From NCBI RefSeq assembly GCF_000020565.1, contig NC_010830.1, positions 848,001 to 912,000 on the forward strand: 64,000 bases of DNA. Direction: 5' to 3'. The first letter of the stretch is position 1, and every line of letters begins with the position of its first letter. The DNA is from Candidatus Amoebophilus asiaticus 5a2. Its GTDB lineage: Bacteria > Bacteroidota > Bacteroidia > Cytophagales > Amoebophilaceae. Both the position numbers and the translations under genes were made by a program. Below, one piece after another: positions 1 to 64,000 of this stretch. Below the pieces are notes generated by a model. That model saw nothing but the letters and a program-made list of their open reading frames with translations. It did not search any database and was not told the DNA's origin.

Positions 1-2
1 AT

Positions 3-92
3 TCATATCATAATATGTTTAACTACATACAGGAGTTGATCAACAGACGTGGTGTACAAGCCTCGTTGCCATATACTATTGAGATTGAATAA
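3..92 (+). CDS. C-terminal end of an unidentified protein (cut by window start)
   Basis: An open frame enters from the left edge and stops at TAA 90-92. About 29 codons are visible, ending in the residues LPYTIEIE. The rest of the gene lies outside the window. I do not recognise the family from this short tail. It is convergent with the methyltransferase gene that ends at 182. Confidence 0.4.
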   Translation, partial: SYHNMFNYIQELINRRGVQASLPYTIEIE

Positions 93-181
93 GGTATTAT
101 TTAAAACTAAAATTTATCGATAATTTGCTGTTAAGCATTATACAACTACCCTTGTAACGCTACAATAGCTAGTAAATATCT

Positions 182-967
182 TTATTGTAAACTGTTTTTT
201 GCTCTTATAAAATTATCACAGACTATAGCTGTTGCTAAAGCTGCATTAAGGGATTCTGCATGTCCATATTTAGGAATACTAATTTTTTGATGTATATAAG
301 GTAGCAGTGTTTCACTAATGCCTTTAGCTTCGTTACCAATGATTATTAGGCCTTCTGAAGGCCATACTGTCTGAGGATCATGAAGGTTTTTTCCTTTTGT
401 AAAAGTCCCTATGATAGGTAAGTTTGTTTGAGCAAGGTAGGTTGGTAAATCTGTGTAATATACCTTTGTATTGACAAATGACCCCATACTTGCATGTAAA
501 ACTTTAGGGTTGTAGAGTTCTACTGTATTGGTAGAGCAGATGATTCCAGCTATTCCGTACCAGTCTGCGACACGTATAATGGTACCTAGATTGCCAGGAT
601 CGCTGATATTATCTAAGACTAATCCATATTGATGCTCACCTATTGCAAACGGTGTGTTGTCAGGAATAGTAGCTACTGCTAGAGCTGCATTGTTTTCTTG
701 GAAAGTTCCTAAAGCACTTAGCTCTTTTTCGTTTACTTGAAAGATTTCTATATTCCGATTTAATAGAAGGTTTGTATATTCATGTAAAAAATTAGAAGTT
801 GCAACTAGTATGTTAATTTCATAATCAGACTCTAATAATAGCTTTACATTTTTTGCACCTTCAAGTATAAATTTATTTTCTTGTAGCCGATATTTCTTTA
901 AACAGAGACTTTTTATAAACTTTATCTTAGATTTAGAAAAAATTCCAGAATCATTCAAGTGAAGCAT
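182..967 (-). CDS. TrmH/SpoU-family RNA 2'-O-methyltransferase
   Basis: 261 residues, normal length for a SPOUT-class rRNA/tRNA methyltransferase that moves a methyl group from S-adenosylmethionine to a ribose 2'-OH. An N-terminal substrate-binding part (about 1-105) is followed by the knotted SPOUT domain with the three family motifs: NISDPGNLGTIIR (motif 1), the block around IIIGNEAKGIS (motif 2) and ISIPKYGHAESLNAALATAI (motif 3). The ATG at 967 lies inside the first codons of the divergent tamL gene, so the two starts overlap by 9 bp. Pairing of this methyltransferase with TamL is common in Bacteroidota. The exact modified nucleotide cannot be told from sequence. Confidence 0.9.
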   Translation of the reverse strand: MLHLNDSGIFSKSKIKFIKSLCLKKYRLQENKFILEGAKNVKLLLESDYEINILVATSNFLHEYTNLLLNRNIEIFQVNEKELSALGTFQENNAALAVATIPDNTPFAIGEHQYGLVLDNISDPGNLGTIIRVADWYGIAGIICSTNTVELYNPKVLHASMGSFVNTKVYYTDLPTYLAQTNLPIIGTFTKGKNLHDPQTVWPSEGLIIIGNEAKGISETLLPYIHQKISIPKYGHAESLNAALATAIVCDNFIRAKNSLQ

Positions 968-3301
968 AGATATTATTTATATATACTGATCAGCAGTAGT
1001 TTACTATTACAAAGTTGTTTGGGTACACGTTACTTGCAAAAGAATGAATATTTGCTGGCAGATCAATACGTTATAGGCAATAAAAAAATTAAAGTAGGAG
1101 AATTAGATCATTACTATTTACAACATACCAATCGTAAATTGTTAGGTATCCCTTTCTGGTTATGGATTTATGAGTTAGGTAGGTGTAATTTTAATAAGAA
1201 AGCGCTTAAGAGAAAGTATAAGGTGGTAAAATTGAGGTATGAAAAAAAGCTAGCAGATGCGGTTAGTAAACCAGAAGAACTAAAACAATTAGAAGAAACC
1301 AAAAAGAGAAAGCTTGAAGATATTGAATTTTTGCTTAAGAATGGAAATTGGTTGATGAGGGTGGGAGAGCGGCCTATTATATATAGCCCACAGAAACGTA
1401 TATCTACTGAGAATAATCTCTTACAATACCTTCATACTAAAGGTTTTTTTAATGCAAGTATAAATAGTTTTACAAAAAGAAAAGGTAAAAGGGCTTATAT
1501 TATTTATCATATACAGGAAAACCAACCCTTTGTAATTAAAGATATTAGTCTTCATTCAGCAGACCCTGCTATAGAAAAACTATTACAGCCTTATGAAGAA
1601 CAAAGTTTATTTAAAAAGGGACAAAATTATGATCAGGATATTATAATTGCTGAAAGAACAAGGATCTATGATTTACTATCAGATAATGGCTATTGGAGCT
1701 TTAATAAACAGTATGTGGCTTTTAATGTGGATACTACCAGCAACAACCAATCTGTAGCCATAGAAATAGTTGTTCTGTTGCCTACAGATGGTAAACCACA
1801 TCCAGTATATAAGTTAGCTGATATCCAGTTATCTATATCCTCTACTGATACTACTGACCATAGTTCAGAAGTAGATACTTATAGGGGTATGAGTTTTAAA
1901 AACACAAAACAACATTTTGCCCCTGCTACAATAGTTGGTAAGATTCCTTTGCAGTTAGGGCAAACTTATAATAAAAGTGATATCGTTGAGACTCATAAAA
2001 GGCTGGCAAGCTTAGGTATATTTAAAAATACACATATAGGACATGAAATCATAGATAGTACACATTTAAAGACTAACATTTGTACAAGCTTATTCGATAA
2101 ATTTCAGCTTGAACAAGAATTAGGTACAGAATTTACAAGAGTATCTTTTGTGCCTTTTTATCAATTATCGTTTAAGAGTAGAAATTTATTAAGAAAACTA
2201 GAAACACTTACTTTAAAGTCTCAACTTGGTATAGAAGTTGATTCCTTTTCTACTTCAGATCAACAAAAAGCCCACTATAATGAGGGAAACTTTCATACAG
2301 CCGTGGAGCTTACTTTGCCACAGCTTTTGTTTCCGCTTCCAGTTCCGACAAGGACTAATTTAAATGCCTATAAACCTAATACTAAGGTACATTTGGGTTA
2401 TACCTTTACTAAGCAGGTTAACTATACTAAGCAGAGTATAAAAACCTTATTATCGTATTTATGGTATCCTAATTCAGCAACTACAGTTGAACTTATACCA
2501 GTTAGTGTTGGCTTAGCAGATTTTAAATTGAACCCTGCATTTAACAAACAACTAAATGAGAATAAAAAGAGAAAGTATAAGCCTGGCCTAATTACTTACG
2601 GTAGTGTAAAGCTTACTTTTAAAAAGGACGATGAGTGCAAAAAATACTACTCTTGCTTAGAAACAATGCTAGAAAGTGGAGGTGCCTTACAAAATTTAAT
2701 AGATTTTAAAGGATTATTTGGTAATTATCTAGAGTACTATAAGTATTTAAAAGCTGACTTGGCTTATAGAGAACATATACCTCTATATCCTGGTACTATT
2801 TTTGCTTATCAATTATATACGGGGATTTTATATCCTTATAGCGACCATCAATTAGCACCAGAGGATAAATATTATTTTATAGGTGGGCCTAATAGCATAA
2901 GGGCTTGGAATTCAAGAGGTCTAGGTCCAGGTTCTTGCCGCGCTAATGGCACCCAACAAGAATTTATAGAAGATAGAGGCGGCGAGTTTATTTTGCAAGC
3001 TAACCTAGAACTTAGACAAAAGCTCATAGGGTTTATAGAATCAGCATTTTTTATAGATGTGGGAAATGTATGGATGTTAAGTAAAAGCGATAGTCCAGGT
3101 GATAATTTTGAATTAACAAGATTTTATAAAGAAATTGCTATAGGTACAGGCGTAGGCTTACGTTTAAATTTTAATTTTCTAGTATTGCGTTTCGATTTAG
3201 GATTTAAAGTATATGATCCATCACTACGCTTAGAAGATCGTATTTTTCCAGAAAGCATGCTGCAGCCTCGACTTAATATTGGATTAGGTTATCCTTTTTA
3301 A
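959..3301 (+). CDS. tamL: TamL-type outer-membrane BamA/TamA-family lipoprotein
   Basis: 780 residues with GTG start. The N-terminus is a lipoprotein signal with lipobox LLQSC (Cys20). POTRA-like regions occupy about 150-400 and the C-terminal half is a predicted Omp85 beta-barrel ending in phenylalanine. The barrel carries the TamL variant of the Omp85 loop motif, GGPNSIRAWNSRGLGPG, near residue 640. Family knowledge: TamL is the Bacteroidota lipoprotein homologue of TamA and acts in outer-membrane protein or lipid assembly. The gene diverges from the TrmH-like gene with overlapping starts, so the promoters must lie inside the opposite coding region. TamB is not seen in the window. Confidence 0.88.
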   Translation: MKHRYYLYILISSSLLLQSCLGTRYLQKNEYLLADQYVIGNKKIKVGELDHYYLQHTNRKLLGIPFWLWIYELGRCNFNKKALKRKYKVVKLRYEKKLADAVSKPEELKQLEETKKRKLEDIEFLLKNGNWLMRVGERPIIYSPQKRISTENNLLQYLHTKGFFNASINSFTKRKGKRAYIIYHIQENQPFVIKDISLHSADPAIEKLLQPYEEQSLFKKGQNYDQDIIIAERTRIYDLLSDNGYWSFNKQYVAFNVDTTSNNQSVAIEIVVLLPTDGKPHPVYKLADIQLSISSTDTTDHSSEVDTYRGMSFKNTKQHFAPATIVGKIPLQLGQTYNKSDIVETHKRLASLGIFKNTHIGHEIIDSTHLKTNICTSLFDKFQLEQELGTEFTRVSFVPFYQLSFKSRNLLRKLETLTLKSQLGIEVDSFSTSDQQKAHYNEGNFHTAVELTLPQLLFPLPVPTRTNLNAYKPNTKVHLGYTFTKQVNYTKQSIKTLLSYLWYPNSATTVELIPVSVGLADFKLNPAFNKQLNENKKRKYKPGLITYGSVKLTFKKDDECKKYYSCLETMLESGGALQNLIDFKGLFGNYLEYYKYLKADLAYREHIPLYPGTIFAYQLYTGILYPYSDHQLAPEDKYYFIGGPNSIRAWNSRGLGPGSCRANGTQQEFIEDRGGEFILQANLELRQKLIGFIESAFFIDVGNVWMLSKSDSPGDNFELTRFYKEIAIGTGVGLRLNFNFLVLRFDLGFKVYDPSLRLEDRIFPESMLQPRLNIGLGYPF

Positions 3302-3390
3302 TTAATAGACTTATTGCATAGCACTATTTACAGTTATATAGAATGAGTTTTTATGCAAAGATTTTTGAGCTTATGTAAGAAGTCTATTAA
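3302..3390. repeat. 89-bp inverted-repeat element (MITE-like)
   Basis: TTAATAGACTT at 3302-3312 is matched exactly by its reverse complement at 3380-3390. The match continues inward with a few mismatches to about 19 bp (outer sequence TTAATAGACTT, then TTGCATA or TTACATA). It lies directly after the tamL stop codon. It could be a small non-autonomous element or a long hairpin. No second copy was seen in the window. Confidence 0.4.
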
Positions 3391-3541
3391 AATTTAATGG
3401 GGTAAAAGATATAGCTGATAAATAAAAATAACTGTATCTATTAGATTGTACAACTTGGCATATCAAGTGTTTTGTGTAAAGCTTAGAGGTAAAAATATTC
3501 TAGATGGGTTCTGTCTGCTTTTAATATATCAGTAGGTCATA

Positions 3542-4324
3542 TTAAAAAGAAGCATACCTACCTAATCCAAAAAGTGCAAAATCATATTTTATAGGATCTT
3601 CGGATGATAATAGCTTTAAATTTTGTGTAAGTTCTAATGCTGCTTGCCAATCTATAGTTTTTCTTTTTATAAGGCTTAGTTTTCTACTTACACGGGCTAC
3701 GTGTACATCGAAAGGGCAAACAAGCTGGTGAGGTTTAATGGTTTTCCATAAGCCAAAATCTACTCCTTTGTTATCTTTTCGTACCATCCAGCGTAAAAAC
3801 ATATTAATTCGCTTACAAGCTGCATTTCGTGCAGGAGTAGCTACATGCTTGCGTGTACGTATGGGTGCATGGGGTAAACTAAAAAATAAATGGTGAAAAT
3901 GTATTAATCCTTCTTCTATAGTATTTGCCTCAGGTGATAGGTTTATTGTAAAAGCTGTTTCTAATGTAGCGTGCTTTTGATAGTGCTGTTTTAGAAAATG
4001 AATAAAATATAAGGTATCTATAGCATTAAAAGTCCGGTGTTTAAAATATAAAAAAGGTCGCAAATCTTTTTCTTGGTGGTTTATTATAAAGTCATAGGGT
4101 GTATTATCCATCATGTTTAAAAGCTGTTTGCCTTTATCAATAATAATTTTTCTTTTACCCCATGCTAAAATAGCTACAAAAAAAGCCGCTATCTCAATAT
4201 CTAAAGGATTGGTATAAGCATGTGGAATTACAATAGGGTCTTCTTCGATAAAAGTAGAACAGTTATAGCGCATGACTTGTTCATCCAGAAATTCTTTAAG
4301 CATACTAATGTCGGTAAATTGCAT
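3542..4324 (-). CDS. TIGR02757 (DUF2400) family protein
   Basis: 260 residues, full length for the family. It shows the N-terminal signature IEEDPIVIPH followed by DIEIAAFFVAILAWGKRK and the central LYFIHFLKQHY region. The C-terminal part (CPFDVHVARVSRKL and the closing DFALFGLG) recalls helix-hairpin-helix/GPD-type DNA glycosylase folds. The biochemical role is unknown. ATG start at 4324. A transposon-derived repeat lies upstream, so the gene is probably transcribed alone. Confidence 0.85.
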   Translation of the reverse strand: MQFTDISMLKEFLDEQVMRYNCSTFIEEDPIVIPHAYTNPLDIEIAAFFVAILAWGKRKIIIDKGKQLLNMMDNTPYDFIINHQEKDLRPFLYFKHRTFNAIDTLYFIHFLKQHYQKHATLETAFTINLSPEANTIEEGLIHFHHLFFSLPHAPIRTRKHVATPARNAACKRINMFLRWMVRKDNKGVDFGLWKTIKPHQLVCPFDVHVARVSRKLSLIKRKTIDWQAALELTQNLKLLSSEDPIKYDFALFGLGRYASF

Positions 4325-4867
4325 GAGTTAAAGTTTATTAAGAATTACTAATTGTCTTATTAAGCTTTTATAAAGTTGTTAGAGAAGTAATATAAATTTA
4401 ACTATAACTTATAATCGAATAAATAATTGCTTGATTTAAAGTGATAAAGAAGATATAGCTTTCTCACTAAATAAATATTAGACCTACTGCGAAACAGAGA
4501 ATCTATATAAAAGTTTAATTTTTGAGAGTTAAATTCACTATTTGTAAAAATTTAACCTGCGTTTCACATGCTTTAAATGCATATTTTCATTTCTTGTATT
4601 TTCTCAATTATGCAAAATGCACCTTTGCTTTTTTATAACAGTTGTTTCGCAGTAGGTCTATTCAATATTAATATATATAGTTCTGCCCATCAATAATCCT
4701 CTTTCTTGAAATATGCTTGAGTAAACTGTGCTATGTTTATATACAATTTAAAATGATGAGAGTGGCTTACAGTACTCATTCTTGGCTTAGGGGCCATATT
4801 ATTATGGGCAAATTTCAAAACCGAAACTTAGATTGATATTGTGAAATGGGAGGTTTAGTACTGGTTA
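4325..4867. other. Intergenic region between TIGR02757 gene and nuoD
   Basis: 543 bp without a credible gene. It holds a 178-bp MITE at 4481-4658 (see separate entry). The rest is A+T-rich sequence that must contain the nuoD terminator and the promoter of the TIGR02757 gene. I could not place either one. Confidence 0.5.
4481..4658. repeat. MITE copy 1 (178 bp), related to the IS at 12103-13089
   Basis: The ends are perfect inverted repeats GACCTACTGCGAAAC / GTTTCGCAGTAGGTC, flanked by TA on both sides (4479-4480 and 4659-4660), a 2-bp target duplication. The first 14 bases equal the ends of the intact IS5-family element at 12103-13089. No open reading frame is present. A second copy of the same length (178 bp), in the opposite orientation, is at 34767-34944. 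Both copies share internal blocks such as TTTTTGAGAGTTAAATT and AACCTGCGTTT. Confidence 0.85.
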
Positions 4868-6082
4868 TTATCGGTCTATTTCTCCTAATACTATATCAAT
4901 AGAGCCTATAATGGCTATTAAGTCAGCTAATACTTGCCCTTTGGCAATCGAAGATATTACAGACAGGTTAGAAAAACTCGATGAGCGTGCTTTGCAGCGT
5001 ATGGGTTTATCTCCATTATCAGAAGCTCTAAAAAAGAATCCTAATTCACCACGTGGGTTTTCTGCTCTTATATAGCAGTCTTGTGCTTTAGTACGTACTT
5101 TTTTAGGCACCATTTTTTGTGGGTTAAAATCTGCAGTACGTTTTAAATCAGAAGTCAGTCGTACTAAGCATTGCTCAGTTATTTTAATTGATTCTTTGCA
5201 TTCTTGAAACTTTACCCATGTCCTATCCCAACAATCGCCTACGTGGCCCATTAACCCTTCGCCTATAGGAATATCAAAAGATAGTTCCGGATAAATGGAA
5301 TAGCCATCTATCCGCCTTAAATCAAGCCTAAGGCCAGAAGCTCTTAATATGGGTCCTGATACACCATGGTTGATTGCAGTTGCCAAAGGGAGTACACCCA
5401 CATTGGCAGTACGCTTGATAAATAAAGTATTATCAATAAGCAACTGATTTATTTCTTCTAACTTAGGCTTTAAGTATGTTATGAACTCTAAACAACGTTC
5501 TTCAAAGCCTACAGGTAAGTCATAATATAGTCCTCCAATCCATATATAATTATATAGCATACGTGCACCAGAAGCCCATTCAAATAACCTTAAGATATAT
5601 TCTCTATCGCGCATCAGCCATAAAAAGGATGTGAAAGCTCCCAAGTCTATTCCATAGGTACCAATAGCCATAAAATGTGAAGCCAACCGATTAAGTTCTG
5701 CCATAAGTACGCGAATATATTCTACCCGACGTGGTAGTTTGCCAGTTAAACCCAACATGTGTTCCACTCCCATTGCAAAAGCATGTTCGGAGTTCATTGC
5801 TGCCAAATAATCTAACCTATCTACAAAAGGAATAGTTTGGTTATACGGTAAGGTAGCAGCATGTTTTTCAAAGCAGCGGTGTAAATACCCTAGGTGAGGA
5901 ACAACATCTACTACTATTTCTCCATCTAAAATAACTTCTAACCGTAGTATACCATGGGTAGCAGGGTGCTGGGGTCCTATATTAATTAATACCTCTTCTA
6001 CTTTTAAATCTGTGGGTTGGTATTTAGTTGGAGCTGTATTCTTAAAGTTGCCTCCCTGATATTGTATATGCTTGCCCATCAA
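4868..6082 (-). CDS. nuoD: NADH-quinone oxidoreductase subunit D (49-kDa subunit)
   Basis: 404 residues, normal length. The family signatures are present: INIGPQHPATHG near residue 33, LGYLHRCFEKHAATLPY, RLDYLAAMNSEHAFA, and the C-terminal ENPRGELGFF. NuoD is a peripheral-arm subunit of complex I and forms part of the quinone-binding cavity at the membrane interface. No other nuo gene lies in the window. The next gene upstream on the same strand is an Lrp regulator and the next downstream is unrelated, so this nuoD has left the usual nuo operon. The start at 6082 is supported because the conserved core begins about 30 residues later, as in homologues. Confidence 0.95.
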   Translation of the reverse strand: MMGKHIQYQGGNFKNTAPTKYQPTDLKVEEVLINIGPQHPATHGILRLEVILDGEIVVDVVPHLGYLHRCFEKHAATLPYNQTIPFVDRLDYLAAMNSEHAFAMGVEHMLGLTGKLPRRVEYIRVLMAELNRLASHFMAIGTYGIDLGAFTSFLWLMRDREYILRLFEWASGARMLYNYIWIGGLYYDLPVGFEERCLEFITYLKPKLEEINQLLIDNTLFIKRTANVGVLPLATAINHGVSGPILRASGLRLDLRRIDGYSIYPELSFDIPIGEGLMGHVGDCWDRTWVKFQECKESIKITEQCLVRLTSDLKRTADFNPQKMVPKKVRTKAQDCYIRAENPRGELGFFFRASDNGDKPIRCKARSSSFSNLSVISSIAKGQVLADLIAIIGSIDIVLGEIDR

Positions 6083-6125
6083 AAATAATTTTGTCCATAA
6101 TATTCAATCTTAAAGGCTGCTTAAC

Positions 6126-6617
6126 CTAAGAGCGACTGTGAGAATGATGTGGTGGAATAATGGGGATTCCAGTTTCTTTAAGCGTGGATAATACAGTCAT
6201 TGTCCTAATCGACTTAATGACTTTAATTTCACTTAGTTTACTAGAAAGTATTCCTTGGTAGCTAATTAAGTCAGTACTGAGTACACTAAGCAGAAAATCT
6301 GTTTCTCCTGTCACTTGATAACATGCTATTACTTCGGGTATTTGTTCAATATCTTGCTTAAAGCTTTGTATGCTTTCGTGGGTTAGGTTATGCAAACAGA
6401 CTTGTAGCCAGAAATGTACATGTAATGCTAATTTGTATCTATTTAATCGTGCATGATAACTTTTAATAATACCTTGGGTCTCTAGTCGCTTGACACGTTC
6501 TAAGGTTGAAGCAGGAGATAGTCCGATAGTTTCGGCTAACTGTAGGTTAGTAATTTTAGCATTATTTTGGATTTTCGCTAATATGCTATAGTCTACTTTA
6601 TCTAATTTAGGTGTCAT
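6126..6617 (-). CDS. Lrp/AsnC-family transcriptional regulator
   Basis: 163 residues. Residues 5-60 form the AsnC-type winged helix-turn-helix (DYSILAKIQNNAKITN, then LAETIGLSPASTLERVKRLE). Residues 70-150 form the ligand-binding RAM/ACT-like domain with the typical VIACYQVTGETDFLLSVL block. These regulators respond to amino acids and usually act as octamers. It lies 43 bp upstream of nuoD on the same strand and could be cotranscribed with it. The target genes cannot be inferred from the sequence. Confidence 0.92.
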   Translation of the reverse strand: MTPKLDKVDYSILAKIQNNAKITNLQLAETIGLSPASTLERVKRLETQGIIKSYHARLNRYKLALHVHFWLQVCLHNLTHESIQSFKQDIEQIPEVIACYQVTGETDFLLSVLSTDLISYQGILSSKLSEIKVIKSIRTMTVLSTLKETGIPIIPPHHSHSRS

Positions 6618-7216
6618 TTTACTTATTTCTTTGAGTTTTAATCTTAAAAAAGCCTAAGTAAATAAACAAAGCGCAGTGTAGCAATACAGATACGTATTTT
6701 ATTGTAAATTTAAATGCTATGAAAATAATTAGTTATTAGTATAAATCTGAGTATTTATAATTTAAAATTTGCTTATATGAAATGTTAATAAAACTTTTTA
6801 ACCTATATTAATTCTTATTCTATAGTAGTTGGGGAGGGTAATTAAATGAAGTGTTTATACATAGCTCAAAGTTTTGTATTAGGATTATATAAGCTAGTTA
6901 ATATATGGTGCTGATTATATATAAGTATATTTAACTTAAACTAACATTCTTCTTATTGGAGTTTTTCAATTATAAAATAAAAAGGCTGTACTCAGTTATT
7001 GACAAGCAATATAAAAGCAATCTAGAATTATTGCTATCAAAACATAAATTCAATAACAATAGAGGTATAGATTATAGCTTAAGTAGCAAACCACTAGCAA
7101 GTTAAATTATTGATAATTCCTGGTTAATATTATTTTTTTTATTTTTATAGTTAATATTTGCTTGTTAATTGTAGCAGGTTATTTAACTTTGGGAAGTTGT
7201 AGTTATACAAGTTCAT
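6618..7216. other. Intergenic region before the tRNA pair
   Basis: About 600 bp of A+T-rich sequence with no open frame that resembles a protein, no repeat and no RNA gene that I can recognise. It should carry the promoter of the Lrp gene (leftward) and that of the tRNA genes (rightward). Confidence 0.5.
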
Positions 7217-7289
<73 letters not shown>

Positions 7290-7383
7290 CAAATAAATGG
7301 CTGGTATGTATTAGCACATTCCTTATGAGCTTATATTGTAAGTTTATTAGAAATGTTGATAGCAAAGAAATAGAATTTTGTAT

Positions 7384-7468
7384 GCCAGGGTGGTGGAATT
7401 GGTAGACACGCAAGACTTAAAATCTTGTGGACAATTTGTCCGTGCGGGTTCGAGTCCCGCCCTTGGTA
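7384..7468 (+). tRNA. tRNA-Leu (anticodon TAA)
   Basis: 85-nt class II tRNA with a long variable arm. The acceptor GCCAGGG pairs with CCTTGGT using two G-T pairs. The anticodon arm CAAGACTTAAAATCTTG carries anticodon TAA, which reads UUA, the codon expected to dominate in an A+T-rich genome. The T-arm is GCGGGTTCGAGTCCCGC. CCA is not encoded. Confidence 0.96.
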
Positions 7469-7622
7469 CATAGTTACTAAATCTTTTGTTACAGCTAATA
7501 AATAGCCTAAAGGTTCCTTCAGCCTTAAAAGCTTATTCGGGCACCTCTAAAGATAGATTTATTTAAAGCTCACATACTCTATCAATTCTTGTGAATTGTT
7601 CTTATACAATAACAGAACTTTA

Positions 7623-8096
7623 TCAATTACTTTTTGTTGGGTTAAATTGATGATGTAATTGAATTAAAGCTTGCTCGCACACTCCCAAGTTTTTCCAAGA
7701 ACAAGGAGCACATATTTCATGAAACACTTTTAAAGATATTCTCTGAGCTATCTTTTGCTTAGCTTGGCCCCATGTAATCTGGTCGTTTGGCTGGATGTCT
7801 AATGCTTGGCTATGAGCCTGGTCTAATTTATCTATTTTCGCTTGATAATGACATAGCTGTTGCCTTTTATGTGGGCAAGGGTTACAAATGGCATCTGTGT
7901 CTTTTACTACTTGAATAGTAGTCTGGTCTCCCTTAGGTGTTTGTAGTAAGTTTACAATATGTTTGTAATTTTCTACAAAGGCAGGAGAATATCCTAGACC
8001 TTGAAATCCTATAGTACATAAAAAGTGATGTGGCCGAAAAGTAAGCATAAGTTTAATATTATAGGTTGTTTCAAAGGTATAAGTTCTTTTGCACAA
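7623..8096 (-). CDS. DUF1284 family protein
   Basis: 157 residues as drawn. The family signature FRPHHFLCTIGFQGLGYSP starts only three residues after Met17, so the true start is more likely the ATG near 8048, giving about 141 residues. Several cysteines are spaced in pairs (CNPCPHKRQQLC and CAPCSWKNLGVC), which suggests metal binding, perhaps an iron-sulfur centre; this is inference. The function of DUF1284 proteins is not established. It is convergent with the tRNA genes and follows the HhH protein on the same strand. Confidence 0.82.
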   Translation of the reverse strand: MCKRTYTFETTYNIKLMLTFRPHHFLCTIGFQGLGYSPAFVENYKHIVNLLQTPKGDQTTIQVVKDTDAICNPCPHKRQQLCHYQAKIDKLDQAHSQALDIQPNDQITWGQAKQKIAQRISLKVFHEICAPCSWKNLGVCEQALIQLHHQFNPTKSN

Positions 8097-8123
8097 ATAA
8101 CATTATACCATAATTTATGCTAG

Positions 8124-8837
8124 CTAAACTGTTAAGTAAGGTTTTAGTTTTTCGAAAACATCTTTTTCGAGAATATTCAATTCTAATAAATTTTCTATAT
8201 AATCAAACCTACCTTTTTTAGTGCGATAGTTTACTATTAATTGTACTTTTTCATAGGATAAATAAGGGTGTGCTACCAAGATTTTAAAGCTCGCTTGGTT
8301 AATATTAATTCTCTTTGGCTGAAAGTTAGTAGCAATATAAGTGTATTGAAACATGCTGGAGATGGACAAGGAATCTAGTCCATATATATCCTGGTACTGT
8401 TCTTTCCGAACAAATCCACCTAATTTATCTCTGTATTTTATAATTCTAGTAGCTCTTTTATTGCCTATACCTGGTAAGGATTGTAGTTGTTGTGTATCAG
8501 TTGTATTAATATCAAAAGACTTTATATTCTTCAGTATTGTAGCTTGCTTTTTATAATGTGGCTTAGTAGTGGCGTCTTGTTGCTTACAAAAAGGTTTATT
8601 GTTAATTCTCTGACTTTCAAGTAATGCTAAAGTGCTATCTGATAATTCGATGTCTGCAGCATTGGTGTCTATATAAATCTTGTTATTATAATACCTTCTG
8701 AGCATATGTGGCGTGGCTAGCAAGCATAATAATATTATTAACAATATTAACACTCCATTTGTTTCTGCTTTCGAAAAACCAAATTGATCTCTTATTTGCC
8801 GCTTGACCCAGTTAAGTAGACTAGTGATAATGAACAT
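8124..8837 (-). CDS. Membrane-anchored helix-hairpin-helix (ComEA-like) protein
   Basis: 237 residues. One transmembrane segment lies at about 28-45 (VLILLIILLCLLA). Two helix-hairpin-helix repeats follow: FDINTTDTQQLQSLPGIGNK with ATRIIKYRDKLGGF near 110-150, and ININQASFKILVAHPYLSYE near 175-220. HhH pairs of this type bind DNA without sequence specificity, as in ComEA. Bacteroidota often carry such membrane-tethered HhH proteins, with no proven role in competence. The gene start overlaps the rluD stop by 17 bp, so the two are probably cotranscribed and translationally coupled. Confidence 0.82.
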   Translation of the reverse strand: MFIITSLLNWVKRQIRDQFGFSKAETNGVLILLIILLCLLATPHMLRRYYNNKIYIDTNAADIELSDSTLALLESQRINNKPFCKQQDATTKPHYKKQATILKNIKSFDINTTDTQQLQSLPGIGNKRATRIIKYRDKLGGFVRKEQYQDIYGLDSLSISSMFQYTYIATNFQPKRININQASFKILVAHPYLSYEKVQLIVNYRTKKGRFDYIENLLELNILEKDVFEKLKPYLTV

Positions 8838-9846
8838 ATTTACTCCATCTGTTTAAAACAGTTTGAAAGTCTGTAGGAAGAGGTGACTCAAAATACATGT
8901 TTTCTTGAGTAGTAGGATGTATAAAACCTAATGAGTAAGCATGCAAAGCTTGCCTAGGCATTATCTGAAAGCAGTTTTCTACAAAACTCTTATATTTTGA
9001 AAATTGTTCCCCTTTTACAATCTCATGCCCACCATAAGCAGCATCTGCAAAAATAGGATGGCCCATGTGTTTCATGTGAGCTCTAATCTGATGAGTACGT
9101 CCTGTTTCTAGCGTACATTTTACTAACGATACATATCGTAGCCTTTCCACAACTTGGTAGTGAGTGACAGCACGTTTACCTTTTTCGGGATTGGTATAAG
9201 GAGCTACAATACGCCTATCTTGTAAGCTTCTATCTAGGTTGATATCGATAGTGCCTGTTTCTGTTTCAGGCTCTCCCCAAATTAATGCATAGTAGGTTCT
9301 TGCTATAGAATGATCATAAAATTGTTTAGCTAGTGCAATAAGACTAGCTTCTGTCTTAGCAACAACCAATAGTCCAGAAGTATCTTTATCAATACGATGT
9401 ACAAGTCCTGGCCTACCTATATTATTGGGTGCAGTAGGAAGATTATCGAAATAATAAATGAGTGCATTCACTAATGTGCCTGTCCAGTTGTTGTACCCTG
9501 GGTGTACAACCATGCCAGCCGGTTTATGTACTACCATAAGTGCTTCATCCTCATATACGATATCCAATGGAATATTTTCTGGTATTAGTTCATTGTTACG
9601 AGGTGGGTTAGGCAGTACTATCTGTATTTTATCATACGGCCTAATTTTATAATTAGCTTTAGTAGGAATGCCATTAACTAAAATAAATTGATTGTCGATG
9701 GCTAGTTGAATTTTATTGCGGCTCGTATTAGGAAGGCGATCTATTAGAAACTTATCAATACGATAAGGTTTTTGTCCTGGATCTACCGTAATGCTATGGT
9801 GTTCAAACAGGGTATCTTGAATTTCTATGTTAAGGTCTTCTATCAC
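8821..9846 (-). CDS. rluD: RluD-type 23S rRNA pseudouridine synthase
   Basis: 341 residues. An S4 RNA-binding domain occupies about 28-80. The RluA/RluC/RluD catalytic domain follows, with the signature HRIDKDTSGLLVVAK (residues 150-164) whose Asp153 is the catalytic aspartate. The downstream block TGRTHQIRAHMKHMGHPI is also typical. Length and the S4 domain favour RluD, which makes the pseudouridines of helix 69 in 23S rRNA. It is the first gene of a two-gene unit with the HhH protein. Confidence 0.92.
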   Translation of the reverse strand: MIEDLNIEIQDTLFEHHSITVDPGQKPYRIDKFLIDRLPNTSRNKIQLAIDNQFILVNGIPTKANYKIRPYDKIQIVLPNPPRNNELIPENIPLDIVYEDEALMVVHKPAGMVVHPGYNNWTGTLVNALIYYFDNLPTAPNNIGRPGLVHRIDKDTSGLLVVAKTEASLIALAKQFYDHSIARTYYALIWGEPETETGTIDINLDRSLQDRRIVAPYTNPEKGKRAVTHYQVVERLRYVSLVKCTLETGRTHQIRAHMKHMGHPIFADAAYGGHEIVKGEQFSKYKSFVENCFQIMPRQALHAYSLGFIHPTTQENMYFESPLPTDFQTVLNRWSKYVHYH

Positions 9847-9942
9847 AATTTATAAGGTTGGTATGTGCAAAATTAGTTAATAGAATTTTTGTCTGACTAT
9901 ATTTTAGTTCATAATTTCATAATTAGAGTTCATTAGTAAAAT

Positions 9943-11142
9943 TTATAGGACTGTACTTCCTGTTGGTAGGTTGTCTATTGCTTTTTCCGCATCTTCGGCA
10001 GCAGCCTTAGCTAAATATGTATTCGTTTTGTTAGCCATTATTCTGGCTGTTTGAGCAGTATACTTAGCTATTTTTATGGACTCTTTTGTTATTTGGGTAC
10101 CATGGTTATGGTTAGCAAGCGTACTATACATATTAGCAACGCCTGCATAGGCTCTAGCAGCATCAGTGTAGGCTGTGTCGGTTTTACATAAATTAGCAGT
10201 AAAGTTAGCGTTATTAGCAGCTTTTCTAGCATGTTTAGCAATAGCAATAAGTTTATCAGTTTCTTCTTGTTGGATGGTATAAAACAGATAATTATTTGCT
10301 AATGCAGCATAGCAGTAGGCTGTGGTAGCATAGGTATAGGCTTCTTTGGTTGTAGCTTTAAAAGCAGTATTAGATGCATGGTTTGCTAATTCAAAAGCTT
10401 GCTGTGCATGAAAGGTAGCTTCACTGTTTTTACAGCAGGCCATATGCCCCATAGCTGCATAAGAATAAGCTTTGCTGGTAGCTGTATAAGCATCCTTAGT
10501 TTTGACTATATTGGCAATATTATGAGCTTTCTTTGCGATGGATTCAGCTTTTTCAGTTAAGCCAGGTAATAAGTCAGATAATTCTGTATCCATCAATTGT
10601 ACACCGATACTTCCATAAGCTTTGGCAGCTTTTTGATATACTGTAGTAATCTCTGTATAAAAATTGGTTGGTCTTTTATGATCATAGTTGGTTAGCTCAG
10701 GAATAGATAGATTAAGCTCTTGTATAGTTTTCCACGTAAGCTCAATAAGCTTAGTAAGTTCGTCTTTGTCATCTAGAGCGGTTAAATATAGTTCTTCAAT
10801 TAGTTCGCTGATGTTTTCTAAGTCAGTTTGATGCTTATTGAGCTGTTCATCGGCTATCCTAAGTTCTCGCTGTTTTAAATCGGCTAGGGTGTAGGTTGAA
10901 GAACTAACAGAAGGTTCTTTCTCATTATTTTTACTAGTATCAGATGGGTTAGGAGTGTAAGTAGTGCTATCACTGGTTGTTGCTTCAGAGGCATAGGCGG
11001 AAGTAGGTTGTTCTTTCTTTGTAAATGCTGGTACAGCTTGTTCAGTATTACCATTAATTGAAGGGGCTGTTTGGTCACTATTTTCAACTACGAGCTTGCT
11101 GTTGATTGCTAAGGAGTTTCTGGTTGATTGGGAACAAGATCA
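9943..11142 (-). pseudogene. C-terminal part of a broken surface lipoprotein gene (Ala-rich helical domain)
   Basis: An open frame runs without a stop from 11142 down to 9943, but its first possible start (TTG) is only at 10596. Upstream of that there is open frame with no start codon. The upper part is Ser/Thr/Pro-rich and reads on from the lipoprotein fragment at 11109-12218 after a one-base shift between 11112 and 11142. The lower part (from 10596) is an alpha-helical Ala/Asn/Thr-rich domain with repeated phrases such as AKKAHNIANI, ARKAANNANF and AAEDAEKAI, like stacked helical hairpins. I infer that this is the distal third of one gene (13540 to 9943). No known family recognised. Confidence 0.65.
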
Positions 11143-12218
11143 GTATTTAAGGCTGATGAGTCTTGGTTGTAAGGTTTATTCACATCATTAGGGCTAGGTA
11201 TAGTGTTAGCTGTGTTTTGGTTACTGCTGTTAGGACAAGAATCTTGTTTAGTTGGCGTCCAAACAAAGCTTCTGTTAGCCAAAGGCTCTATATAAGTGAT
11301 TTGAGATGCTCTCACTGCTAGATTAATTGTAGTTTCAACTTGGTCGATGGCTTTGAAGAGTTTTAACGTGAAAGGGATTGAATCTCTATATGTTATCTCT
11401 TTTTCTCCTACTATATCCGACAAAGTAAATTCACAAGGTGTTAGTTGGATATGATTGTGTAGTTTATCTGATAAAATGAGCGTTACATGAGAAGGATGCG
11501 TTACAGTAATTATTAATTCACTTGTATTTATTGTATGGGCTCCTTTATTCTTTATCCAAGCAGTAACTACTTGATTATCTCTAAATGCTTGGTTCTCTGC
11601 TATTCCTTCTATGCTGATTTGCATATCTTTTAATATGATCGGTTGGTTTGCTATTTTATTGCCTTTATGCCATAACTCAAGTATGATTTTAACAGTGTCT
11701 GATTGATTAAAATTTAACTTAAATTCTAGCTTTTTTTGAGAAAGTGGCTGTAGTGTAAAGAAGGATTCTATAGTAGAAATGCTGTTAAGGGTGGCTGTAC
11801 TTTTTCCTTGTATGCTATGTTGCAGTGTTATTTCATCTATAGACGTTTTTGTAATATTTTCTATAATACAAGTAAGTATACCAGTAATGGGATTGTAACT
11901 TAAATTCTTAAAATTTAGTTGGATATTTTTCCAGATTACCTTTTCAATTTTTATAGGAGTTACATTTCCATGAGCCAATAATTCAATTTTGATGATTATC
12001 TCATTACATGCTAATGAAGGATGTAAGTTAAATGCTAGCTGCCAAGTATGATACGTATGTGTTTCAGTTAGGTCAGTAAAGTCTGATAATTGCTTATCAA
12101 TAGACCTACTGCGAAAGAGGTTGATAAAGAGAGTAGAAAAGGTTAAAATGTAATCCTTGTTATATACTAAAAGGAATAAGTATGCATTTAACCTACACCA
12201 GAATAAGCAAGTACCCAT
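11109..12218 (-). pseudogene. Middle part of the broken surface lipoprotein gene (beta-rich repeats)
   Basis: The drawn start lies inside the IS. The native sequence begins at 12100, with SIDKQLSDFTDLTETHTYHT read out of the IS end. The visible part holds tandem beta-rich units of roughly 110-130 residues (phrases IKIELLAHGN, LTCIIENITKTS, VTAWIKNKGAHTINTSELII). They resemble the units in the 1378-residue lipoprotein at 51484-55620. Removing the IS plus one TA copy joins this frame exactly to the fragment at 13064-13540. The frame stops at 11109, where a one-base shift leads into the C-terminal part. Secreted, surface-anchored role inferred from the intact paralogue. Confidence 0.7.
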
Positions 12219-13089
12219 ACAATTTTAGAAGAATAACTGGATTGAGGCTAGAAACATTTGATAAATTAGTTCAAAAAGTAAGGCCTCTCTTTGAAAAGTT
12301 AGAAGCGAGCAAGCTGCGCCATGGACGTCGGAGCCATTTACCTACCTTAGAGGATAAACTGCTCTGTGTTTTGGTATATTACCGCACCTATATTAGCCAT
12401 GTATTTCTAGGCTACTTATTTAACTTACACAACGCTAACATATGCCGCTTGCTAAGAAAAATGGAGCCCTTACTAGCTAAGAAAATTAGCATTAAAAAAG
12501 ATCGCAGCTTAACCTCAGAAAAGGTATTGCGCATATTAGCAGATGTAAGTGAACAGCCTACGCAAAGACCTAGTAAAAAGCAAAAGAAATCTTATTCAGG
12601 CAAGAAAAAGAGACATACCATAAAAACAGAGATAGTCATCAGAGAAGATGGGAGAATACTGTCTGTCTCCAAATCACATAAAGGAAGAGTGCATGACTTT
12701 AAAATCCGTAAAGGAGAAAAACCCTTACCTAAAGAAAGCTTAAAGCTGGCAGATAGTGGTTATCAAGGCTGGCAAAAGCTACAGAGCAATGTAATGATAC
12801 CCTACAAAAAGAGCCGTAAGCGGCCATTAACCAAAGAGCAAAAAGACCATAACAGAAAGCTAGCCTCCATACGCATGAAGGTAGAGCATAAGATAAGAGA
12901 GATCAAGGTATTTAAAATTATGGCAGAGGTATACAGGAATTTTCAGAAAAAATATAACCTTCGCTTTAACATTATATCCGGGCTTATAAACTTCAAGTAC
13001 GCTTTTTAACAAATAATGTCGCTAGAGCCAAGCTCCCTTCTTTATTTTATTTAAAATTCTACTCTATTTTACCTCTTTCGCAGTAGGTC
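12103..13089 (+). mobile_element. Intact IS5-family element (ISL2-like), 987 bp
   Basis: The terminal inverted repeats are GACCTACTGCGAAAGAGGT at both ends (19 bp perfect), with weaker matching beyond. TA is present on both sides (12101-12102 and 13090-13091), a 2-bp target duplication. One uninterrupted transposase gene lies inside. The element sits within the surface lipoprotein gene, and its removal restores that frame. The perfect ends and intact gene indicate recent movement. The same ends are found on the two 178-bp MITE copies in this window. Confidence 0.9.
12182..13009 (+). CDS. IS5-family transposase (DDE_Tnp_4 type)
   Basis: 275 residues, full length. The N-terminal helix-turn-helix region (about 15-100, with LTLEDKLL-like phrase LPTLEDKLLCVLVYYRTY) precedes a DDE catalytic core. 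Visible core blocks are ADVSEQPTQRPSKKQKK with the first Asp, LKLADSGYQGWQKL with the second Asp, and the IRMKVEHKIREIKVFKI helix with the Glu. This is the pattern of the ISL2 group of the IS5 family. The gene is intact and centred between perfect inverted repeats. Confidence 0.9.
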   Translation: MHLTYTRISKYPYNFRRITGLRLETFDKLVQKVRPLFEKLEASKLRHGRRSHLPTLEDKLLCVLVYYRTYISHVFLGYLFNLHNANICRLLRKMEPLLAKKISIKKDRSLTSEKVLRILADVSEQPTQRPSKKQKKSYSGKKKRHTIKTEIVIREDGRILSVSKSHKGRVHDFKIRKGEKPLPKESLKLADSGYQGWQKLQSNVMIPYKKSRKRPLTKEQKDHNRKLASIRMKVEHKIREIKVFKIMAEVYRNFQKKYNLRFNIISGLINFKYAF

Positions 13090-13540
13090 TAATGCTGAGT
13101 TGTAATTCTGTGCTGTCCTTAAAAGTTATTTTATTATCCGCTTTCTCTTTGGGTTCTTCTAAACTTATTTTTAGCTTATAATTGTTCCATTCAGGGCTTT
13201 TGTTATTTAAAGTATGAAATGTTAAGATAAACTCTTTGTTGTTGCTGAGTAGTATATGTTTGTCCACTTCCATAGTTAATTGGACATGGTCATTTGTAGC
13301 TTTAGTATCAATATCTTCGACTGTTTCAGATAGTTCTATTGTTTTCTTATTACAAGTACCACACTGGCATGAAGTAATGCTGAAGCTCATTAGCATGTAT
13401 ATATAGCAGCAGCCAAGTAGTAACCTTTTTTTATTTTTTATGAGAAGAATACTCATGGTGTGGAAATTTTTAAGGAATAGCCTTGTATACAATTCCATAC
13501 AAATATTTGTTCGCAATTTAGTTATAAGATTATATATCAC
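13064..13540 (-). pseudogene. N-terminal lipoprotein part of the IS-interrupted surface protein
   Basis: The signal peptide ends in lipobox SITSC followed by QCGTC, similar to the KCGCG start of the paralogue at 51484. The likely start is the internal Met before SILLIKNKKR (about residue 29). Native sequence continues to about 13092; the last residues (RPTAKEVK) are encoded by the IS end. In the unbroken gene the protein would be roughly 860 residues long (13540 to 9943 without the IS). The fragment may still be expressed and exported but lacks almost all of the protein. Confidence 0.75.
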
Positions 13541-13705
13541 ATATTGTATTATAAATTATAAGCGTATAGATGGTTTATTGCATATAAGGATAAAAATTAT
13601 TTCTGTAATGCTAGAGTATACCTTAAAATATTGGTTTATTTAAGGCATATTGTATAATTATTTGATAAACTTGTAATGTATGCATGGTATTTACAATAAA
13701 TATCA

Positions 13706-14614
13706 GTGTATTTATTATTTGCAAATTTTATTTATAACCATATGCTAGCTGAATTAGTCAATTTTGTTAAAGTAAATTTTCGGCGTCCTAACAATGGGCT
13801 TATGCAGCTTATTCTTATTCATGTACTGGTATTTTGTATTTTGGTAGTTAGTAAGGCCATATGTGTCTTATTGGGCTATGAAATTTACTATCAACGTATT
13901 TACCAATACCTTATTTTACCTGCTAGTTGGAAAATCTTTTTACAGCAACCTTGGAGTATTCTTACTTATTTCTGGATACATGAACAGTTTTTTTCTATTA
14001 TTTGGAATGCTTTCTTCTTGCATGCTTTTGGACATCTTATAGTATCTATTTGGCATAGTAGAATTCTAAAATATATATACATACTAGGAGGTATAGCAGC
14101 AGGTGTCTTCTTCTTGTTATTATACAATTTGGCACCTGGACTAAAAGGTTATATGGGGTGGCTTGTTGGGCCTGCTGGGAGTTTATATGCAGTTATGGCA
14201 GCTGCAGCTATAGCATTACCTAGTTTTTATTTTAACTTACTTTTTATAGGTAGAATTAAAATCAAGCATATAGCGACTGCTCTATTGTTATTGACTTGCT
14301 TTGAGTTAGCGAGCCACCAATCAGTTGCTATAGCACATTTAAGCGGTGCCATGGTAGGGTATATGTGTGTTCAATATATACGCAAGTTTATACATTTCCG
14401 ATCATATTTGAGTTATTTCCTAAACATTGTTAGGAGGAAAAAAAAGTTTAAGATAACTTATGAATCAACTAGCAAGGCAACATCGGTAAAAATTACTAAG
14501 ACAGCTGATAAAGAGCCAGCAGAAATAGATGCTATAATTGATAAAATTGCTGCTTCAGGGTATGAGAGTTTAACCGAGCAAGAGAAAAAGCAATTGTTCC
14601 GTGCTGGTAAATAA
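13706..14614 (+). CDS. Rhomboid-family membrane protein, apparently without catalytic serine
   Basis: 302 residues; the start is more likely Met13 (ATG near 13742), which precedes LAELVNFVKVNF as in homologues. Six transmembrane segments lie between about 33 and 225. The rhomboid fold is visible: the L1-loop/TM2 block FFSIIWNAFFLHAFG, TM4 with VGPAGSLYAVMAAA, and TM6 with AIAHLSGAMVGY, which holds the expected catalytic His211. In active rhomboids TM4 reads GxSG. Here the aligned residues are G155-P-A157-G, so the nucleophile position is Ala, and the oxyanion His of TM2 is Ser. It may be an inactive rhomboid pseudoprotease. Ser159 is two residues away and unlikely to replace it. Confidence 0.78.
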   Translation: MYLLFANFIYNHMLAELVNFVKVNFRRPNNGLMQLILIHVLVFCILVVSKAICVLLGYEIYYQRIYQYLILPASWKIFLQQPWSILTYFWIHEQFFSIIWNAFFLHAFGHLIVSIWHSRILKYIYILGGIAAGVFFLLLYNLAPGLKGYMGWLVGPAGSLYAVMAAAAIALPSFYFNLLFIGRIKIKHIATALLLLTCFELASHQSVAIAHLSGAMVGYMCVQYIRKFIHFRSYLSYFLNIVRRKKKFKITYESTSKATSVKITKTADKEPAEIDAIIDKIAASGYESLTEQEKKQLFRAGK

Positions 14615-14640
14615 ATGTTTAAATTCAAAAAAAGAACACT

Positions 14641-14970
14641 ATGTTTTCCTTGATTAAATTTTTATTAAAGATGGTAGGAACTGAACTTATATTTAAAGAG
14701 CTTGTAAGACTGTTCCATAAAGAAGTAGATGTTGCTAAACAGGAAGTTAATAAGAAACTAGGTAAGTTTATTATGAAGGGCTTATTGGTTCTGTTGCTAG
14801 TTATCTTATTGATGATAGGCTGTGTGTTTGTCTTATTAGCATTAGGACTCTACTTAAATGAAGCTTTTTATAGTGCTTACAAAGGTTTCTTAATGGTTGG
14901 AGGAGGCTGCATCTCATTAGTATTGTTAGTAATACTAATATTTAGTATGCGCAATTCGAACAACAACTAA
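14641..14970 (+). CDS. Small holin-like membrane protein (phage holin/DUF1469-like)
   Basis: 109 residues. An amphipathic N-terminal helix with a charged stretch (FKELVRLFHKEVDVAKQEV, about 18-40) is followed by two hydrophobic segments at about 45-72 and 80-105. This is the layout of the Actinobacterial holin-X/YqjE-like superfamily found in many Bacteroidota. The function is unknown; it is not evidence for a phage here. It starts 26 bp after the rhomboid gene and is probably cotranscribed with it. Confidence 0.68.
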   Translation: MFSLIKFLLKMVGTELIFKELVRLFHKEVDVAKQEVNKKLGKFIMKGLLVLLLVILLMIGCVFVLLALGLYLNEAFYSAYKGFLMVGGGCISLVLLVILIFSMRNSNNN

Positions 14971-15080
14971 GGTAATAGCAAACGAGTATATACCAATAGG
15001 GTAGGTTGTACAAATAACTTACTATATGTGTGTGGCTAGGTTTATGTGAAAAATTATCATTTAAAGCCGTATAATATGCC

Positions 15081-16127
15081 ATGGAAATAAATAAAATTAA
15101 GTTTTTATATAGACTCCTTATAGTAGCCTGCTTCTTGGTTAACAATTCTTGTCCAAGCTATGCTATTAGCAAGTCAAGTAGCACTATTAACAATTATAGG
15201 CCTACACTATTTCCTGTACAAGATCAACAAGGGCGACTACAAATTGTAATTCGTTTATTTAATCGAGGTAAGGAGTTGTACGCTTTAATGGTAGATCCAT
15301 ATAACTTGACTTTATCTCAATCTGATTTTTCTGCTCTTACGTTACGTAAAGAAGGAAAAAAAGGAAATCTGCCGGGTTACTTTACTTGGAAAGAGCTAGA
15401 GGTTACCCCTTATATACGGTTGATTAAACATTGCGAAAAGCCACCTTTTCCCCTTCAGAACGATGGTATTAAGCATGCTTTAAGTAATGCAAAAGGATAT
15501 TTTCTTACGGTAGACATGTGTCCTTCTTCTAAATCATTTGATAAAGAATTCTTTGAAAAATTAATTCTACTTAGGCAAAATCAAACTCCCTTCCCTGTAG
15601 GTATTGGCATTACTGGCTTATGGATGTTAAGTCATCCCGATGAATTTGCTTGGCTTTGTAAACAACATAACCAAAGAAAGTTAAATATTACTTGGGTTAA
15701 CCATACTTTTAGAAGCCAGTATTACCATGATTTGCCATTAGAAAAGAACTTTTTACGTTTTAGTATAGTAGAAATGCCTGAAGAAGAACGTATCCGTTTT
15801 ACACAAGCAAGCTTACAAGATGAAGTGTTGTTAGCCGAACAGCTTCTTTTAGAGTATGGACAATTACCTTCCATCTTCTTCCGATTCCCAGGCCTAGTAT
15901 CTGATGAATATTTAATGAGGATGGTCAGCAATCTAGGTCTTATACCAATAGGAACAGATGCTTGGCTAGCTAAAAATGAAAGGCCTCAGCCAGGAAGTAT
16001 TATTTTGGTTCATGCGAATGGCAATGAGCCATCTGGTCTTACTAAATTTATGAATTGGCTAGATAGTGTCAATAAAAAAGATATACAATGGCTGCCTTTA
16101 GCAGATTTGGCAGATTTAGACTCTTAA
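15081..16127 (+). CDS. Secreted polysaccharide deacetylase-like protein
   Basis: 348 residues. A signal peptide covers about 1-29 (hydrophobic LLIVACFLV, ending near PSYA). The C-terminal half shows the order of NodB-homology motifs in altered form: LTVDMCPSS (normally TxDDxP), WVNHTFRSQYYHD (HxxxH region), FFRFPGLVSDEY (RFPGG region) and a late VHANGNEPSG (normally LH). One acidic ligand of motif 1 and the HxxxH spacing are changed, so activity is uncertain. If active it would remove acetyl groups from cell-wall or host glycans in the periplasm. It stands alone between the holin-like gene and decayed sequence. Confidence 0.6.
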   Translation: MEINKIKFLYRLLIVACFLVNNSCPSYAISKSSSTINNYRPTLFPVQDQQGRLQIVIRLFNRGKELYALMVDPYNLTLSQSDFSALTLRKEGKKGNLPGYFTWKELEVTPYIRLIKHCEKPPFPLQNDGIKHALSNAKGYFLTVDMCPSSKSFDKEFFEKLILLRQNQTPFPVGIGITGLWMLSHPDEFAWLCKQHNQRKLNITWVNHTFRSQYYHDLPLEKNFLRFSIVEMPEEERIRFTQASLQDEVLLAEQLLLEYGQLPSIFFRFPGLVSDEYLMRMVSNLGLIPIGTDAWLAKNERPQPGSIILVHANGNEPSGLTKFMNWLDSVNKKDIQWLPLADLADLDS

Positions 16128-16443
16128 ATATATGTTAAGCTTGGTTGGTTGACTACAGTATAAAGGTTTATTATGCCTTCATCTAAATTAATATGGAAAG
16201 AGGGCGTATGTTATTAGAGTATAAGATACTCATGGTAATAAAAATCTAGTTAAGTTAATAGTATATGATGAGGATACTAGAATAATACGCTCTAGCAATC
16301 GTAAAATCTCAAAAAAGTTAAAGCTTAAAGCTATTAATATAAAAACTAAGAACTTTCTGAATAGCACTACTCCTTATAAAGATGTAAATGAAGTGCTAAT
16401 TTCTTTTGCATATGATATCAAAAGTATAGTTAAGTAAAACCTA
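16128..16443. other. Intergenic stretch with an open fragment lacking a start
   Basis: From about 16222 to the TAA at 16435-16437 a plus-strand frame stays open for about 70 codons (reading DTHGNKNLVKLIVYDEDTRI and onward) but has no start codon, and a stop lies directly before it. It looks like the end of a decayed gene. I do not recognise the family. Confidence 0.35.
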
Positions 16444-17145
16444 ATGGGGGTGTATCTGTCAGGCTCTTTGTCATATGGCGAAGTTAATCCTGCTAGGAGT
16501 GATATAGACCTTACTGTTGCCTTAAGCTATGGAACTATTGCAGAGGAACTTGAATTAATTAAGGATTTACATAAGAAAATTGAGAAAAAGAATCAAACAT
16601 GGGCAAATCGGATAGAGTGCTCATATATACCTGTTGATATGTTAAGAAACATATCTCTGTAAAAAGTACTACGCCCCTATTATAATTGTGGTACTTTTTT
16701 CAATCAGGCACATTATGGGAATGAGTGGATTATTAATAACTATTTATATATATGAGCATGGAATTCCACTCATTCGGCCACAGTTTAAAGAATTAATTAA
16801 GGCGATTGATATAGTAGAAGTGTAAAAGGCTTGCGTTAGAGATTTATTTCAAGCGTAGGTAACAAAAACAATAGATTCTGTATGCTTAGATGATAGCCAG
16901 TATCAGGCTTATATCATTCTAAATCTATGTCGAATTTTATATTCTATCATGCAGCGTACTACTGGCTCAAAAACAGCTGCTGCATCATGGGTATGGCTTA
17001 CGATGGAAATCTGTGATAGAAGCAGCAGAACAATGGCACTATGGTAGGGAACTAGCTATCAAGAAAGAAGAGATTCTATTTATACAGTTTGTAATAGAAA
17101 AAGTATCAGCAACACAATTATATAGCCAAGTTTTTAAGAATTGCT
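16444..17145 (+). pseudogene. Decayed AadA/DUF4111-like nucleotidyltransferase
   Basis: The first 72 codons contain the nucleotidyltransferase fold signature GSLSYGEVNPARSDIDL, the GS-x-D-x-D motif that binds ATP and metal. After the stop near 16660 other frames continue the family's C-terminal region: HYGNEWIINNYLYIYEHGIP near 16710, then YIILNLCRILYSIM and KTAAASWVWL near 16900-17000, then SVIEAAEQWHYGREL up to about 17145. At least three frameshifts separate these blocks. Intact relatives adenylylate streptomycin or spectinomycin, or belong to related families without known substrate. Certainly inactive as a whole; a short N-terminal peptide could still be made. Confidence 0.75.
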
Positions 17146-17409
17146 GAATTGTTACTTATTAATGCAAAGAAAAAAATAGTCATAGCAAAAGTAAACCTTA
17201 GGGCTAAACTAAAAATAAAAAATATCCAGTATTAGGCTAGGAAGTACTATAAATAAAAATATTATTGCTATCCTTAAATGCTTTAAAGTTATTGTTAGTA
17301 AATACAGAAGCCAGGTGAAAAAAATGTATTTATATTTAACTCAATACTAGGTATCTATAGCGACCGATTATTAATTCAGGTCTGAAAGCCTACTTTATAT
17401 CAGTTTCTT

Positions 17410-17601
17410 ATGCCTTTACCTAATCGACTTAGCACCACTACAAGTACTTACTTATTACAACATGCTCATAACCCTATTGATTGGTATCCTTGGGGGGAGG
17501 AAGCCCTCTCTAGAGCAAACCAAGAAGACAAACCTATTTTATTAAGTATTGGGTATGCTGCTTGCCATTGGTGTCATGTAATGGGCATACGAGTCCTTTG
17601 A
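17410..17601 (+). pseudogene. N-terminal fragment of the YyaL-like thioredoxin-domain gene
   Basis: 63 codons giving the conserved start of the family, [16 protein letters not shown] and the CHWC redox motif (ACHWCHVM). The frame is lost directly after CHWCHVM: one extra G in the GGG run at 17582-17584 shifts it. Without that base the sequence reads on as [18 protein letters not shown], joining the frame at 17624. A single-base insertion or an assembly error explains this best. Confidence 0.8.
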
Positions 17602-17623
17602 AAATGAAGTAGTAGCAGCTGTT

Positions 17624-19447
17624 ATGAATAGTCACTTTATCAATATCAAGGTAGATCGTGAAGAAAATCCTGATGTAGACCAGGTAGCTATAGCAGCTAT
17701 GCAAGCCATGGGCATACAGGTCGGTTGGCCCTTACATGTATTTTTAATGCCTAATCAACAGCCTTTTTATGGATGCACTTATTTACCTACTGTTGCTTGG
17801 AAACAGTTACTAAATAGTGTAGTAAATGCATTTAAAGAGCATCGATTACAGCTGTTAGAGTCATCTTTTTATTTTACCAAAACTTTACAGGAAGATGATA
17901 TACAATACTATAGGGATGTATCTAGCAACTCTAACTTGACACAAACAGCCATTCAACAAATTTTTCAAAAGATTTACAAAAATCTAGACCCATATCAAGG
18001 AGGTATACAAGGCGGTCCTAAATTCCCCTTGCCCAGCATCAGTATGCTCTTATTGCAGTATTACCTAACTTACCACGATAAAGGAGCCTTACAGCAGCTT
18101 GGCCTAACCTTAATTAAAATGGCTTATGGGGGTATTTATGATCAGTTGGGAGGTGGGTTTTATCGTTATACTACAGATGAAGCATGGAAAATTCCACACT
18201 TTGAAAAAATGCTGTATGATAATGCACAACTGGTATCGCTTTATGCACATGCTTATATGGCTACTAAAGATCCCTTATATAAGCACATTATAAAAGAAAC
18301 TGTAGCATTTGTATTACGTGAGATGTTGGATGAATCAGGCGGATTTTTCAGTTCTATAGATGCTGATAGCCAAGGGCAAGAGGGCGCCTTCTATACTTGG
18401 ACTTATCAAGAAATAGAAGGGTTGTTACAAGAAGATACAGATTTATTTACTACCTATTTCTCTGTTACCCCAAATGGAAATTGGCATAGCGGCCTAAACA
18501 TTTTATATAGAAACGCTGAGGAATTAACGAATGAATTAGGATATCAGACAGCAATTACAGAAGAAAAGTTAAACCAAGCCAAAGGAATCTTATATAATAC
18601 CCGAGAAACAACCCATATAAAGCCTTCTTTAGATACTAAGGTTATTGCTTCTTGGAATGGGATGATGCTACAAGCATTAATAGATGCCTATTATGCGTTG
18701 GAAGACATGCATTACTTAGAATTAGCTTTACAAAATGCTGCTTGTATGGAAAAGTATTTGATGAAAGGCAATCAAGTATGGCATAGCTATAGCCAAGGTA
18801 AACATGGTAGAGTAGGGTATTTAGAAGATTATGCTTGGTTGGCAAATGCATTTATAAGCTTGTATGAGGCAACTTTACAGGACTATTGGATTTACAAAGC
18901 AGAAGGGTTGGTGCAATATGTGCTTCATCATTTTACTCATGAACATAATAACTTATTTTACTTTACAGACGTTAAAGAGCCTGTATTTATAAAACGTACT
19001 CAAGAAATTCTTGACCAAGTAATACCTAGCTCTAATGCTGTCATGGCACACAATCTTTATCGGCTAGGTAATTTACTAAAACGAGAGTCTTATACGATAC
19101 TATTTCATAAAATGTTGTGCGAAGTAGCTCGCACCTTGCAACATGATCCTTTATACATGACCTATTGGGCCAATCTGCAATTGCTTAAGCTGCGCAACAT
19201 ACCTGTTGTAGTTATTATAGGCTCTCATAGCACTACCTGGGCTTCGATTATCAAGCGACATTACACAGAGATATTGTTGGCAGGTGCTACATGCCAACCT
19301 ACCATTCCCTGGTTAACTAAGTATAAGATGCAGGAGGATAAAACAACAGTGTATATATGTGATGATACAGCTTGTTATGCACCACTTTATAGTTTAGAAG
19401 AGGTTTTAAAATGGTTAAGTACATGGAGAAGCAAGCAAACTACTTAA
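17624..19447 (+). pseudogene. YyaL-like thioredoxin-domain protein (spermatogenesis-associated 20 family), main part
   Basis: 607 codons in the second frame. It starts in the middle of the DUF255 thioredoxin domain (HFINIKVDREENPDVDQV, then VGWPLHVFLMPNQQPFYGCTY) and continues through the alpha/alpha-barrel domain typical of the family (HFEKMLYDNAQLVSLYAHAY, LDTKVIASWNGMMLQALIDA). With the N-terminal piece at 17410-17601 the protein would be about 680 residues, the family norm. Bacterial members have no firmly known function. The ATG at 17624 is internal, so a product from it would lack the CHWC motif. The rest is undamaged, so the lesion is recent or a sequencing error. Confidence 0.82.
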
Positions 19448-19531
19448 TGTAATACTTGTATTTATCTCAGAATCTCTCAATATTCGCCCGAATGCCTTAA
19501 ACTTTACAGGCATAATATATTTAAATATAAA

Positions 19532-21277
19532 ATGACAAAGTCATACAAGTTTATTTTAGATGTGCTAAAACCCTATTGGCTTCATCTGTTCTTTTTAGGG
19601 TTTATAGAGCTGTTTTGGGCTATAGATCTTTCACTAAGACCTTATTTGGTTAAAGTTATGCTGGATAGGTTAGAGGGATATACTGGAGAAATAATATACT
19701 CCTTGCTACTATATCCAGCAGCAGCATATATTGCTTTTAGCATAGGTAATGCTTTTATCTTTAGGTTAAGTGATTTCATATATTTAAAAGCAATTCCTAT
19801 ATTTCGTAACCAACTTATTCTAAAAAGCCTTACAAAGATTCATCAACATCCTTATTCTTATTTTCAAAAACATTTTGGTGGCGCTATTGCTACACGCATA
19901 GGAGAAATGGTAGATTCAGCAGAAACTTTAATCAGTGTCTTTATTTATCGATTGCTTGCACATAGCTTAGCCTTTATTATTGCTTGCTATACAATTGGTC
20001 GTGCAGTTCATGCACACTTAGCATTTATATTAATTATATACGCTACCATCTTTGTTTATATTAGTTACTTGCTAAGTAGGAAACCATATAGGTTATCTAA
20101 AAATTATTTAGAAAGATATGCTCTTTTAATGGGAAAACTGATAGATAGTATTAACAATAGTCTCTCGGTTATTTTGTTTGGAAGACGTAAATATGAGCGT
20201 GCTTATATAGCTAAGCAAGCAAGGCTAGAAGCTGAGATGTCACAAGAATTGCAATGGGCTGTGTTGGTTAACCAAGCATTGACTTCCCTTTTTCTAGCAT
20301 TTTTAATTGCATCTGTACTAGTTTATCTAATTTATCTCCGTAGATGGGGATTAGTTACTGTAGGTGATTTCTCTCTTACATTAACCTTATCACTGGCGCT
20401 TGTAAAGAACCTACAAGATATTGTAAGTGATTTCTTAAAATTTTCACAACATTTAGGAAAATGTGCTTTAGCTATAGAATTTATAGACGCACCTCCTATG
20501 GTTCATAAATCTCTAAATGCTCCCAAGTTAAACGTTAAAGAAGGCAAAATAGAGTTTCATGAGGTTTATTTTGGATACGAGCCTAACAAACTTCTATTTG
20601 ATAATCTTTCCTTAGTTATTAAGCCACAACAGAAAATAGGGCTGGTAGGCTATTCAGGTAGTGGTAAGACAACCTTTGTTAATCTAATTATGGGCATCTT
20701 TCCCCTATATTCAGGAAAAATATTAATTGACGGACAAGATATTAGTGAAGTAAACCAAGATAGCCTGCACCAAGCTATAAGCTTTATACCGCAAGAACCA
20801 CTCTTATTTAATAGATCTATACTAGAAAATATTGCCTATGGAAATTTGCCAGCTTCAGAAGAAGATATACTTAATGCTGCTAAGCAAGCTTATGCTGATG
20901 AATTTATAGAAAGGCTCCCAGATAAATATCATACTATTGTAGGAGAAAGAGGTATGAAATTATCAGGAGGCCAAAGACAAAGAATTGCTATTGCAAGGGC
21001 GCTTCTAAAAAATACAAGAATATTTATTTTTGATGAAATTAGCTCGGTTTTAGATCCATTGACAGAGTCATATTTACAGAAAAGTCTAGATAAAATTATA
21101 CAGCAAAAGACTGTAATAACCATTGCCCACCGGCTTTCTACTTTAATGAGGATGGATAGTCTTCTTGTTTTTGATAAAGGGAAAATTGTAGAACAAGGGA
21201 CACATAGTGAGCTGCTTTTAAAAGGAGGAATCTATAGTCAGCTTTGGAAAACGCAAGCTTCAGCATTCGGAGTTTGA
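19532..21277 (+). CDS. ABC exporter, fused permease and ATPase (MsbA/MdlB-like)
   Basis: 581 residues. A six-helix exporter membrane domain covers about 15-300. The nucleotide-binding domain (about 335-581) has Walker A GYSGSGKTT near 372, Q-loop IPQEP, signature LSGGQRQRIA, Walker B IFIFDE with the catalytic Glu, and the switch HRLST. All residues for ATP hydrolysis are present. Half-transporters of this kind dimerise and export lipids, peptides or drugs; the substrate cannot be told. No partner gene is adjacent, so a homodimer is likely. Confidence 0.9.
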   Translation: MTKSYKFILDVLKPYWLHLFFLGFIELFWAIDLSLRPYLVKVMLDRLEGYTGEIIYSLLLYPAAAYIAFSIGNAFIFRLSDFIYLKAIPIFRNQLILKSLTKIHQHPYSYFQKHFGGAIATRIGEMVDSAETLISVFIYRLLAHSLAFIIACYTIGRAVHAHLAFILIIYATIFVYISYLLSRKPYRLSKNYLERYALLMGKLIDSINNSLSVILFGRRKYERAYIAKQARLEAEMSQELQWAVLVNQALTSLFLAFLIASVLVYLIYLRRWGLVTVGDFSLTLTLSLALVKNLQDIVSDFLKFSQHLGKCALAIEFIDAPPMVHKSLNAPKLNVKEGKIEFHEVYFGYEPNKLLFDNLSLVIKPQQKIGLVGYSGSGKTTFVNLIMGIFPLYSGKILIDGQDISEVNQDSLHQAISFIPQEPLLFNRSILENIAYGNLPASEEDILNAAKQAYADEFIERLPDKYHTIVGERGMKLSGGQRQRIAIARALLKNTRIFIFDEISSVLDPLTESYLQKSLDKIIQQKTVITIAHRLSTLMRMDSLLVFDKGKIVEQGTHSELLLKGGIYSQLWKTQASAFGV

Positions 21278-21354
21278 ATTTAATAAGCTAGAATTACTTG
21301 TTAAAAGTCAGCATATTCTCAAGGAGTAAATATTTGTATATTATGCTTGTTTTT

Positions 21355-21387
21355 ATGTAAATCCGGAATTCAATTCCGAAATTACAT
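21355..21387. repeat. 33-bp imperfect palindrome upstream of the DUF4143 ATPase
   Basis: ATGTAAATCCGGAATT and AATTCCGAAATTACAT flank a central C, two mismatched positions out of 16. It lies 20 bp before the likely start codon (21407) of the decayed AAA ATPase gene. It could be an operator or a REP-like repeat. No second copy was seen. Confidence 0.5.
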
Positions 21388-21406
21388 AGAATATTTGAGT
21401 GGACAT

Positions 21407-22461
21407 ATGATTTATCGTACGCTACAAGATAGGCTATCACAAATAGTTCATCAATTTCCTGTTATCACTATTACAGGTCCTAGACAATTAGGAAAAATAA
21501 CGCTTGCTAAGCATATATTTCCTAACCACACCTATATTAATCTTGAATTACACAACAATAGAGATTTTGCTATAACAGATCCAAAGGTTTTTTTCTGCGT
21601 ATTCTTGTAATCTAATTTTAATGAGGTATAGCGTGTGCCTATTTTATTGTCTTATATCCAAGGAATGCTAGATGAGCGTGGGCAAAATGTCCAATTTATC
21701 CTTACTGGTTCAGGAAATTTGTTGCTCTCTGAGAAGATTAATCAAAGCCTTGCCGGCAGAGCATATATTTGCAATTTATTGCCTTTGAGCTTGGAAGAAC
21801 TACAGACTTCCACCAGCCATAATTATATGCACATGATCTAGATGTTATAGATTGGCTCTCAGCATATATTCAAACCTATGTAGAAAGAGATGTAAGGCAG
21901 CTTATTAACATCCGGACATTTAAAACAATTTCAAACTTTTATCAAGTTATGTGCAGGCACATGTAGGGCAGATTATTAACTATACAGCCCTTTGTAATGC
22001 AGTAGGAGGGTAATGACGAAACAGTGAAGGAATGGCTTTCTATTTTGGAAGCAACTTACATTGTATACATGCTACAACTTTATTATAAAAAACTTTAAAA
22101 AAAGCTTATTAAGTCACCTAAGCTATACTTTTATGATACTAGGCTAACTTGCATGTTGCTAGATATTACCGATCCTAACTTGCTTGCTTGGCATCCATTA
22201 CAAGGAAGCCTTTTCAAAAATATAGTTATAATCGAATGACTGAAAAGGGATTTTAATTGCGGGTTATGGACACATTTTTATTTCTGGCGAGAAAGCAATG
22301 GGTTAGAAGTGGATTATTTGATAGAACACCAAGGAAAGATATTGCCTATTGAAATAAAATCTACACAAACACTTACTTCTTTTCCAACCAGCAACTTTAA
22401 AAAGCTGGTAAACTTAATGGGCGAGCATGCAGTCGATCCTTATATAGTATATGGTGGGTGA
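21407..22461 (+). pseudogene. Decayed AAA ATPase with DUF4143 domain
   Basis: Blocks of one AAA_14/DUF4143 protein appear in order in different frames: MIYRTLQDRLSQ and Walker A-like TGPRQLGKITLAK (the usual Thr of GKT is Ile), the sensor region VQFILTGSGNLLLSE from 21635, DWLSAYIQTYVERDVRQLI near 21850, the DUF4143 part near 22020-22240, and EVDYLIEHQGKILPIEIKS near 22310-22400 that ends the gene. At least five frameshifts or stops separate them. These ATPases have unclear cellular roles and are often multicopy in Bacteroidota. Inactive here. Confidence 0.85.
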
Positions 22462-22588
22462 ATAGAGCTTTAATAACCAATGAATTGACGTATTAAGTTG
22501 GAGGAATCTAGATATACTTATTGATAAGTAGTAGGTATTTTGGAAATATTTTTAATAACTTAATGCACAAGTTTAAACATTATTAAAA

Positions 22589-23014
22589 GTGATTAATATG
22601 GATAATACTAATATTTCAAATGGGTTATCACCTAACTATGACCCTTTACAAGATCCAACCTATATGTCTGACAATATGGTTGCTTATTTTAAACAAAAGC
22701 TTAATAAAAAGTTAGAAGATCTTATTAAGGAAGAAGAGCTTATTGCTATAAATAAGGCAGATGGGCCTAGAAGAGAAGCAGAATATGTAGAAAATAGTCA
22801 GATAGAAGAATTAAGTTTGGAAGAGAATTTACCATTGCAGAATGAAGATTTTTTAAAAAGAGAGGTTGAAGACGCTCTTTACCGCATTAATCTAGGTACC
22901 TACGGATATTGTGAGGAAACAGGCGATCCTATTGGTGTAAGACGTCTATTAGCTTTCCCGATGGCTAGGTACACCACAGAAGTACAAAAGCAAAAAGATG
23001 CATTATTGCGTTAA
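22589..23014 (+). CDS. dksA: DksA/TraR-family regulator of the single-cysteine type
   Basis: 141 residues. A helical coiled-coil region (about 25-100) precedes the zinc-finger-like segment GTYGYCEETGDPIGVRRLLA (103-122). Only Cys108 is present; the three other zinc cysteines of enterobacterial DksA are missing. This replacement and the TYMSDNMVAYFKQKL start resemble DksA of alphaproteobacteria, including rickettsias, rather than the four-Cys TraR/DksA-type protein usual in Bacteroidota. DksA enters the RNA-polymerase secondary channel and works with ppGpp. A hydrolase-only SpoT relative is at 42564. Acquisition by lateral transfer is my inference. Confidence 0.85.
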   Translation: MINMDNTNISNGLSPNYDPLQDPTYMSDNMVAYFKQKLNKKLEDLIKEEELIAINKADGPRREAEYVENSQIEELSLEENLPLQNEDFLKREVEDALYRINLGTYGYCEETGDPIGVRRLLAFPMARYTTEVQKQKDALLR

Positions 23015-23367
23015 TCTTATATAACCCATGTTCCGTAGTTCTTTGTTAGATTATTAATTGAGTATGCTCTTGGACATACCATATCCGAAAGTATGGCCAA
23101 GTAGATAGTTGTTTTAAGAAGTGCGGAATGTGGAAATAACTACTACATTTAAAATATAACTGAAGTTCAATCTTACAAGCCTATTAAGATTAAATTTAAG
23201 GCTGCATTCCTTCTTGCCATCTGCTACATTTGGTCTATACTTTTTGAAAAATATTTTATGCTTATGCTTGGAAGTATGGGATATGTTTCTCACTTAATAT
23301 CCCTATATAATTGTTGAGATTTGTTTAAGCGTGTAAGGTATTGTTCGCCCTTTAAAAGTAACAGGCC
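23015..23367. other. Intergenic region upstream of the toxin-like locus
   Basis: 353 bp of A+T-rich sequence. I see no gene, RNA or convincing repeat. It probably contains the promoter of the lipoprotein gene at 23368. Confidence 0.4.
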
Positions 23368-24342
23368 ATGTACAGCACAAATAAAAGAATTACAGCAGCT
23401 ATTTTACTTTGTAGTCAGCTATTAACCATAACGAGTTGCAATAATTATCCTAATATTCCCACCCAACCTAAAGTAGTTCGTACAGAAAAGGGAATTAATA
23501 AAAAACCAAGCAAAGATGACTCAATATTACCATTGGTAGATAGCTTAGTGATTACTATTGCTGATGGGAAAAAGCTTGATTTAAAGTATAAGAACGAAAA
23601 TTGGCAAGCAGCGTTAATTACAGAAGATGGTGTGGAACAGATATTGACCATTGTATTAGAGCCAGGCTATAGCATAGCTAAGCTAATTACTGCTAAAGAA
23701 GAGGAACAGCGAGAGCTAGTGCGCCTAGTAGCCAGTAAAAAAGAGACATTAAATGCAGCATATGTATATATAGGCAAACAAGCTTGTACAGAGCAGTCTA
23801 TAACTAGCCAGGTGCAGACAAAAAGCAGCACAAAATTATCGGATGATGCATCAGCTTCTTCCAGAATGCTAATTACTAGTACAGCACATACAAAAATACC
23901 TATCTCTACATTATCCAAGCATATAAAAGAAGAGCAAAAGCTAGCTTCCAAACAAGGTAATTCTATTATAGTAAACCCTATAGTGGACAATATCAAGCAG
24001 GCCATAATAAAGAAAGATTTACCAGTATCTGTATTACGTAATCAAGGTTCTATCTTATCTCCATCTATTAAACCAACGTATAAAGATCAACAACCTAAGA
24101 ATAACAGTCCTTCCATTACCTTAATCAGAGGCAAAGCTTTGGAATTGCACAAAAAAGAGGCACAAGATAAGCGAGAACAAGCCAAACCATATAATCAAGC
24201 AGATATAGCTGCATCAATAACTGACAGTAATGGCATAGCTGAACAGTTAACAGAAGAGCAGGCTATTCCAAGGTTTAATAGCAAAAGGAGGCCATCAAGT
24301 ATATCTAACCGTTGTAGAAGGCAAGTGGATGGCAATTGTTAA
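23368..24342 (+). pseudogene. Toxin-like modular lipoprotein, N-terminal part
   Basis: A signal peptide with lipobox TITSC (Cys24) is followed by a module at about 58-140 (DGKKLDLKYKNENWQAAL ... AYVYIG). This resembles the second module that begins in another frame at about 24255 and the N-terminal module of the ankyrin lipoprotein at 47729-50017. The last residues after about 295 are out of frame: the +1 frame reads LFQGLIAKGGHQVYLTVVEG and joins the ORF at 24329. A single shift between 24247 and 24342 therefore separates two parts of one gene. Predicted surface lipoprotein; biochemical role unknown. Confidence 0.7.
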
Positions 24343-25981
24343 AGAGAATGCTCCTATAGGTTTTAGTAGAACGCAGTATTTGGATTTATATCTAGCACCT
24401 GGTTTTACAACCAACCAGTTAAGTAAACATAGCCCTGAATGGCAAGAGGCACATATAGGAGTAGTATTTCCTGAAAAAAGTTCAACTGGCAAAGGGTATG
24501 TATATATAGGTGACGGGGGGCTGCTCGGTGGTGGGAATAGTGGTTCCAAAGGAGGCGGTGGAAATGATAGCGATAGGACATCTAGCAGAAGTGAATCTAG
24601 TGAGAGGAGTACATCTGGCTCTAGCCACAGTTCAAGTAGTAGCAGTGGTAGAGCAAGTCATAATATTGGAAGCTCACATAGTAGTTTCAGTATGCCAAAA
24701 ACTTCATCTTCCAGTTCCCATCATCGAGATAGCTTTAAGGATTTTTGTAATAAGAGTTCAGCTAATGTTTCAGCTTCGTTATCTTCTGCAGGTATAAAGC
24801 ATGATACCCATAGCACTTCCCATACTAGTGATAGTTTTAAGGATTTTTGTGATAAGAGTTCAGCTAATGTCTCAGCTATGTTATCTTCTGCAGGTATAAA
24901 GCATGATACCCATAGCACTTCCCATTCTAGCTTCTCCAGCCATACTAGTTCATATTCTAGCAGCAGGGCATCTAACCAAGCTGCTAGTAGCAGTAATAGT
25001 GAAAGTAAGCCTGCTGCTTCTAAGGAGTCATCCTCTTCAAGCAAAGAATCTAAAGCCCCCCATCTTACCCTAGAGAATGCAGCTACGGAGGTGAGAAAGC
25101 ACATACAAGAGGCTAAAAATGATGGTCCTAAAGCTACGAGTGTATCAGCCAGCCAGCAACAACAAGCAAAAGGGGAGCAACTACTTAAACAGCTACGTGA
25201 AATCAAGCAACAACAGGAACGGTCGTATAGCCAAACACAGACCGCTTACATTACACCAGGTAATTCTGAAATAGGGAATAAGCTGTTGTTAGACCAGCTA
25301 ACCAAAAAAGGTCAAGAATTGTCTACTTTAAAAGAATTAGAGTCAGAGCTAACACAAAGCTTAGAGCGCGAGCGTCCAACTAGCCATTATGAGGAAACAA
25401 GAAAAGAATCAATACTAGCTAGTGCTACAACTACACCAAAAGAGATTAAGGTAAAAGATAAAGGAAAAGAAAAGGATACAAGCTTGACACCTGGTACTAC
25501 CCAAGCAACAAATAACCTTCATAGTACAACCCTATCTTCGTCTGGGGACATTTCTACTGCTACAAGTACTACTGAACCACTACTCAGCACACCCACTAAA
25601 GGTCCAGCAGTTAAAGTTGAGAGTGGTACACGTAAGACAAAAATACCCTACAATGATAGAGCGGACAGTTTTAGCTATGACCACTACTCTTCAAGCACTA
25701 GCACAAATACACCTGCTGTATCAGCTACAGAGCCTACTAACCCGGCTACATCTAGTACTACTTCCACTAGTACTACTGATAAAAGTGAAGCAGAAATTCA
25801 TAACCAGTGGAGTGATTTGTTAAAGGAAATACAAGTCCAATTGGGACATTCCAAAATACAAGGTTTAGCAGACGCTCTATATCTACAAAAACAGGCTAGA
25901 TTCTATATAGAAAAATTAAAGTCGTATGAAAAATATAAATGCATTAGCAGATCTTCCCTCGAGCAAGCACTCACTCAATGA
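24329..25981 (+). pseudogene. Toxin-like modular lipoprotein, Ser/Thr-rich middle part
   Basis: The frame is open from about 24250. The residues before the drawn ATG (VYLTVVEGKW) belong to the same module as NAPIGFSRTQYLDLYL, so 24329 is not a natural start. The module ends in YVYIGDGGLLGGG and is followed by a long Ser/Gly/Thr-rich low-complexity stretch. This holds two 34-residue tandem copies of DSFKDFCxKSSANVSAxLSS (24728-24931). A coiled-coil part follows (about 250-350), then another Thr/Ser-rich linker. A one-base shift at 25920-25981 leads into the next segment. Such Ser/Thr-rich stretches often form flexible stalks on surface proteins. Confidence 0.65.
24728..24931 (+). repeat. Two tandem 102-bp repeats in the Ser-rich stalk
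   Basis: The unit starting GATAGCTTTAAGGATTTTTG is repeated after exactly 102 bp with few differences and codes for 34 residues (DSFKDFC, KSSANVSA, AGIKHDTHSTSH). It keeps the reading frame and indicates copy-number change by slippage or recombination. Confidence 0.8.
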
Positions 25982-26498
25982 GCTGGAAAAGCTATCTGTA
26001 CAGGTTGAAGCTGCCCTGGATAAGGAGAGGTATAATGCAGTCGTAGGTGAAATCAAGCAAGTGTTGGATACAAGAATAGAAACTATTAACAGGCTACAAG
26101 AGGAAGAAGCAGACCCAGTTATTATCATAGCAACGGCACGCGAGATAAAGCCCCATGTAGAAGCAGCTATAAAACACTTGGAGGAGTTTTCGACCAAGCA
26201 AGATAAGAGTTCTAGTATAGAGAACTTGAAAGAAGCCAAAAGTCAGCTTGAAGCTGTTATTAGAGACTATAGTCATAGAAAAATTCTACTAGACAAATAT
26301 AAAGCAGTTTTTAGGCAAGCAGCCAAGCATATTTCAAAAAGGATAGAACAAGAGCAGGAAGAACTAGCTAAGAGTGTAGGGAAGCCAGTTGGGAAGCCTG
26401 AAATAACTATAACCAATAAGCCAGGTATAACAATAGCACAGTTAGAAGAAATGTTTGGAGATGATCAAAGTAATACCTGCGATTTGCAGAAACTCTTA
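25926..26498 (+). pseudogene. Toxin-like modular lipoprotein, coiled-coil part before the lysozyme domain
   Basis: About 190 codons of highly helical, charged sequence (SLNELEKLSVQVEAALDKER, REIKPHVEAAIKHLEEFS, KHISKRIEQEQEELAKSVG), predicted coiled coil. The frame is interrupted at 26499 by an IS; the last native codons are DLQKLL. With the IS and one TTA copy removed, the frame runs on as DTLDISVNFPAAEETSS into the lysozyme part at 27370. The overlap with the previous ORF (25926-25981) could be a real restart, but a frameshift within one gene fits the module order better. Confidence 0.65.
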
Positions 26499-27369
26499 GA
26501 GGCTGTCTAAAAAGGGTAATTTAGATAGGAAAAGCAGACAAAACTTTATAAAATTAGTTAGTGAACTTTAAACTAACAGCTATGCCATACACTAGCGATT
26601 TAACAGATAAGGAATGGGAAGTGTTAGAACCATTAGTTACTTACATAGGTCCTTGCCGACCCCGTAAATACACTATAAGAGAAGTATTAGATGCTATTTT
26701 CTATTTAGAAAAAACAGGCTGTCAATGGCGCATGCTACCTGCCCATTTTCCACCCTGAAAAAGTGTTTATGACTTGTATTATCGCTGGCGAAGAAATGGT
26801 AAATGGGACTTAGTCCATGATACACTTCGAGATCAAGTACGAGAAAAGTTGGGCAAACAAGCCATACCTAGCGCTGCCATTATGGATAGCCGCTCGGTTA
26901 AAACAGCACAAAAAGGGGGTCGAGAGGCTATGATGCAGCAAAAAAAGTAAAAGGCCGTAAGCAGCATATTATTGTTGATACGCTGGGGCTTATACTTTGT
27001 GTGGTAGTACATTCAGCTCACTTATCAGACTCAAGAGGATGTCATCTTTTGCTTATTCGCCTTTTTAATACATTCCCTTCTATTAAACACATATGGGTAG
27101 ATGGAGGATACCAGAAAGGATGTATAATGTGGGCTTATGGGGTGCTAGGTTATACTTTAGAAGTTGTACAACGGCTCTCAAATGGGTTTCATATTCTAAA
27201 AAAGCGATGGATAGTCGAGCGTACATTTGCTTGGCTGAGTTTTTCTAGGAGGCTCTCTAAAGATTACGAGCATAATCCCAAGTCTTCTGAAACACATATT
27301 AAAATTGTTATGATTAGAATCATGCTTAAGCGGCTTTTATGACTCCATTTTGGCTTTTTAGACAGCCTC
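26499..27369 (+). mobile_element. Degraded IS5-family element, 871 bp, inserted in the toxin-like gene
   Basis: The terminal inverted repeats are GAGGCTGTCTAAAAAG at both ends (16 bp perfect), with the 3-bp target duplication TTA at 26496-26498 and 27370-27372. The transposase reads in the same direction as the host gene and is broken by a Trp-to-stop change and a frameshift. Removing 874 bp (IS plus one TTA) rejoins the host frame exactly. Confidence 0.9.
26561..27342 (+). pseudogene. IS5-family transposase remnant
   Basis: The N-terminal piece at 26561-26758 has [13 protein letters not shown] and [14 protein letters not shown] and ends where TGG has become TGA. The same frame continues through YDLYYRWRRNGKWDLVHDTL and IMDSRSVKTAQKGG (first catalytic Asp). 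A one-base shift near 26930 follows, and the C-terminal piece (27001-27342) holds HIWVDGGYQKG (second Asp) and [11 protein letters not shown] (the Glu motif). All DDE residues can be traced, but no complete protein is encoded. Confidence 0.88.
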
Positions 27370-28002
27370 TTAGACACTTTAGATATAAGCGTTAATTTCC
27401 CAGCAGCAGAAGAGACTTCTAGCAATCCAGAGGAGGGGGCTAATACAGAAGAAACCAAGCGAGAAGAAATAAGAAGGGGAAAGGAACGAGAAAAGCCAGA
27501 AGAGGGTGAAGGTGAGCAAAATCAAGAAGGAGCTACGGATATAAGCCAGGCAGGGCTTAATCTTATTGCTAGCTATGAGGGATGTAGCCTAAAAGTATAT
27601 AAGGATGTTGCAGGGATAGAAACAATTGGTTATGGTCATGTAGTTCGTACGGGGGAGAATTTTAGTAAAGAGATAACACATAAAAAAGCTTTAGAGCTTT
27701 TGCATCAAGATGCTGAGGAAGCTATAAGAGGTGTTAGAAGCCAAGTAAAAGTACCTCTACTACAGCATCAATTTGACGCTTTGGGTAGCTTCACTTTCAA
27801 TGTAGGTGTTGGTGCGCTGGAAATATCTCACTTGCTAGAATTGGTCAATACCGGTAATAAAGAAGGTAAAGAGGAAATTTTAGAAGCCTTTCTAAGGTAT
27901 AGGAAAGCAAGAATTAATGGTGTGCTAACTGATGTTCAAGGGTTAATTAACAGACGGAAAAAGGAAGCTAAGCTATTTTTAGAAGGAGTGTATGAACAAT
28001 AA
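27370..28002 (+). pseudogene. Phage-type lysozyme (GH24) C-terminal domain of the toxin-like protein
   Basis: The frame is open from the IS edge to 28002 (211 codons). The first 60 residues are a charged linker (VNFPAAEETSSNPEEG and following, rich in Glu, Lys, Arg). A T4-type lysozyme domain of about 150 residues follows: SYEGCSLKVYKDVAGIETIGYGH contains the Glu, Asp and Thr of the active site, and FDALGSFTFNVG is the second family motif. Such enzymes cut the glycan of peptidoglycan. As the C-terminal tip of a surface or secreted lipoprotein this recalls antibacterial effectors. The domain itself looks intact, but the long gene upstream is broken, and no good start lies near the domain (a start at 27700 would cut it). 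Confidence 0.78.
27383..27507 (+). repeat. Linker repeat, copy 1 (before lysozyme domain)
   Basis: 125 bp beginning GATATAAGCGTTAATTTCCC, nearly identical to 28546-28670 (about three differences, for example GCTAATACAG versus GCTAGTACAA). It codes for the Glu-rich linker in the same frame in both places. It is the probable recombination site between the main toxin-like gene and the orphan tip. Confidence 0.88.
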
Positions 28003-28045
28003 GTTTTTAGGATCATGTAAACCTTATGATAATTAATTAAGTGAT

Positions 28046-28522
28046 ATGAATATGACTAGATACTTAATAATGTTAGTAATTACCTTTATATTAATCTCTT
28101 GTGGAGACCCCTATAAAGTAATATATGGTCGTTGGCAGATTTATAAATATGAGAGTGCGCCTATCTCAGCTTTAACAGACGAGGAGGCAACTGGTTTATT
28201 AGGAGAAGAATTTACCTTTAGTAAAGATTATATAATTATTGGTGGGATTAAAATAGAGCATCCTAGTTATAAATTTCGAGAGGAGAAAGCTAATGATTAC
28301 TTCTATATCAATTACCGTATGCCAAAAGAATTTATTTGTATAGAACAAGAAATAATCAAGATTTTAGAGCTGGGTATTGATAAATCTAAGTTAATTGATT
28401 ATAAACGTGGAAAGCATAGGAAAGATAATCTTATACTATATATTCCTAGGCTAATCTTCTATGAGAATGAGTTGATTTTCTATTTTGATGGCGTATTTTT
28501 TTATTTAAAAAAGATAAAATAA
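28046..28522 (+). CDS. Small lipoprotein, candidate immunity protein for the lysozyme domain
   Basis: 158 residues. Signal peptide with lipobox LISCG (Cys19). The mature part begins YGRWQIYKYESAPISALTDE, a pattern I associate with small lipoproteins of Bacteroidota and Firmicutes that look like lipocalin or inhibitor folds; no family name can be given. It starts 43 bp after the lysozyme stop codon. A lipoprotein directly downstream of a peptidoglycan-cutting toxin tip is the expected place and cell location for an immunity protein. That role is inference. The gene is intact. Confidence 0.6.
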   Translation: MNMTRYLIMLVITFILISCGDPYKVIYGRWQIYKYESAPISALTDEEATGLLGEEFTFSKDYIIIGGIKIEHPSYKFREEKANDYFYINYRMPKEFICIEQEIIKILELGIDKSKLIDYKRGKHRKDNLILYIPRLIFYENELIFYFDGVFFYLKKIK

Positions 28523-28543
28523 AGAAGTAGGTTTTATGGAAGT

Positions 28544-29141
28544 GTGGATATAAGCGTTAATTTCCCAGCAGCAGAAGAGACTTCTAGCAATCCAGAGGAG
28601 GGGGCTAGTACAAAAGAAACCAAGCGAGAAGAAATAAGAAGGGGAAAGGAACGAGAAAAACCAGAAGAGGAGGAGAGACAACAAGAAAAAAGCTATTCTA
28701 TGAAAGTTGATGGGAGAGAGTTAAATCCGGATAATTATGTATTAAGTAACCCTCATATGGCGGAAAATATAATTAGTTTATATAAGGCTTTAGCAGAAGA
28801 ACTAAAACATCATCCTAATCCAAAATTACGTAATTTTCAATTTAAAGTTACAGGTGGGGATATATAGGAGCTGATGGTAAAGTATATTCGAGCACAAACC
28901 AACAAGTGATTCCCAATGCAGCTCGTAAAGGTGCACATATTGAACCTAAAGAGAAGCGAGGACAAGGTGCGCGGGCTGTGGATATAAGGATAAAATTATC
29001 TAATGGGTCAGATATGTTCCATTAGAGCTGATGAAAAGATTAGTTGAAAAACATACTGTATTTATATTTGATCCTGCAGCTTTACCAAAACATTATCCAG
29101 ACAAGCATTATCATTTACAACTACCTAAAGATCATAAGTAA
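28544..29141 (+). pseudogene. Orphan toxin-tip cassette: same linker, different C-terminal domain
   Basis: The first 125 bp after GTG 28544 repeat the linker before the lysozyme domain (27383-27507) with about three differences. Behind it lies a different domain: SNPHMAENIISLYKALAEEL, NFQFKVTGGD, then in another frame YIGADGKVYSSTNQQVIP and GARAVDIRIK, then in a third frame PLELMKRLVEKH and DKHYHLQLPKDHK. The GARAVDI plus HYHL pair is like the metal-site motifs of M15/hedgehog-type peptidases. Two frameshifts break it. There is no signal peptide, so it fits a silent tip cassette that can replace the lysozyme tip by recombination through the linker. The final TAA overlaps the next ATG. Confidence 0.6.
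28546..28670 (+). repeat. Linker repeat, copy 2 (before orphan tip domain)
   Basis: Second copy of the 125-bp linker repeat described at 27383-27507. Beyond it the two sequences have nothing in common, which marks the boundary of the exchanged tip. Confidence 0.88.
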
Positions 29142-29740
29142 TGAGATATTTTTTTATTAGTATTCTAATTATACTTACCGCTTATTTACCAGCACACAAA
29201 ATGTTGTGTAATTGTAGTACTGATCCTCTTCTACAAGAATTAGATCAGTTAGCTAAATCAAATGGAATGGAATTTGTTATAGGAAGCAAATTTCCTGTAA
29301 TTAACCCTTATGACAGCTATGGTTCCACTTATGTATTCGATTTTATATTCGAGCCAGAAAAAAATTCTGTAGATAACAGTGTATTATTCTTATGTAGGAA
29401 AAGGGATTATGTTAGAGAACACGAAGGTCCTGCTTTGGATTTAGTTCACAATTATCGCTATTTTCTAGTTTATGCAACAAAGATGAAACATGAAAATAAA
29501 TTTCAAATTCAGAATATAATATCAAATGCTGGCCTAAAAGGCATGTCCCTTTACTATGGGCATTTAGATATAGATTTATCTAAGTTCCGACAAATCGATA
29601 ATGAAGCAATTGCTGGACCTAAAGGAGTCCGAGTAAATTTTGTTAATGGTTGTGTCCCTATAGTTATTTCTTGCGAATCTTCAACACAAATTTTTGGTAT
29701 TGTTAAATTGGGATAGGATTAGTAAGTTAGAGGAAAAAGT

Positions 29741-30088
29741 ATGAATTGTCCTCGATGTAATAATACTCAAAGCTGTAAAGATGGAATTGTTAGAGGTAGA
29801 CAGCGCTACCAGTGTAAAAGTTGCCGTTTCCCTTACACAGTTAGTCACAAATCAGATGTTAAACCTCTATCTACTAAGCGAAAAGCGTTGCAATTATACT
29901 TAGAAGGATTAGGATTTCGAGCTATAGGGCGTATACTCAACATAAGCTATGGGACAGTCTATCAATGGGTAAAAGCATGTGGAGATCAAGTAAGTTTACC
30001 AGAAAGCCAAGATCAAGTAGATATAGTCGAGATGGATGAAATACACACATATGTGGGTTCAAAAAAGTCTACTGCTGGATATGGATAG
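29741..30088 (+). CDS. IS1-family transposase, InsA-like first frame
   Basis: 115 residues. An N-terminal zinc finger (CPRCNNTQSCKDG and YQCKSCRFPYT, four cysteines) precedes a helix-turn-helix (LGFRAIGRILNISYGTVYQW). It ends just after VEMDEIHTYVGSKK, which holds the first catalytic Asp of the IS1 DDE domain. Near 30060 the sequence A AAA AAG, in the right phase for a -1 slip, allows ribosomes to continue as VYCWIWIAVDRLSKRF into the second ORF. In IS1 the shifted product is the active transposase. Confidence 0.88.
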   Translation: MNCPRCNNTQSCKDGIVRGRQRYQCKSCRFPYTVSHKSDVKPLSTKRKALQLYLEGLGFRAIGRILNISYGTVYQWVKACGDQVSLPESQDQVDIVEMDEIHTYVGSKKSTAGYG

Positions 30089-30099
30089 CTGTTGATAGA

Positions 30100-30420
30100 T
30101 TGAGCAAGCGTTTTATATCATATGTGTGTGGAGATCGCTCGACACAAACCGGATTGAAGTTATGGGAGCGCGTCAAGGATATAGGCAAGCTGTATTGTAG
30201 TGATTATTGGAAAAGCTACCAGCAGTTTATTCCAAAAGATAAACACCGACAAAGCAAATCAGAAACTTATACAGTGGAAGGATATAATAGCTTAATTAGG
30301 CACTATTTAGCAAGATTTAAGCGTAAAGGAAAATGCTATAGCAAACAGGTGCACATGATAGAAAAATCGCTCAACCTGCTAATGGCCAAGCTAAATAATC
30401 AGCTGCCTATCTTAATTTAA
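30100..30420 (+). CDS. IS1-family transposase, InsB'-like second frame
   Basis: 106 residues from the drawn start; the frame is open further upstream to the slippery site near 30060. It contains the second catalytic Asp in LYCSDYWKSY and the Glu in YTVEGYNSLIRHYLARFKRK. It is made as the C-terminal half of a fusion of about 226 residues by -1 frameshifting rather than from its own start. The stop at 30418-30420 lies within the right inverted repeat, a normal arrangement for IS1. Confidence 0.86.
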   Translation: MSKRFISYVCGDRSTQTGLKLWERVKDIGKLYCSDYWKSYQQFIPKDKHRQSKSETYTVEGYNSLIRHYLARFKRKGKCYSKQVHMIEKSLNLLMAKLNNQLPILI

Positions 30421-30483
30421 CAATACCAAATTTTGTGCTATTACAATAATAAATGGTTAGAATACGTAGAAGTTGATGAGTAA

Positions 30484-31685
30484 AAAGCTTGTTATAAAGG
30501 TTTATTTATTAACTCATATGATGAAGAATCCACTAGGTATAAGTGACAATTCTATATTGACATTGAAGATATAAAAAAATAAATATACCTAAATGAGTGT
30601 AAAACACAAATATAAATTTGTTGTTGTGTTTTTATTTGTTAAGTGGATATTATCACTTACAATTACCAAATAAGCAAGAGTATGGTGAAGATTATTAATA
30701 AGCAAGTATTGTTTCTTGTAAAGAAACTTAAAATATTCGGCTTACTGTTGCTTTGCGTAGCTATTAAAAACCATAAAGTATATGTTAAAGAGCAAAAGTA
30801 TGACTTGCCGTATCCCACAGAGCTTGTAGAATAAGAAACTCATATTTTACTCTCAGTAGCAGGTTTATTATAACCAGCCTATCTATATGGAGGGTTTTAA
30901 CGTAGATAAAATTGGAGAAGATAGATAATAGACCTCTTTCGAAAGTAAACTTAAACCAGTTATAAACCTATTTAAGCGTAAGTGGTACCATAGTTTCGAA
31001 AGAGGTCTATTATTCCCATAACCAAAACCTAATTAAATGGATCGGCAACAAAAAGGTTAATAGAAGTATAGACAATCAGGAAACAGAAAAGTTAGCTAAG
31101 GAATTAATTTTAGAAGCAAATGCAATTTTAGAGAAACTATATGAATAGTAAAAACTTTATTTAGTAAGGAGGTCATTTTTTAAAGATCAATATAAATGAT
31201 GATGTGATATACATACTATGCGATTTCAAAGATAATGGGGTATTGGATTGAGAATTCAAAGATTAAATCATACCACCCATTTTAAGATAAATTAATGTAA
31301 ACAAGTTTCTTGAAGAGCGTTGAGCTAACCTATAACCTAAGAAAATTCTTCATTCAATAAGGTAAAGTAAGCATGAAAGCGCTAAACGATTATAAAGTAC
31401 ATATGCATGCTATGCGTAAAGGAAAAGAGAGGCATGTACTATTTATCGTACAGGCGATGCTCGCGTCTACTACTTAGATCAACATAGGTGGCTTGACTAC
31501 AATATTAATATAATTACTCTTTGGTTGCCAGGTGATTAAAGAGGTAAAGTGTATAAGGAATATATACAAAAATCAATAAGCTAGAAAGTAATTGATATAA
31601 TCTAAATTATAATACCTACTACTGCTAGAGGCCATCATAAAAATGCGTAACTTTACAACCAGTAAAACTACGTATATTTTTTGAA
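30484..31685. other. Decayed region between the IS1-hit gene and the M23 peptidase
   Basis: 1.2 kb with only fragments. A 63-codon ORF at 30643-30834 has one hydrophobic segment (IFGLLLLCVAI) and may be a gene remnant. A 77-bp inverted-repeat element lies at 30931-31007. After it a short frame reads LIKWIGNKKVNRSIDNQETE. Near 31375-31540 shifted frames read MHAMRKGKERH and DARVYYLDQHRWLDYN. I recognise none of them. Position suggests remains of further tip cassettes or partner genes. Confidence 0.4.
30931..31007. repeat. 77-bp inverted-repeat element with TA flanks
   Basis: Ends GACCTCTTTCGAAA and TTTCGAAAGAGGTC are perfect inverted repeats (14 bp), with TA on both sides (30929-30930 and 31008-31009). 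The GACC...GGTC and TA pattern is that of the 178-bp MITE and the intact IS5-family element, but the inner terminal bases differ, so it belongs to another, perhaps related, IS. No coding capacity. Confidence 0.7.
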
Positions 31686-32579
31686 GTGAAGCGAAGAAAA
31701 ACATTTACCAACTGGCTTATTACCCGTCATCAGGTAGTTATTCGTAATGAGGAAAACCTAGCTGAAAAAACTACCTTTAGTTTTAGCTATGCTAAACTTA
31801 TTACGTTAGGTTGTTTTACATTAATACTCTTCGTTTCTCTTAGTTTAGCATTATCTCGTACTATTTTAGGCAAGTGGCTAAACCCTGCTTATATAGAGCA
31901 AGAAAATAACAATAAGTTAATACAACTATATACTGCTTTAGAAAAATTAGAAGAGAGAAATACCCAACAGGATAAATTTATCAAGCTGTTTCAAGGCATT
32001 ATAGAAGAAAAGGGAAACGTAGTATATAAACTAGATGACTCGGATACTAGTAAACAGTTCAATAGTAGTAATCCAACTAAGCTGGAACCCAAGGATATTT
32101 TAGAATCTGTGGAAGTGGATGATGTTTTTGCTCCTTTGCACAACCAAGCAGAAGAGGAAAATACATCTTACCTTGCAGCCACTTCTTATAAGGTTGCTAC
32201 AAGTTTACCTGAGCTTTTTCTTTTTACACCGCTCGAGGGTGTTATTACTACCCCCTTTGATCCGAAAATTGAGCATTATGGATTAGATATTGTAGGTAAA
32301 GAAAATGAGCCGATTAAATGCATTGCTGATGGTATGGTTATATTATCCACTTGGACTGTGGAGACAGGCTGGATTATTATAGTACAACATAGTAAGAATT
32401 TAGTATCGGTATATAAGCACAATGCTACCTTATTTAAAAAGGCAGGCAACTTTGTAAAGAGTGGGGAAGTAATAGCCATTATGGGGAATTCAGGAGAGTT
32501 TTCTACAGGCCCTCATTTACACTTTGAACTATGGTATGATGGAAATGCTGTAAATCCTCAAGATTTTATACCATTTTAA
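31686..32579 (+). CDS. M23-family peptidase (LytM domain), membrane-anchored
   Basis: 297 residues with GTG start. A transmembrane segment at about 39-60 (LGCFTLILFVSLSLAL) is followed by a coiled-coil stretch (about 75-105). The LytM domain (about 185-297) has the zinc ligands in EHYGLDIV (HxxxD) and HLHFELW (HxH). Such enzymes cut peptide cross-links of peptidoglycan, or act as regulators. M23 genes next to bactofilin are a common pair with roles in cell shape. The bactofilin gene follows after 42 bp. Confidence 0.88.
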   Translation: MKRRKTFTNWLITRHQVVIRNEENLAEKTTFSFSYAKLITLGCFTLILFVSLSLALSRTILGKWLNPAYIEQENNNKLIQLYTALEKLEERNTQQDKFIKLFQGIIEEKGNVVYKLDDSDTSKQFNSSNPTKLEPKDILESVEVDDVFAPLHNQAEEENTSYLAATSYKVATSLPELFLFTPLEGVITTPFDPKIEHYGLDIVGKENEPIKCIADGMVILSTWTVETGWIIIVQHSKNLVSVYKHNATLFKKAGNFVKSGEVIAIMGNSGEFSTGPHLHFELWYDGNAVNPQDFIPF

Positions 32580-32621
32580 CAAAAGATATTTAGATATTGA
32601 CAATATAAATTATCAATAATC

Positions 32622-33107
32622 ATGTTTAGCAAAAGCAAAAAAGAAATGCAAACAGTGGAAATTAACAATTCAAGCAACATTATAGGGAAAGGTACAACCT
32701 TAGAAGGAAGTTTAACCACTGCTGGTAATATTAGAATAGAAGGTAAGCTAATTGGCTCGGTTAATACTAAAGCCAAACTGGTACTAGGTACTACTTCATG
32801 GGTAAAGGGTAATATTGTAGCACAGAATGCTGAGGTAGCAGGGGAAGTACATGGAACTATTGAAGTATCTGGTTTGCTTATACTTAAACCTACGGCAGTT
32901 ATACAAGGAGACATTATTACCAATAAGTTAGTTTTTGAGGAAGGAGCTAAGTTTAATGGTAAATGTAAAATGGATACTGCTGAACAATCGGCTAATACCA
33001 AAGACACAGCAGCTACTTGGAAATCGAATGGTAGTTTTTTTAGTAAAAAATCAGAATCACAACCAGTAGAAAATGTTGCCAAAGAACCACAACAAGCTTC
33101 TTCATAA
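32622..33107 (+). CDS. Bactofilin (polymer-forming cytoskeletal protein)
   Basis: 161 residues. The bactofilin core (about 18-115) is a right-handed beta-helix visible as short repeats ending in Gly and Ile/Val: NIIGKGTTLEGSLTTAGNIR, then IEGKLIGSV and VAGEVHGTIEVSGLLIL. A charged disordered tail follows. Bactofilins polymerise without nucleotide and often recruit M23 peptidases to shape the wall. The 3' end overlaps the start of the AtpZ gene by 35 bp, so the three genes form one operon. Confidence 0.92.
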   Translation: MFSKSKKEMQTVEINNSSNIIGKGTTLEGSLTTAGNIRIEGKLIGSVNTKAKLVLGTTSWVKGNIVAQNAEVAGEVHGTIEVSGLLILKPTAVIQGDIITNKLVFEEGAKFNGKCKMDTAEQSANTKDTAATWKSNGSFFSKKSESQPVENVAKEPQQASS

Positions 33108-33327
33108 TTATCTGCAATATGCCAGCTTAGGTATACAGATGGTAGTTGTTATGGGAGTTTCTACATGGATAGGTTTACGCCTAGACAAATACCTGGAATT
33201 AAGCTTTCCTATTTTTTTGTGCTTGTTCTCAGTAGGTTCTACTGTCTTAACCATGTATATAACCATAAAAAAACTGCTATGTCATATATCTAAGCACAAA
33301 GAAAAGGTTGAACAAGAAAATAAGTAA
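33073..33327 (+). CDS. AtpZ/AtpI-family small membrane protein
   Basis: 84 residues with two transmembrane segments (about 14-35 and 44-66). The first contains the family pattern YASLGIQMVVVMGVSTWIG and the second PIFLCLFSVGSTVLTMY. In Bacteroidota the gene usually sits between bactofilin and the ATP synthase genes (atpB and others). Here the ATP synthase genes do not follow: the next 530 bp are empty. It may have lost its partners or act elsewhere. Known AtpZ/AtpI proteins help rotor assembly or carry ions for the ATP synthase. Confidence 0.78.
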   Translation: MLPKNHNKLLHNYLQYASLGIQMVVVMGVSTWIGLRLDKYLELSFPIFLCLFSVGSTVLTMYITIKKLLCHISKHKEKVEQENK

Positions 33328-33861
33328 CTCATATTACACAAAACCAGAGGGCTAATTCCTATTTTAACTGTAAATCTTGTTTTTTACTAAAAAATTGCCT
33401 CTGTATCAGGTAAATTGATAAGCTTTAGGGTAGGGGAGGTATGTAAGTCATGGCAAACTTATACGAATCGACCTATAAATTTATAATGGACTGAGTTATT
33501 CCTTAGTAAGTATTTTTTGTAACTGGCTAGTTACGTCCCTTGTTGGAGTATCTCTTAATAACGTACGTCTATTGTAAATGATAGTGAAGCAATTTAGAAG
33601 GATAACTGTTTTATTAAATTACCAAGCCCTTTTTCATGGACTTGCGATGTGTGTTAGGGGTTAAAGGAGGTTCGTACTAACAAGTAGAAAGCTTTTGTTT
33701 AGTTGCCGAAAACTTAAAGTAATGCAGTTTCTTTAAATCTCCAGACACATTTTTTAACTATTTTCAGCTTACTAAAAGAATATCTTACTGTGGCGCAAAA
33801 TGGGCTACAGTAAGATATATGCATTCCTTAATAATATGTTGTTATTTGTAAGCTGACCGCC
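33328..33861. other. Intergenic region between convergent genes
   Basis: 534 bp with no gene. The only structure I see is a strong hairpin at 33780-33818 (see separate entry). The place where atpB would be expected by comparison with other Bacteroidota holds no trace of it. Confidence 0.5.
33780..33818. terminator. Hairpin, probable terminator between convergent genes
   Basis: ATATCTTACTGT is followed 15 bases later by its exact reverse complement ACAGTAAGATAT. The stem can grow inward by three pairs (one G-T). It lies between the end of the AtpZ operon and, 43 bp away, the end of the host-attachment-family gene on the minus strand. Leftward transcripts leave it into a T-rich run (TTCTTTTAG), so it best serves the minus-strand gene. 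Confidence 0.6.
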
Positions 33862-34266
33862 TTAACTAAAAACTTTTCTTTCAAGTTCCTGGAGGCTCAT
33901 TTGAGTGGCTTCAAGAGCTAAAGAATGTACTACGTTCCAATGAGGTTTTAATTTCTTTCGAATTAATCCAAGCATCTTAGGAGTAGCTACAAGAATCAAC
34001 GATTCATAGTGTTGCTCTTCCATGAAATGGTTTAAGGTATCCATTATTTTCTTAACAAAAGCTTGGCTCTCACTTTCTTTAAGATCTGTATGAGGATCAT
34101 AGAAATTGAGTCCTCCAATGGTACGCCCATTTCTTTTAGGATCAGGTTCGTGAGTATCTAAATCTTCATTAACCATCTCTAAGATAATGCGGTGAAGCCT
34201 TTTTTGTTCTCCAACAGCAAAATAGGCTTTTGCAGCATCTGCAACAATAACAAGTTTACGGTCCAT
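33862..34266 (-). CDS. Host-attachment family protein (Host_attach, AtsE-like)
   Basis: 134 residues. It has the typical start KLVIVADAAKAYFAV, a central FVKKIMDTLNHFM helix and the conserved end SLILVATPKMLGLIRKKL. The fold resembles the eRF1/baeRF archaeo-eukaryotic release factor domain. The family name comes from a plant-associated proteobacterium where a member was linked to attachment to host roots. Most members are uncharacterised, so a direct role in contact with the amoeba is not shown. It stands alone. Confidence 0.8.
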   Translation of the reverse strand: MDRKLVIVADAAKAYFAVGEQKRLHRIILEMVNEDLDTHEPDPKRNGRTIGGLNFYDPHTDLKESESQAFVKKIMDTLNHFMEEQHYESLILVATPKMLGLIRKKLKPHWNVVHSLALEATQMSLQELERKVFS

Positions 34267-34358
34267 AATTATCTCATGTAGATTGTATACTATATAAGCA
34301 AAGTAGCAATATTGCTTTAATAATTACATATATAGCAAAGCTTAATTTTAAAGAAATT

Positions 34359-34625
34359 TATTGGCGTCCATAATGCCCTTCCCAAGACAAAATTAATATT
34401 GTCCCTTTTCCTGTTATTTTATGTATGATCCTATCTTTATAATTTAACGACGAAAAATACAGCCTCTATAGACTTTGTATGAGTGTTTTAAAACCTCTGG
34501 TTTTCCACTGCCTGTTGTTTCCCAAGTGTGCAGTTTTATATCTGCTAATACCTTTTCAATATTATTTTTATTTTCTTCTTTTTCTCTAAAAGCTAGAATT
34601 CTCTTTCTTGTTTTTTATCTACAAA
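34359..34625 (-). pseudogene. Txe/YoeB-family toxin remnant
   Basis: Reading leftward, one frame gives IEKVLADIKLHTWETTGSGK then PEVLKHSYKVYRGCIFRR and stops. After adding back one T, the sequence continues LNYKDRIIHKITGKGTILIL then SWEGHYGRQ to the stop at 34359-34361. The order GxGKPE, LKH, RR, DR, HYG is that of YoeB/Txe mRNA interferases. The N-terminal third is not clear and no antitoxin gene is recognisable next to it. A single-base deletion and a lost start make it inactive. Confidence 0.68.
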
Positions 34626-34766
34626 GCTTAGGTTAGTAGGAACTGTGTTTTCTTTTGGGACAATTGGTTGATGAAGATTCCTTTCTAAAATATTTACTTT
34701 AATATAAGTAAACCTACGGGCCTTTTTTTCTTCTTTCCTTTTTCGTTTATTACCTCCTATATACTA

Positions 34767-34944
34767 GACCCGCTGCGAAACAACTGCCGTAAAAAAACAG
34801 AGGAGCATTTTGCACAATTCAGAAAATATAAAAAATAAGAATAGACGTTTAAAGTATAAAAAACGCAGGTTGAATTTTTATAAATAATAAATTTAACTCT
34901 CAAAAATCTAATGTTTTTATCGATCTTCTGTTTCGCAGCGGGTC
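34767..34944. repeat. MITE copy 2 (178 bp)
   Basis: Same length as the copy at 4481-4658 and similar to its reverse complement over the whole length. Ends GACCCGCTGCGAAAC and GTTTCGCAGCGGGTC; TA flanks at 34765-34766 and 34945-34946. The ends differ from copy 1 by the same two changes on both sides (TA to CG within the repeat), so the two ends changed together or by conversion. Confidence 0.85.
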
Positions 34945-35229
34945 TACTGTTGTAAATGTTTGTTTTTCTGTTAATAATTAGCTGAGCACAAGCTTTATAC
35001 TTACTAAGATTAATCATTTTAACCCTTTGCAATCATTGCAAGTCTATGAAAATAGGTGTGCCAATTTAGGGAAAATAGTCATTTCTCTGGATTGCTTCAC
35101 TACTGTTCGCAACGACCGTGCGTTATTATAAGTTACACCAATGAGCCTATACTAATCTGCATAAAGCATCTTTATATGTATGGTACCTTGAATAATAATA
35201 ATTTTTTAGAAGAGGTATGATAAAACTTC

Positions 35230-38106
35230 TTAAGTAGTTTGCCCCTTACCATCTAATACCATTTGTGGTTCATCCATAAGTGCTGGCCTAATTCTACGTA
35301 TCTCTACAGGAATAACGTAGATTTGTGTTAATCCTTTAATATCAGCCTCCCAGCTTGCAGATCCATAATGTGCATCTATAATTTGCTCATTCTCAGCTCT
35401 AGCTAGATCTTCTATATGCTTAGGCAAAAATATGTTAACAGGTTCTATTACTTCATAGCTATTTTTCTTAGCTGACAGTTGATCAACAGTGGTAAACATA
35501 AATTGTATAGCTGGCAATTTTTTAGCATAGTTAGGAATAAAAGGAATATCATATACTAAACTTGCATCTTCTACAATCAATCTAATAGGCTTATTGTCTT
35601 GATTTTTCTCCTGAATAGAACGTAGGCTATTATAAAGTAACTTTTGTATAAGTTTAGGATCGCACTGAATAGTTCTTTGCTGAGTTTGTAGCTGAACTGT
35701 AACCTTAGGACGCGGTTGTAAATCTATCATGTCTAAATTTTCTAGCGTAGCATCTAAAAAGTCTGTGAGATCTACTTTCTGCACATCTAAACGCATATGT
35801 TCTTTAAAACGATAGATAGTTTCTGCCAAATATTCTCCTGCTTGCTGCTGCTTAGCTAGAAGCGTTAACACATCTTCCATAAAAGCTCTTGCTTGTTCTG
35901 CACTTTGTACTTGTTTAGCAGCTTCTATGAGCTCTTTTCCCCTTTGATAAAGCAACATGAATCCCTCTACACAATCAGTAGACAAAGCATTTGAAAAGCG
36001 TTCTCGATACTCTAAAGCAATTTTTAGCTTTTCATCGCGTTCTGCTTGGAGAAGTTTAAGATACTCATTACGACTTGCTAGCTGCTTTTGTGCTTGTTTA
36101 TGTTTGAAAATGGCTAACAGGAAGCTACTTAAAAGCAATAGGCCATATAAGATTTTAAATTGTAATGTGCCAAAGTCATGGGAGGTAGATGGTGCTGAGG
36201 CGAATAGTTTAAAGATATTGGTAGCTATAATAACTCCTGATAAAACCATAGTAACAACGAAAGGCCAATCAAATAGTAAAAATGCCATAACGATGTTGAG
36301 CAGAAAGATCATGGTCTGGAAAGTATGAAAGCCACTCATCAGTACCAGCCAAGTGCCAACACCAAAAAGTACGTAAAAAACACTTAAAGGCCAAGCCCAA
36401 GTTATAAACCACTTATTCTTAAAAATAGGAGGCCATAAGGGGTAGGTTAATAAGCCTGTACTAATAAAGAGTACGCTTTGACCAATGATGTGGTAAAGCC
36501 TAGCGTGGTTGGTTTGTATTTCTTCGGGCACTGTATAAAAGGAAGCATAAGTAGCAGCAATTACATAGATTCCAAAAATGGTTAATAGGTATTCTTGATT
36601 AGGAAAAGTTTTTTGTAAGTATTGTACTAAGCTAAATTCTTTAAAATCTTTTTTAAACCTTTTCCAAGCTTTTCGTCTATTTTCTCTTGCCTCTAACAAA
36701 GGTTCTGGTTCCCGTACGCCTACCCAGCCGCCTGGTTGTTTAAGGATATAATGGCTACCAAGTAAACCTACTAGATTAGCGACAATACCAGGAATAATAC
36801 TATCGCTTCCCTTAAAAATTAAAGGCCAGCCTACTACGGTAATGAACCCCATACCCATGCTTATAAGTACGGACAATGTAGTACTCCTAAAACCTAAAAT
36901 AGCTAGTAATAAAGGTACTGTAACAACTGGCATATACAGGCTATTGGCAAATTGCAGTAAAGCTAATATACCTTTAAACTGTAAGGCAATCAGCAAAGCA
37001 AAAAGCCCTGAGAGTAAACAAAGGGATCTCGCAACAACTACCTCCTTTTCCTTGCTAAAGTTAAGTCCTAAAGGCTTCGCAATATCATTGGTTAACAAAA
37101 CAGCAGAAGCATTGAGATAAGAATCCGCCGTGGACATAGCAAGGGCTAACACACCTACACCAATTAGACCCCGTAACCCGCCTGTTGTATAATTATTGAT
37201 AATGTAATTAAAAAGCTTGTCAGGTTCTAAATTTGCATTGCTAGCCAATAACAAAATAGCTACCCAAGCTAAAAACAAACAAACTACTAAGCTGATGAGA
37301 GCTGCATAATTAAAGGATTTTTTTACTTGTGCTACATCTTTTGCCATACTGATACGTTGAAATATGACAGGATCCATAGCAGGAATTGTAAACCATAATA
37401 ACATGAATAGCGTATCGATGAATTTAGGATGCCAACCAATTACTTGTGACCAGCTAAAATTAGGGTTGGTATTAAGTAAGACTATAACTTGATGTGGGTC
37501 TTTGAGTTGATTCCAAATAACTAATGCGAGGATTGGAATAAAAGTGCCAAACGTAAAAAATTGTATTACATCAGTAAACGTAATGGCCCGTATACCACCT
37601 GAGACTGAGTATATAATGACCACTACAGACGCTATTACGGGCACCCATACACTTTCTGTAGCAAAAATTAAGCAGATTACTTTGCTAATTACTTTAAATT
37701 CCATAGCTACCAAAGTTATCACACTTAATATACCACTAATAGCTGTAATAATTTGTACAGATTTTCCATACAAATCTCCCATAGCTTCTGCTACAGAAAG
37801 GTTTTTTAAAAATTCTCGCATTCGCACTGCTAATAATCCCACTAACCACAAGCAGACAGAAGCACCACTTACTACTATAATGAAATAAAGACCGTCTCTG
37901 TATGTATGTTCTAATATTTCAAACACATACATACCTGCAATCCAGCTGACTACAATAGTAGCTGTTAATGTGGCTGTAGAAAAGTCTTTTCTGCCTACTG
38001 CATAATCACGTAGAGAAGTTACTCGACGGCTAGAAAAGAGGCCTATTGATAGGTTAATAACCAAAAATAAGCCGAAAATTATCATGTCTATGTTGAGTCC
38101 TAACAT
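35230..38106 (-). CDS. Na+/solute symporter fused to a degenerate histidine-kinase tail (copy 1)
   Basis: 958 residues. Residues 1-450 are a sodium:solute symporter (SSS, PutP-like) with about 13 membrane helices and family blocks such as VIYSVSGGIRAITFTDVIQF and ALAMSTADSYLNASAVLLTN. A second membrane part (about 505-665) is followed by a coiled coil and a region that aligns with kinase domains (about 690-940). The phosphorylated His of the H-box is absent (FSNALSTDCVEGF), the N-box is weak (LLYNSLRSIQ) and the glycine-rich ATP loops are missing; only an EQIIDAHYGSASWE block like the G2 region remains. Known relatives (CbrA type) are nutrient sensors. Here signalling by autophosphorylation looks lost. 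A paralogue is at 39580. Confidence 0.82.
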   Translation of the reverse strand: MLGLNIDMIIFGLFLVINLSIGLFSSRRVTSLRDYAVGRKDFSTATLTATIVVSWIAGMYVFEILEHTYRDGLYFIIVVSGASVCLWLVGLLAVRMREFLKNLSVAEAMGDLYGKSVQIITAISGILSVITLVAMEFKVISKVICLIFATESVWVPVIASVVVIIYSVSGGIRAITFTDVIQFFTFGTFIPILALVIWNQLKDPHQVIVLLNTNPNFSWSQVIGWHPKFIDTLFMLLWFTIPAMDPVIFQRISMAKDVAQVKKSFNYAALISLVVCLFLAWVAILLLASNANLEPDKLFNYIINNYTTGGLRGLIGVGVLALAMSTADSYLNASAVLLTNDIAKPLGLNFSKEKEVVVARSLCLLSGLFALLIALQFKGILALLQFANSLYMPVVTVPLLLAILGFRSTTLSVLISMGMGFITVVGWPLIFKGSDSIIPGIVANLVGLLGSHYILKQPGGWVGVREPEPLLEARENRRKAWKRFKKDFKEFSLVQYLQKTFPNQEYLLTIFGIYVIAATYASFYTVPEEIQTNHARLYHIIGQSVLFISTGLLTYPLWPPIFKNKWFITWAWPLSVFYVLFGVGTWLVLMSGFHTFQTMIFLLNIVMAFLLFDWPFVVTMVLSGVIIATNIFKLFASAPSTSHDFGTLQFKILYGLLLLSSFLLAIFKHKQAQKQLASRNEYLKLLQAERDEKLKIALEYRERFSNALSTDCVEGFMLLYQRGKELIEAAKQVQSAEQARAFMEDVLTLLAKQQQAGEYLAETIYRFKEHMRLDVQKVDLTDFLDATLENLDMIDLQPRPKVTVQLQTQQRTIQCDPKLIQKLLYNSLRSIQEKNQDNKPIRLIVEDASLVYDIPFIPNYAKKLPAIQFMFTTVDQLSAKKNSYEVIEPVNIFLPKHIEDLARAENEQIIDAHYGSASWEADIKGLTQIYVIPVEIRRIRPALMDEPQMVLDGKGQTT

Positions 38107-38539
38107 AATGTATAGCCTGTATGTATTCGTAAAAATTCTTAGTTTCTAATAAATTGTAATAAATAAGGATACAAGAAAAGTAGTTTAGGGTATTTAAACA
38201 ATAAAAAACGTGCTTTTTTGCTTAAAATATGTACTGAAAATTTGCAGAATAGTACCAAGTAAATGAAAATTAGTAAATGAATATGCTGATTGCCTCATTG
38301 GAAAAATAATTTTTGACTATGCCAGTTAGTAATACTTTATAGTTATTGAGGAAGAGTTTAATGATAATTTTAAGCTTTTAACATCAAATTCTCGACGCAC
38401 TGCGCATAGAATTATCATGGACTCATTGCCGCCATTTAGGGGTCGCGCTGGGAAAAGAAAAATATCCTCCGGCTTAGCTATACTAGTTTAATTTATAACA
38501 GTTATATTAATAAATCCAACCAGATATAATTGTATAACT
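38107..38539. other. Intergenic region upstream of symporter copy 1 and DUF488 gene
   Basis: 433 bp between divergent genes. A short G+C-richer patch near 38395-38465 looks like inserted foreign remnant but codes for nothing I recognise. It must hold the promoters of both neighbours. Confidence 0.35.
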
Positions 38540-38944
38540 ATGAATCAAGAGCTAGCAAACAATAGAATTCATAATAAGATTGCTATCTGCAGAGTTTATG
38601 AAATACCCACTTACAAAGAAGGTATATGGGTACTTGTGGATAGGTTATGGCCACGGGGGATTAAAAAGGATGATCTCATCATTGATCTATGGTTAAAGGA
38701 AATTGCACCCAGTACTTCTTTAAGAAAATGGTTTAATCATGATCCTGCCAAGTGGTTTGATTTTGCACAACGCTATATGAAGGAATTACAAGGTAAACAA
38801 GCGCTTATCGAATCCATTCTTGAAAAAGCAAACCATTCTCCTATCACACTACTTTATGCTGCAAAAGATACCCAACATAATCATGCGCTTGTTCTTCAAG
38901 CAGTTTTACAATCCTGGCCTAAGTTTCCTAAATTTAACGGATAG
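38540..38944 (+). CDS. DUF488 family protein (YeaO-like)
   Basis: 134 residues, full length. The family signature is complete: ICRVYEIP, VLVDRLWPRGIKKDDL near 33-48, WLKEIAPSTSLRKWFNHDP and FAQRYMKEL, then a C-terminal ITLLYAAKD strand. The Trp/Arg-rich pocket suggests nucleic-acid or small-ligand binding, but the role is unknown. It is the only gene between the two symporter-sensor paralogues and runs in the opposite direction. Confidence 0.88.
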   Translation: MNQELANNRIHNKIAICRVYEIPTYKEGIWVLVDRLWPRGIKKDDLIIDLWLKEIAPSTSLRKWFNHDPAKWFDFAQRYMKELQGKQALIESILEKANHSPITLLYAAKDTQHNHALVLQAVLQSWPKFPKFNG

Positions 38945-39205
38945 AAGTATTCTTCTTATCACAAGGTAGGACATGAAATACCATAATATGCATATACTTT
39001 CCCCGCACTACCTAAGCGTTGGTAGAGCTCTAGCCACTTAAGTCTAAGTTTTACCTTACTATTCATAATTCATTAAGCAATTCTAAGTTATAAATAAGTT
39101 TCCTTGATGAGTTTGTATACAGTTGATCGTACAATTTCAATTTGCTTGGCTATTTTGCTCAAGGGATAAAATGGTCGGTTTACTCTAATCGCTACTTTGC
39201 TCCAC

Positions 39206-39500
39206 TTACAACAAAAAGCTGTTCGCTTCGTCGATTATTTCGTTACTAAAACTCTTCAGATACGTCTGCGTAATTTTCTTACCCTTGTATCCGATCGCTT
39301 CACTCATCACCCCGGTAGAGATACTACTTTGTCTCAGCATGGCCGCATAGGTATGACGCCCTACATAGATTGTCAGGTGAACGAGGTACTTCAGCCGCTT
39401 CGGCTAATTCTTTGAGCGCATCATTCACTTGTCTGAGTATTCGATTAATACGGTTTGAAATTTGCTGAGGCGTGAACTACTCATGCTTATTTAAAATAGG
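39206..39500 (-). pseudogene. C-terminal remnant of a tyrosine recombinase (integrase)
   Basis: Reading leftward, the sequence gives QISNRINRILRQVNDALKEL, then after a frameshift near 39385 HLTIYVGRHTYAAMLRQSSI, EAIGYKGKKITQTYLKSF and NEIIDEANSFLL to the stop at 39206. The Arg-His block and the Tyr in QTYL are those of Bacteroidota phage/transposon integrases; the usual His of the GH block is Tyr. The N-terminal two thirds are missing. This patch is visibly richer in G+C and CG dinucleotides than its surroundings, which points to a foreign, now dead element inserted between the two symporter genes. Confidence 0.7.
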
Positions 39501-39579
39501 AAAAACAAAATCATCTTTTTCTGCGCCTCTCTGGTTCCTATATTTTTCTAATAGCTCCAAGGCTGGTACTAGCAGTTTG

Positions 39580-42441
39580 TTACACTACTTCATCTAATAC
39601 CTTTTTGCTTTCATCTATAATTGTTGGCCGAATTTTTCTTAGTGCCACTGGAATGATGTAGATCTGGGTGATATCTTTATTTTCAGTTTCGCAACTTGCA
39701 TATCCATAATGAGCTTCTATAATTCGTTGGTTTTCTTCGCTAGGTACATTTTCTATATGCTTGGGTAAAAATATATGGACAGTTTCTAATGCATCATGGT
39801 TATTAGTTGTACCCTTTGCTGGTTGCTCAATAGTCGTAAGTATAAATTGTATAGCTGATATTTCTTTATTATAGTTAGGAATAAATGGCATCTCATAAAC
39901 TAAAGTGGCATCTTTTACCAAAAGGGTAATAAGCTTATTGGCATGATTTTTTGCCTGTATAGTTTGCAAAGTATTGTATAACAGCTTTTGAATTTGTACA
40001 GGATCTATTTCTAATTCTTGATAGTGTGTAAGCTGTTGTAAAGTAATTTTTGGTTGGGCTTGTATATTTATCTTATCTAAATTTTCTAGCGCAGTATTTA
40101 GGAAATTTGCTAGGTTAACTTTCTCTACATTTAAGCGTAGATAATTTTTAAAAGGAAAAATGGTTTGTGCTAAGTATTCGCTAGCTTGTTGCTGTTTAGC
40201 TAAAAGTAGTACCGCTTCATTTATTAGGTCCTTATATGATGAAGTTATTTCTGTTGGTTTAAAAGACGTCCAAAGTATTTTGCTTTGTTGGTACAACCAA
40301 TTAAAGCCTTCTACACAATTGATAGCTAAAGTATGCATAAACCGTTCCCGGTGTTGTAATGCTTCCCGTAAGTTGATAGTGCGCTTAGCTTGAAGAATAT
40401 TAAGGGCTTGATTGTGGCTTACTAGCTTTCCTTGTGCTTGCTGATACTTAAATAAAGCTATGAAATTACTTGCTAGTAGCAGACCATATAATATTTTGAA
40501 TCGTAAGGTACCGAAGTCGTCAGGAAGGATAGGTACTTGTGCATATATTTTAAAAATATAAGTAGCAGTTGTTACACCTATAATGACCATAATGCTTACT
40601 AGATGCCAAGGAAGTAATAAGAATCCCATCACCACATTCAGAAGAAAGATCATAGTTTGGAAAGTATGAAAGCCACTCATCAGTACTAGCCAAGTACCCA
40701 CTGCAAAGAGTACATAAAAAACACTCAAAGGCCAGGCCCAGGTTATAAACCACTTGTTCTTAAAAATAGGAGGCCATAGGGGATAGGTTAGCAAGCCTGT
40801 GCTAATAAATAGTACGCTTTGACCAATAATATGATAAAGCTTGGCATAATTGGCTTGTATCTCTTCTGGTACTGTATAAAAGGAAGCATAAGTAGCAGCA
40901 ATGACATAGATTCCAAAAATGGTCAATAGATAATCTTGATTAGGTAAGCTCTTTTGCAGATACTGTACTAAGCTAAACTCTTTAAAGTCTTTTTTAAATT
41001 GGTTCCAAGCTTTGCGTCTATTCTCTCTTGCTTCTAACAAAGGTTCTGGTTCGCGTATACCTACCCAACCACCTGGTTGTTTGAGAATATAATGGCTACC
41101 TAGTAATCCTATTAAGTTAGCCATGATTCCTGGAAGAATACCATGGCTTTCTTTAATAATAAAAGGCCAACCGAGTGTCGTTCCAAGCCCCCCAGCCATC
41201 CCTATTAATACAGCTAATGTGCTACTTCTAAATCCGAAAATAGCCATTAACAAGGGTACTGTAACAACCGGCATATACAGGCTATTGGCAAATTGCAGTA
41301 ATGACAAGATTCCTTTGAATTGCAAAGCAATAAGTAAGGCAAATATACCCGACAAGCCGCAAAAAACCCTGGCAGCCAGCACTTCATTTTTGAATTTTAT
41401 GCCCAAGGGCTTGGCAATATCATTGGTTAATAAAACAGCAGAAGCATTCAGGTAAGAATCAGCCGTAGACATAGCCAGAGCTAAAACACCTATGCCTATC
41501 AACCCACGTAAGCCAGCTGACGTGTAATTATAAATAATGTGTTCGACAAGCTTGTCAGCTTCCAAATTTGGATTGTTAGCTAATAATAAAATAGCTATCC
41601 AAGCTAAAAACAAACACACGACTAAGCTAATGAGACCAGCATAGCTAAAAGATTCTTTTATTTGCTGTATATCCCGCGCCATGCTAATCCGCTGAAAAAT
41701 AACAGGATCCATAGCAGGGATGAGAAACCATAGCATCATTGCCAAAGCATCTAAAAATTTAGGATCCCATCCTATTACGTGAGACCAGCTAAAATTAGGA
41801 TGGGTATTAAGCAAGGTTATTACCTGATTTGGGTCTTTTAGCTGATTCCAGATGACTAGTGCCAAGATAGGAATAAACGTACCAAATGTAAAAAACTGTA
41901 TTACATCTGTAAAAGTAACTGCACGGATACCTCCAGAAACTGAGTACACAATTACCACGACAGCAGCAATTACAGGCGTCCAGATACTTTCAGTATTAAA
42001 TATCAAGCTAATGATTCGGCTAATTACATGAAATTCCATCGCTACTATTGTCAATACGCTTAAAACCCCACTAATAGCTGTAATAGTTTGTGCAGTTTTA
42101 CCGTAAATGCCTCCCATAGCTTCTGCGACGGAGATGTTTTTTAAAAACTCCTGCATGCGTACAGCTAATAACCCAACAATAACCAAGCAGGTGCATGCAC
42201 CAGTGATAGCTATGATAAAATATAGTCCATCTGTATAGGTATGCCCTAGCGTTTCAAAAACGTACCAACTACCAACCCAGCTAACTACAATACTAGCTGT
42301 TAAGGTAGCTGTAGAAAAATCTTTTCTGCCTATTGCATAATCTTGTAGAGAGGTTACTCGGCGGCTAGAGAAAAGTCCTATGACTAGGTTAATACCTAGA
42401 AATAAGACGAGAATTAACATGTCTATATTCAAACCTAGCAT
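39580..42441 (-). CDS. Na+/solute symporter fused to a degenerate histidine-kinase tail (copy 2)
   Basis: 953 residues, paralogue of the protein at 35230-38106. The symporter part and second membrane part are nearly the same over long stretches (for example ALVIWNQLKDP and GFHTFQTMIFLL). The last 300 residues differ much more (FMHTLAINCVEGFNWLYQ where the H-box should be, LLYNTLQTIQAKN for the N-box, RIIEAHYGYASCE for G2). As in copy 1 the phospho-His and ATP-binding glycines are absent. Conservation of the membrane parts with drift in the tail suggests selection on transport or sensing rather than kinase activity. Substrate unknown. Confidence 0.82.
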   Translation of the reverse strand: MLGLNIDMLILVLFLGINLVIGLFSSRRVTSLQDYAIGRKDFSTATLTASIVVSWVGSWYVFETLGHTYTDGLYFIIAITGACTCLVIVGLLAVRMQEFLKNISVAEAMGGIYGKTAQTITAISGVLSVLTIVAMEFHVISRIISLIFNTESIWTPVIAAVVVIVYSVSGGIRAVTFTDVIQFFTFGTFIPILALVIWNQLKDPNQVITLLNTHPNFSWSHVIGWDPKFLDALAMMLWFLIPAMDPVIFQRISMARDIQQIKESFSYAGLISLVVCLFLAWIAILLLANNPNLEADKLVEHIIYNYTSAGLRGLIGIGVLALAMSTADSYLNASAVLLTNDIAKPLGIKFKNEVLAARVFCGLSGIFALLIALQFKGILSLLQFANSLYMPVVTVPLLMAIFGFRSSTLAVLIGMAGGLGTTLGWPFIIKESHGILPGIMANLIGLLGSHYILKQPGGWVGIREPEPLLEARENRRKAWNQFKKDFKEFSLVQYLQKSLPNQDYLLTIFGIYVIAATYASFYTVPEEIQANYAKLYHIIGQSVLFISTGLLTYPLWPPIFKNKWFITWAWPLSVFYVLFAVGTWLVLMSGFHTFQTMIFLLNVVMGFLLLPWHLVSIMVIIGVTTATYIFKIYAQVPILPDDFGTLRFKILYGLLLASNFIALFKYQQAQGKLVSHNQALNILQAKRTINLREALQHRERFMHTLAINCVEGFNWLYQQSKILWTSFKPTEITSSYKDLINEAVLLLAKQQQASEYLAQTIFPFKNYLRLNVEKVNLANFLNTALENLDKINIQAQPKITLQQLTHYQELEIDPVQIQKLLYNTLQTIQAKNHANKLITLLVKDATLVYEMPFIPNYNKEISAIQFILTTIEQPAKGTTNNHDALETVHIFLPKHIENVPSEENQRIIEAHYGYASCETENKDITQIYIIPVALRKIRPTIIDESKKVLDEVV

Positions 42442-42563
42442 AATAATATAATGTTTTGTTTATATCTATAAAATCTTTAAATTTCCCTGGAAATAAAAAG
42501 TATTATAGTTCTATAAGGAACTAGCATTTATAGGTCTCACATAATACAAAAAAGTATTTACGC

Positions 42564-43157
42564 ATGAAAGGATTTAAAATATCTGAAAAAGGTAAGCAAT
42601 TGCTAGATCTTCTAAAAGGTGAGCCGCACATAGACTTAAAAGTTATGGCACGTGGCATAGAATATGCTGCCACTTTTCATCATGGACAGATGCGGAAATC
42701 TGGCGAGCCTTTTTACTATCATCCTATAGAAGTAGCTTGTATTCTTTTACCTTATACTACGGATCAAGATACACTTATTGCTGCTCTATTACATGATACG
42801 GTAGAAGATACAACACTTGCACTTACACAAATAGCCTTTATGTTTAATCCTACCATAGCACATCTAGTGGCTGGTGTAACTAAATTTAATGAGGCGTGGC
42901 GTAGGCATTTTTTAGAAAATTATGAAATGCATTATAAATTGCTACCGCGACAAGAAACTGATCTTAAAATTATTCAAATAAAAATAGCAGACCGCACACA
43001 CAACATGCGTACCATACAATTTCATCCTTCCCTTGCCAAACAAAAAAGAATAGCCGAAGAGACGCTAGACGTATTTTTACCCATAGCACAAGGTATAGGA
43101 TTAGATCCATTGGTAAAAGAGTTGGAAGAATTGTCTGTAGCTATCCTCAAGAAATAA
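42564..43157 (+). CDS. SpoT-like HD hydrolase without synthetase domain
   Basis: 197 residues. The HD hydrolase domain of RelA/SpoT proteins is complete: His53 in YYHPIEVA, His77-Asp78 and Glu81-Asp82 in LLHDTVEDT, and Asp143 in KIADRTHNMRT. The synthetase, TGS and ACT domains are absent, so it is a small alarmone hydrolase type that would break down (p)ppGpp. Rickettsias carry similar short spoT genes. Together with the DksA-like protein at 22589 it shows that part of stringent control is kept. It diverges from symporter copy 2. Confidence 0.87.
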   Translation: MKGFKISEKGKQLLDLLKGEPHIDLKVMARGIEYAATFHHGQMRKSGEPFYYHPIEVACILLPYTTDQDTLIAALLHDTVEDTTLALTQIAFMFNPTIAHLVAGVTKFNEAWRRHFLENYEMHYKLLPRQETDLKIIQIKIADRTHNMRTIQFHPSLAKQKRIAEETLDVFLPIAQGIGLDPLVKELEELSVAILKK

Positions 43158-43261
43158 ATATGGTTTGGAATATATACCTGGTTAATATAGTGCTATAAGA
43201 GTTTATAGGTGTATTTTTACCAAATAAGTAATTTAAACGCAATTAGAAGTTTGCTGAGTAT

Positions 43262-44530
43262 ATGCATCAGGATACTAAAATTTTTCTAGCCAATTTCTTC
43301 CAGCTATCTTTTTTAAGAGGGATATCACGCATATTACCGCTCATTACCACTCCTTTTTTAATTCGTGTTATTGGTATAGAAAAGTTTGGTACCCTAGAAT
43401 TTGCCAAAGCTATATCATTTTATTTTACAATATTTGTTAGCTATGGCTTTAGATTCTCTGCCACTAAACAAGTATCACTGTATAAACAAGATAAAAATAT
43501 TATTGGTCAGATAGTAAGTTCGGTATATCTTCTGAAGCTATTGATAATAGTAATATGCTTTCTTATCATGATTATGCTTATCGTTTTTGTGCCAAAGATT
43601 AGAGAAGAACGTATCTATCTGCTATGTTTTTTTCCTGTTGTAATAGCTAGTAGTTTATTTCCTACTTTTGCTTTTCAAGGTCTTGATAAAATGCATTGGC
43701 TTACATCACTTAATTTAATTTCTAAAGTGTTGTTCATGGCGAGCTTATTTATTTTTATTGGAAAGCCATCAGATGCCTTTTTATTCCCTATTTTGTTAGC
43801 TGCAGTAGATATATTACGCTTGCTAGTAGCGTTCTTTGTTTTATATGTGAGTTTAACCATTCCTGTACGTTGGCCTGTATGGTCTATTATGAAGCAGCAA
43901 ATGAAAGAGGGGTTGCATATCTTTCTCTCTGAGCTTGCTATTATGTTTTATTCTCGATTTCCAACCATATTTTTAAAATTTGTTGGTGGCTCTACAATTG
44001 TAGCCATATATACCCTGGGCGATAAGATAGCAAGAATTACTGCAGGAATGCTAGAGCCATTTATGCAAGCATTATACCCAATAGCTTACCAAAAGATCAC
44101 TTCAAATTTGGAAGTTGGTATCCAATATCTTAAATATCTTGCCAAGAGTAGCTTAATTGTCTTAGGAGTCATAGGCGTAGTTTATTGGCTCTTTGCAGAT
44201 AAGATTATATGGCTTTTAGCACATACTGACTTACCTGAAGCTGTGGAAGTATTTAAGATTCATGCATTTTTGCCAGCCATTGTTTTTTTATCTAAATTGT
44301 TGGGCATAGGAATTTTAATTCCTTTACAGGCAGGCAGGAAGTATACATTAAGTATATTGTTGACAGGCTTGATAGCTGTAGGATTACATTTTATATTAGT
44401 TCCCCTATTTCAAGTAAAAGGTGCTGCTTGGTCTATCGTTCTTAGTGAAGTGTTTGCAGTAATATTTACATGCTTAGCCACTTACAAAGAAATAAATATT
44501 TTAAAAATTAACAATCAATTAAAACACTAG
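43262..44530 (+). CDS. Polysaccharide flippase of the MATE/Wzx type
   Basis: 422 residues, 12 predicted membrane helices. It shows the start of RfbX/Wzx proteins, LRGISRILPLITTPFLIRVI and GTLEFAKAISFYF, and the fourth-to-fifth helix block FPTFAFQGLDKMHWLT. Wzx proteins flip lipid-linked sugar units across the inner membrane for O-antigen or capsule assembly. No glycosyltransferase or polymerase gene lies nearby, so its substrate route is unclear. The mscS-like gene follows after 16 bp. Confidence 0.87.
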   Translation: MHQDTKIFLANFFQLSFLRGISRILPLITTPFLIRVIGIEKFGTLEFAKAISFYFTIFVSYGFRFSATKQVSLYKQDKNIIGQIVSSVYLLKLLIIVICFLIMIMLIVFVPKIREERIYLLCFFPVVIASSLFPTFAFQGLDKMHWLTSLNLISKVLFMASLFIFIGKPSDAFLFPILLAAVDILRLLVAFFVLYVSLTIPVRWPVWSIMKQQMKEGLHIFLSELAIMFYSRFPTIFLKFVGGSTIVAIYTLGDKIARITAGMLEPFMQALYPIAYQKITSNLEVGIQYLKYLAKSSLIVLGVIGVVYWLFADKIIWLLAHTDLPEAVEVFKIHAFLPAIVFLSKLLGIGILIPLQAGRKYTLSILLTGLIAVGLHFILVPLFQVKGAAWSIVLSEVFAVIFTCLATYKEINILKINNQLKH

Positions 44531-44546
44531 GATTATCTATAGAATT

Positions 44547-45644
44547 ATGGGTTATACTCTATTGGCAATAGACACTCATTATGTTGAAGAGCAATTTAGC
44601 TTTTTTAAAAAACATGCATGGCTTTTATATGTGTTGGCCGTTCTGCTTATTGCTACAGGCTTAACCTATGGGGTACATATTTTATACCAAAAATTATCTC
44701 ATAAATGGAAAAAAAACGAGTATCCAATACTCAAAACTCTCATGCAGGCTCTCTATTGGCCTTTAGTTATTTTTATCTGGATAGAGGCGGTATCAATCAG
44801 TAGTAATTCATTCATTCCTTATATTAATTTTGCCGTTGTGCAATTTTTAGAAAAGGTACACAAGGTAAGCTCATTGATATTATTAGCTTGGATATTTATA
44901 AGATTTATTAAGCTATTTGAACATCAGCTATTACAAGGAAAATTTAAAAACCAAACTACAGACAAGACTACCATACAGATTACAGGTAAAATATTACGTG
45001 TAGCTGCTTTTACTATTTTTTCTCTATTACTTCTGCCCATAGTAGGGGTAGAAGTAACAGGTATTTTTGCTCTTGTGAGTGGTTCTACACTTACTCTGGG
45101 TATTGCAGGCCGGGATATTATAGCCAATTATTTCGGCGGTATTGTTGCTCATTCCGACGGACATTTTAAAGTAGGGGACTGGATCTATTCACCAGACAAA
45201 GATATAGAGGGAATTATAGAATATATTGGGTGGCGTTCTACACAAATTAGAACATTTGATAGAAAAATGTTATATGTTCCTAATGCTGTATTCTCTGCTA
45301 ATATTGTTGTAAATGCCAGTAGGATGACCAACCGTAGGATTAAGGATGTAATTAACATCCGTTATGAAGATGCCCCACGGGTAGGGAAGATTCTTGAAGA
45401 GGCTAATGCTATGTTGCAAGTCCACCCAGAATTAGACAAAAGCAGGCGTTTAGCATTGCATTTTATAGGATTTGGCCCCTTTTCTCTTAAGTTTGAGCTA
45501 CTTGCCTTTACCTATACAATTGATTGGCAAGAATACAGAGATATACAGGAGCGTATATTTCTGGATATCATAAAGATTGTCACAGATAATGGTGCCCAGA
45601 TAGCTCTTCCTCCTGCTGTAGCTCTAGAAAGTATGCAGAAATAG
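44547..45644 (+). CDS. MscS-family mechanosensitive channel
   Basis: 365 residues. Membrane helices lie at about 25-50, 65-85, 105-125 and 150-200. The pore-lining helix region VTGIFALVSGSTLTLGIAGR leads into DIIANYFGGIVAHSDGHFKV and GDWIY, the MscS beta-domain signature. The cytoplasmic part continues to the C-terminus (RIKDVINIRYEDAPRVG). Such channels release solutes during osmotic downshock. It is probably cotranscribed with the flippase. Confidence 0.9.
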   Translation: MGYTLLAIDTHYVEEQFSFFKKHAWLLYVLAVLLIATGLTYGVHILYQKLSHKWKKNEYPILKTLMQALYWPLVIFIWIEAVSISSNSFIPYINFAVVQFLEKVHKVSSLILLAWIFIRFIKLFEHQLLQGKFKNQTTDKTTIQITGKILRVAAFTIFSLLLLPIVGVEVTGIFALVSGSTLTLGIAGRDIIANYFGGIVAHSDGHFKVGDWIYSPDKDIEGIIEYIGWRSTQIRTFDRKMLYVPNAVFSANIVVNASRMTNRRIKDVINIRYEDAPRVGKILEEANAMLQVHPELDKSRRLALHFIGFGPFSLKFELLAFTYTIDWQEYRDIQERIFLDIIKIVTDNGAQIALPPAVALESMQK

Positions 45645-45773
45645 GTTGCTTATCAACATTGAAAATGCTTGTTTTTAATATTATTTAATATTAGATGATA
45701 CTATCTATAATCTAGTATTATACTTTATAGGCGTTAGTTATATACTAACTAATACTAGTATTAAAAGATTTAC

Positions 45774-46142
45774 TTGAAAATTAATTTGGAAGCTTCTCCT
45801 CACCAGCTTGGAAAAAAATATGAAGATTTAGCTACATCTTATTTGCAGCAAAAGGGACTCATGATTATGGTCCGAAACTATCGTTACAAAAAAGCAGAAA
45901 TAGATATTATAGCTCAAAAGGATGCCTGTCTTTATTTTATAGAAGTAAAAGCCAGAACGAGTGCTAAGTTTGGATATCCAGAAGCTTTTGTGAATACTTA
46001 CAAACAGCAATTAATAAAAGCAGCTGCTGAAAATTATATATTACAAAATGATTGGAATAGTTCCATTCGTTTTGACATTATTGCTATCCTAGATCAAAAA
46101 GGATGTATCAATTTAGAATATTTTGAAGACGCTTTTTCTTGA
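45774..46142 (+). CDS. YraN family protein (UPF0102)
   Basis: 122 residues from a TTG start, which is needed because no ATG precedes the conserved GKKYEDLATSYLQQKG. The endonuclease-like fold shows Glu20 region, NYRYKKAEIDIIA with the acidic residue and YFIEVKARTS (E-x-K). These are the catalytic residues of a Holliday-junction-resolvase-like PD-(D/E)XK nuclease. Function in the cell is not established. Confidence 0.92.
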   Translation: MKINLEASPHQLGKKYEDLATSYLQQKGLMIMVRNYRYKKAEIDIIAQKDACLYFIEVKARTSAKFGYPEAFVNTYKQQLIKAAAENYILQNDWNSSIRFDIIAILDQKGCINLEYFEDAFS

Positions 46143-46244
46143 TGATATTTAACTAGTTAGTAGACTGCAACCTATAGATTATTAGCAAATTTTAGAAATA
46201 AAGGCTAATTTTGTTCATCCAACAAACAACCAAAAGCACTCATC

Positions 46245-47312
46245 GTGATTGATAAACTAGAAGCTATAGAAAAAAAGTATGAAGAGGTTAGTAAGCAGAT
46301 CGTTGATCCGTCCATTATGGCTGATATGAAACAGTATGCTAGCCTCAACAAGACATATAAAGAACTTTCTAAAATTGTTGATGTATATACAGTATATAAA
46401 AGTAATTTAGCTAATCTTGAAAGTGCAAAAACATTACTAAGTATAGAAAAAGATGCAGCATTTAGAGATTTAGCCAAAGAGGAGATAGATAGCTTAGAAT
46501 TACAAAAAACGCAATTAGAAGAAGATTTAAAGTTTTTGCTTTTACCTAAAGATCCTAATGATAGTAAGAATGTTATATTAGAAATTAGAGCAGGTACAGG
46601 TGGAGATGAAGCAGGTATATTTGCTGGTGATCTATTTAGGATGTATAGTCGGTTTGCAGAGAAAATGCAATGGAAATTGTCAATTATTGAAGAAGTGGAG
46701 AGTACTTCTGGAGGCTATAAAGAAATTATCTGTAGCATAGCGGGCGAAGGAGCCTATGGAATGTTAAAATATGAATCAGGTGTACACCGTGTGCAGCGTG
46801 TACCCGCTACAGAAACGCAAGGTCGTATACATACCTCAGCAGCTAGTGTTGTAGTATTGCCAGAAATGGATGAAGTGGAAGTAGATCTAGATATGAACGA
46901 TATCCGAAAGGATACATTCTGTTCTTCTGGTCCTGGAGGGCAGTCTGTTAATACAACCTATTCTGCTATAAGGCTTACGCATATACCTACAGGCATTGTA
47001 GTGAGCTGTCAAGATGAAAAATCTCAGATTAAAAACTTAGAAAAAGCGCTTAAAGTATTGCGTGCTCGCTTATATGAGCAAGAACTTAAGAAACAGCAAG
47101 ATGCTATTGGAGCAGAAAGAAGATCGATGGTAAAAAGTGGTGACCGTTCTGATAAGATACGTACTTATAATTTCCCACAAGGTAGAGTTACAGACCATCG
47201 GATAGGTTATACCATTCATAATTTGCCTGCTGTAATGGATGGAGCTGTTGGAGATTTAATAGAAGCATTACAATTGGCAGATAATGCTGAGAGATTACAA
47301 CAAGGAGCGTAA
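46245..47312 (+). CDS. prfA: Peptide chain release factor 1
   Basis: 355 residues with GTG start. The start is supported by the family beginning DKLEAIEKKYEEV. Domain 2 has the stop-codon recognition tripeptide Pro-Ala-Thr at 187-189 (RVPATETQGRIHTS), typical of RF1, which reads UAA and UAG. Domain 3 has the GGQ motif at 231-233 (SSGPGGQSVNTT), whose Gln helps peptidyl-tRNA hydrolysis. No in-frame stop as in the RF2 autoregulatory site. Confidence 0.96.
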   Translation: MIDKLEAIEKKYEEVSKQIVDPSIMADMKQYASLNKTYKELSKIVDVYTVYKSNLANLESAKTLLSIEKDAAFRDLAKEEIDSLELQKTQLEEDLKFLLLPKDPNDSKNVILEIRAGTGGDEAGIFAGDLFRMYSRFAEKMQWKLSIIEEVESTSGGYKEIICSIAGEGAYGMLKYESGVHRVQRVPATETQGRIHTSAASVVVLPEMDEVEVDLDMNDIRKDTFCSSGPGGQSVNTTYSAIRLTHIPTGIVVSCQDEKSQIKNLEKALKVLRARLYEQELKKQQDAIGAERRSMVKSGDRSDKIRTYNFPQGRVTDHRIGYTIHNLPAVMDGAVGDLIEALQLADNAERLQQGA

Positions 47313-47728
47313 AAATTGATATGCTTGTTAATGAGTAGAAGTTATACGAGCGCTAGTATTATAAAGATAGAAGGTATATCGTAAAGTGTTAGTTTAGCAC
47401 AAAGCACAAATCTTATAATACTCTAATGTTAGAATAGTTAAGTTGAAGTGCTTAAGAGTCGAGTAATTATTATCTTCTTTATACCTTAATTATGAGGACA
47501 TTTTAAAGCTATTATATAATTCTTTATTAAGAGAAATGAGTATACTTATACTTATACTTATACTTATACTTATACTTATACTTATACTTATACTTATACT
47601 TATACTTATACTTATACTTATACTTATACTTATACTTATACTTATTCCTCTTTAATGACCTTTGATCAGAAAATTATGGATTATGCAAACAGGGGTTATC
47701 TGAAAGTAGTACCTGTAAATCTCCTAAT
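47313..47728. other. Intergenic region with microsatellite
   Basis: 416 bp between the convergent prfA and ankyrin genes. It is dominated by the TATACT array at 47541-47645. The remainder is A+T-rich with no gene. Confidence 0.6.
47541..47645. repeat. Perfect hexanucleotide microsatellite (TATACT), about 17.5 copies
   Basis: 105 bp of uninterrupted TATACT units with no mismatch. It lies 84 bp beyond the end of the ankyrin gene and about 230 bp beyond the prfA stop. A perfect array of this length must change copy number readily by replication slippage. The unit is six bases and lies outside coding sequence. Confidence 0.97.
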
Positions 47729-50017
47729 CTAGCTTATTGTTCCTAGTAGCATTTCCTCTAATGCTTTATATTTTTTCTGCCTAGCAATATCTATAGGAGT
47801 CTTACCATATTTATCCTTAGCATTTATATCCGCTCCATTTTGTATTAATAGTTTAGCTACTTCTAGATGTCCTTTTTGACATGCCCAATGAAATGAAGTT
47901 TCTCCATCTATATTTTTAGCCTGTATATCTGCCCCTTGTTCTAATAACAGCTTTACTACTCCTACACGTCCTTTGAGTACAGCCCAGTGTAATGCTGACT
48001 GACTTACTTCATCTTTAACATGTATATCTGCTCCTTTTTCTAATAGCAGCTTTGCTACTTCTGTATGTCCTTTTTGTGTAGCACAATCCAATGGTGTATA
48101 ACCTGTTTCTTCATTAGCATTTACCTCTGCTACTCTCTCTAATAATAATTTTATTGTTTCTATATTGCCACCCTCTGAAGCTGCATGTAGTGGAACGACT
48201 CCTGATTTATTCTTAACATTTACATCAGCTCCTTTATCTAGCAATAATTTTACTATTTCTGTATGCCATCCCTGAGAAGTTATATGTAATGCAGAGCTAC
48301 CTTCTATGTTCTGAGCATGTATATCAGCTCCTCTTGCTAATAACAGCCCTACCATTTCTACTTGGCCTTCTTGTGTAGCCCAGTGCAATAGCGTCCACCC
48401 GTTTTTATCTTTAGCATTCACATCTAATCCTCTTTTCAATAACAACTTTACTATTTCCAAGTGCCCGCATGCAGCGGCCTCGTATATGCCTGTGCAATAA
48501 CCGTCATGTATCTCAGCTCCTTTTTCTAATAGAAAGTCTACTATTTCCAAATGGCCGAACGCAGCAGAAAAGCCTAGTAAAGAAGGACCCTCTTTAGTTT
48601 TAGCATTTATATCTGCACCTTTTTGTAATAACAGCTTTAGTACTTCCAAGTTGCCATTTACAGCAGCAAAGTGCACTGGTAGGCCGCCTCCTTTTTCCTT
48701 AATATTTATATTTGCCCCTTTTTCTAATAGTAGTTCTATTACATTGATATGTCCTCTTCCTGCAGCTAGGTGGAGTGGGGATTGACCATCTTCACCTTTA
48801 GCATTTACATCTGCTCCCTTCTCTATAAGCAACTTAACTATTGATGGATAGCCATATGCAGCAGCCAGATGCAATGGTGTATCATCATCCTTATCTTTAG
48901 CATTAATATCAGCTCCCTTCTTGATCAATAACTTAACTATTGATGGATAGCCATATACAGCGGCCAGATGCAATGGTGTATCATCATCTGTATTTTTAGC
49001 ATTAATATCAGCTCCCTTCTTGATCAATAACTTAACTATTGATGGATAGCCATATGCAGCGGCCAGATGCAATGGTGTATCATCATCTGTATTTTTAGCA
49101 TTAATATCAGCTCCCTTCTTGATCAATAACTTAACTATTGATGGATAGCCATATGCAGCGGCCAGATGCAATGGTGTGTTATCATCTTTATTCTTTTTAT
49201 GCGTATCAGCTCCTAATTGTAACAATAGCTTGACTAATTCTTTATGTCCTTGGCCACTAGCTATATGTAAAGGAGTTTTCCTTTTATTATTACAAGCATT
49301 TAAATCAAGTGCTAATTTCTCTTGTAATGGTAATAAAAGATCGGCTACTTCTTGGACATAGTCCTTTTTGATAGCCTCTATAGATAAGTATTGAAGACTA
49401 GTACGGTCCATATTTTCTATATCAATAATATGAATTCCTAATTCTGCTAAGCGCTTATTAAGTAATATCTTGATTTGTTTAATAGCTAGGTGTAGAAACG
49501 TATCTCCTTCTTCATTTTTAAGGTTAATGTCAATATCAGAGTTTAATAACTGTTGTATCTGGTTTTTATCCCATTTGATAACCGCTTCATGTAAAGGATA
49601 CTGTATTTTTTTTGTCTCTTCTCCTCTTTTACCTCCTCCTAATAAGCCTAAGCGTGTTATATACACTTGATCGTTGATAATATGAGTATGGCTCTTTTGC
49701 CATTCTGTATTGTTAACAGAGGCTAGCGATAAATTGAGAACAGGATTTACTATAACAGGTGCTAGGTAGCTTCTACTAAACCCCTGTGGCAAGTTTTCTA
49801 TTACACTAGCTTGTAGTTTTCTTTGTTCTTGGATAAGACTAACCTTATGTCCTTGTTTGGAAACAAGTGTTTTACCTATGAGTATGAGCTGCTGAGTGTT
49901 TGCTTGGCTATCTTCAATAGATTGCAAAGAAGTAGAATGGGTACAATTCTGCAAACATAAGCTTATCATGAAGCTATAGGCTAAGAATTGACATTTAATA
50001 CTATAATAGTTTTTCAT
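47729..50017 (-). CDS. Ankyrin-repeat lipoprotein
   Basis: 762 residues. Signal peptide with a Cys at 25 (LCLQNC), so probably lipidated. Residues 30-125 form the module shared with the toxin-like protein at 23368 (GHKVSLIQEQRKLQASVIEN, GFSRSYL, EWQKSH, then GLLGGG). From about 130 to the end there are about 17 ankyrin repeats of 33 residues. Four consecutive ones, DDDTPLHLAAAYGYPSIVKL, are almost identical also at the DNA level (48810-49180). Ankyrin proteins of intracellular bacteria often bind host proteins, and a lipidated, exported one fits a role at the symbiont-host boundary; this is inference. The gene has a microsatellite downstream. Confidence 0.88.
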   Translation of the reverse strand: MKNYYSIKCQFLAYSFMISLCLQNCTHSTSLQSIEDSQANTQQLILIGKTLVSKQGHKVSLIQEQRKLQASVIENLPQGFSRSYLAPVIVNPVLNLSLASVNNTEWQKSHTHIINDQVYITRLGLLGGGKRGEETKKIQYPLHEAVIKWDKNQIQQLLNSDIDINLKNEEGDTFLHLAIKQIKILLNKRLAELGIHIIDIENMDRTSLQYLSIEAIKKDYVQEVADLLLPLQEKLALDLNACNNKRKTPLHIASGQGHKELVKLLLQLGADTHKKNKDDNTPLHLAAAYGYPSIVKLLIKKGADINAKNTDDDTPLHLAAAYGYPSIVKLLIKKGADINAKNTDDDTPLHLAAVYGYPSIVKLLIKKGADINAKDKDDDTPLHLAAAYGYPSIVKLLIEKGADVNAKGEDGQSPLHLAAGRGHINVIELLLEKGANINIKEKGGGLPVHFAAVNGNLEVLKLLLQKGADINAKTKEGPSLLGFSAAFGHLEIVDFLLEKGAEIHDGYCTGIYEAAACGHLEIVKLLLKRGLDVNAKDKNGWTLLHWATQEGQVEMVGLLLARGADIHAQNIEGSSALHITSQGWHTEIVKLLLDKGADVNVKNKSGVVPLHAASEGGNIETIKLLLERVAEVNANEETGYTPLDCATQKGHTEVAKLLLEKGADIHVKDEVSQSALHWAVLKGRVGVVKLLLEQGADIQAKNIDGETSFHWACQKGHLEVAKLLIQNGADINAKDKYGKTPIDIARQKKYKALEEMLLGTIS
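48810..49180 (-). repeat. Four near-identical 99-bp ankyrin repeat units
   Basis: The 99-bp unit containing TTAACTATTGATGGATAGCC (plus-strand reading) occurs four times in succession with only a few substitutions, much more alike than the other ankyrin repeats of the gene. This points to recent tandem duplication or gene conversion. Confidence 0.88.
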
Positions 50018-50097
50018 GATAGTAAAACAAAGATTGCTAGATTAATTTAAGATTAATGTGCCTCAACGATAGCCTGTATATATCGCTAAGAGCCTGT

Positions 50098-50622
50098 TCA
50101 TAATCTTTGTAGGCATATCCTTAGAAAAGCTAGCACTACCATTTGTAAGCTTGTCGATAATCTCCTTTCACAGTTCTTCCACAACCGTCGGCATTTTTCT
50201 AACCAGCCAAAGCTCCGTTCTACTATCCATCGCTTAGGTATTATCTTAAATTGATGCAATTCACTCCTTTTAGCCACTTCTACCTCCACTCCTTGAAGCA
50301 CTTCTTTTACTTGATTGGTAAATACTTTTCCTCTATAGCCTCCATCTACTAGCACCTTTTTTACCTTAGCTAATTGCTCTTTGTGCTCTGTTAACATACT
50401 TATTGCTCCAGCTCTATCTGTTTCACTAGCCTTTGTGATACCTATCCCATGGGGTAAGCCTTGGCTGTCTACGGCTATATGGCGCTTGATCCCCCTTATC
50501 TTTTTAGCTCCATCATAGCCTTTCTCTTTAGCTGTATCTGTATTTTTTACACTCTGCGCATCTATTATAATCAGGCTTGTTTGGGCTTGTCTACCTGCTT
50601 GCTTCCTCAGACGAGTAACCAT
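50098..50622 (-). CDS. IS5-family transposase, catalytic second frame
   Basis: 174 residues containing the DDE core: SLIIIDAQSVKNTD (first Asp), KKVLVDGGYRGKVF (second Asp) and KRWIVERSFGWLEKCRR (the Glu in the Y/R-E helix). The drawn ATG (50622) overlaps the first frame. Slippage in the A7 run before it (losing one A) would fuse the frames as EEALKKMVTRLRKQ. Fused length would be about 265 residues, normal for this group. Confidence 0.88.
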   Translation of the reverse strand: MVTRLRKQAGRQAQTSLIIIDAQSVKNTDTAKEKGYDGAKKIRGIKRHIAVDSQGLPHGIGITKASETDRAGAISMLTEHKEQLAKVKKVLVDGGYRGKVFTNQVKEVLQGVEVEVAKRSELHQFKIIPKRWIVERSFGWLEKCRRLWKNCERRLSTSLQMVVLAFLRICLQRL

Positions 50623-50890
50623 GTTTTTTTAACGCTTCTTCTAGAAAGCTTAAGCCATTTTCTTGCTTTTCACTCCATATCTGAAAATAAGCATGTATCG
50701 TACGCCATTTAGGAAAATCTTTAGGCAACATTCTCCATTGGCAGCCTGCCTTGAGCAGATACAGTAAGCCGGAAAACACCTCATATAGATCTACCTGGCG
50801 AGGTTTAGTTTTCTTGCGGGCTGCTTCCAAGATAGGGCGTATAACTTCAAATTGTTCTCTATTAATATTAGTAGGATACCCTTGAGTCAT
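50591..50890 (-). CDS. IS5-family transposase, N-terminal first frame (DUF4096)
   Basis: 99 residues. It has the N-terminal DNA-binding region with LYEVFSGLLYLLKAGCQWRM and LPKDFPKWRTIHAYF, the DUF4096 signature. The frame is lost at an A7 run near 50624-50632. Two-frame organisation is known in part of the IS5 family, so the break may be a functional slippage site rather than damage. Confidence 0.86.
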   Translation of the reverse strand: MTQGYPTNINREQFEVIRPILEAARKKTKPRQVDLYEVFSGLLYLLKAGCQWRMLPKDFPKWRTIHAYFQIWSEKQENGLSFLEEALKKHGYSSEEASR

Positions 50891-51034
50891 AGATAAGCTC
50901 CTTTTTTATCAGGTTATCGATCATTATCCTGACTAATCTAATAGCTCCTAGCTTATTAAACAAAGTTTATGAACAGGCTCTAAGTAAGTTCAAAAGTTCG
51001 GAAAGGGCTCTGGATAGGGCCTTATAGCAAAGAG

Positions 51035-51176
51035 ATGGATTGTTGAACGTACATTTGCTTGGTTTAATAATTTTAGAAGAATTTCTAAAGATTATGAAAT
51101 AGCTGTAAATTCTGACGAAAATATGCTGATGGTTGCACATACTATGTTGCTCTTAAAAAGGTTGAATTATCTATGA
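51035..51176 (+). pseudogene. C-terminal remnant of an IS5-family transposase
   Basis: A frame reads [20 protein letters not shown] and [17 protein letters not shown], then stops. The VERTFAW block is the Glu motif of IS5-type DDE enzymes. Nothing of the N-terminal part remains; the intact IS at 50090-50980 ends 55 bp earlier, so this is an older insertion next to it. Confidence 0.8.
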
Positions 51177-51483
51177 AGACAGCTTCTCAATATTTTAATA
51201 GCTGCTGTGCCGTAGAATTCTTAGACCATATACCAAGCAGCTACTTGTTCCTATCTATTATTATCTACTTGCATTTCGAATATTTAGTCATCATATAACC
51301 TTATTTTATATTTCCTTTCACTTCCAAATTTGAGAATTTTTCTTATATTATTAAGTATTGCTTATTCCTAACTTATCTTAAAACTTGATGAGTTAAGATA
51401 GTATGTATAATGCTAACTTCTGTTAATATTAAAATTAAAAGAAACAGTTAACTAAGTTCTAGATAATTTAAGGAGTATATAAC
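51177..51483. other. Intergenic region before the giant lipoprotein
   Basis: 307 bp, A+T-rich, no gene or repeat seen. It should carry the promoter of the gene at 51484. Confidence 0.4.
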
Positions 51484-54400
51484 TTGATAAACCCCAACAC
51501 AATTATGAATTTCTTAAAGAATAGCCACCGAAGATATTTATTGATAATACACCTGCTTGCTATACTATTAATTCTTAACAGTAGCAAGTGTGGCTGTGGA
51601 AAAGAGGAAGGTTTAAAAGACGATGTGTTTGGTAACATCATTATGCATGTGCCTACTGACCCGCTTATAGGTGATGTAAAAACTACAGAAATTAGTTTTA
51701 TGCTAGCAGATAATGCTACAATTGCCCCCCTAGAGAATTTTACTTTACAAGTTGTTTTACAAGACACTAGTGGTTCGATTAGCCAAATAAGCTATAAAGA
51801 TAGTACTGGTACACTAAAAGAAACTGATAAAGTAGATATTCCATTAAAGAGCCTTTTGGAAAAAGAGCATTTAACAACAGAAGAACCTAGCTTTACAATC
51901 CCTTTTACGTTGGTTCCTCATCCAACCTCTAAGGAATTAACTGCTGAATTTAAGTTGCTCAATAAAGCTGAATCTGTAAGTGAAGGAGAAGTTACCTGGA
52001 GGAAGGTTGATACAGCTGTTAATTTACTTTTAAGTAGAACTAGTGCTGAGAAAATAAAAGGGGATAATAAAATCATTAGCCTTAAAATTGAGAATAAAGA
52101 GCAGGAAGCAACAGAGAAAGGACAGTTAAAATTAAAGATTACAAGGACTCATGGGAATAAGGCTTTTATTAAAGGTTCTACTCAGTTAAAGAACACTAAT
52201 GTTTATACAATAGATCTTCCTATAATTGCACCTACTAATAGCTTGCTTTATGATCTAATTATGGATCCTAAAGAGGATCTACAGGCCACCTTTAGTATAC
52301 AACTACAATATAAGGGTAAAGATATTGGTACTGCAGTTATTGTAAGCTGGGAAAAAGGATTGGTAATAGAAGTTAAACATGATAGAACAACTGATAATGT
52401 TAAAGTTTTTGTTACTAATACAGGTACAGAAACAGCCGAAAAGGTGAAATTAACATATGATACTAAAACAGCTAATACTACAATTGGAAATACAGCTAAG
52501 AATGAAAAGATTCTGGAGAACTTAGCTCCGAATGAGAGAAAAGAAGTTAGTGATTTGGGTAAATTAAATTTTGGTAAAGATGATGCTGGCAAGGATAATA
52601 TAGCTGCAGCATGTGAATTTGGTATATCATGTGCATCAAGTTGCCCAATAAACCCTGTAACTACTGTAGTGAAGAAGGAGGTATTTACAAGATTAGATAT
52701 AGTGCTTTCACCTATTGTAACATATGATTCTGATAAAGAACAATTTAATTATACAATAGAAAATGCAGGAAAAGATACCGCAAAAGGGTTGCAGTTGAAG
52801 TATAAAAATATAAGTGTAAGTGAGGAAGGTAAGCTTGCTACATTAGATGCTAAACAAGAGAATACTATAATATTGGGTGATTTAGAAAGTGGCAATAAGT
52901 TTGAAGGTGTTTTAGCCGTAGATTTTAAAAATGCAGAAGTGGCCAAATTTAATTTTGAGCTACAGTATGATAATAAACCTATGGCTAAACTAGAACGGGA
53001 AGCCCAGAATAAACCTTTGAATTTATCATTAGCAATCATAAGTCCAACAAGAAGTAATGCTGAGGAGTATATACTTTATGGTGCTGAAAATGAGTTAAAA
53101 CTTAAAATTGAACAAGCACATAACAGCCGTACTATCGATATAAACCATTTAGCATTATCCATAAAAGTACCAGCTGGCGATGGAACTACTGTTTCCCATA
53201 TTGTAGATGGACCAGCGATAACTGAGCTAAAAGGGTCTGATTTAGGTAAAATAGATGATATTATTACTTTGTATGTAAATCCTAAACTAGAAGCAAAAGA
53301 AGCAAATATTAGAATTGAATTATATTATAAAGGAGAACTTGTAGGTGCACCGGTCTTAGCTCAGTGGAGGGAATATGGTGTATTTATACAAAGCTCAGGT
53401 CGTTTAATAGGTGAGCAGATAGGTTATTTTAAAATAATTGGCGTAAGTGATTTAGACCGTAGTGCAATTACTGTAAGTTTAGAAAGTGAAAAAGGTGCTA
53501 CTTTCCAATTCTATGATAAAATGAACGGTAATACTGAAGCTACTTTAGCTGATTTAGCTGAATATGACACAAAAGTATCTGCAAGCAACAGGGCAAGTTC
53601 AGAACCTATTTCTTTTACAATCAATGAAAAAAATGGCCAGAAAGAATCTGCAGTAAAGATTGTTATAAGACGAAAATCTAAAGTAATAGCAACACATACA
53701 ATAAACTGGATAGATAAAGGAATAAGCGTAGAACTTAAAACAAATACAATTCTTGAAGTAGAAGGTCGTCCAATAACTGTAAATATAAAAAATACAGGTG
53801 ATAAGGCTTTAAAATTAAGTGAAGTAAAAGTTAGGGTTAAAAATACAGAAAACCTTCGGTTTAATATAGGTAAGATGGCAGGCACTACGATTGAAGGAAC
53901 CTTAGAAGATATTATAGGTATTAAAGAACTAATTAGTAAAGCACAGATTAAAGTTTACTTACAACCTAATGCCTTGCTTAAAGATAAAATTGCAACCGGT
54001 GTAACCTTAACGCTTTTCGAGGAAAAGAACGGTAAGGAAAAAATATTAGAACAAAGGCGCGTAATATACTATATTGCTGATTTCTACAATACCCAGGTGC
54101 CAATTAGAGACATGAGTTCAGAAGGTTTTTCCTACATTTCAAAACAAATTGTAACGAATAAAGAGAATCCTGGATACCTTGCATATCTTTTAAGTAGTTT
54201 AAAAACTGGAATAGAAGTTTCTAATAAAATATTAGAAAAATATGAACAAATCACAGACACTCATACAGAGTTTAATGAACCTATACGTTTAATACGTGAC
54301 TTTATGTATGATAGGATTAAAAAATACACAATACTGACTGAGGAAACTAAAAAAGCAATAGCAGAATTAAGTGAACAAGACGAAACTATTGTGCAGTGGA

Positions 54401-55620
54401 TTAAGGATTCTATAAATAAGGTAAATAATGCAATAGAGATTTTAAAAGGTAGTCCTGAGAAATTGAAATCATTAAATGATCACAAAGCAATAACTAAGGC
54501 TTTAATAGGTAAATATGATCCATCTAAAGATATAGATCAGCAAACTTTACAAGGGTTATACGAGTATTATCAAGATAAAAGTAGCCAAATTAAGGCCTTT
54601 TTAGAGAAACGTGCTACTACAAATCTTCCAGACACGCCATCTATTAGCCAAATGAGAGCGTTATATAATAGGATGGTGTCCGAACAGTCGAATATACAAA
54701 ATGCTGTGAGACAAACTTTTGGTGCTGGGTTTGAAAAAGTTAATGATGCTATTGATCAAGAGCAAAAAGAACTTAATCCAGCAACAGTAAAAAGGAAAAG
54801 CCAGAAACAAGTAATGATATTTCATAACAAGCTTGTAAAGCAAGCAAATATATTACATGAATGGAATGGTTTATTAAGGAAAAGCGAATTAGTGACGGAT
54901 CCAGTGGCCCTACAGAGAGCTATGGCAGCACGTTATCAAAAGTTAGCAGAAGTAAATAAAAACTTTGCCAAGCATATTTATGAAAAAAATAAGCCGGGTA
55001 ATGTTACGCTGGCTGCAGAATTAGGTGAGCTAATAGCAAGAGAGACGTTTGGTATGGCACAAAGGACAAAAAACCAAACAATAGAGAAAGTTGCTATAGA
55101 AACTGCTAAGGCTGCTGGAGAGACTATAGATACTGCTACGGCTGCTAAAGAGGCTACTGAAGATGCTATAGAAGCTTGGAAGTTATTTGAAAGGGCAAGA
55201 GGTGTAAGGAATATATCTTCTAAAAAGCCTGGTCAGTCTTTAGATATGAATAGTAATAATTTAAATACACTACCAACAGTATTACAAGGTATGAAAGCTC
55301 AGTTAGAAATCCTTAAAAGACATGAGCAGGAGCAGAAAAAAGAGAAAAAGAAAAGGGGTATGTTTGGGCAGTTCTTTAATAGATCTTCAAATAATAATAA
55401 GGTGAACAATAATGGGGAGGGCACGAAGGATAATATTGATGAAAAGGATACTGATAAAGAAGATACTATTGAAAAAGAAGATCATACCGAAGAAGAATAT
55501 ACTACTGAAGAAAATACTGCTGAAGAAGATACTACTGAAGAAGATACTACCGATAAAGGAGATACTACTGAAGAAGAAGATATGAATGGTGATGGGACTA
55601 ATGAGAAGCAGGAAAGTTAA
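51484..55620 (+). CDS. Giant surface lipoprotein with beta-rich repeats (1378 residues)
   Basis: The start is TTG 51484 or, more likely, the ATG at 51505 (MNFLKNSHRR). The signal peptide ends at a lipobox before Cys36 (SSKCGCG). Residues 45 to about 870 hold at least five beta-rich units of 130-180 residues, each ending in a strand with a Trp: GEVTWRKVDTAVNLLL, VIVSWEKGLVIEVK, VLAQWREYGVFIQ, TINWIDKGISVEL. They look like Ig-like domains. Residues 880-1290 are alpha-helical. The tail (1310-1378) is very acidic with repeats of EEDTTEED. A broken paralogue lies at 9943-13540. No family recognised. A role as surface adhesin or scaffold is inference from architecture. Confidence 0.8.
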   Translation: MINPNTIMNFLKNSHRRYLLIIHLLAILLILNSSKCGCGKEEGLKDDVFGNIIMHVPTDPLIGDVKTTEISFMLADNATIAPLENFTLQVVLQDTSGSISQISYKDSTGTLKETDKVDIPLKSLLEKEHLTTEEPSFTIPFTLVPHPTSKELTAEFKLLNKAESVSEGEVTWRKVDTAVNLLLSRTSAEKIKGDNKIISLKIENKEQEATEKGQLKLKITRTHGNKAFIKGSTQLKNTNVYTIDLPIIAPTNSLLYDLIMDPKEDLQATFSIQLQYKGKDIGTAVIVSWEKGLVIEVKHDRTTDNVKVFVTNTGTETAEKVKLTYDTKTANTTIGNTAKNEKILENLAPNERKEVSDLGKLNFGKDDAGKDNIAAACEFGISCASSCPINPVTTVVKKEVFTRLDIVLSPIVTYDSDKEQFNYTIENAGKDTAKGLQLKYKNISVSEEGKLATLDAKQENTIILGDLESGNKFEGVLAVDFKNAEVAKFNFELQYDNKPMAKLEREAQNKPLNLSLAIISPTRSNAEEYILYGAENELKLKIEQAHNSRTIDINHLALSIKVPAGDGTTVSHIVDGPAITELKGSDLGKIDDIITLYVNPKLEAKEANIRIELYYKGELVGAPVLAQWREYGVFIQSSGRLIGEQIGYFKIIGVSDLDRSAITVSLESEKGATFQFYDKMNGNTEATLADLAEYDTKVSASNRASSEPISFTINEKNGQKESAVKIVIRRKSKVIATHTINWIDKGISVELKTNTILEVEGRPITVNIKNTGDKALKLSEVKVRVKNTENLRFNIGKMAGTTIEGTLEDIIGIKELISKAQIKVYLQPNALLKDKIATGVTLTLFEEKNGKEKILEQRRVIYYIADFYNTQVPIRDMSSEGFSYISKQIVTNKENPGYLAYLLSSLKTGIEVSNKILEKYEQITDTHTEFNEPIRLIRDFMYDRIKKYTILTEETKKAIAELSEQDETIVQWIKDSINKVNNAIEILKGSPEKLKSLNDHKAITKALIGKYDPSKDIDQQTLQGLYEYYQDKSSQIKAFLEKRATTNLPDTPSISQMRALYNRMVSEQSNIQNAVRQTFGAGFEKVNDAIDQEQKELNPATVKRKSQKQVMIFHNKLVKQANILHEWNGLLRKSELVTDPVALQRAMAARYQKLAEVNKNFAKHIYEKNKPGNVTLAAELGELIARETFGMAQRTKNQTIEKVAIETAKAAGETIDTATAAKEATEDAIEAWKLFERARGVRNISSKKPGQSLDMNSNNLNTLPTVLQGMKAQLEILKRHEQEQKKEKKKRGMFGQFFNRSSNNNKVNNNGEGTKDNIDEKDTDKEDTIEKEDHTEEEYTTEENTAEEDTTEEDTTDKGDTTEEEDMNGDGTNEKQES
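55441..55613 (+). repeat. Degenerate Thr-Glu-Asp coding repeat at the end of the giant lipoprotein
   Basis: Short units of the form GAAGATACTACTGAAGAA recur with small changes and code for an acidic tail. It is a likely site of length variation between strains. Confidence 0.65.
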
Positions 55621-55708
55621 TAAGTAGTGTATAACAAATAAGTATTAATTAGTTGAGCACGTAGATTAATTGAAACTTATTACCTTATAGTTAATTTGAA
55701 ATACCTCT

Positions 55709-55758
55709 CAATACTGCTGGCTGGAAGCAGTATTGAACAGGCTTTAAAAAAGCCTGCT
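55709..55758 (+). terminator. Two adjacent hairpins, probable terminator of the giant lipoprotein gene
   Basis: CAATACTGC (55709-55717) pairs with GCAGTATTG (55727-55735). Directly after it CAGGCTTT pairs with AAAGCCTG within 55738-55756. The second hairpin has an A/T-rich loop and is followed by a T-containing stretch. They lie about 90 bp after the stop codon. Confidence 0.5.
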
Positions 55759-55871
55759 CCTGTTATAATAATCTAGGTGTATCAATAATTGAAATATAAG
55801 CCAAATTAGATATAAAAGGGGAAAAGAGTATGTTAGCTGTATACCAAACTAAAAATAGGAGGAATATATGT

Positions 55872-56608
55872 GACACTATACACTAACAGACCAACAATGG
55901 AAAAAAGATCAAAGACCTCTTGCCAGTACGAGCAGGCACAATAGGACTAATGGACAAAGATTATAGACTCTTTGTTGAAGCAGACTTATATCGTTATACC
56001 GTACTGGCATACCCTGACGTGATTTACCCAAACGTTTTGCAGACGTTAGGGTGGTCCATATCCGTCATGCTAGATGGAGTAAAAAAGTGTATGACAAAAA
56101 GTATTTGGAACACTTTCCCAAGCGAGCGATAATACTTATCATATGCTTGATACTACTATTATTAGTGCATATCAGTATAGTGGGGGCGCTAAAAAGAAGC
56201 CTTAACAAACAAGTAGTTGGGTAAGATTAAGCACAAAAATACATGTATTATGTGATGGAAAAGGAAGGCTATTGCCTTTCATCTACCAGGTGGAGAGGTA
56301 TATAATTTGCAAAGAGCCGATGCATTAAAATTCTCCTGCATTATTGGCTGATAAGGCTTATTATGCATAAAAGCGAGTTTTAGATAGGCTTAAGAAAGAG
56401 CAATTGCTTGGCAGTCATACCACCAAAAGCTAATCATAAAAATAAGCGAGCTTATGATAAAGAGCTCTATAAATGGCAGTATTTGATTGAGCATTACTTT
56501 GCTCACTCAAAGCAATATAGGGCCATAGCTACGCGCTATGATAAGCTAGCTGTCAACTTTTTAAGTGGTGTTTATGTAGCCGGTTCTTATTTATGGGCTA
56601 TTTATTGA
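55872..56608 (+). pseudogene. Decayed IS5-family transposase
   Basis: Blocks appear in order across frames: YTLTDQQWKK, PVRAGTIGLMDKDYRLFVEA (55920-56132 frame), MLDTTIIRAHQYSGGAKKK near 56150, a core block TKIHVLCDGKGRLLPFHLPG near 56235, and PPKANHKNKRAYDKELYKWQ to the end at 56608 with the HYFAHSKQYRAIATRYDK helix. At least four frameshifts or stops. It is a different lineage from the other IS5-type elements in the window. Terminal repeats were not identified. Confidence 0.8.
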
Positions 56609-56708
56609 TATGACCTAGCAAAGTTTATTAAATGATTTAAATGATTGACCCCAAATTTTTTGTAATTTGTTTCCTGATTTTGTTCAACTATTGATTCTAA
56701 AAAATAAA

Positions 56709-57398
56709 CTACCCACTTATTTCTTGTAGAACAGGTAAGGACTTAAGCATATCTAAAGTATCTATATGCAATTGAAAATACTTTACCATATTAGCTAGTA
56801 AATTCCTAATAGATGATCGATTAGGAATAACCATATCAGTGGTATGCTTGTTTAATAGAGCATCTAATAAAGCTATTTCATCGCCATTGAGCGTACTGTG
56901 AAATCCTGATTGTACTAATTGTTGATTAATTTCTGAGGCATTACTGAGTCCGAAACCTAAGTAACTACAAAGCTGTAGCATAAAATCTAAATAGAATAAC
57001 TCATATCTATCTGCTAAGCTATTTAGTTTGATTACTGCCTGTAATAGGAATTCAAATAGATTTTCGTTGTGTTCTTCTTCATAAAGTACTTTGTTAAGTA
57101 ACTCTGTTAAAAAGGTAGCAATGGTTGCTTTTTTCAAATCGCATAAAATATTGGTAATAGGCGTATGACATTTTACTTCTACAATACGCTGTAGCGTAAC
57201 ACTTTTCTTATGATACACTACCATATCTAGTGGCATAAATGGTTGAAAAAGTGCTATGCTATGTCTAGCCTTTAGCATCCTAACACTATTTACTACGTAA
57301 GATTGTTTACCAAAAAGTTCTGTAAAAATTCTAACAATAATAGAAGCTTCTCGGTATTTCATGTAATTTAAAACAATACCCCTGGTTGTATAGCGCAT
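56709..57398 (-). CDS. recO: DNA repair protein RecO
   Basis: 229 residues. The N-terminal OB-fold starts YTTRGIVLNYMKYREASIIV as in RecO proteins, and the helical C-terminal part follows (ATFLTELLNKVLYEEEHNEN, then FYLDFMLQLCSYLGFGLS). RecO loads RecA onto SSB-coated single-stranded DNA together with RecR. The C-terminal zinc cysteines of some RecO proteins are absent, which is usual in Bacteroidota. It stands alone. Confidence 0.9.
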   Translation of the reverse strand: MRYTTRGIVLNYMKYREASIIVRIFTELFGKQSYVVNSVRMLKARHSIALFQPFMPLDMVVYHKKSVTLQRIVEVKCHTPITNILCDLKKATIATFLTELLNKVLYEEEHNENLFEFLLQAVIKLNSLADRYELFYLDFMLQLCSYLGFGLSNASEINQQLVQSGFHSTLNGDEIALLDALLNKHTTDMVIPNRSSIRNLLANMVKYFQLHIDTLDMLKSLPVLQEISG

Positions 57399-58036
57399 AA
57401 TATTTGAACTAAATAGGATAAATATGCTATATTTTAAAATATTTTAGATCAAGCAAGCAGAAATAAAAAATATGAACATACCCAAAGCTATTGAGTAATT
57501 AGGTTATTTAGAGCTAAGATAATTTGCCAATATAACTTTATAGCATTTCTACTTTACGGATAATCTAAATTGATATAAAATTGTTTATTTATTCCCTAGC
57601 AAGCTAATATGTATTTTATTTAGTATAAATATTTATGGTTGGTCATAAAATAGATAACTCTTGTAGCAATACCCGGATAGTATATAATTTTATCTACATA
57701 TTAATATATAAAAATATATATCAATTAAATAAGAAAAAACGAGCATAGGGAAATACTGCAAAGGTTATTACATTTGTAAAAGTACAATTATCATAATTTT
57801 ATATAACCGAACATTTACCCACTTTAAAAGCTTTTTAATTGGTTGCCTTTAACATTATTAGAAAAATAATTAATGCATTCTTCAGGAACTGTGAGTGCTT
57901 CGGATATGCTTTATGGGTACGCAAAAACAAATTTACTTGTTAAATCTGCACACTTTGCTGAGCTTGTAAAGTACATAAATCTACTTAAAATTCTCTTTAA
58001 TTTTAAGTAGCCACAGTAATCTACGTTCTATAAAAC
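57399..58036. other. Intergenic region upstream of lgt
   Basis: 638 bp between divergent recO and lgt. A plus-strand 45-codon frame (57873-58010) starts MHSSGTVSASD and ends at TAG; I do not recognise it. Its end coincides with a perfect 12-bp stem (CTACTTAAAATT, 57981-57992, with its complement at 57999-58010, loop of six). The hairpin lies 26 bp before the lgt start and could act as attenuator or terminator. Confidence 0.4.
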
Positions 58037-59278
58037 ATGCTTATATTTGCCATATTTACTTATAAACACTATATGTTACACCCAGTTCCCATGCTATTAA
58101 ATTATATAATTTGGACTCCCGACCAAGTATTATTTGAATTAGGGTTTTTTAAAGTTAGGTGGTATAGCCTTATGATTATATCTGCCTTTTTAAGCGGTCG
58201 TATGCTACTTAGCTACTTTTTTAAAAAAGAAGGAAGACCTGTAGAAGATGTAGACAAGTTTAGTTTATATATATTAATCGCTTGCCTGGTAGGTGCACGT
58301 TTGGGAGAAGTTATATTCTATGACCCTATACGTTATTTAAAAAGCCCACTTGAGGCTATTTTCCCTATCGAACTTACTCCCAAATTTCAAATAGTGGGGT
58401 ATAAAGGACTTTCTTATCATGGAGCTTTAATAGGAGGTTTTGTAGGTGCATTTCTCTATGCTAATTATAATATTAACTTTAGCTTATATCCTTTTCGGCT
58501 TAAGCTTGTTAAGCAGAAGAAAATGGGGCAGTCTTTTTTATGGATTTTAACGCCACTAGCTTTTGGTGTCATGATGGGGTTTTTCGTAAGAATAGGAAAC
58601 TTTATTAATTCAGAGATTATTGGTACACCCACCCACAGTCAGTACGGTGTAATTTTTGCCAAGCATGTTGTAGAAGATTTATCTAACAGCTTGCCAGCTA
58701 TTCAATCTGTTAGGGTGCTAAAAAACAATACAGCAGAATATGATACTATAAAAGGTTATCCACCTATCATAGTGGAATGCACTTTTGCAGGTGTTGGTGT
58801 TGAAGAGGAAGCTATAAAACGATTTATTGAAAATAGGCTTAGAAGCTATTTGCGTGCTTCTCATGTAAAAGAGCATATATACGTTCCAAGTGATTCACCA
58901 TTGGATTATACAATAACTAGAAATAAAAAAAGTCAGTATATAGTAGATGTTAAAGCATTTGGCATACCCAGACATCCTGTACAGCTTTATGAAAGTTTTT
59001 CTTATCTGTTAACGCTTATTGTACTTTTTGCATGGTGGTACTATAAGGGAGCTACTATACGCGATGGTATGATTGCTGGGGTAGCTGCTACCATCTGTTA
59101 TAGTTTTAGATTCTTATTTGAGTTTTTTAAAGATCCTTTTAATGTGCTAATACCTGGTAAATACCCTATTACTATGGGGCATATGTTATCTTTGCTTACT
59201 GTGATGGCTGGTATAATTGTTCTTATAATTATTTACCGATTACCTAATAATAAAAAGCAAGTTAGAATAAATCAGTAA
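58037..59278 (+). CDS. lgt: Prolipoprotein diacylglyceryl transferase
   Basis: 413 residues; the start may be the ATG at 58073 (LHPVPMLLNYIIW), which fits homologues better. Multi-pass membrane protein. The conserved core is split by an insertion of about 110 residues (about 205-315) that is common in Bacteroidota Lgt. Key blocks: KVRWYSLMIISAFLSG, GLSYHGALIGG with the His, VRIGNFINSEIIGTPT near 190 and HPVQLYESFSYL near 325. It transfers diacylglycerol from phosphatidylglycerol to the lipobox Cys, so it makes possible all the lipoproteins encoded in this window. Confidence 0.92.
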   Translation: MLIFAIFTYKHYMLHPVPMLLNYIIWTPDQVLFELGFFKVRWYSLMIISAFLSGRMLLSYFFKKEGRPVEDVDKFSLYILIACLVGARLGEVIFYDPIRYLKSPLEAIFPIELTPKFQIVGYKGLSYHGALIGGFVGAFLYANYNINFSLYPFRLKLVKQKKMGQSFLWILTPLAFGVMMGFFVRIGNFINSEIIGTPTHSQYGVIFAKHVVEDLSNSLPAIQSVRVLKNNTAEYDTIKGYPPIIVECTFAGVGVEEEAIKRFIENRLRSYLRASHVKEHIYVPSDSPLDYTITRNKKSQYIVDVKAFGIPRHPVQLYESFSYLLTLIVLFAWWYYKGATIRDGMIAGVAATICYSFRFLFEFFKDPFNVLIPGKYPITMGHMLSLLTVMAGIIVLIIIYRLPNNKKQVRINQ

Positions 59279-59434
59279 TCATTAAGTAAGGCAATTTATA
59301 TTGTTGTTATTAATGTGTTATTATTTGTGGCTGAAGTAGCTCTTAAAAAACTGTAATGCCAATTAGGAGCTTTCAAGTATGTCATCCCTAGCTAGGATCA
59401 ATTTATACTGTATTAAATGTACTAATTAATTTAT

Positions 59435-60139
59435 ATGAAGTATAAAACTATACTGTGGCTTAACTTTGCTTCTCTTATTGAAGCCTTTATAATTAAGGTA
59501 TTGATAGATTATAAGATTGTAGTATGTAATTTTGGTGGGTTACATAATCTATACGATATGATAGCTATGGTAAGTGTTAAGAATATGCTTGTACTTGGGG
59601 GCTACCAAATGTATTTTTGGCCACAAAAAAACCATAAGCTACATAAAAAAATATATTTAGTTCCTACACTGCTAGATAAACGAATTCCTGCTATTCCTGA
59701 ATTATTCTGGATTTATTCTCCTTTATATTACGTGTTTTTTAGCTTAGCTATACTCTGTCTAAAAAATTATAATAGCTCAGCTCTGCATGCTTGGCTCATG
59801 CTGATGCATAGTAGTTTTTGGTTTGTTCACTTTCCTACAGGTATACGAAAAGAGTTCAGGGAAAAAGTGAGAGGTGTTCCAACAGATAAAGTTACCAAGT
59901 TTATTATGGATTTAGTACATGATCATGACACGGAAGATAATGCATGCCCTTCTATGCACTGTGCTTTTGCTGTATTTTTGGCATTCATTACTTATCCTTT
60001 TTATCCTACTTTATCCATAGCATTTCCTATTATCGTATCTTTATCATGCTTATTTACTAAGCAGCATTTGATAGTAGATATTGTCCCTGGATTTTTATTA
60101 GGAGCCTTACATGGTTTTATTAATATGAGCTTATCCTAA
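59435..60139 (+). CDS. PAP2-superfamily membrane phosphatase
   Basis: 234 residues, about six membrane helices. The three phosphatase motifs are recognisable: a weak KxxxxxxRP-type stretch near 139-148 (KEFREKVRGVP), PSMHCA at 172-177 with catalytic His175, and HLIVDIVPG at 211-219 with His211 and Asp215. The arrangement is like Aur1/Ipt1-type inositol phosphosphingolipid enzymes and lipid phosphate phosphatases. Substrate unknown. Single gene with its own spacing on both sides. Confidence 0.77.
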   Translation: MKYKTILWLNFASLIEAFIIKVLIDYKIVVCNFGGLHNLYDMIAMVSVKNMLVLGGYQMYFWPQKNHKLHKKIYLVPTLLDKRIPAIPELFWIYSPLYYVFFSLAILCLKNYNSSALHAWLMLMHSSFWFVHFPTGIRKEFREKVRGVPTDKVTKFIMDLVHDHDTEDNACPSMHCAFAVFLAFITYPFYPTLSIAFPIIVSLSCLFTKQHLIVDIVPGFLLGALHGFINMSLS

Positions 60140-60334
60140 CACCTGTATAAGAAGCAAACAGGATGTATTTTAAGGCTAAAACTAAAGTATACATCCTATA
60201 TTTTAAACTTATTGTTGTATATAGTAACACCAATTATTAATTGATTTTTCTCAGTAAACTCTTAAAAGTAGTAGCTATACTTTAATATTATAAGAGTTTA
60301 TGCTAAATTTACTGCATTAGTCGCTAACGTTGTG

Positions 60335-60342
60335 TATTTTTG
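60335..60342 (+). promoter_or_regulatory. Possible Bacteroidota -7 promoter element
   Basis: TATTTTTG matches the TAnnTTTG consensus of the Bacteroidota primary sigma factor and lies 34 bp before the start of the DUF177 gene, at the head of the rpmF-fabH-efp-accB cluster. No clear TTG element was found at the -33 distance, so the call is weak. Confidence 0.3.
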
Positions 60343-60375
60343 CATACTTAAGCTTAGAGAGGAGAGTATGATATC

Positions 60376-60807
60376 ATGATTAAGCTACATGAAATGGTCA
60401 TTCAGGTACCTAGAACTGATACTGGCAGTAGCCAGGAAGTATATCAACTGGATGATACTTTTTTTAAATTATTCGAAGGTAACCTCTTAGAAACAGGTAA
60501 GTTGAATGTCAATATAAAATTAGATAAAACGCCACGACATATTCAACTGCTTTTCTCTATTCAAGGTGAGATAGAATTAAGCTGTGATAGAACGTTAGAG
60601 CCGTTTAACTATCCTATTAATATTGAACGGGTAGTACACTTTAAAATAGGAGATGAAGATAAGGAATTAGATATGGACTTGTATATGATTGAGCGCCAAG
60701 CCTCTAGTATTCAAGTAGCCCAGCATATTTATGATTTTGTAAACTTGTCTATTCCTATGAAGCGACTTCATCCTCGCTTTGCTGATGAGGAGGAAGATAT
60801 AGATTAG
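60376..60807 (+). CDS. DUF177 (YceD) family protein
   Basis: 143 residues. A beta-rich domain with the conserved IELSCDRTLEPFNYPI near 77-92 and the acidic block FKIGDEDKELDMDLYMIE precede a C-terminal LSIPMKRLHP region, the usual YceD pattern. The cysteine pair of plant and E. coli members is reduced to one Cys. YceD relatives are linked to 23S rRNA maturation and almost always lie directly before rpmF, as here. A purine-rich AGAGAGGAGAG lies 6-10 bp upstream as a possible ribosome binding site. Confidence 0.85.
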   Translation: MIKLHEMVIQVPRTDTGSSQEVYQLDDTFFKLFEGNLLETGKLNVNIKLDKTPRHIQLLFSIQGEIELSCDRTLEPFNYPINIERVVHFKIGDEDKELDMDLYMIERQASSIQVAQHIYDFVNLSIPMKRLHPRFADEEEDID

Positions 60808-60869
60808 ATATATAGAAATAAAATAGTAAGTATAAATAGTAACCGTTAAATATAGTATTAAAACTCATT

Positions 60870-61058
60870 ATGCCACACCCCAAGCGAAGACAATCAAGAA
60901 CTAGAAGAGATAAAAGAAGAACGCATGATAAAGCGCCTATGCCTAACCTTGCAGTTTGTCCTACTACGGGAGAACTCCATCTTCCTCATAGGGCTTTCTG
61001 GTATGAAGACAAACTTTATTATAAAGGAAAAGTAGTTATGGAACGTAATGCTAGCTAG
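60870..61058 (+). CDS. rpmF: 50S ribosomal protein L32
   Basis: 62 residues, typical length. It starts [20 protein letters not shown] as in Bacteroidota L32 and continues [17 protein letters not shown]. The zinc cysteines of four-Cys L32 forms are reduced to one, the zinc-free type. It follows the DUF177 gene by 62 bp and precedes the DUF2608 gene by 9 bp, so all three are probably cotranscribed. Confidence 0.96.
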
Positions 61059-61067
61059 TACTGGCTT

Positions 61068-61835
61068 ATGAGTGTGGTTAGCAAAAGTATTACAAGCATA
61101 GCTGAGATTCATCCATTTATTGTACAAGGAGCTATTGAGAAATCACAGCTCCTTGTTGTATTTGATATGGATCTTACCTTAACTATGCCTCCATTGCCAG
61201 CTTTGCTCTATCTAGCTAAACCCGAATATCGTACTAAGGTTCAAAGAATCTTATCCCCACTTACAGACACAGATCGGGCGAAAGTACTTACTCTAGGCTT
61301 ACAAATAAGTGAGCATCAGCTAATAGAGGAGATTACTCCGTCAATTATTGAAAGCATTCAAGCGCTACAAGTTAAAAGTATTGTTTTGACTGCTAGCTTA
61401 TCAGGTCAATTTAATAATAATGCGCCCCTTGAGTTACAAAGATTCCAAAAGCTAAAAGAATTAGGCATCGTTTTACAAAACATATCCTTACAAGAAAAGG
61501 TCATATTAACTGATCTGCCTTTTTGTGACCAAAATTACCCTACTTATTATAATGGCATATTATGCGTGAGGGGAGAGCCTAAAACTAATATCAAAGGGCC
61601 TACGCTTGTTTCTTTCCTTCATCATATCCATTTTTATCCTAAGCAAATAATCATGGTTGATGACAAAAGAGAACATCTGTCCTATGTACAACAGTCGCTT
61701 GCAGCATTAGAACCTACTATAGAATTTATCGGTTTTGAATATACTGGAGCGTATAAGCGTATACCCCCAGTTATTAATGAAGAGAGTTTTCTATCCTATT
61801 GGGAAGGATTAATTAAACAAGTATTAGACTCTTAA
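61068..61835 (+). CDS. DUF2608 HAD-like protein
   Basis: 255 residues. The HAD phosphatase motifs are visible: LLVVFDMDLTLTMP with both Asp residues (motif I), IVLTASLSG (motif II), and IIMVDDKREHL (motif IV). The overall pattern is that of DUF2608 proteins, known to me mainly from Legionella, chlamydiae and other host-associated bacteria. Substrate unknown. It occupies the place between rpmF and fabH where plsX is normally found in bacterial genomes. Lateral acquisition is possible. Confidence 0.75.
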   Translation: MSVVSKSITSIAEIHPFIVQGAIEKSQLLVVFDMDLTLTMPPLPALLYLAKPEYRTKVQRILSPLTDTDRAKVLTLGLQISEHQLIEEITPSIIESIQALQVKSIVLTASLSGQFNNNAPLELQRFQKLKELGIVLQNISLQEKVILTDLPFCDQNYPTYYNGILCVRGEPKTNIKGPTLVSFLHHIHFYPKQIIMVDDKREHLSYVQQSLAALEPTIEFIGFEYTGAYKRIPPVINEESFLSYWEGLIKQVLDS

Positions 61836-61960
61836 AACGTAATTGCTATATGGAAGTTAATTACAATGGTCTATTCATAAACATGATAATAAACTTTAGG
61901 AAAAAAGTATAAGGTAATGTTGATGTTGTAAATTAATTTTGAAATTTTAATAACTAGCCT

Positions 61961-62956
61961 ATGAGAACAGCTATACGTGCGTCTATTACAGGTGTACATG
62001 GTTATGTCCCTGAATACATACTTACCAATGAGAAGCTAGAAAAGATGGTTGATACCAATGATGAATGGATTACTACTAGAACAGGTATCAAAGAAAGACG
62101 TATATTAGAAGGCACTAATCAAGGTACTTCTGTATTGGGTATACCAGCCGTACGAGGGTTATTAGAAAAAACTAATACAGATCCGCGTGAAATAGATTTA
62201 CTTATCTGCGCTACTATTACCCCAGACATGATTACTCCAGCTACTGCCAATATTATTGCACATGCTGTAGGTGCTACCAATGCTTTTAGTTATGATTTAC
62301 AGGCTGCATGCTCTGGATTTTTATATGCACTAATTACTGGCGTACAATTTATTGAAACAGGCAAATATAAAAAGGTAGTGGTAGTAGGTGCTGATAAGAT
62401 GTCAAGTATTGTAAACTATGAAGATAGAAATTCTTGTATTCTTTTTGGAGATGGGGCAGGGGCAGTACTTCTAGAACCTAACAGCCAAGGATATGGTATT
62501 ATTGACAGCATATTGAAAGGGGATGGAAATGGTGAGCAATATTTACATCAAAAAGCAGGTGGGAGCCGTCGCCCTCCTTCTGCAGAAACTATTGCTGCTA
62601 AAGAACATTATGTATATCAAGAGGGGAGAGCTGTATATCGATTTGCAGTTGAGAAAATGGCCGAAGTAGTTCTAGAGATTATGAAGAAAAACAATTTACA
62701 TCATGAAGATATAAAATTCTTGGTACCTCATCAGGCCAATAAAAGGATTCTAGATGCAGTAGCACAACGCGCCGGCATTAAAGAAGAGCAAGTGATGATT
62801 ACTATACAAGAATTTGGTAATACCACAGGTGCTACTATTCCTCTTTGCTTATGGCGTTATGAAAGTCAGTTACAGCCTGGAGATAAATTAATTATTACTA
62901 CCTTTGGAGGAGGATTTACTTGGGGGGCTGCCTACCTTACATGGGCATATAAATAG
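61961..62956 (+). CDS. fabH: 3-oxoacyl-ACP synthase III
   Basis: 331 residues. The catalytic triad of FabH is complete: Cys117 in QAACSGFLYAL, His257 in FLVPHQANKRI and Asn287 in EFGNTTGAT. The N-terminal TNDEWITTRTGIKERRI block is also typical. FabH condenses acetyl-CoA with malonyl-ACP to start type II fatty acid synthesis. With accB downstream it forms a fatty-acid initiation cluster. The gap of 125 bp before it may hold its own promoter. Confidence 0.95.
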   Translation: MRTAIRASITGVHGYVPEYILTNEKLEKMVDTNDEWITTRTGIKERRILEGTNQGTSVLGIPAVRGLLEKTNTDPREIDLLICATITPDMITPATANIIAHAVGATNAFSYDLQAACSGFLYALITGVQFIETGKYKKVVVVGADKMSSIVNYEDRNSCILFGDGAGAVLLEPNSQGYGIIDSILKGDGNGEQYLHQKAGGSRRPPSAETIAAKEHYVYQEGRAVYRFAVEKMAEVVLEIMKKNNLHHEDIKFLVPHQANKRILDAVAQRAGIKEEQVMITIQEFGNTTGATIPLCLWRYESQLQPGDKLIITTFGGGFTWGAAYLTWAYK

Positions 62957-63005
62957 ATATAGGAGTTATTTAATAGCTTAAATATTATTCAGAAAACAAC
63001 AAACT

Positions 63006-63578
63006 ATGGCTACTACTAGTGATTTTCGAAATGGTTTATGTATTGAATTCAATAACGATCTGTATACAATTGTTGAATTCCAACACGTAAAACCTGGAAA
63101 AGGAGGTGCATTTGTACGAACAAAACTTAAAAGTTTAACAAATGGTAAAGTAATTGATAATACGTTTAATTCAGGTGTAAAAATAACTACAGCTCGTATA
63201 GAACGTAAAACTTATCAATTTTTATATAAAGATGGTGCAGGTTACCATCTCATGGATAATAATACCTTTGAACAATTAGATTTAGATGAAAAGGCTATTC
63301 AAAACCCATTATTAATAAAAGAAGGTCAAGAATTAGATGTTTTATTTCATCAAGAAACAGGTAATTTTATTGGTTGTGAGCTACCACCTTTTGTAGAGCT
63401 TAAAGTAACCTATACAGAGCCTGGGTTAAAAGGAGATACAGCTACTAGAGCACTTAAACCTGCTACTTTAGAAACTGGATTGCAGATTCAAGTACCTTTA
63501 TTTATTGATAATGATGAAATTATTAAAATAGATACAAGAACTATTGCTTACGTAGAACGTGTAAAAACTGATATATGA
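63006..63578 (+). CDS. efp: Elongation factor P
   Basis: 190 residues, three beta-barrel domains. The domain I loop that reaches the peptidyl-transferase centre reads KPGKGGAFVR with Lys32 at the tip, the position that is modified in many bacteria. Domain III ends in the conserved VPLFIDNDEIIKIDTRT and AYVERV. EF-P relieves stalling at proline runs. No epmA or epmB modification gene is seen nearby. The stop codon overlaps the accB start (ATGA). Confidence 0.96.
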   Translation: MATTSDFRNGLCIEFNNDLYTIVEFQHVKPGKGGAFVRTKLKSLTNGKVIDNTFNSGVKITTARIERKTYQFLYKDGAGYHLMDNNTFEQLDLDEKAIQNPLLIKEGQELDVLFHQETGNFIGCELPPFVELKVTYTEPGLKGDTATRALKPATLETGLQIQVPLFIDNDEIIKIDTRTIAYVERVKTDI

Positions 63579-64000
63579 AACTAAAAGAATTAGAAGAACT
63601 AATATCATTTATTGCTAAATCTGGTTTGGAAGAGGTTAACATAGAAACCGAACAGATTAAACTTAGCATCAAAAAAAATGCACCTGTTATTCAGCAGTTA
63701 GCTAGCCAGCCACCTGTAACTTTACCAGAAAGCAATGTTGCAAATACTATTATGCCGGTTCAACCAATAGCTAGTGTTGAGTCACAGCCAATAGCAACAC
63801 CAGCAGTAGCGGCAAATACCGAACACATCACCTTTAAATCTCCTATGATTGGTACATTTTACCGTGCATCTAATCCCGAAAGTGCTCCTTTCGTACAAGA
63901 AGGCAATATAGTAAAACCAGGTCAGCCGTTGTGCATTATAGAGGCCATGAAGCTCTTTAATGAAATAGAAGCAGAGACAGCAGGTACCATTATTAAAATT
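63575..64000 (+). CDS. accB: Biotin carboxyl carrier protein of acetyl-CoA carboxylase (cut by window end)
   Basis: 142 codons visible of about 160. An N-terminal helix (about 1-35) and a Pro/Ala/Val-rich linker precede the biotinyl domain from about 85, which has IIEAMKLFNEIEAE with the biotinylated Lys126. It carries CO2 from biotin carboxylase (AccC) to the carboxyltransferase for malonyl-CoA synthesis. The start overlaps the efp stop by four bases, so translation is coupled. accC is expected beyond the window. Confidence 0.93.
   Translation, partial: MKLKELEELISFIAKSGLEEVNIETEQIKLSIKKNAPVIQQLASQPPVTLPESNVANTIMPVQPIASVESQPIATPAVAANTEHITFKSPMIGTFYRASNPESAPFVQEGNIVKPGQPLCIIEAMKLFNEIEAETAGTIIKI

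Follow-up and report, generated by a model that had tools for sequence, protein, structure and literature searches.

Gene Layout at the Locus

The analyzed window, a stretch of 64,000 nucleotides (bases 848001–912000) of the genome of Candidatus Amoebophilus asiaticus 5a2, which consists of a single contig of 1,884,364 bases, contains two paralogous genes on the reverse strand, coding for proteins of 958 (35230..38106, −) and 953 amino acids (39580..42441, −; all positions are those of the window). An earlier reading of the sequence alone had described both as an SSS transporter joined to a second membrane part and a kinase-like tail, and this layout was confirmed by open reading frames, Pfam profiles and alignment.

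The symporter domain comprises residues 1–450 of the 958-residue protein (36757..38106, −) and is encoded at 41098..42441 (−) in its paralogue. It was matched by the SSF profile with 39.7 bits (residues 36–417) and 38 bits (residues 36–418), respectively, both above the curated cut-off of 22.8, which places the two proteins in the SSS/SLC5 family; sodium-coupled transport is predicted. A sequence search of the PDB with the whole 958-residue protein gave weak matches, mostly to SLC5 transporters. The second membrane part (about residues 496–655; 36142..36621, −) and its counterpart in the 953-residue protein (40483..40962, −; alignment and hhalign) were assigned to a CqsS-type sensor. It is followed by DHp-like helices lacking the H-box histidine (about residues 656–770; 35797..36141, −; alignment and model) and by a dead GHKL (CA-like) domain (about residues 771–940; 35287..35796, −; alignment, model and structure matches). 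By alignment, the corresponding pseudo-histidine kinase tail of the 953-residue protein lies at 39628..40482 (−).

Aligned with the rest of the family, both window proteins terminate at the linker and have no C-terminal HD domain in the chain. A stand-alone gene for a SpoT-type HD hydrolase of 197 amino acids (42564..43157, +), a candidate partner of the pair, is oriented divergently from the 953-residue gene at a distance of 122 bp. Its product matches HD_4 with 100.4 bits and contains nine of nine catalytic residues, by which it is predicted to be of the SpoT/SAH type and to hydrolyze (p)ppGpp. As this separate gene holds the only significant HD similarity within the window, and the orthologues of the pair are HD-less too, a recent truncation of the pair was rejected. 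A scan for promoters and terminators gave no excess over shuffled sequence (real versus shuffled 29 versus 31.3, and 3 versus 5.8).

The Kinase-Like Tail

An intact histidine kinase encoded on a Megaira plasmid (locus L035; HisKA 47 bits, HATPase_c 84 bits) served as comparator for the tails. At the aligned H-box position the 958-residue protein has a threonine and the 953-residue protein an isoleucine in place of the histidine, and the glycine boxes G1 and G2 are absent from both tails, just as the sequence-only reading had stated. That reading had also allowed for a phospho-acceptor and ATP site which a profile would reveal; neither HisKA nor HATPase_c nor PAS gave a match in either protein up to E 1 (Pfam). 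Misread kinase motifs were thus rejected as an explanation, since the intact comparators show what the window tails have lost.

The same loss was found throughout the family. A DxGxG or GxG[IL][GAS] string occurs in none of 53 dead tails; all seven intact comparators have DxGxG, and six of them were found to have the G2 string as well. A single G1 glycine is left in many of the 53 tails, though not in the window pair, and an H-box-like string was flagged in three, away from the aligned place. In five kinases of G219, a genome that represents a different genus of the family, H-box and G1 box are wrongly placed by the alignment, and the motif search and the sequences themselves were used instead.

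The fold, however, is predicted to be retained. Three intact tails are still recognized by a profile built from 14 dead ones (probability 91, E 1e-6), and the AlphaFold model of the 958-residue protein's tail (mean pLDDT 76, pTM 0.59) combines a GHKL fold with a helical hairpin. Among solved structures this model is closest to histidine kinases, including RetS and DivL (Foldseek E 2.5e-10), and its CA part superimposes on kinase CA domains with Z 15.2 and an rmsd of 2.5 over 131 residues; the Foldseek TM-scores of the whole tail are low (0.3–0.4 by query) owing to a different placement of the two subdomains. RetS and DivL are deviant histidine kinases with unusual roles, in which a kinase fold signals outside normal phosphotransfer. 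Their targets are other signaling proteins, whereas the output fused to the tail in Amoebophilaceae is a hydrolase. Three receiver domains were detected in the genome, each inside a hybrid kinase of about 2,300 amino acids. Together with the family-wide loss of motifs, the predicted fold and the purifying selection described below, this lends good support to the earlier proposal that the proteins signal without phosphotransfer.

The Second Membrane Part

Fifteen copies of this part from the genome were combined in a profile, which hhalign aligned with the sensor region of seven CqsS-like proteins at a probability of 97.8 (E 9.7e-13). Seven copies from G219 gave 99.2 (E 2.2e-19), and 12 control pairings reached 1.3 at most. 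The Vibrio comparator was identified as CqsS because an alpha-hydroxyketone autoinducer synthase is encoded next to it (NF005526, 697 bits). The profile comparison thus identifies the second membrane part of the window proteins as a homologue of the CqsS autoinducer sensor, although the ligand of the symbiont sensors need not be an autoinducer. In CqsS, too, a kinase-type module follows this membrane sensor; CqsS has no transporter and possesses HATPase_c and a receiver, whereas the window proteins have neither an active kinase nor a receiver.

CbrA of Pseudomonas has the order SLC5-STAC-PAS-kinase. The comparison with CbrA-type proteins, which the sequence-only reading had suggested, holds insofar as an SLC5 transporter is fused to a kinase-type module in both cases; it fails in that the window proteins lack both a PAS match and an intact kinase, and their second membrane part is CqsS-like. 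A profile scan of the window proteins gave no STAC match, and the CqsS-like sensor occupies its position.

The suggested rickettsial relatives are represented by three Megaira plasmid records (L035–L037). These SLC5-histidine kinases have the same order of SSS, second membrane part and DHp/CA, with about 32% identity over 97–98% of the length. Their kinases are intact and they have no HD, whereas the window proteins have a dead kinase and belong to a family with an HD. The host of the window is no rickettsia but an amoeba symbiont of the Bacteroidota (family Amoebophilaceae). SLC5-kinase fusions have been reported as spread among rickettsiae, Amoebophilus and Cardinium (PMC5615194).

HD-Bearing Relatives in the Genome

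In total, 19 symporter-domain (SSF) loci were found in the genome. Eleven of them lie in proteins of 1,105–1,170 amino acids, two of which are identical, and these long proteins continue beyond the shared tail with an HD of the SpoT type, as Pfam shows for four of them. Two further loci, L030 and L033, code for sensor, tail and HD without a symporter and adjoin separate symporter genes. This gives 13 paralogue loci, 12 of them distinct, with a RelA/SpoT-type HD behind a dead tail. Over the whole genome 16 HD_4 matches were counted versus one RelA_SpoT synthetase match; besides the 11 SSS-fused copies and the two without SSS, they comprise two stand-alone genes and one match in Rel.

The window HD and all 12 distinct receptor HDs have kept the nine catalytic residues, while the metal-binding histidine of the second stand-alone HD (L055) is replaced by tyrosine. 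In the wider alignment 47 of 55 rows are intact at these positions, some rows representing one gene twice, and a second HD set gave 35 of 41, reference row included. The eight exceptions among the 55 are L055, the Rel of this genome, locus L096, which is without most of the site, and five Cardinium-like receptor HDs carrying E81Q or E81R plus D82N (numbering of Rel of Streptococcus equisimilis); some receptor copies may therefore be inactive. In the tail-plus-HD model of a relative (mean pLDDT 82) the HD matches SpoT with Z 24.2 over 187 residues and the tail matches kinase CA domains.

This spoT-like expansion and its link to symporters are already published. The entry for A. asiaticus in Atkinson 2011 reads 'Rel[HS] + rickSpo[H] expansion' with 15 RSHs, rickSpo being a group of small alarmone hydrolases described there as an HD-only SpoT expansion in Rickettsiales and A. 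asiaticus (PMC3153485). They are listed there as small hydrolases beside a 'Rel[HS]', whereas here they are mostly outputs of membrane receptors and the hydrolase site of Rel is degenerate. For Amoebophilus, '18 homologs of spoT ... sodium glucose cotransporter' are mentioned (PMC6232779), and fusions of HATPase and SpoT hydrolase are noted for Orientia (PMC10732058). A literature search that extended mainly to papers outside subscription found nothing on a pseudokinase, a CqsS-type sensor or the loss of the Rel hydrolase in Amoebophilaceae.

Complementary Loss of the Rel Hydrolase

Among 21 genomes of the Amoebophilaceae, the sensor-tail profile was found in 18, HD_4 in 18 and the synthetase domain in 18. 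Outside the family the sensor-tail profile was matched in 13 of 270 genomes, with E 2e-6 or worse. At most six candidates per genome were scored in this survey, which thus reports presence and not copy number.

For Rel, 23 sequences of the family were aligned with the best 30 loci from the other families of the order, in which 57 of 59 genomes were matched. Eight hydrolase residues were scored, excluding from the counts the column labelled R43, which holds a neighboring residue. All eight are intact in the 30 outgroup sequences and in the Rel of G194, whereas the other 22 family sequences are degenerate: 19 with an alignable HD region have lost at least four of the eight residues, and the Rels of G038a, G215a and G165 lack the HD region altogether. 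Of the 23 family Rels, 22 retain all six synthetase residues, and that of G206 has one change. Judged by its residues, the Rel of A. asiaticus looks like a synthetase only.

In 16 of the 21 family genomes the synthetase residues of Rel are kept and its hydrolase site is degenerate, and all 16 carry other HD_4 matches, from three in G206 to 44 in G038. The only HD_4 match of G194 lies in its own intact Rel. A synthetase remnant without any HD occurs in G165, both are missing from G094 and G182, and in G219 a single HD comes without a synthetase match. This complementarity is a strong pattern and not a statistical proof, because the genomes are related and there is only one intact case. As the synthetase residues of Rel are kept and its hydrolase site is lost, another hydrolase is to be expected.

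Orthologues and Selection

The sister genome G147, which is of the same genus, contains three HD-less relatives in tandem (L222). In the tree the 958-residue protein pairs with C103_954 (support 100/93) and the 953-residue protein with C103_893 (99/89). Each window copy therefore has an orthologue of its own in the sister species, so that both copies predate the species split, in line with the earlier statement that two independent copies have kept this form. The third relative, C103_961, is 80% alike in the symporter and 22–31% in sensor and tail, and falls elsewhere in the tree.

Between the two window paralogues the identity is 78% in the symporter, 82% in the membrane part, 47% in the tail helices and 54% in the Bergerat part, and to this extent the membrane parts are much better conserved than the tails, as had been remarked from the sequence. 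Between the orthologues, the 958-residue protein and C103_954, the remark does not hold (75, 79, 84, and 69% in the same order). The tails have thus diverged between the copies and not decayed. Substitution rates counted for the same two proteins, as had been proposed, gave dN/dS values of 0.06–0.11 in all four segments, about 0.06 in the tail, with dS near saturation. By these sequence comparisons both HD-less proteins are conserved members of the family, and the 958-residue protein is under purifying selection.

The orthologue of the window HD in G147 is identical at 175 of 197 residues (dN/dS 0.039). It retains its flippase and bactofilin neighbors, the bactofilin gene in L205 having been assigned visually because it resembles window positions 32622–33107, and the orthologues of the pair are on a different contig. 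An ancestral adjacency of pair and HD is not supported on this ground, and the adjacency in the window is by itself no proof of a joint function.

Origin and Module Shuffling

In 39 proteins with all four parts, the pairwise distances of symporter and sensor are correlated with 0.88 and those of tail and HD with a rho of 0.75, against 0.37–0.51 for the four cross pairs and permuted maxima of 0.20–0.31. The excess of the tail-HD over the symporter-HD correlation has a bootstrap 5–95% range of 0.18 to 0.46. Judged by these distances, input (symporter and sensor) and output (pseudokinase and HD) have been shuffled as two units, which fits the earlier remark that membrane parts and tails differ in conservation.

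G219 also encodes SSS-sensor-kinase proteins in which H-box strings and glycine boxes are present; four of them were scanned and matched HATPase_c with 55–66 bits and HisKA not up to E 1. On its contig 535 (L161) a kinase gene of this intact form precedes an adhesin-like gene, beyond which a stand-alone HD gene and a gene for an HD-less sensor-pseudokinase lie in divergent orientation. With a live kinase, a split HD and a dead kinase together, this contig looks like an intermediate. In first trees the window HD grouped with the G219 HD (97/86) and the window tails with the G219 tail (99/93). After a change of rows, in which rows were added and CardA and L096_1810 were dropped from the HD set and L088_2, CardB, L096_1810 and CardA from the tail set, the support fell to 94/32 and 83/95, and the HD-less C103_961 of the sister species does not group with them. 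A firm clade with the split genes of G219 was therefore rejected, and the link is suggestive only.

Proposed Mechanism and Alternative Explanations

The usual layout of this Amoebophilaceae protein family is an SSS symporter, a CqsS-type sensor, a pseudo-histidine kinase and a SpoT-type HD hydrolase. The proteins may sense or import a host nutrient, as the earlier reading had proposed. Binding of a ligand or the transport state may alter the symporter or the sensor, and the DHp-like helices and the dead GHKL domain could relay this change as a conformation or dimer state, for which phosphotransfer would not be needed. As the output of the chain we infer the activity of a (p)ppGpp hydrolase, with signaling running from membrane to HD; as a guess at the sign, the HD would be active and the alarmone low in the fed state. 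The window pair would most likely use an HD in trans, either that of the divergent stand-alone gene or, by hetero-oligomerization, that of a fused paralogue. We regard it as probable, though far from certain, that these transporter/receptors signal through a pseudokinase to (p)ppGpp hydrolysis without phosphotransfer, and that the pair are HD-less members acting with an HD in trans.

Since the dead kinase in close relatives carries an enzyme predicted to destroy (p)ppGpp, a direct coupling of uptake or sensing to growth control is suggested. Alarmone hydrolysis may have been taken over from Rel by the receptors and some stand-alone HDs, leaving Rel as a synthetase. More tentatively, at somewhat less than even odds, a bank of one-component receptors replaces the off-switch of Rel in most of the family, with the HD-less pair and the free HD as a split version. 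Obligate symbionts with few classical two-component systems must still match their growth to the supply by the host. If the receptors gate (p)ppGpp hydrolysis, sensing would reach the growth-control nucleotide within one protein, with no kinase or regulator in between. This would jointly explain why spoT-like genes have expanded in Amoebophilus and Cardinium, why there are so many symporters and why Rel has lost its hydrolase site, and a histidine kinase would prove reusable as a purely mechanical transducer.

The alternative that survives best, although we consider it unlikely, takes the HD-less pair as inhibitors or decoys that form mixed dimers with paralogues bearing an HD and do not depend on the stand-alone HD. 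DHp-type helices dimerize in kinases, HD-less and HD-bearing relatives occur together at L033 and L088, and in the sister genome the HD gene is not linked to the pair, all of which would suit such dimers; the tails of the pair, however, are very unlike those of the fused paralogues, with 22–33% identity for the 958-residue protein.

Two further alternatives appear improbable, and to the same degree. The tail might be a nucleotide sensor, in which the dead CA domain binds ATP, ADP or an alarmone and tunes the transporter or the HD. This would account for the N-box asparagine and the G1 aspartate, which are retained in 44 and 42 of the 53 dead tails, respectively, and both in the window proteins; against it, the glycines of G2 (the lid) are lost and the retained residues may be structural. 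Likewise, the HD might act on a substrate other than (p)ppGpp, such as NADPH, as MESH1 does, or (p)ppApp. Small HD hydrolases are called promiscuous in PMC9765508, and the structural matches of the relative's tail-plus-HD model include MESH1 and a (p)ppApp hydrolase, but the closest matches are SpoT/Rel, and a lone synthetase without its own hydrolase site leads one to expect another hydrolase for its product.

There is still less to be said for plain nutrient symporters with a vestigial kinase tail on its way to loss. All kinase motifs are gone, the tails of the paralogues are less conserved than their membrane parts, and the literature treats these genes as nutrient transporters (PMC8831229). 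A decaying tail, however, would hardly show a dN/dS of about 0.06 and 69–84% identity between orthologues, be predicted to fold, diverge together with an HD of retained catalytic residues, or be found by its profile in 18 of 21 genomes of the family. The same work lists 19 putative sodium/solute symporters of A. asiaticus, of which 10 were down early and 10 up at 72–144 h, and its passages on them do not mention SpoT or ppGpp (PMC8831229).

Finally, an expansion due mainly to gene mobility (RAGE-like cargo and repeats) with little physiological role is equally doubtful: in Orientia an amplified element carries related genes as cargo (PMC10732058), SSS/HD fragments of a Cardinium are called MITE candidates (PMC12039267), and plasmid copies exist, but the 958-residue protein and the window HD are under purifying selection, the HD residues are intact in 47 of 55 rows, the reported expression of the symporters is regulated (PMC8831229), and the expansion is matched by the hydrolase loss in Rel.

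Gene neighborhood and receptor copies

In the sister genome, the bactofilin gene and the HD gene are close neighbors, whereas in the window about 9.4 kb separate the bactofilin gene (32622-33107) from the gene of the stand-alone SpoT-type HD hydrolase (42564-43157). This interval contains the receptor pair of 958 and 953 aa as well as a DUF488 gene (38540-38944), for which the best match was 'Inactive DUF488-N3 subclade'. Furthermore, two identical SSS-sensor-pseudokinase-HD proteins of 1,108 aa are encoded in the same genome (locus L022, 870-4196, and locus L023, 880-4206), their genes being spaced about 14.5 kb apart.

Decaying and split forms

A further stand-alone HD gene of this genome (locus L055, 1450-1998), in which a metal-binding His is replaced by Tyr, is a decaying copy. 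Transposase-like reading frames, recognized by eye, lie near it. In the Cardinium-like genome G122, an SSS-sensor-tail frame of 965 aa without HD (locus L202, 979-3873) lies only a few bases ahead of a distinct HD frame (3879-4406); this arrangement is either another instance of a split form or the product of a frameshift.

An SSS-sensor protein of genome G194 (locus L170, 711-2564) shows a weak HATPase_c match of 29 bits and may be losing its kinase. G194 is also the sole family genome with an intact hydrolase site in Rel, the RelA/SpoT-type synthetase. In the window's own genome, three receiver domains were detected, and they are located in three hybrid kinases (loci L009-L011 and L016-L018) with frames of 2,276-2,307 aa.

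Receptor-type genes in a Cardinium-like genome

Finally, 44 matches were obtained with the HD_4 profile in the Cardinium-like genome G038 (1.2 Mb, one contig; loci L146 and L156), and many of these matches fall within frames about 1,150-1,200 aa long. A large share of this small genome may be occupied by receptor-type genes.
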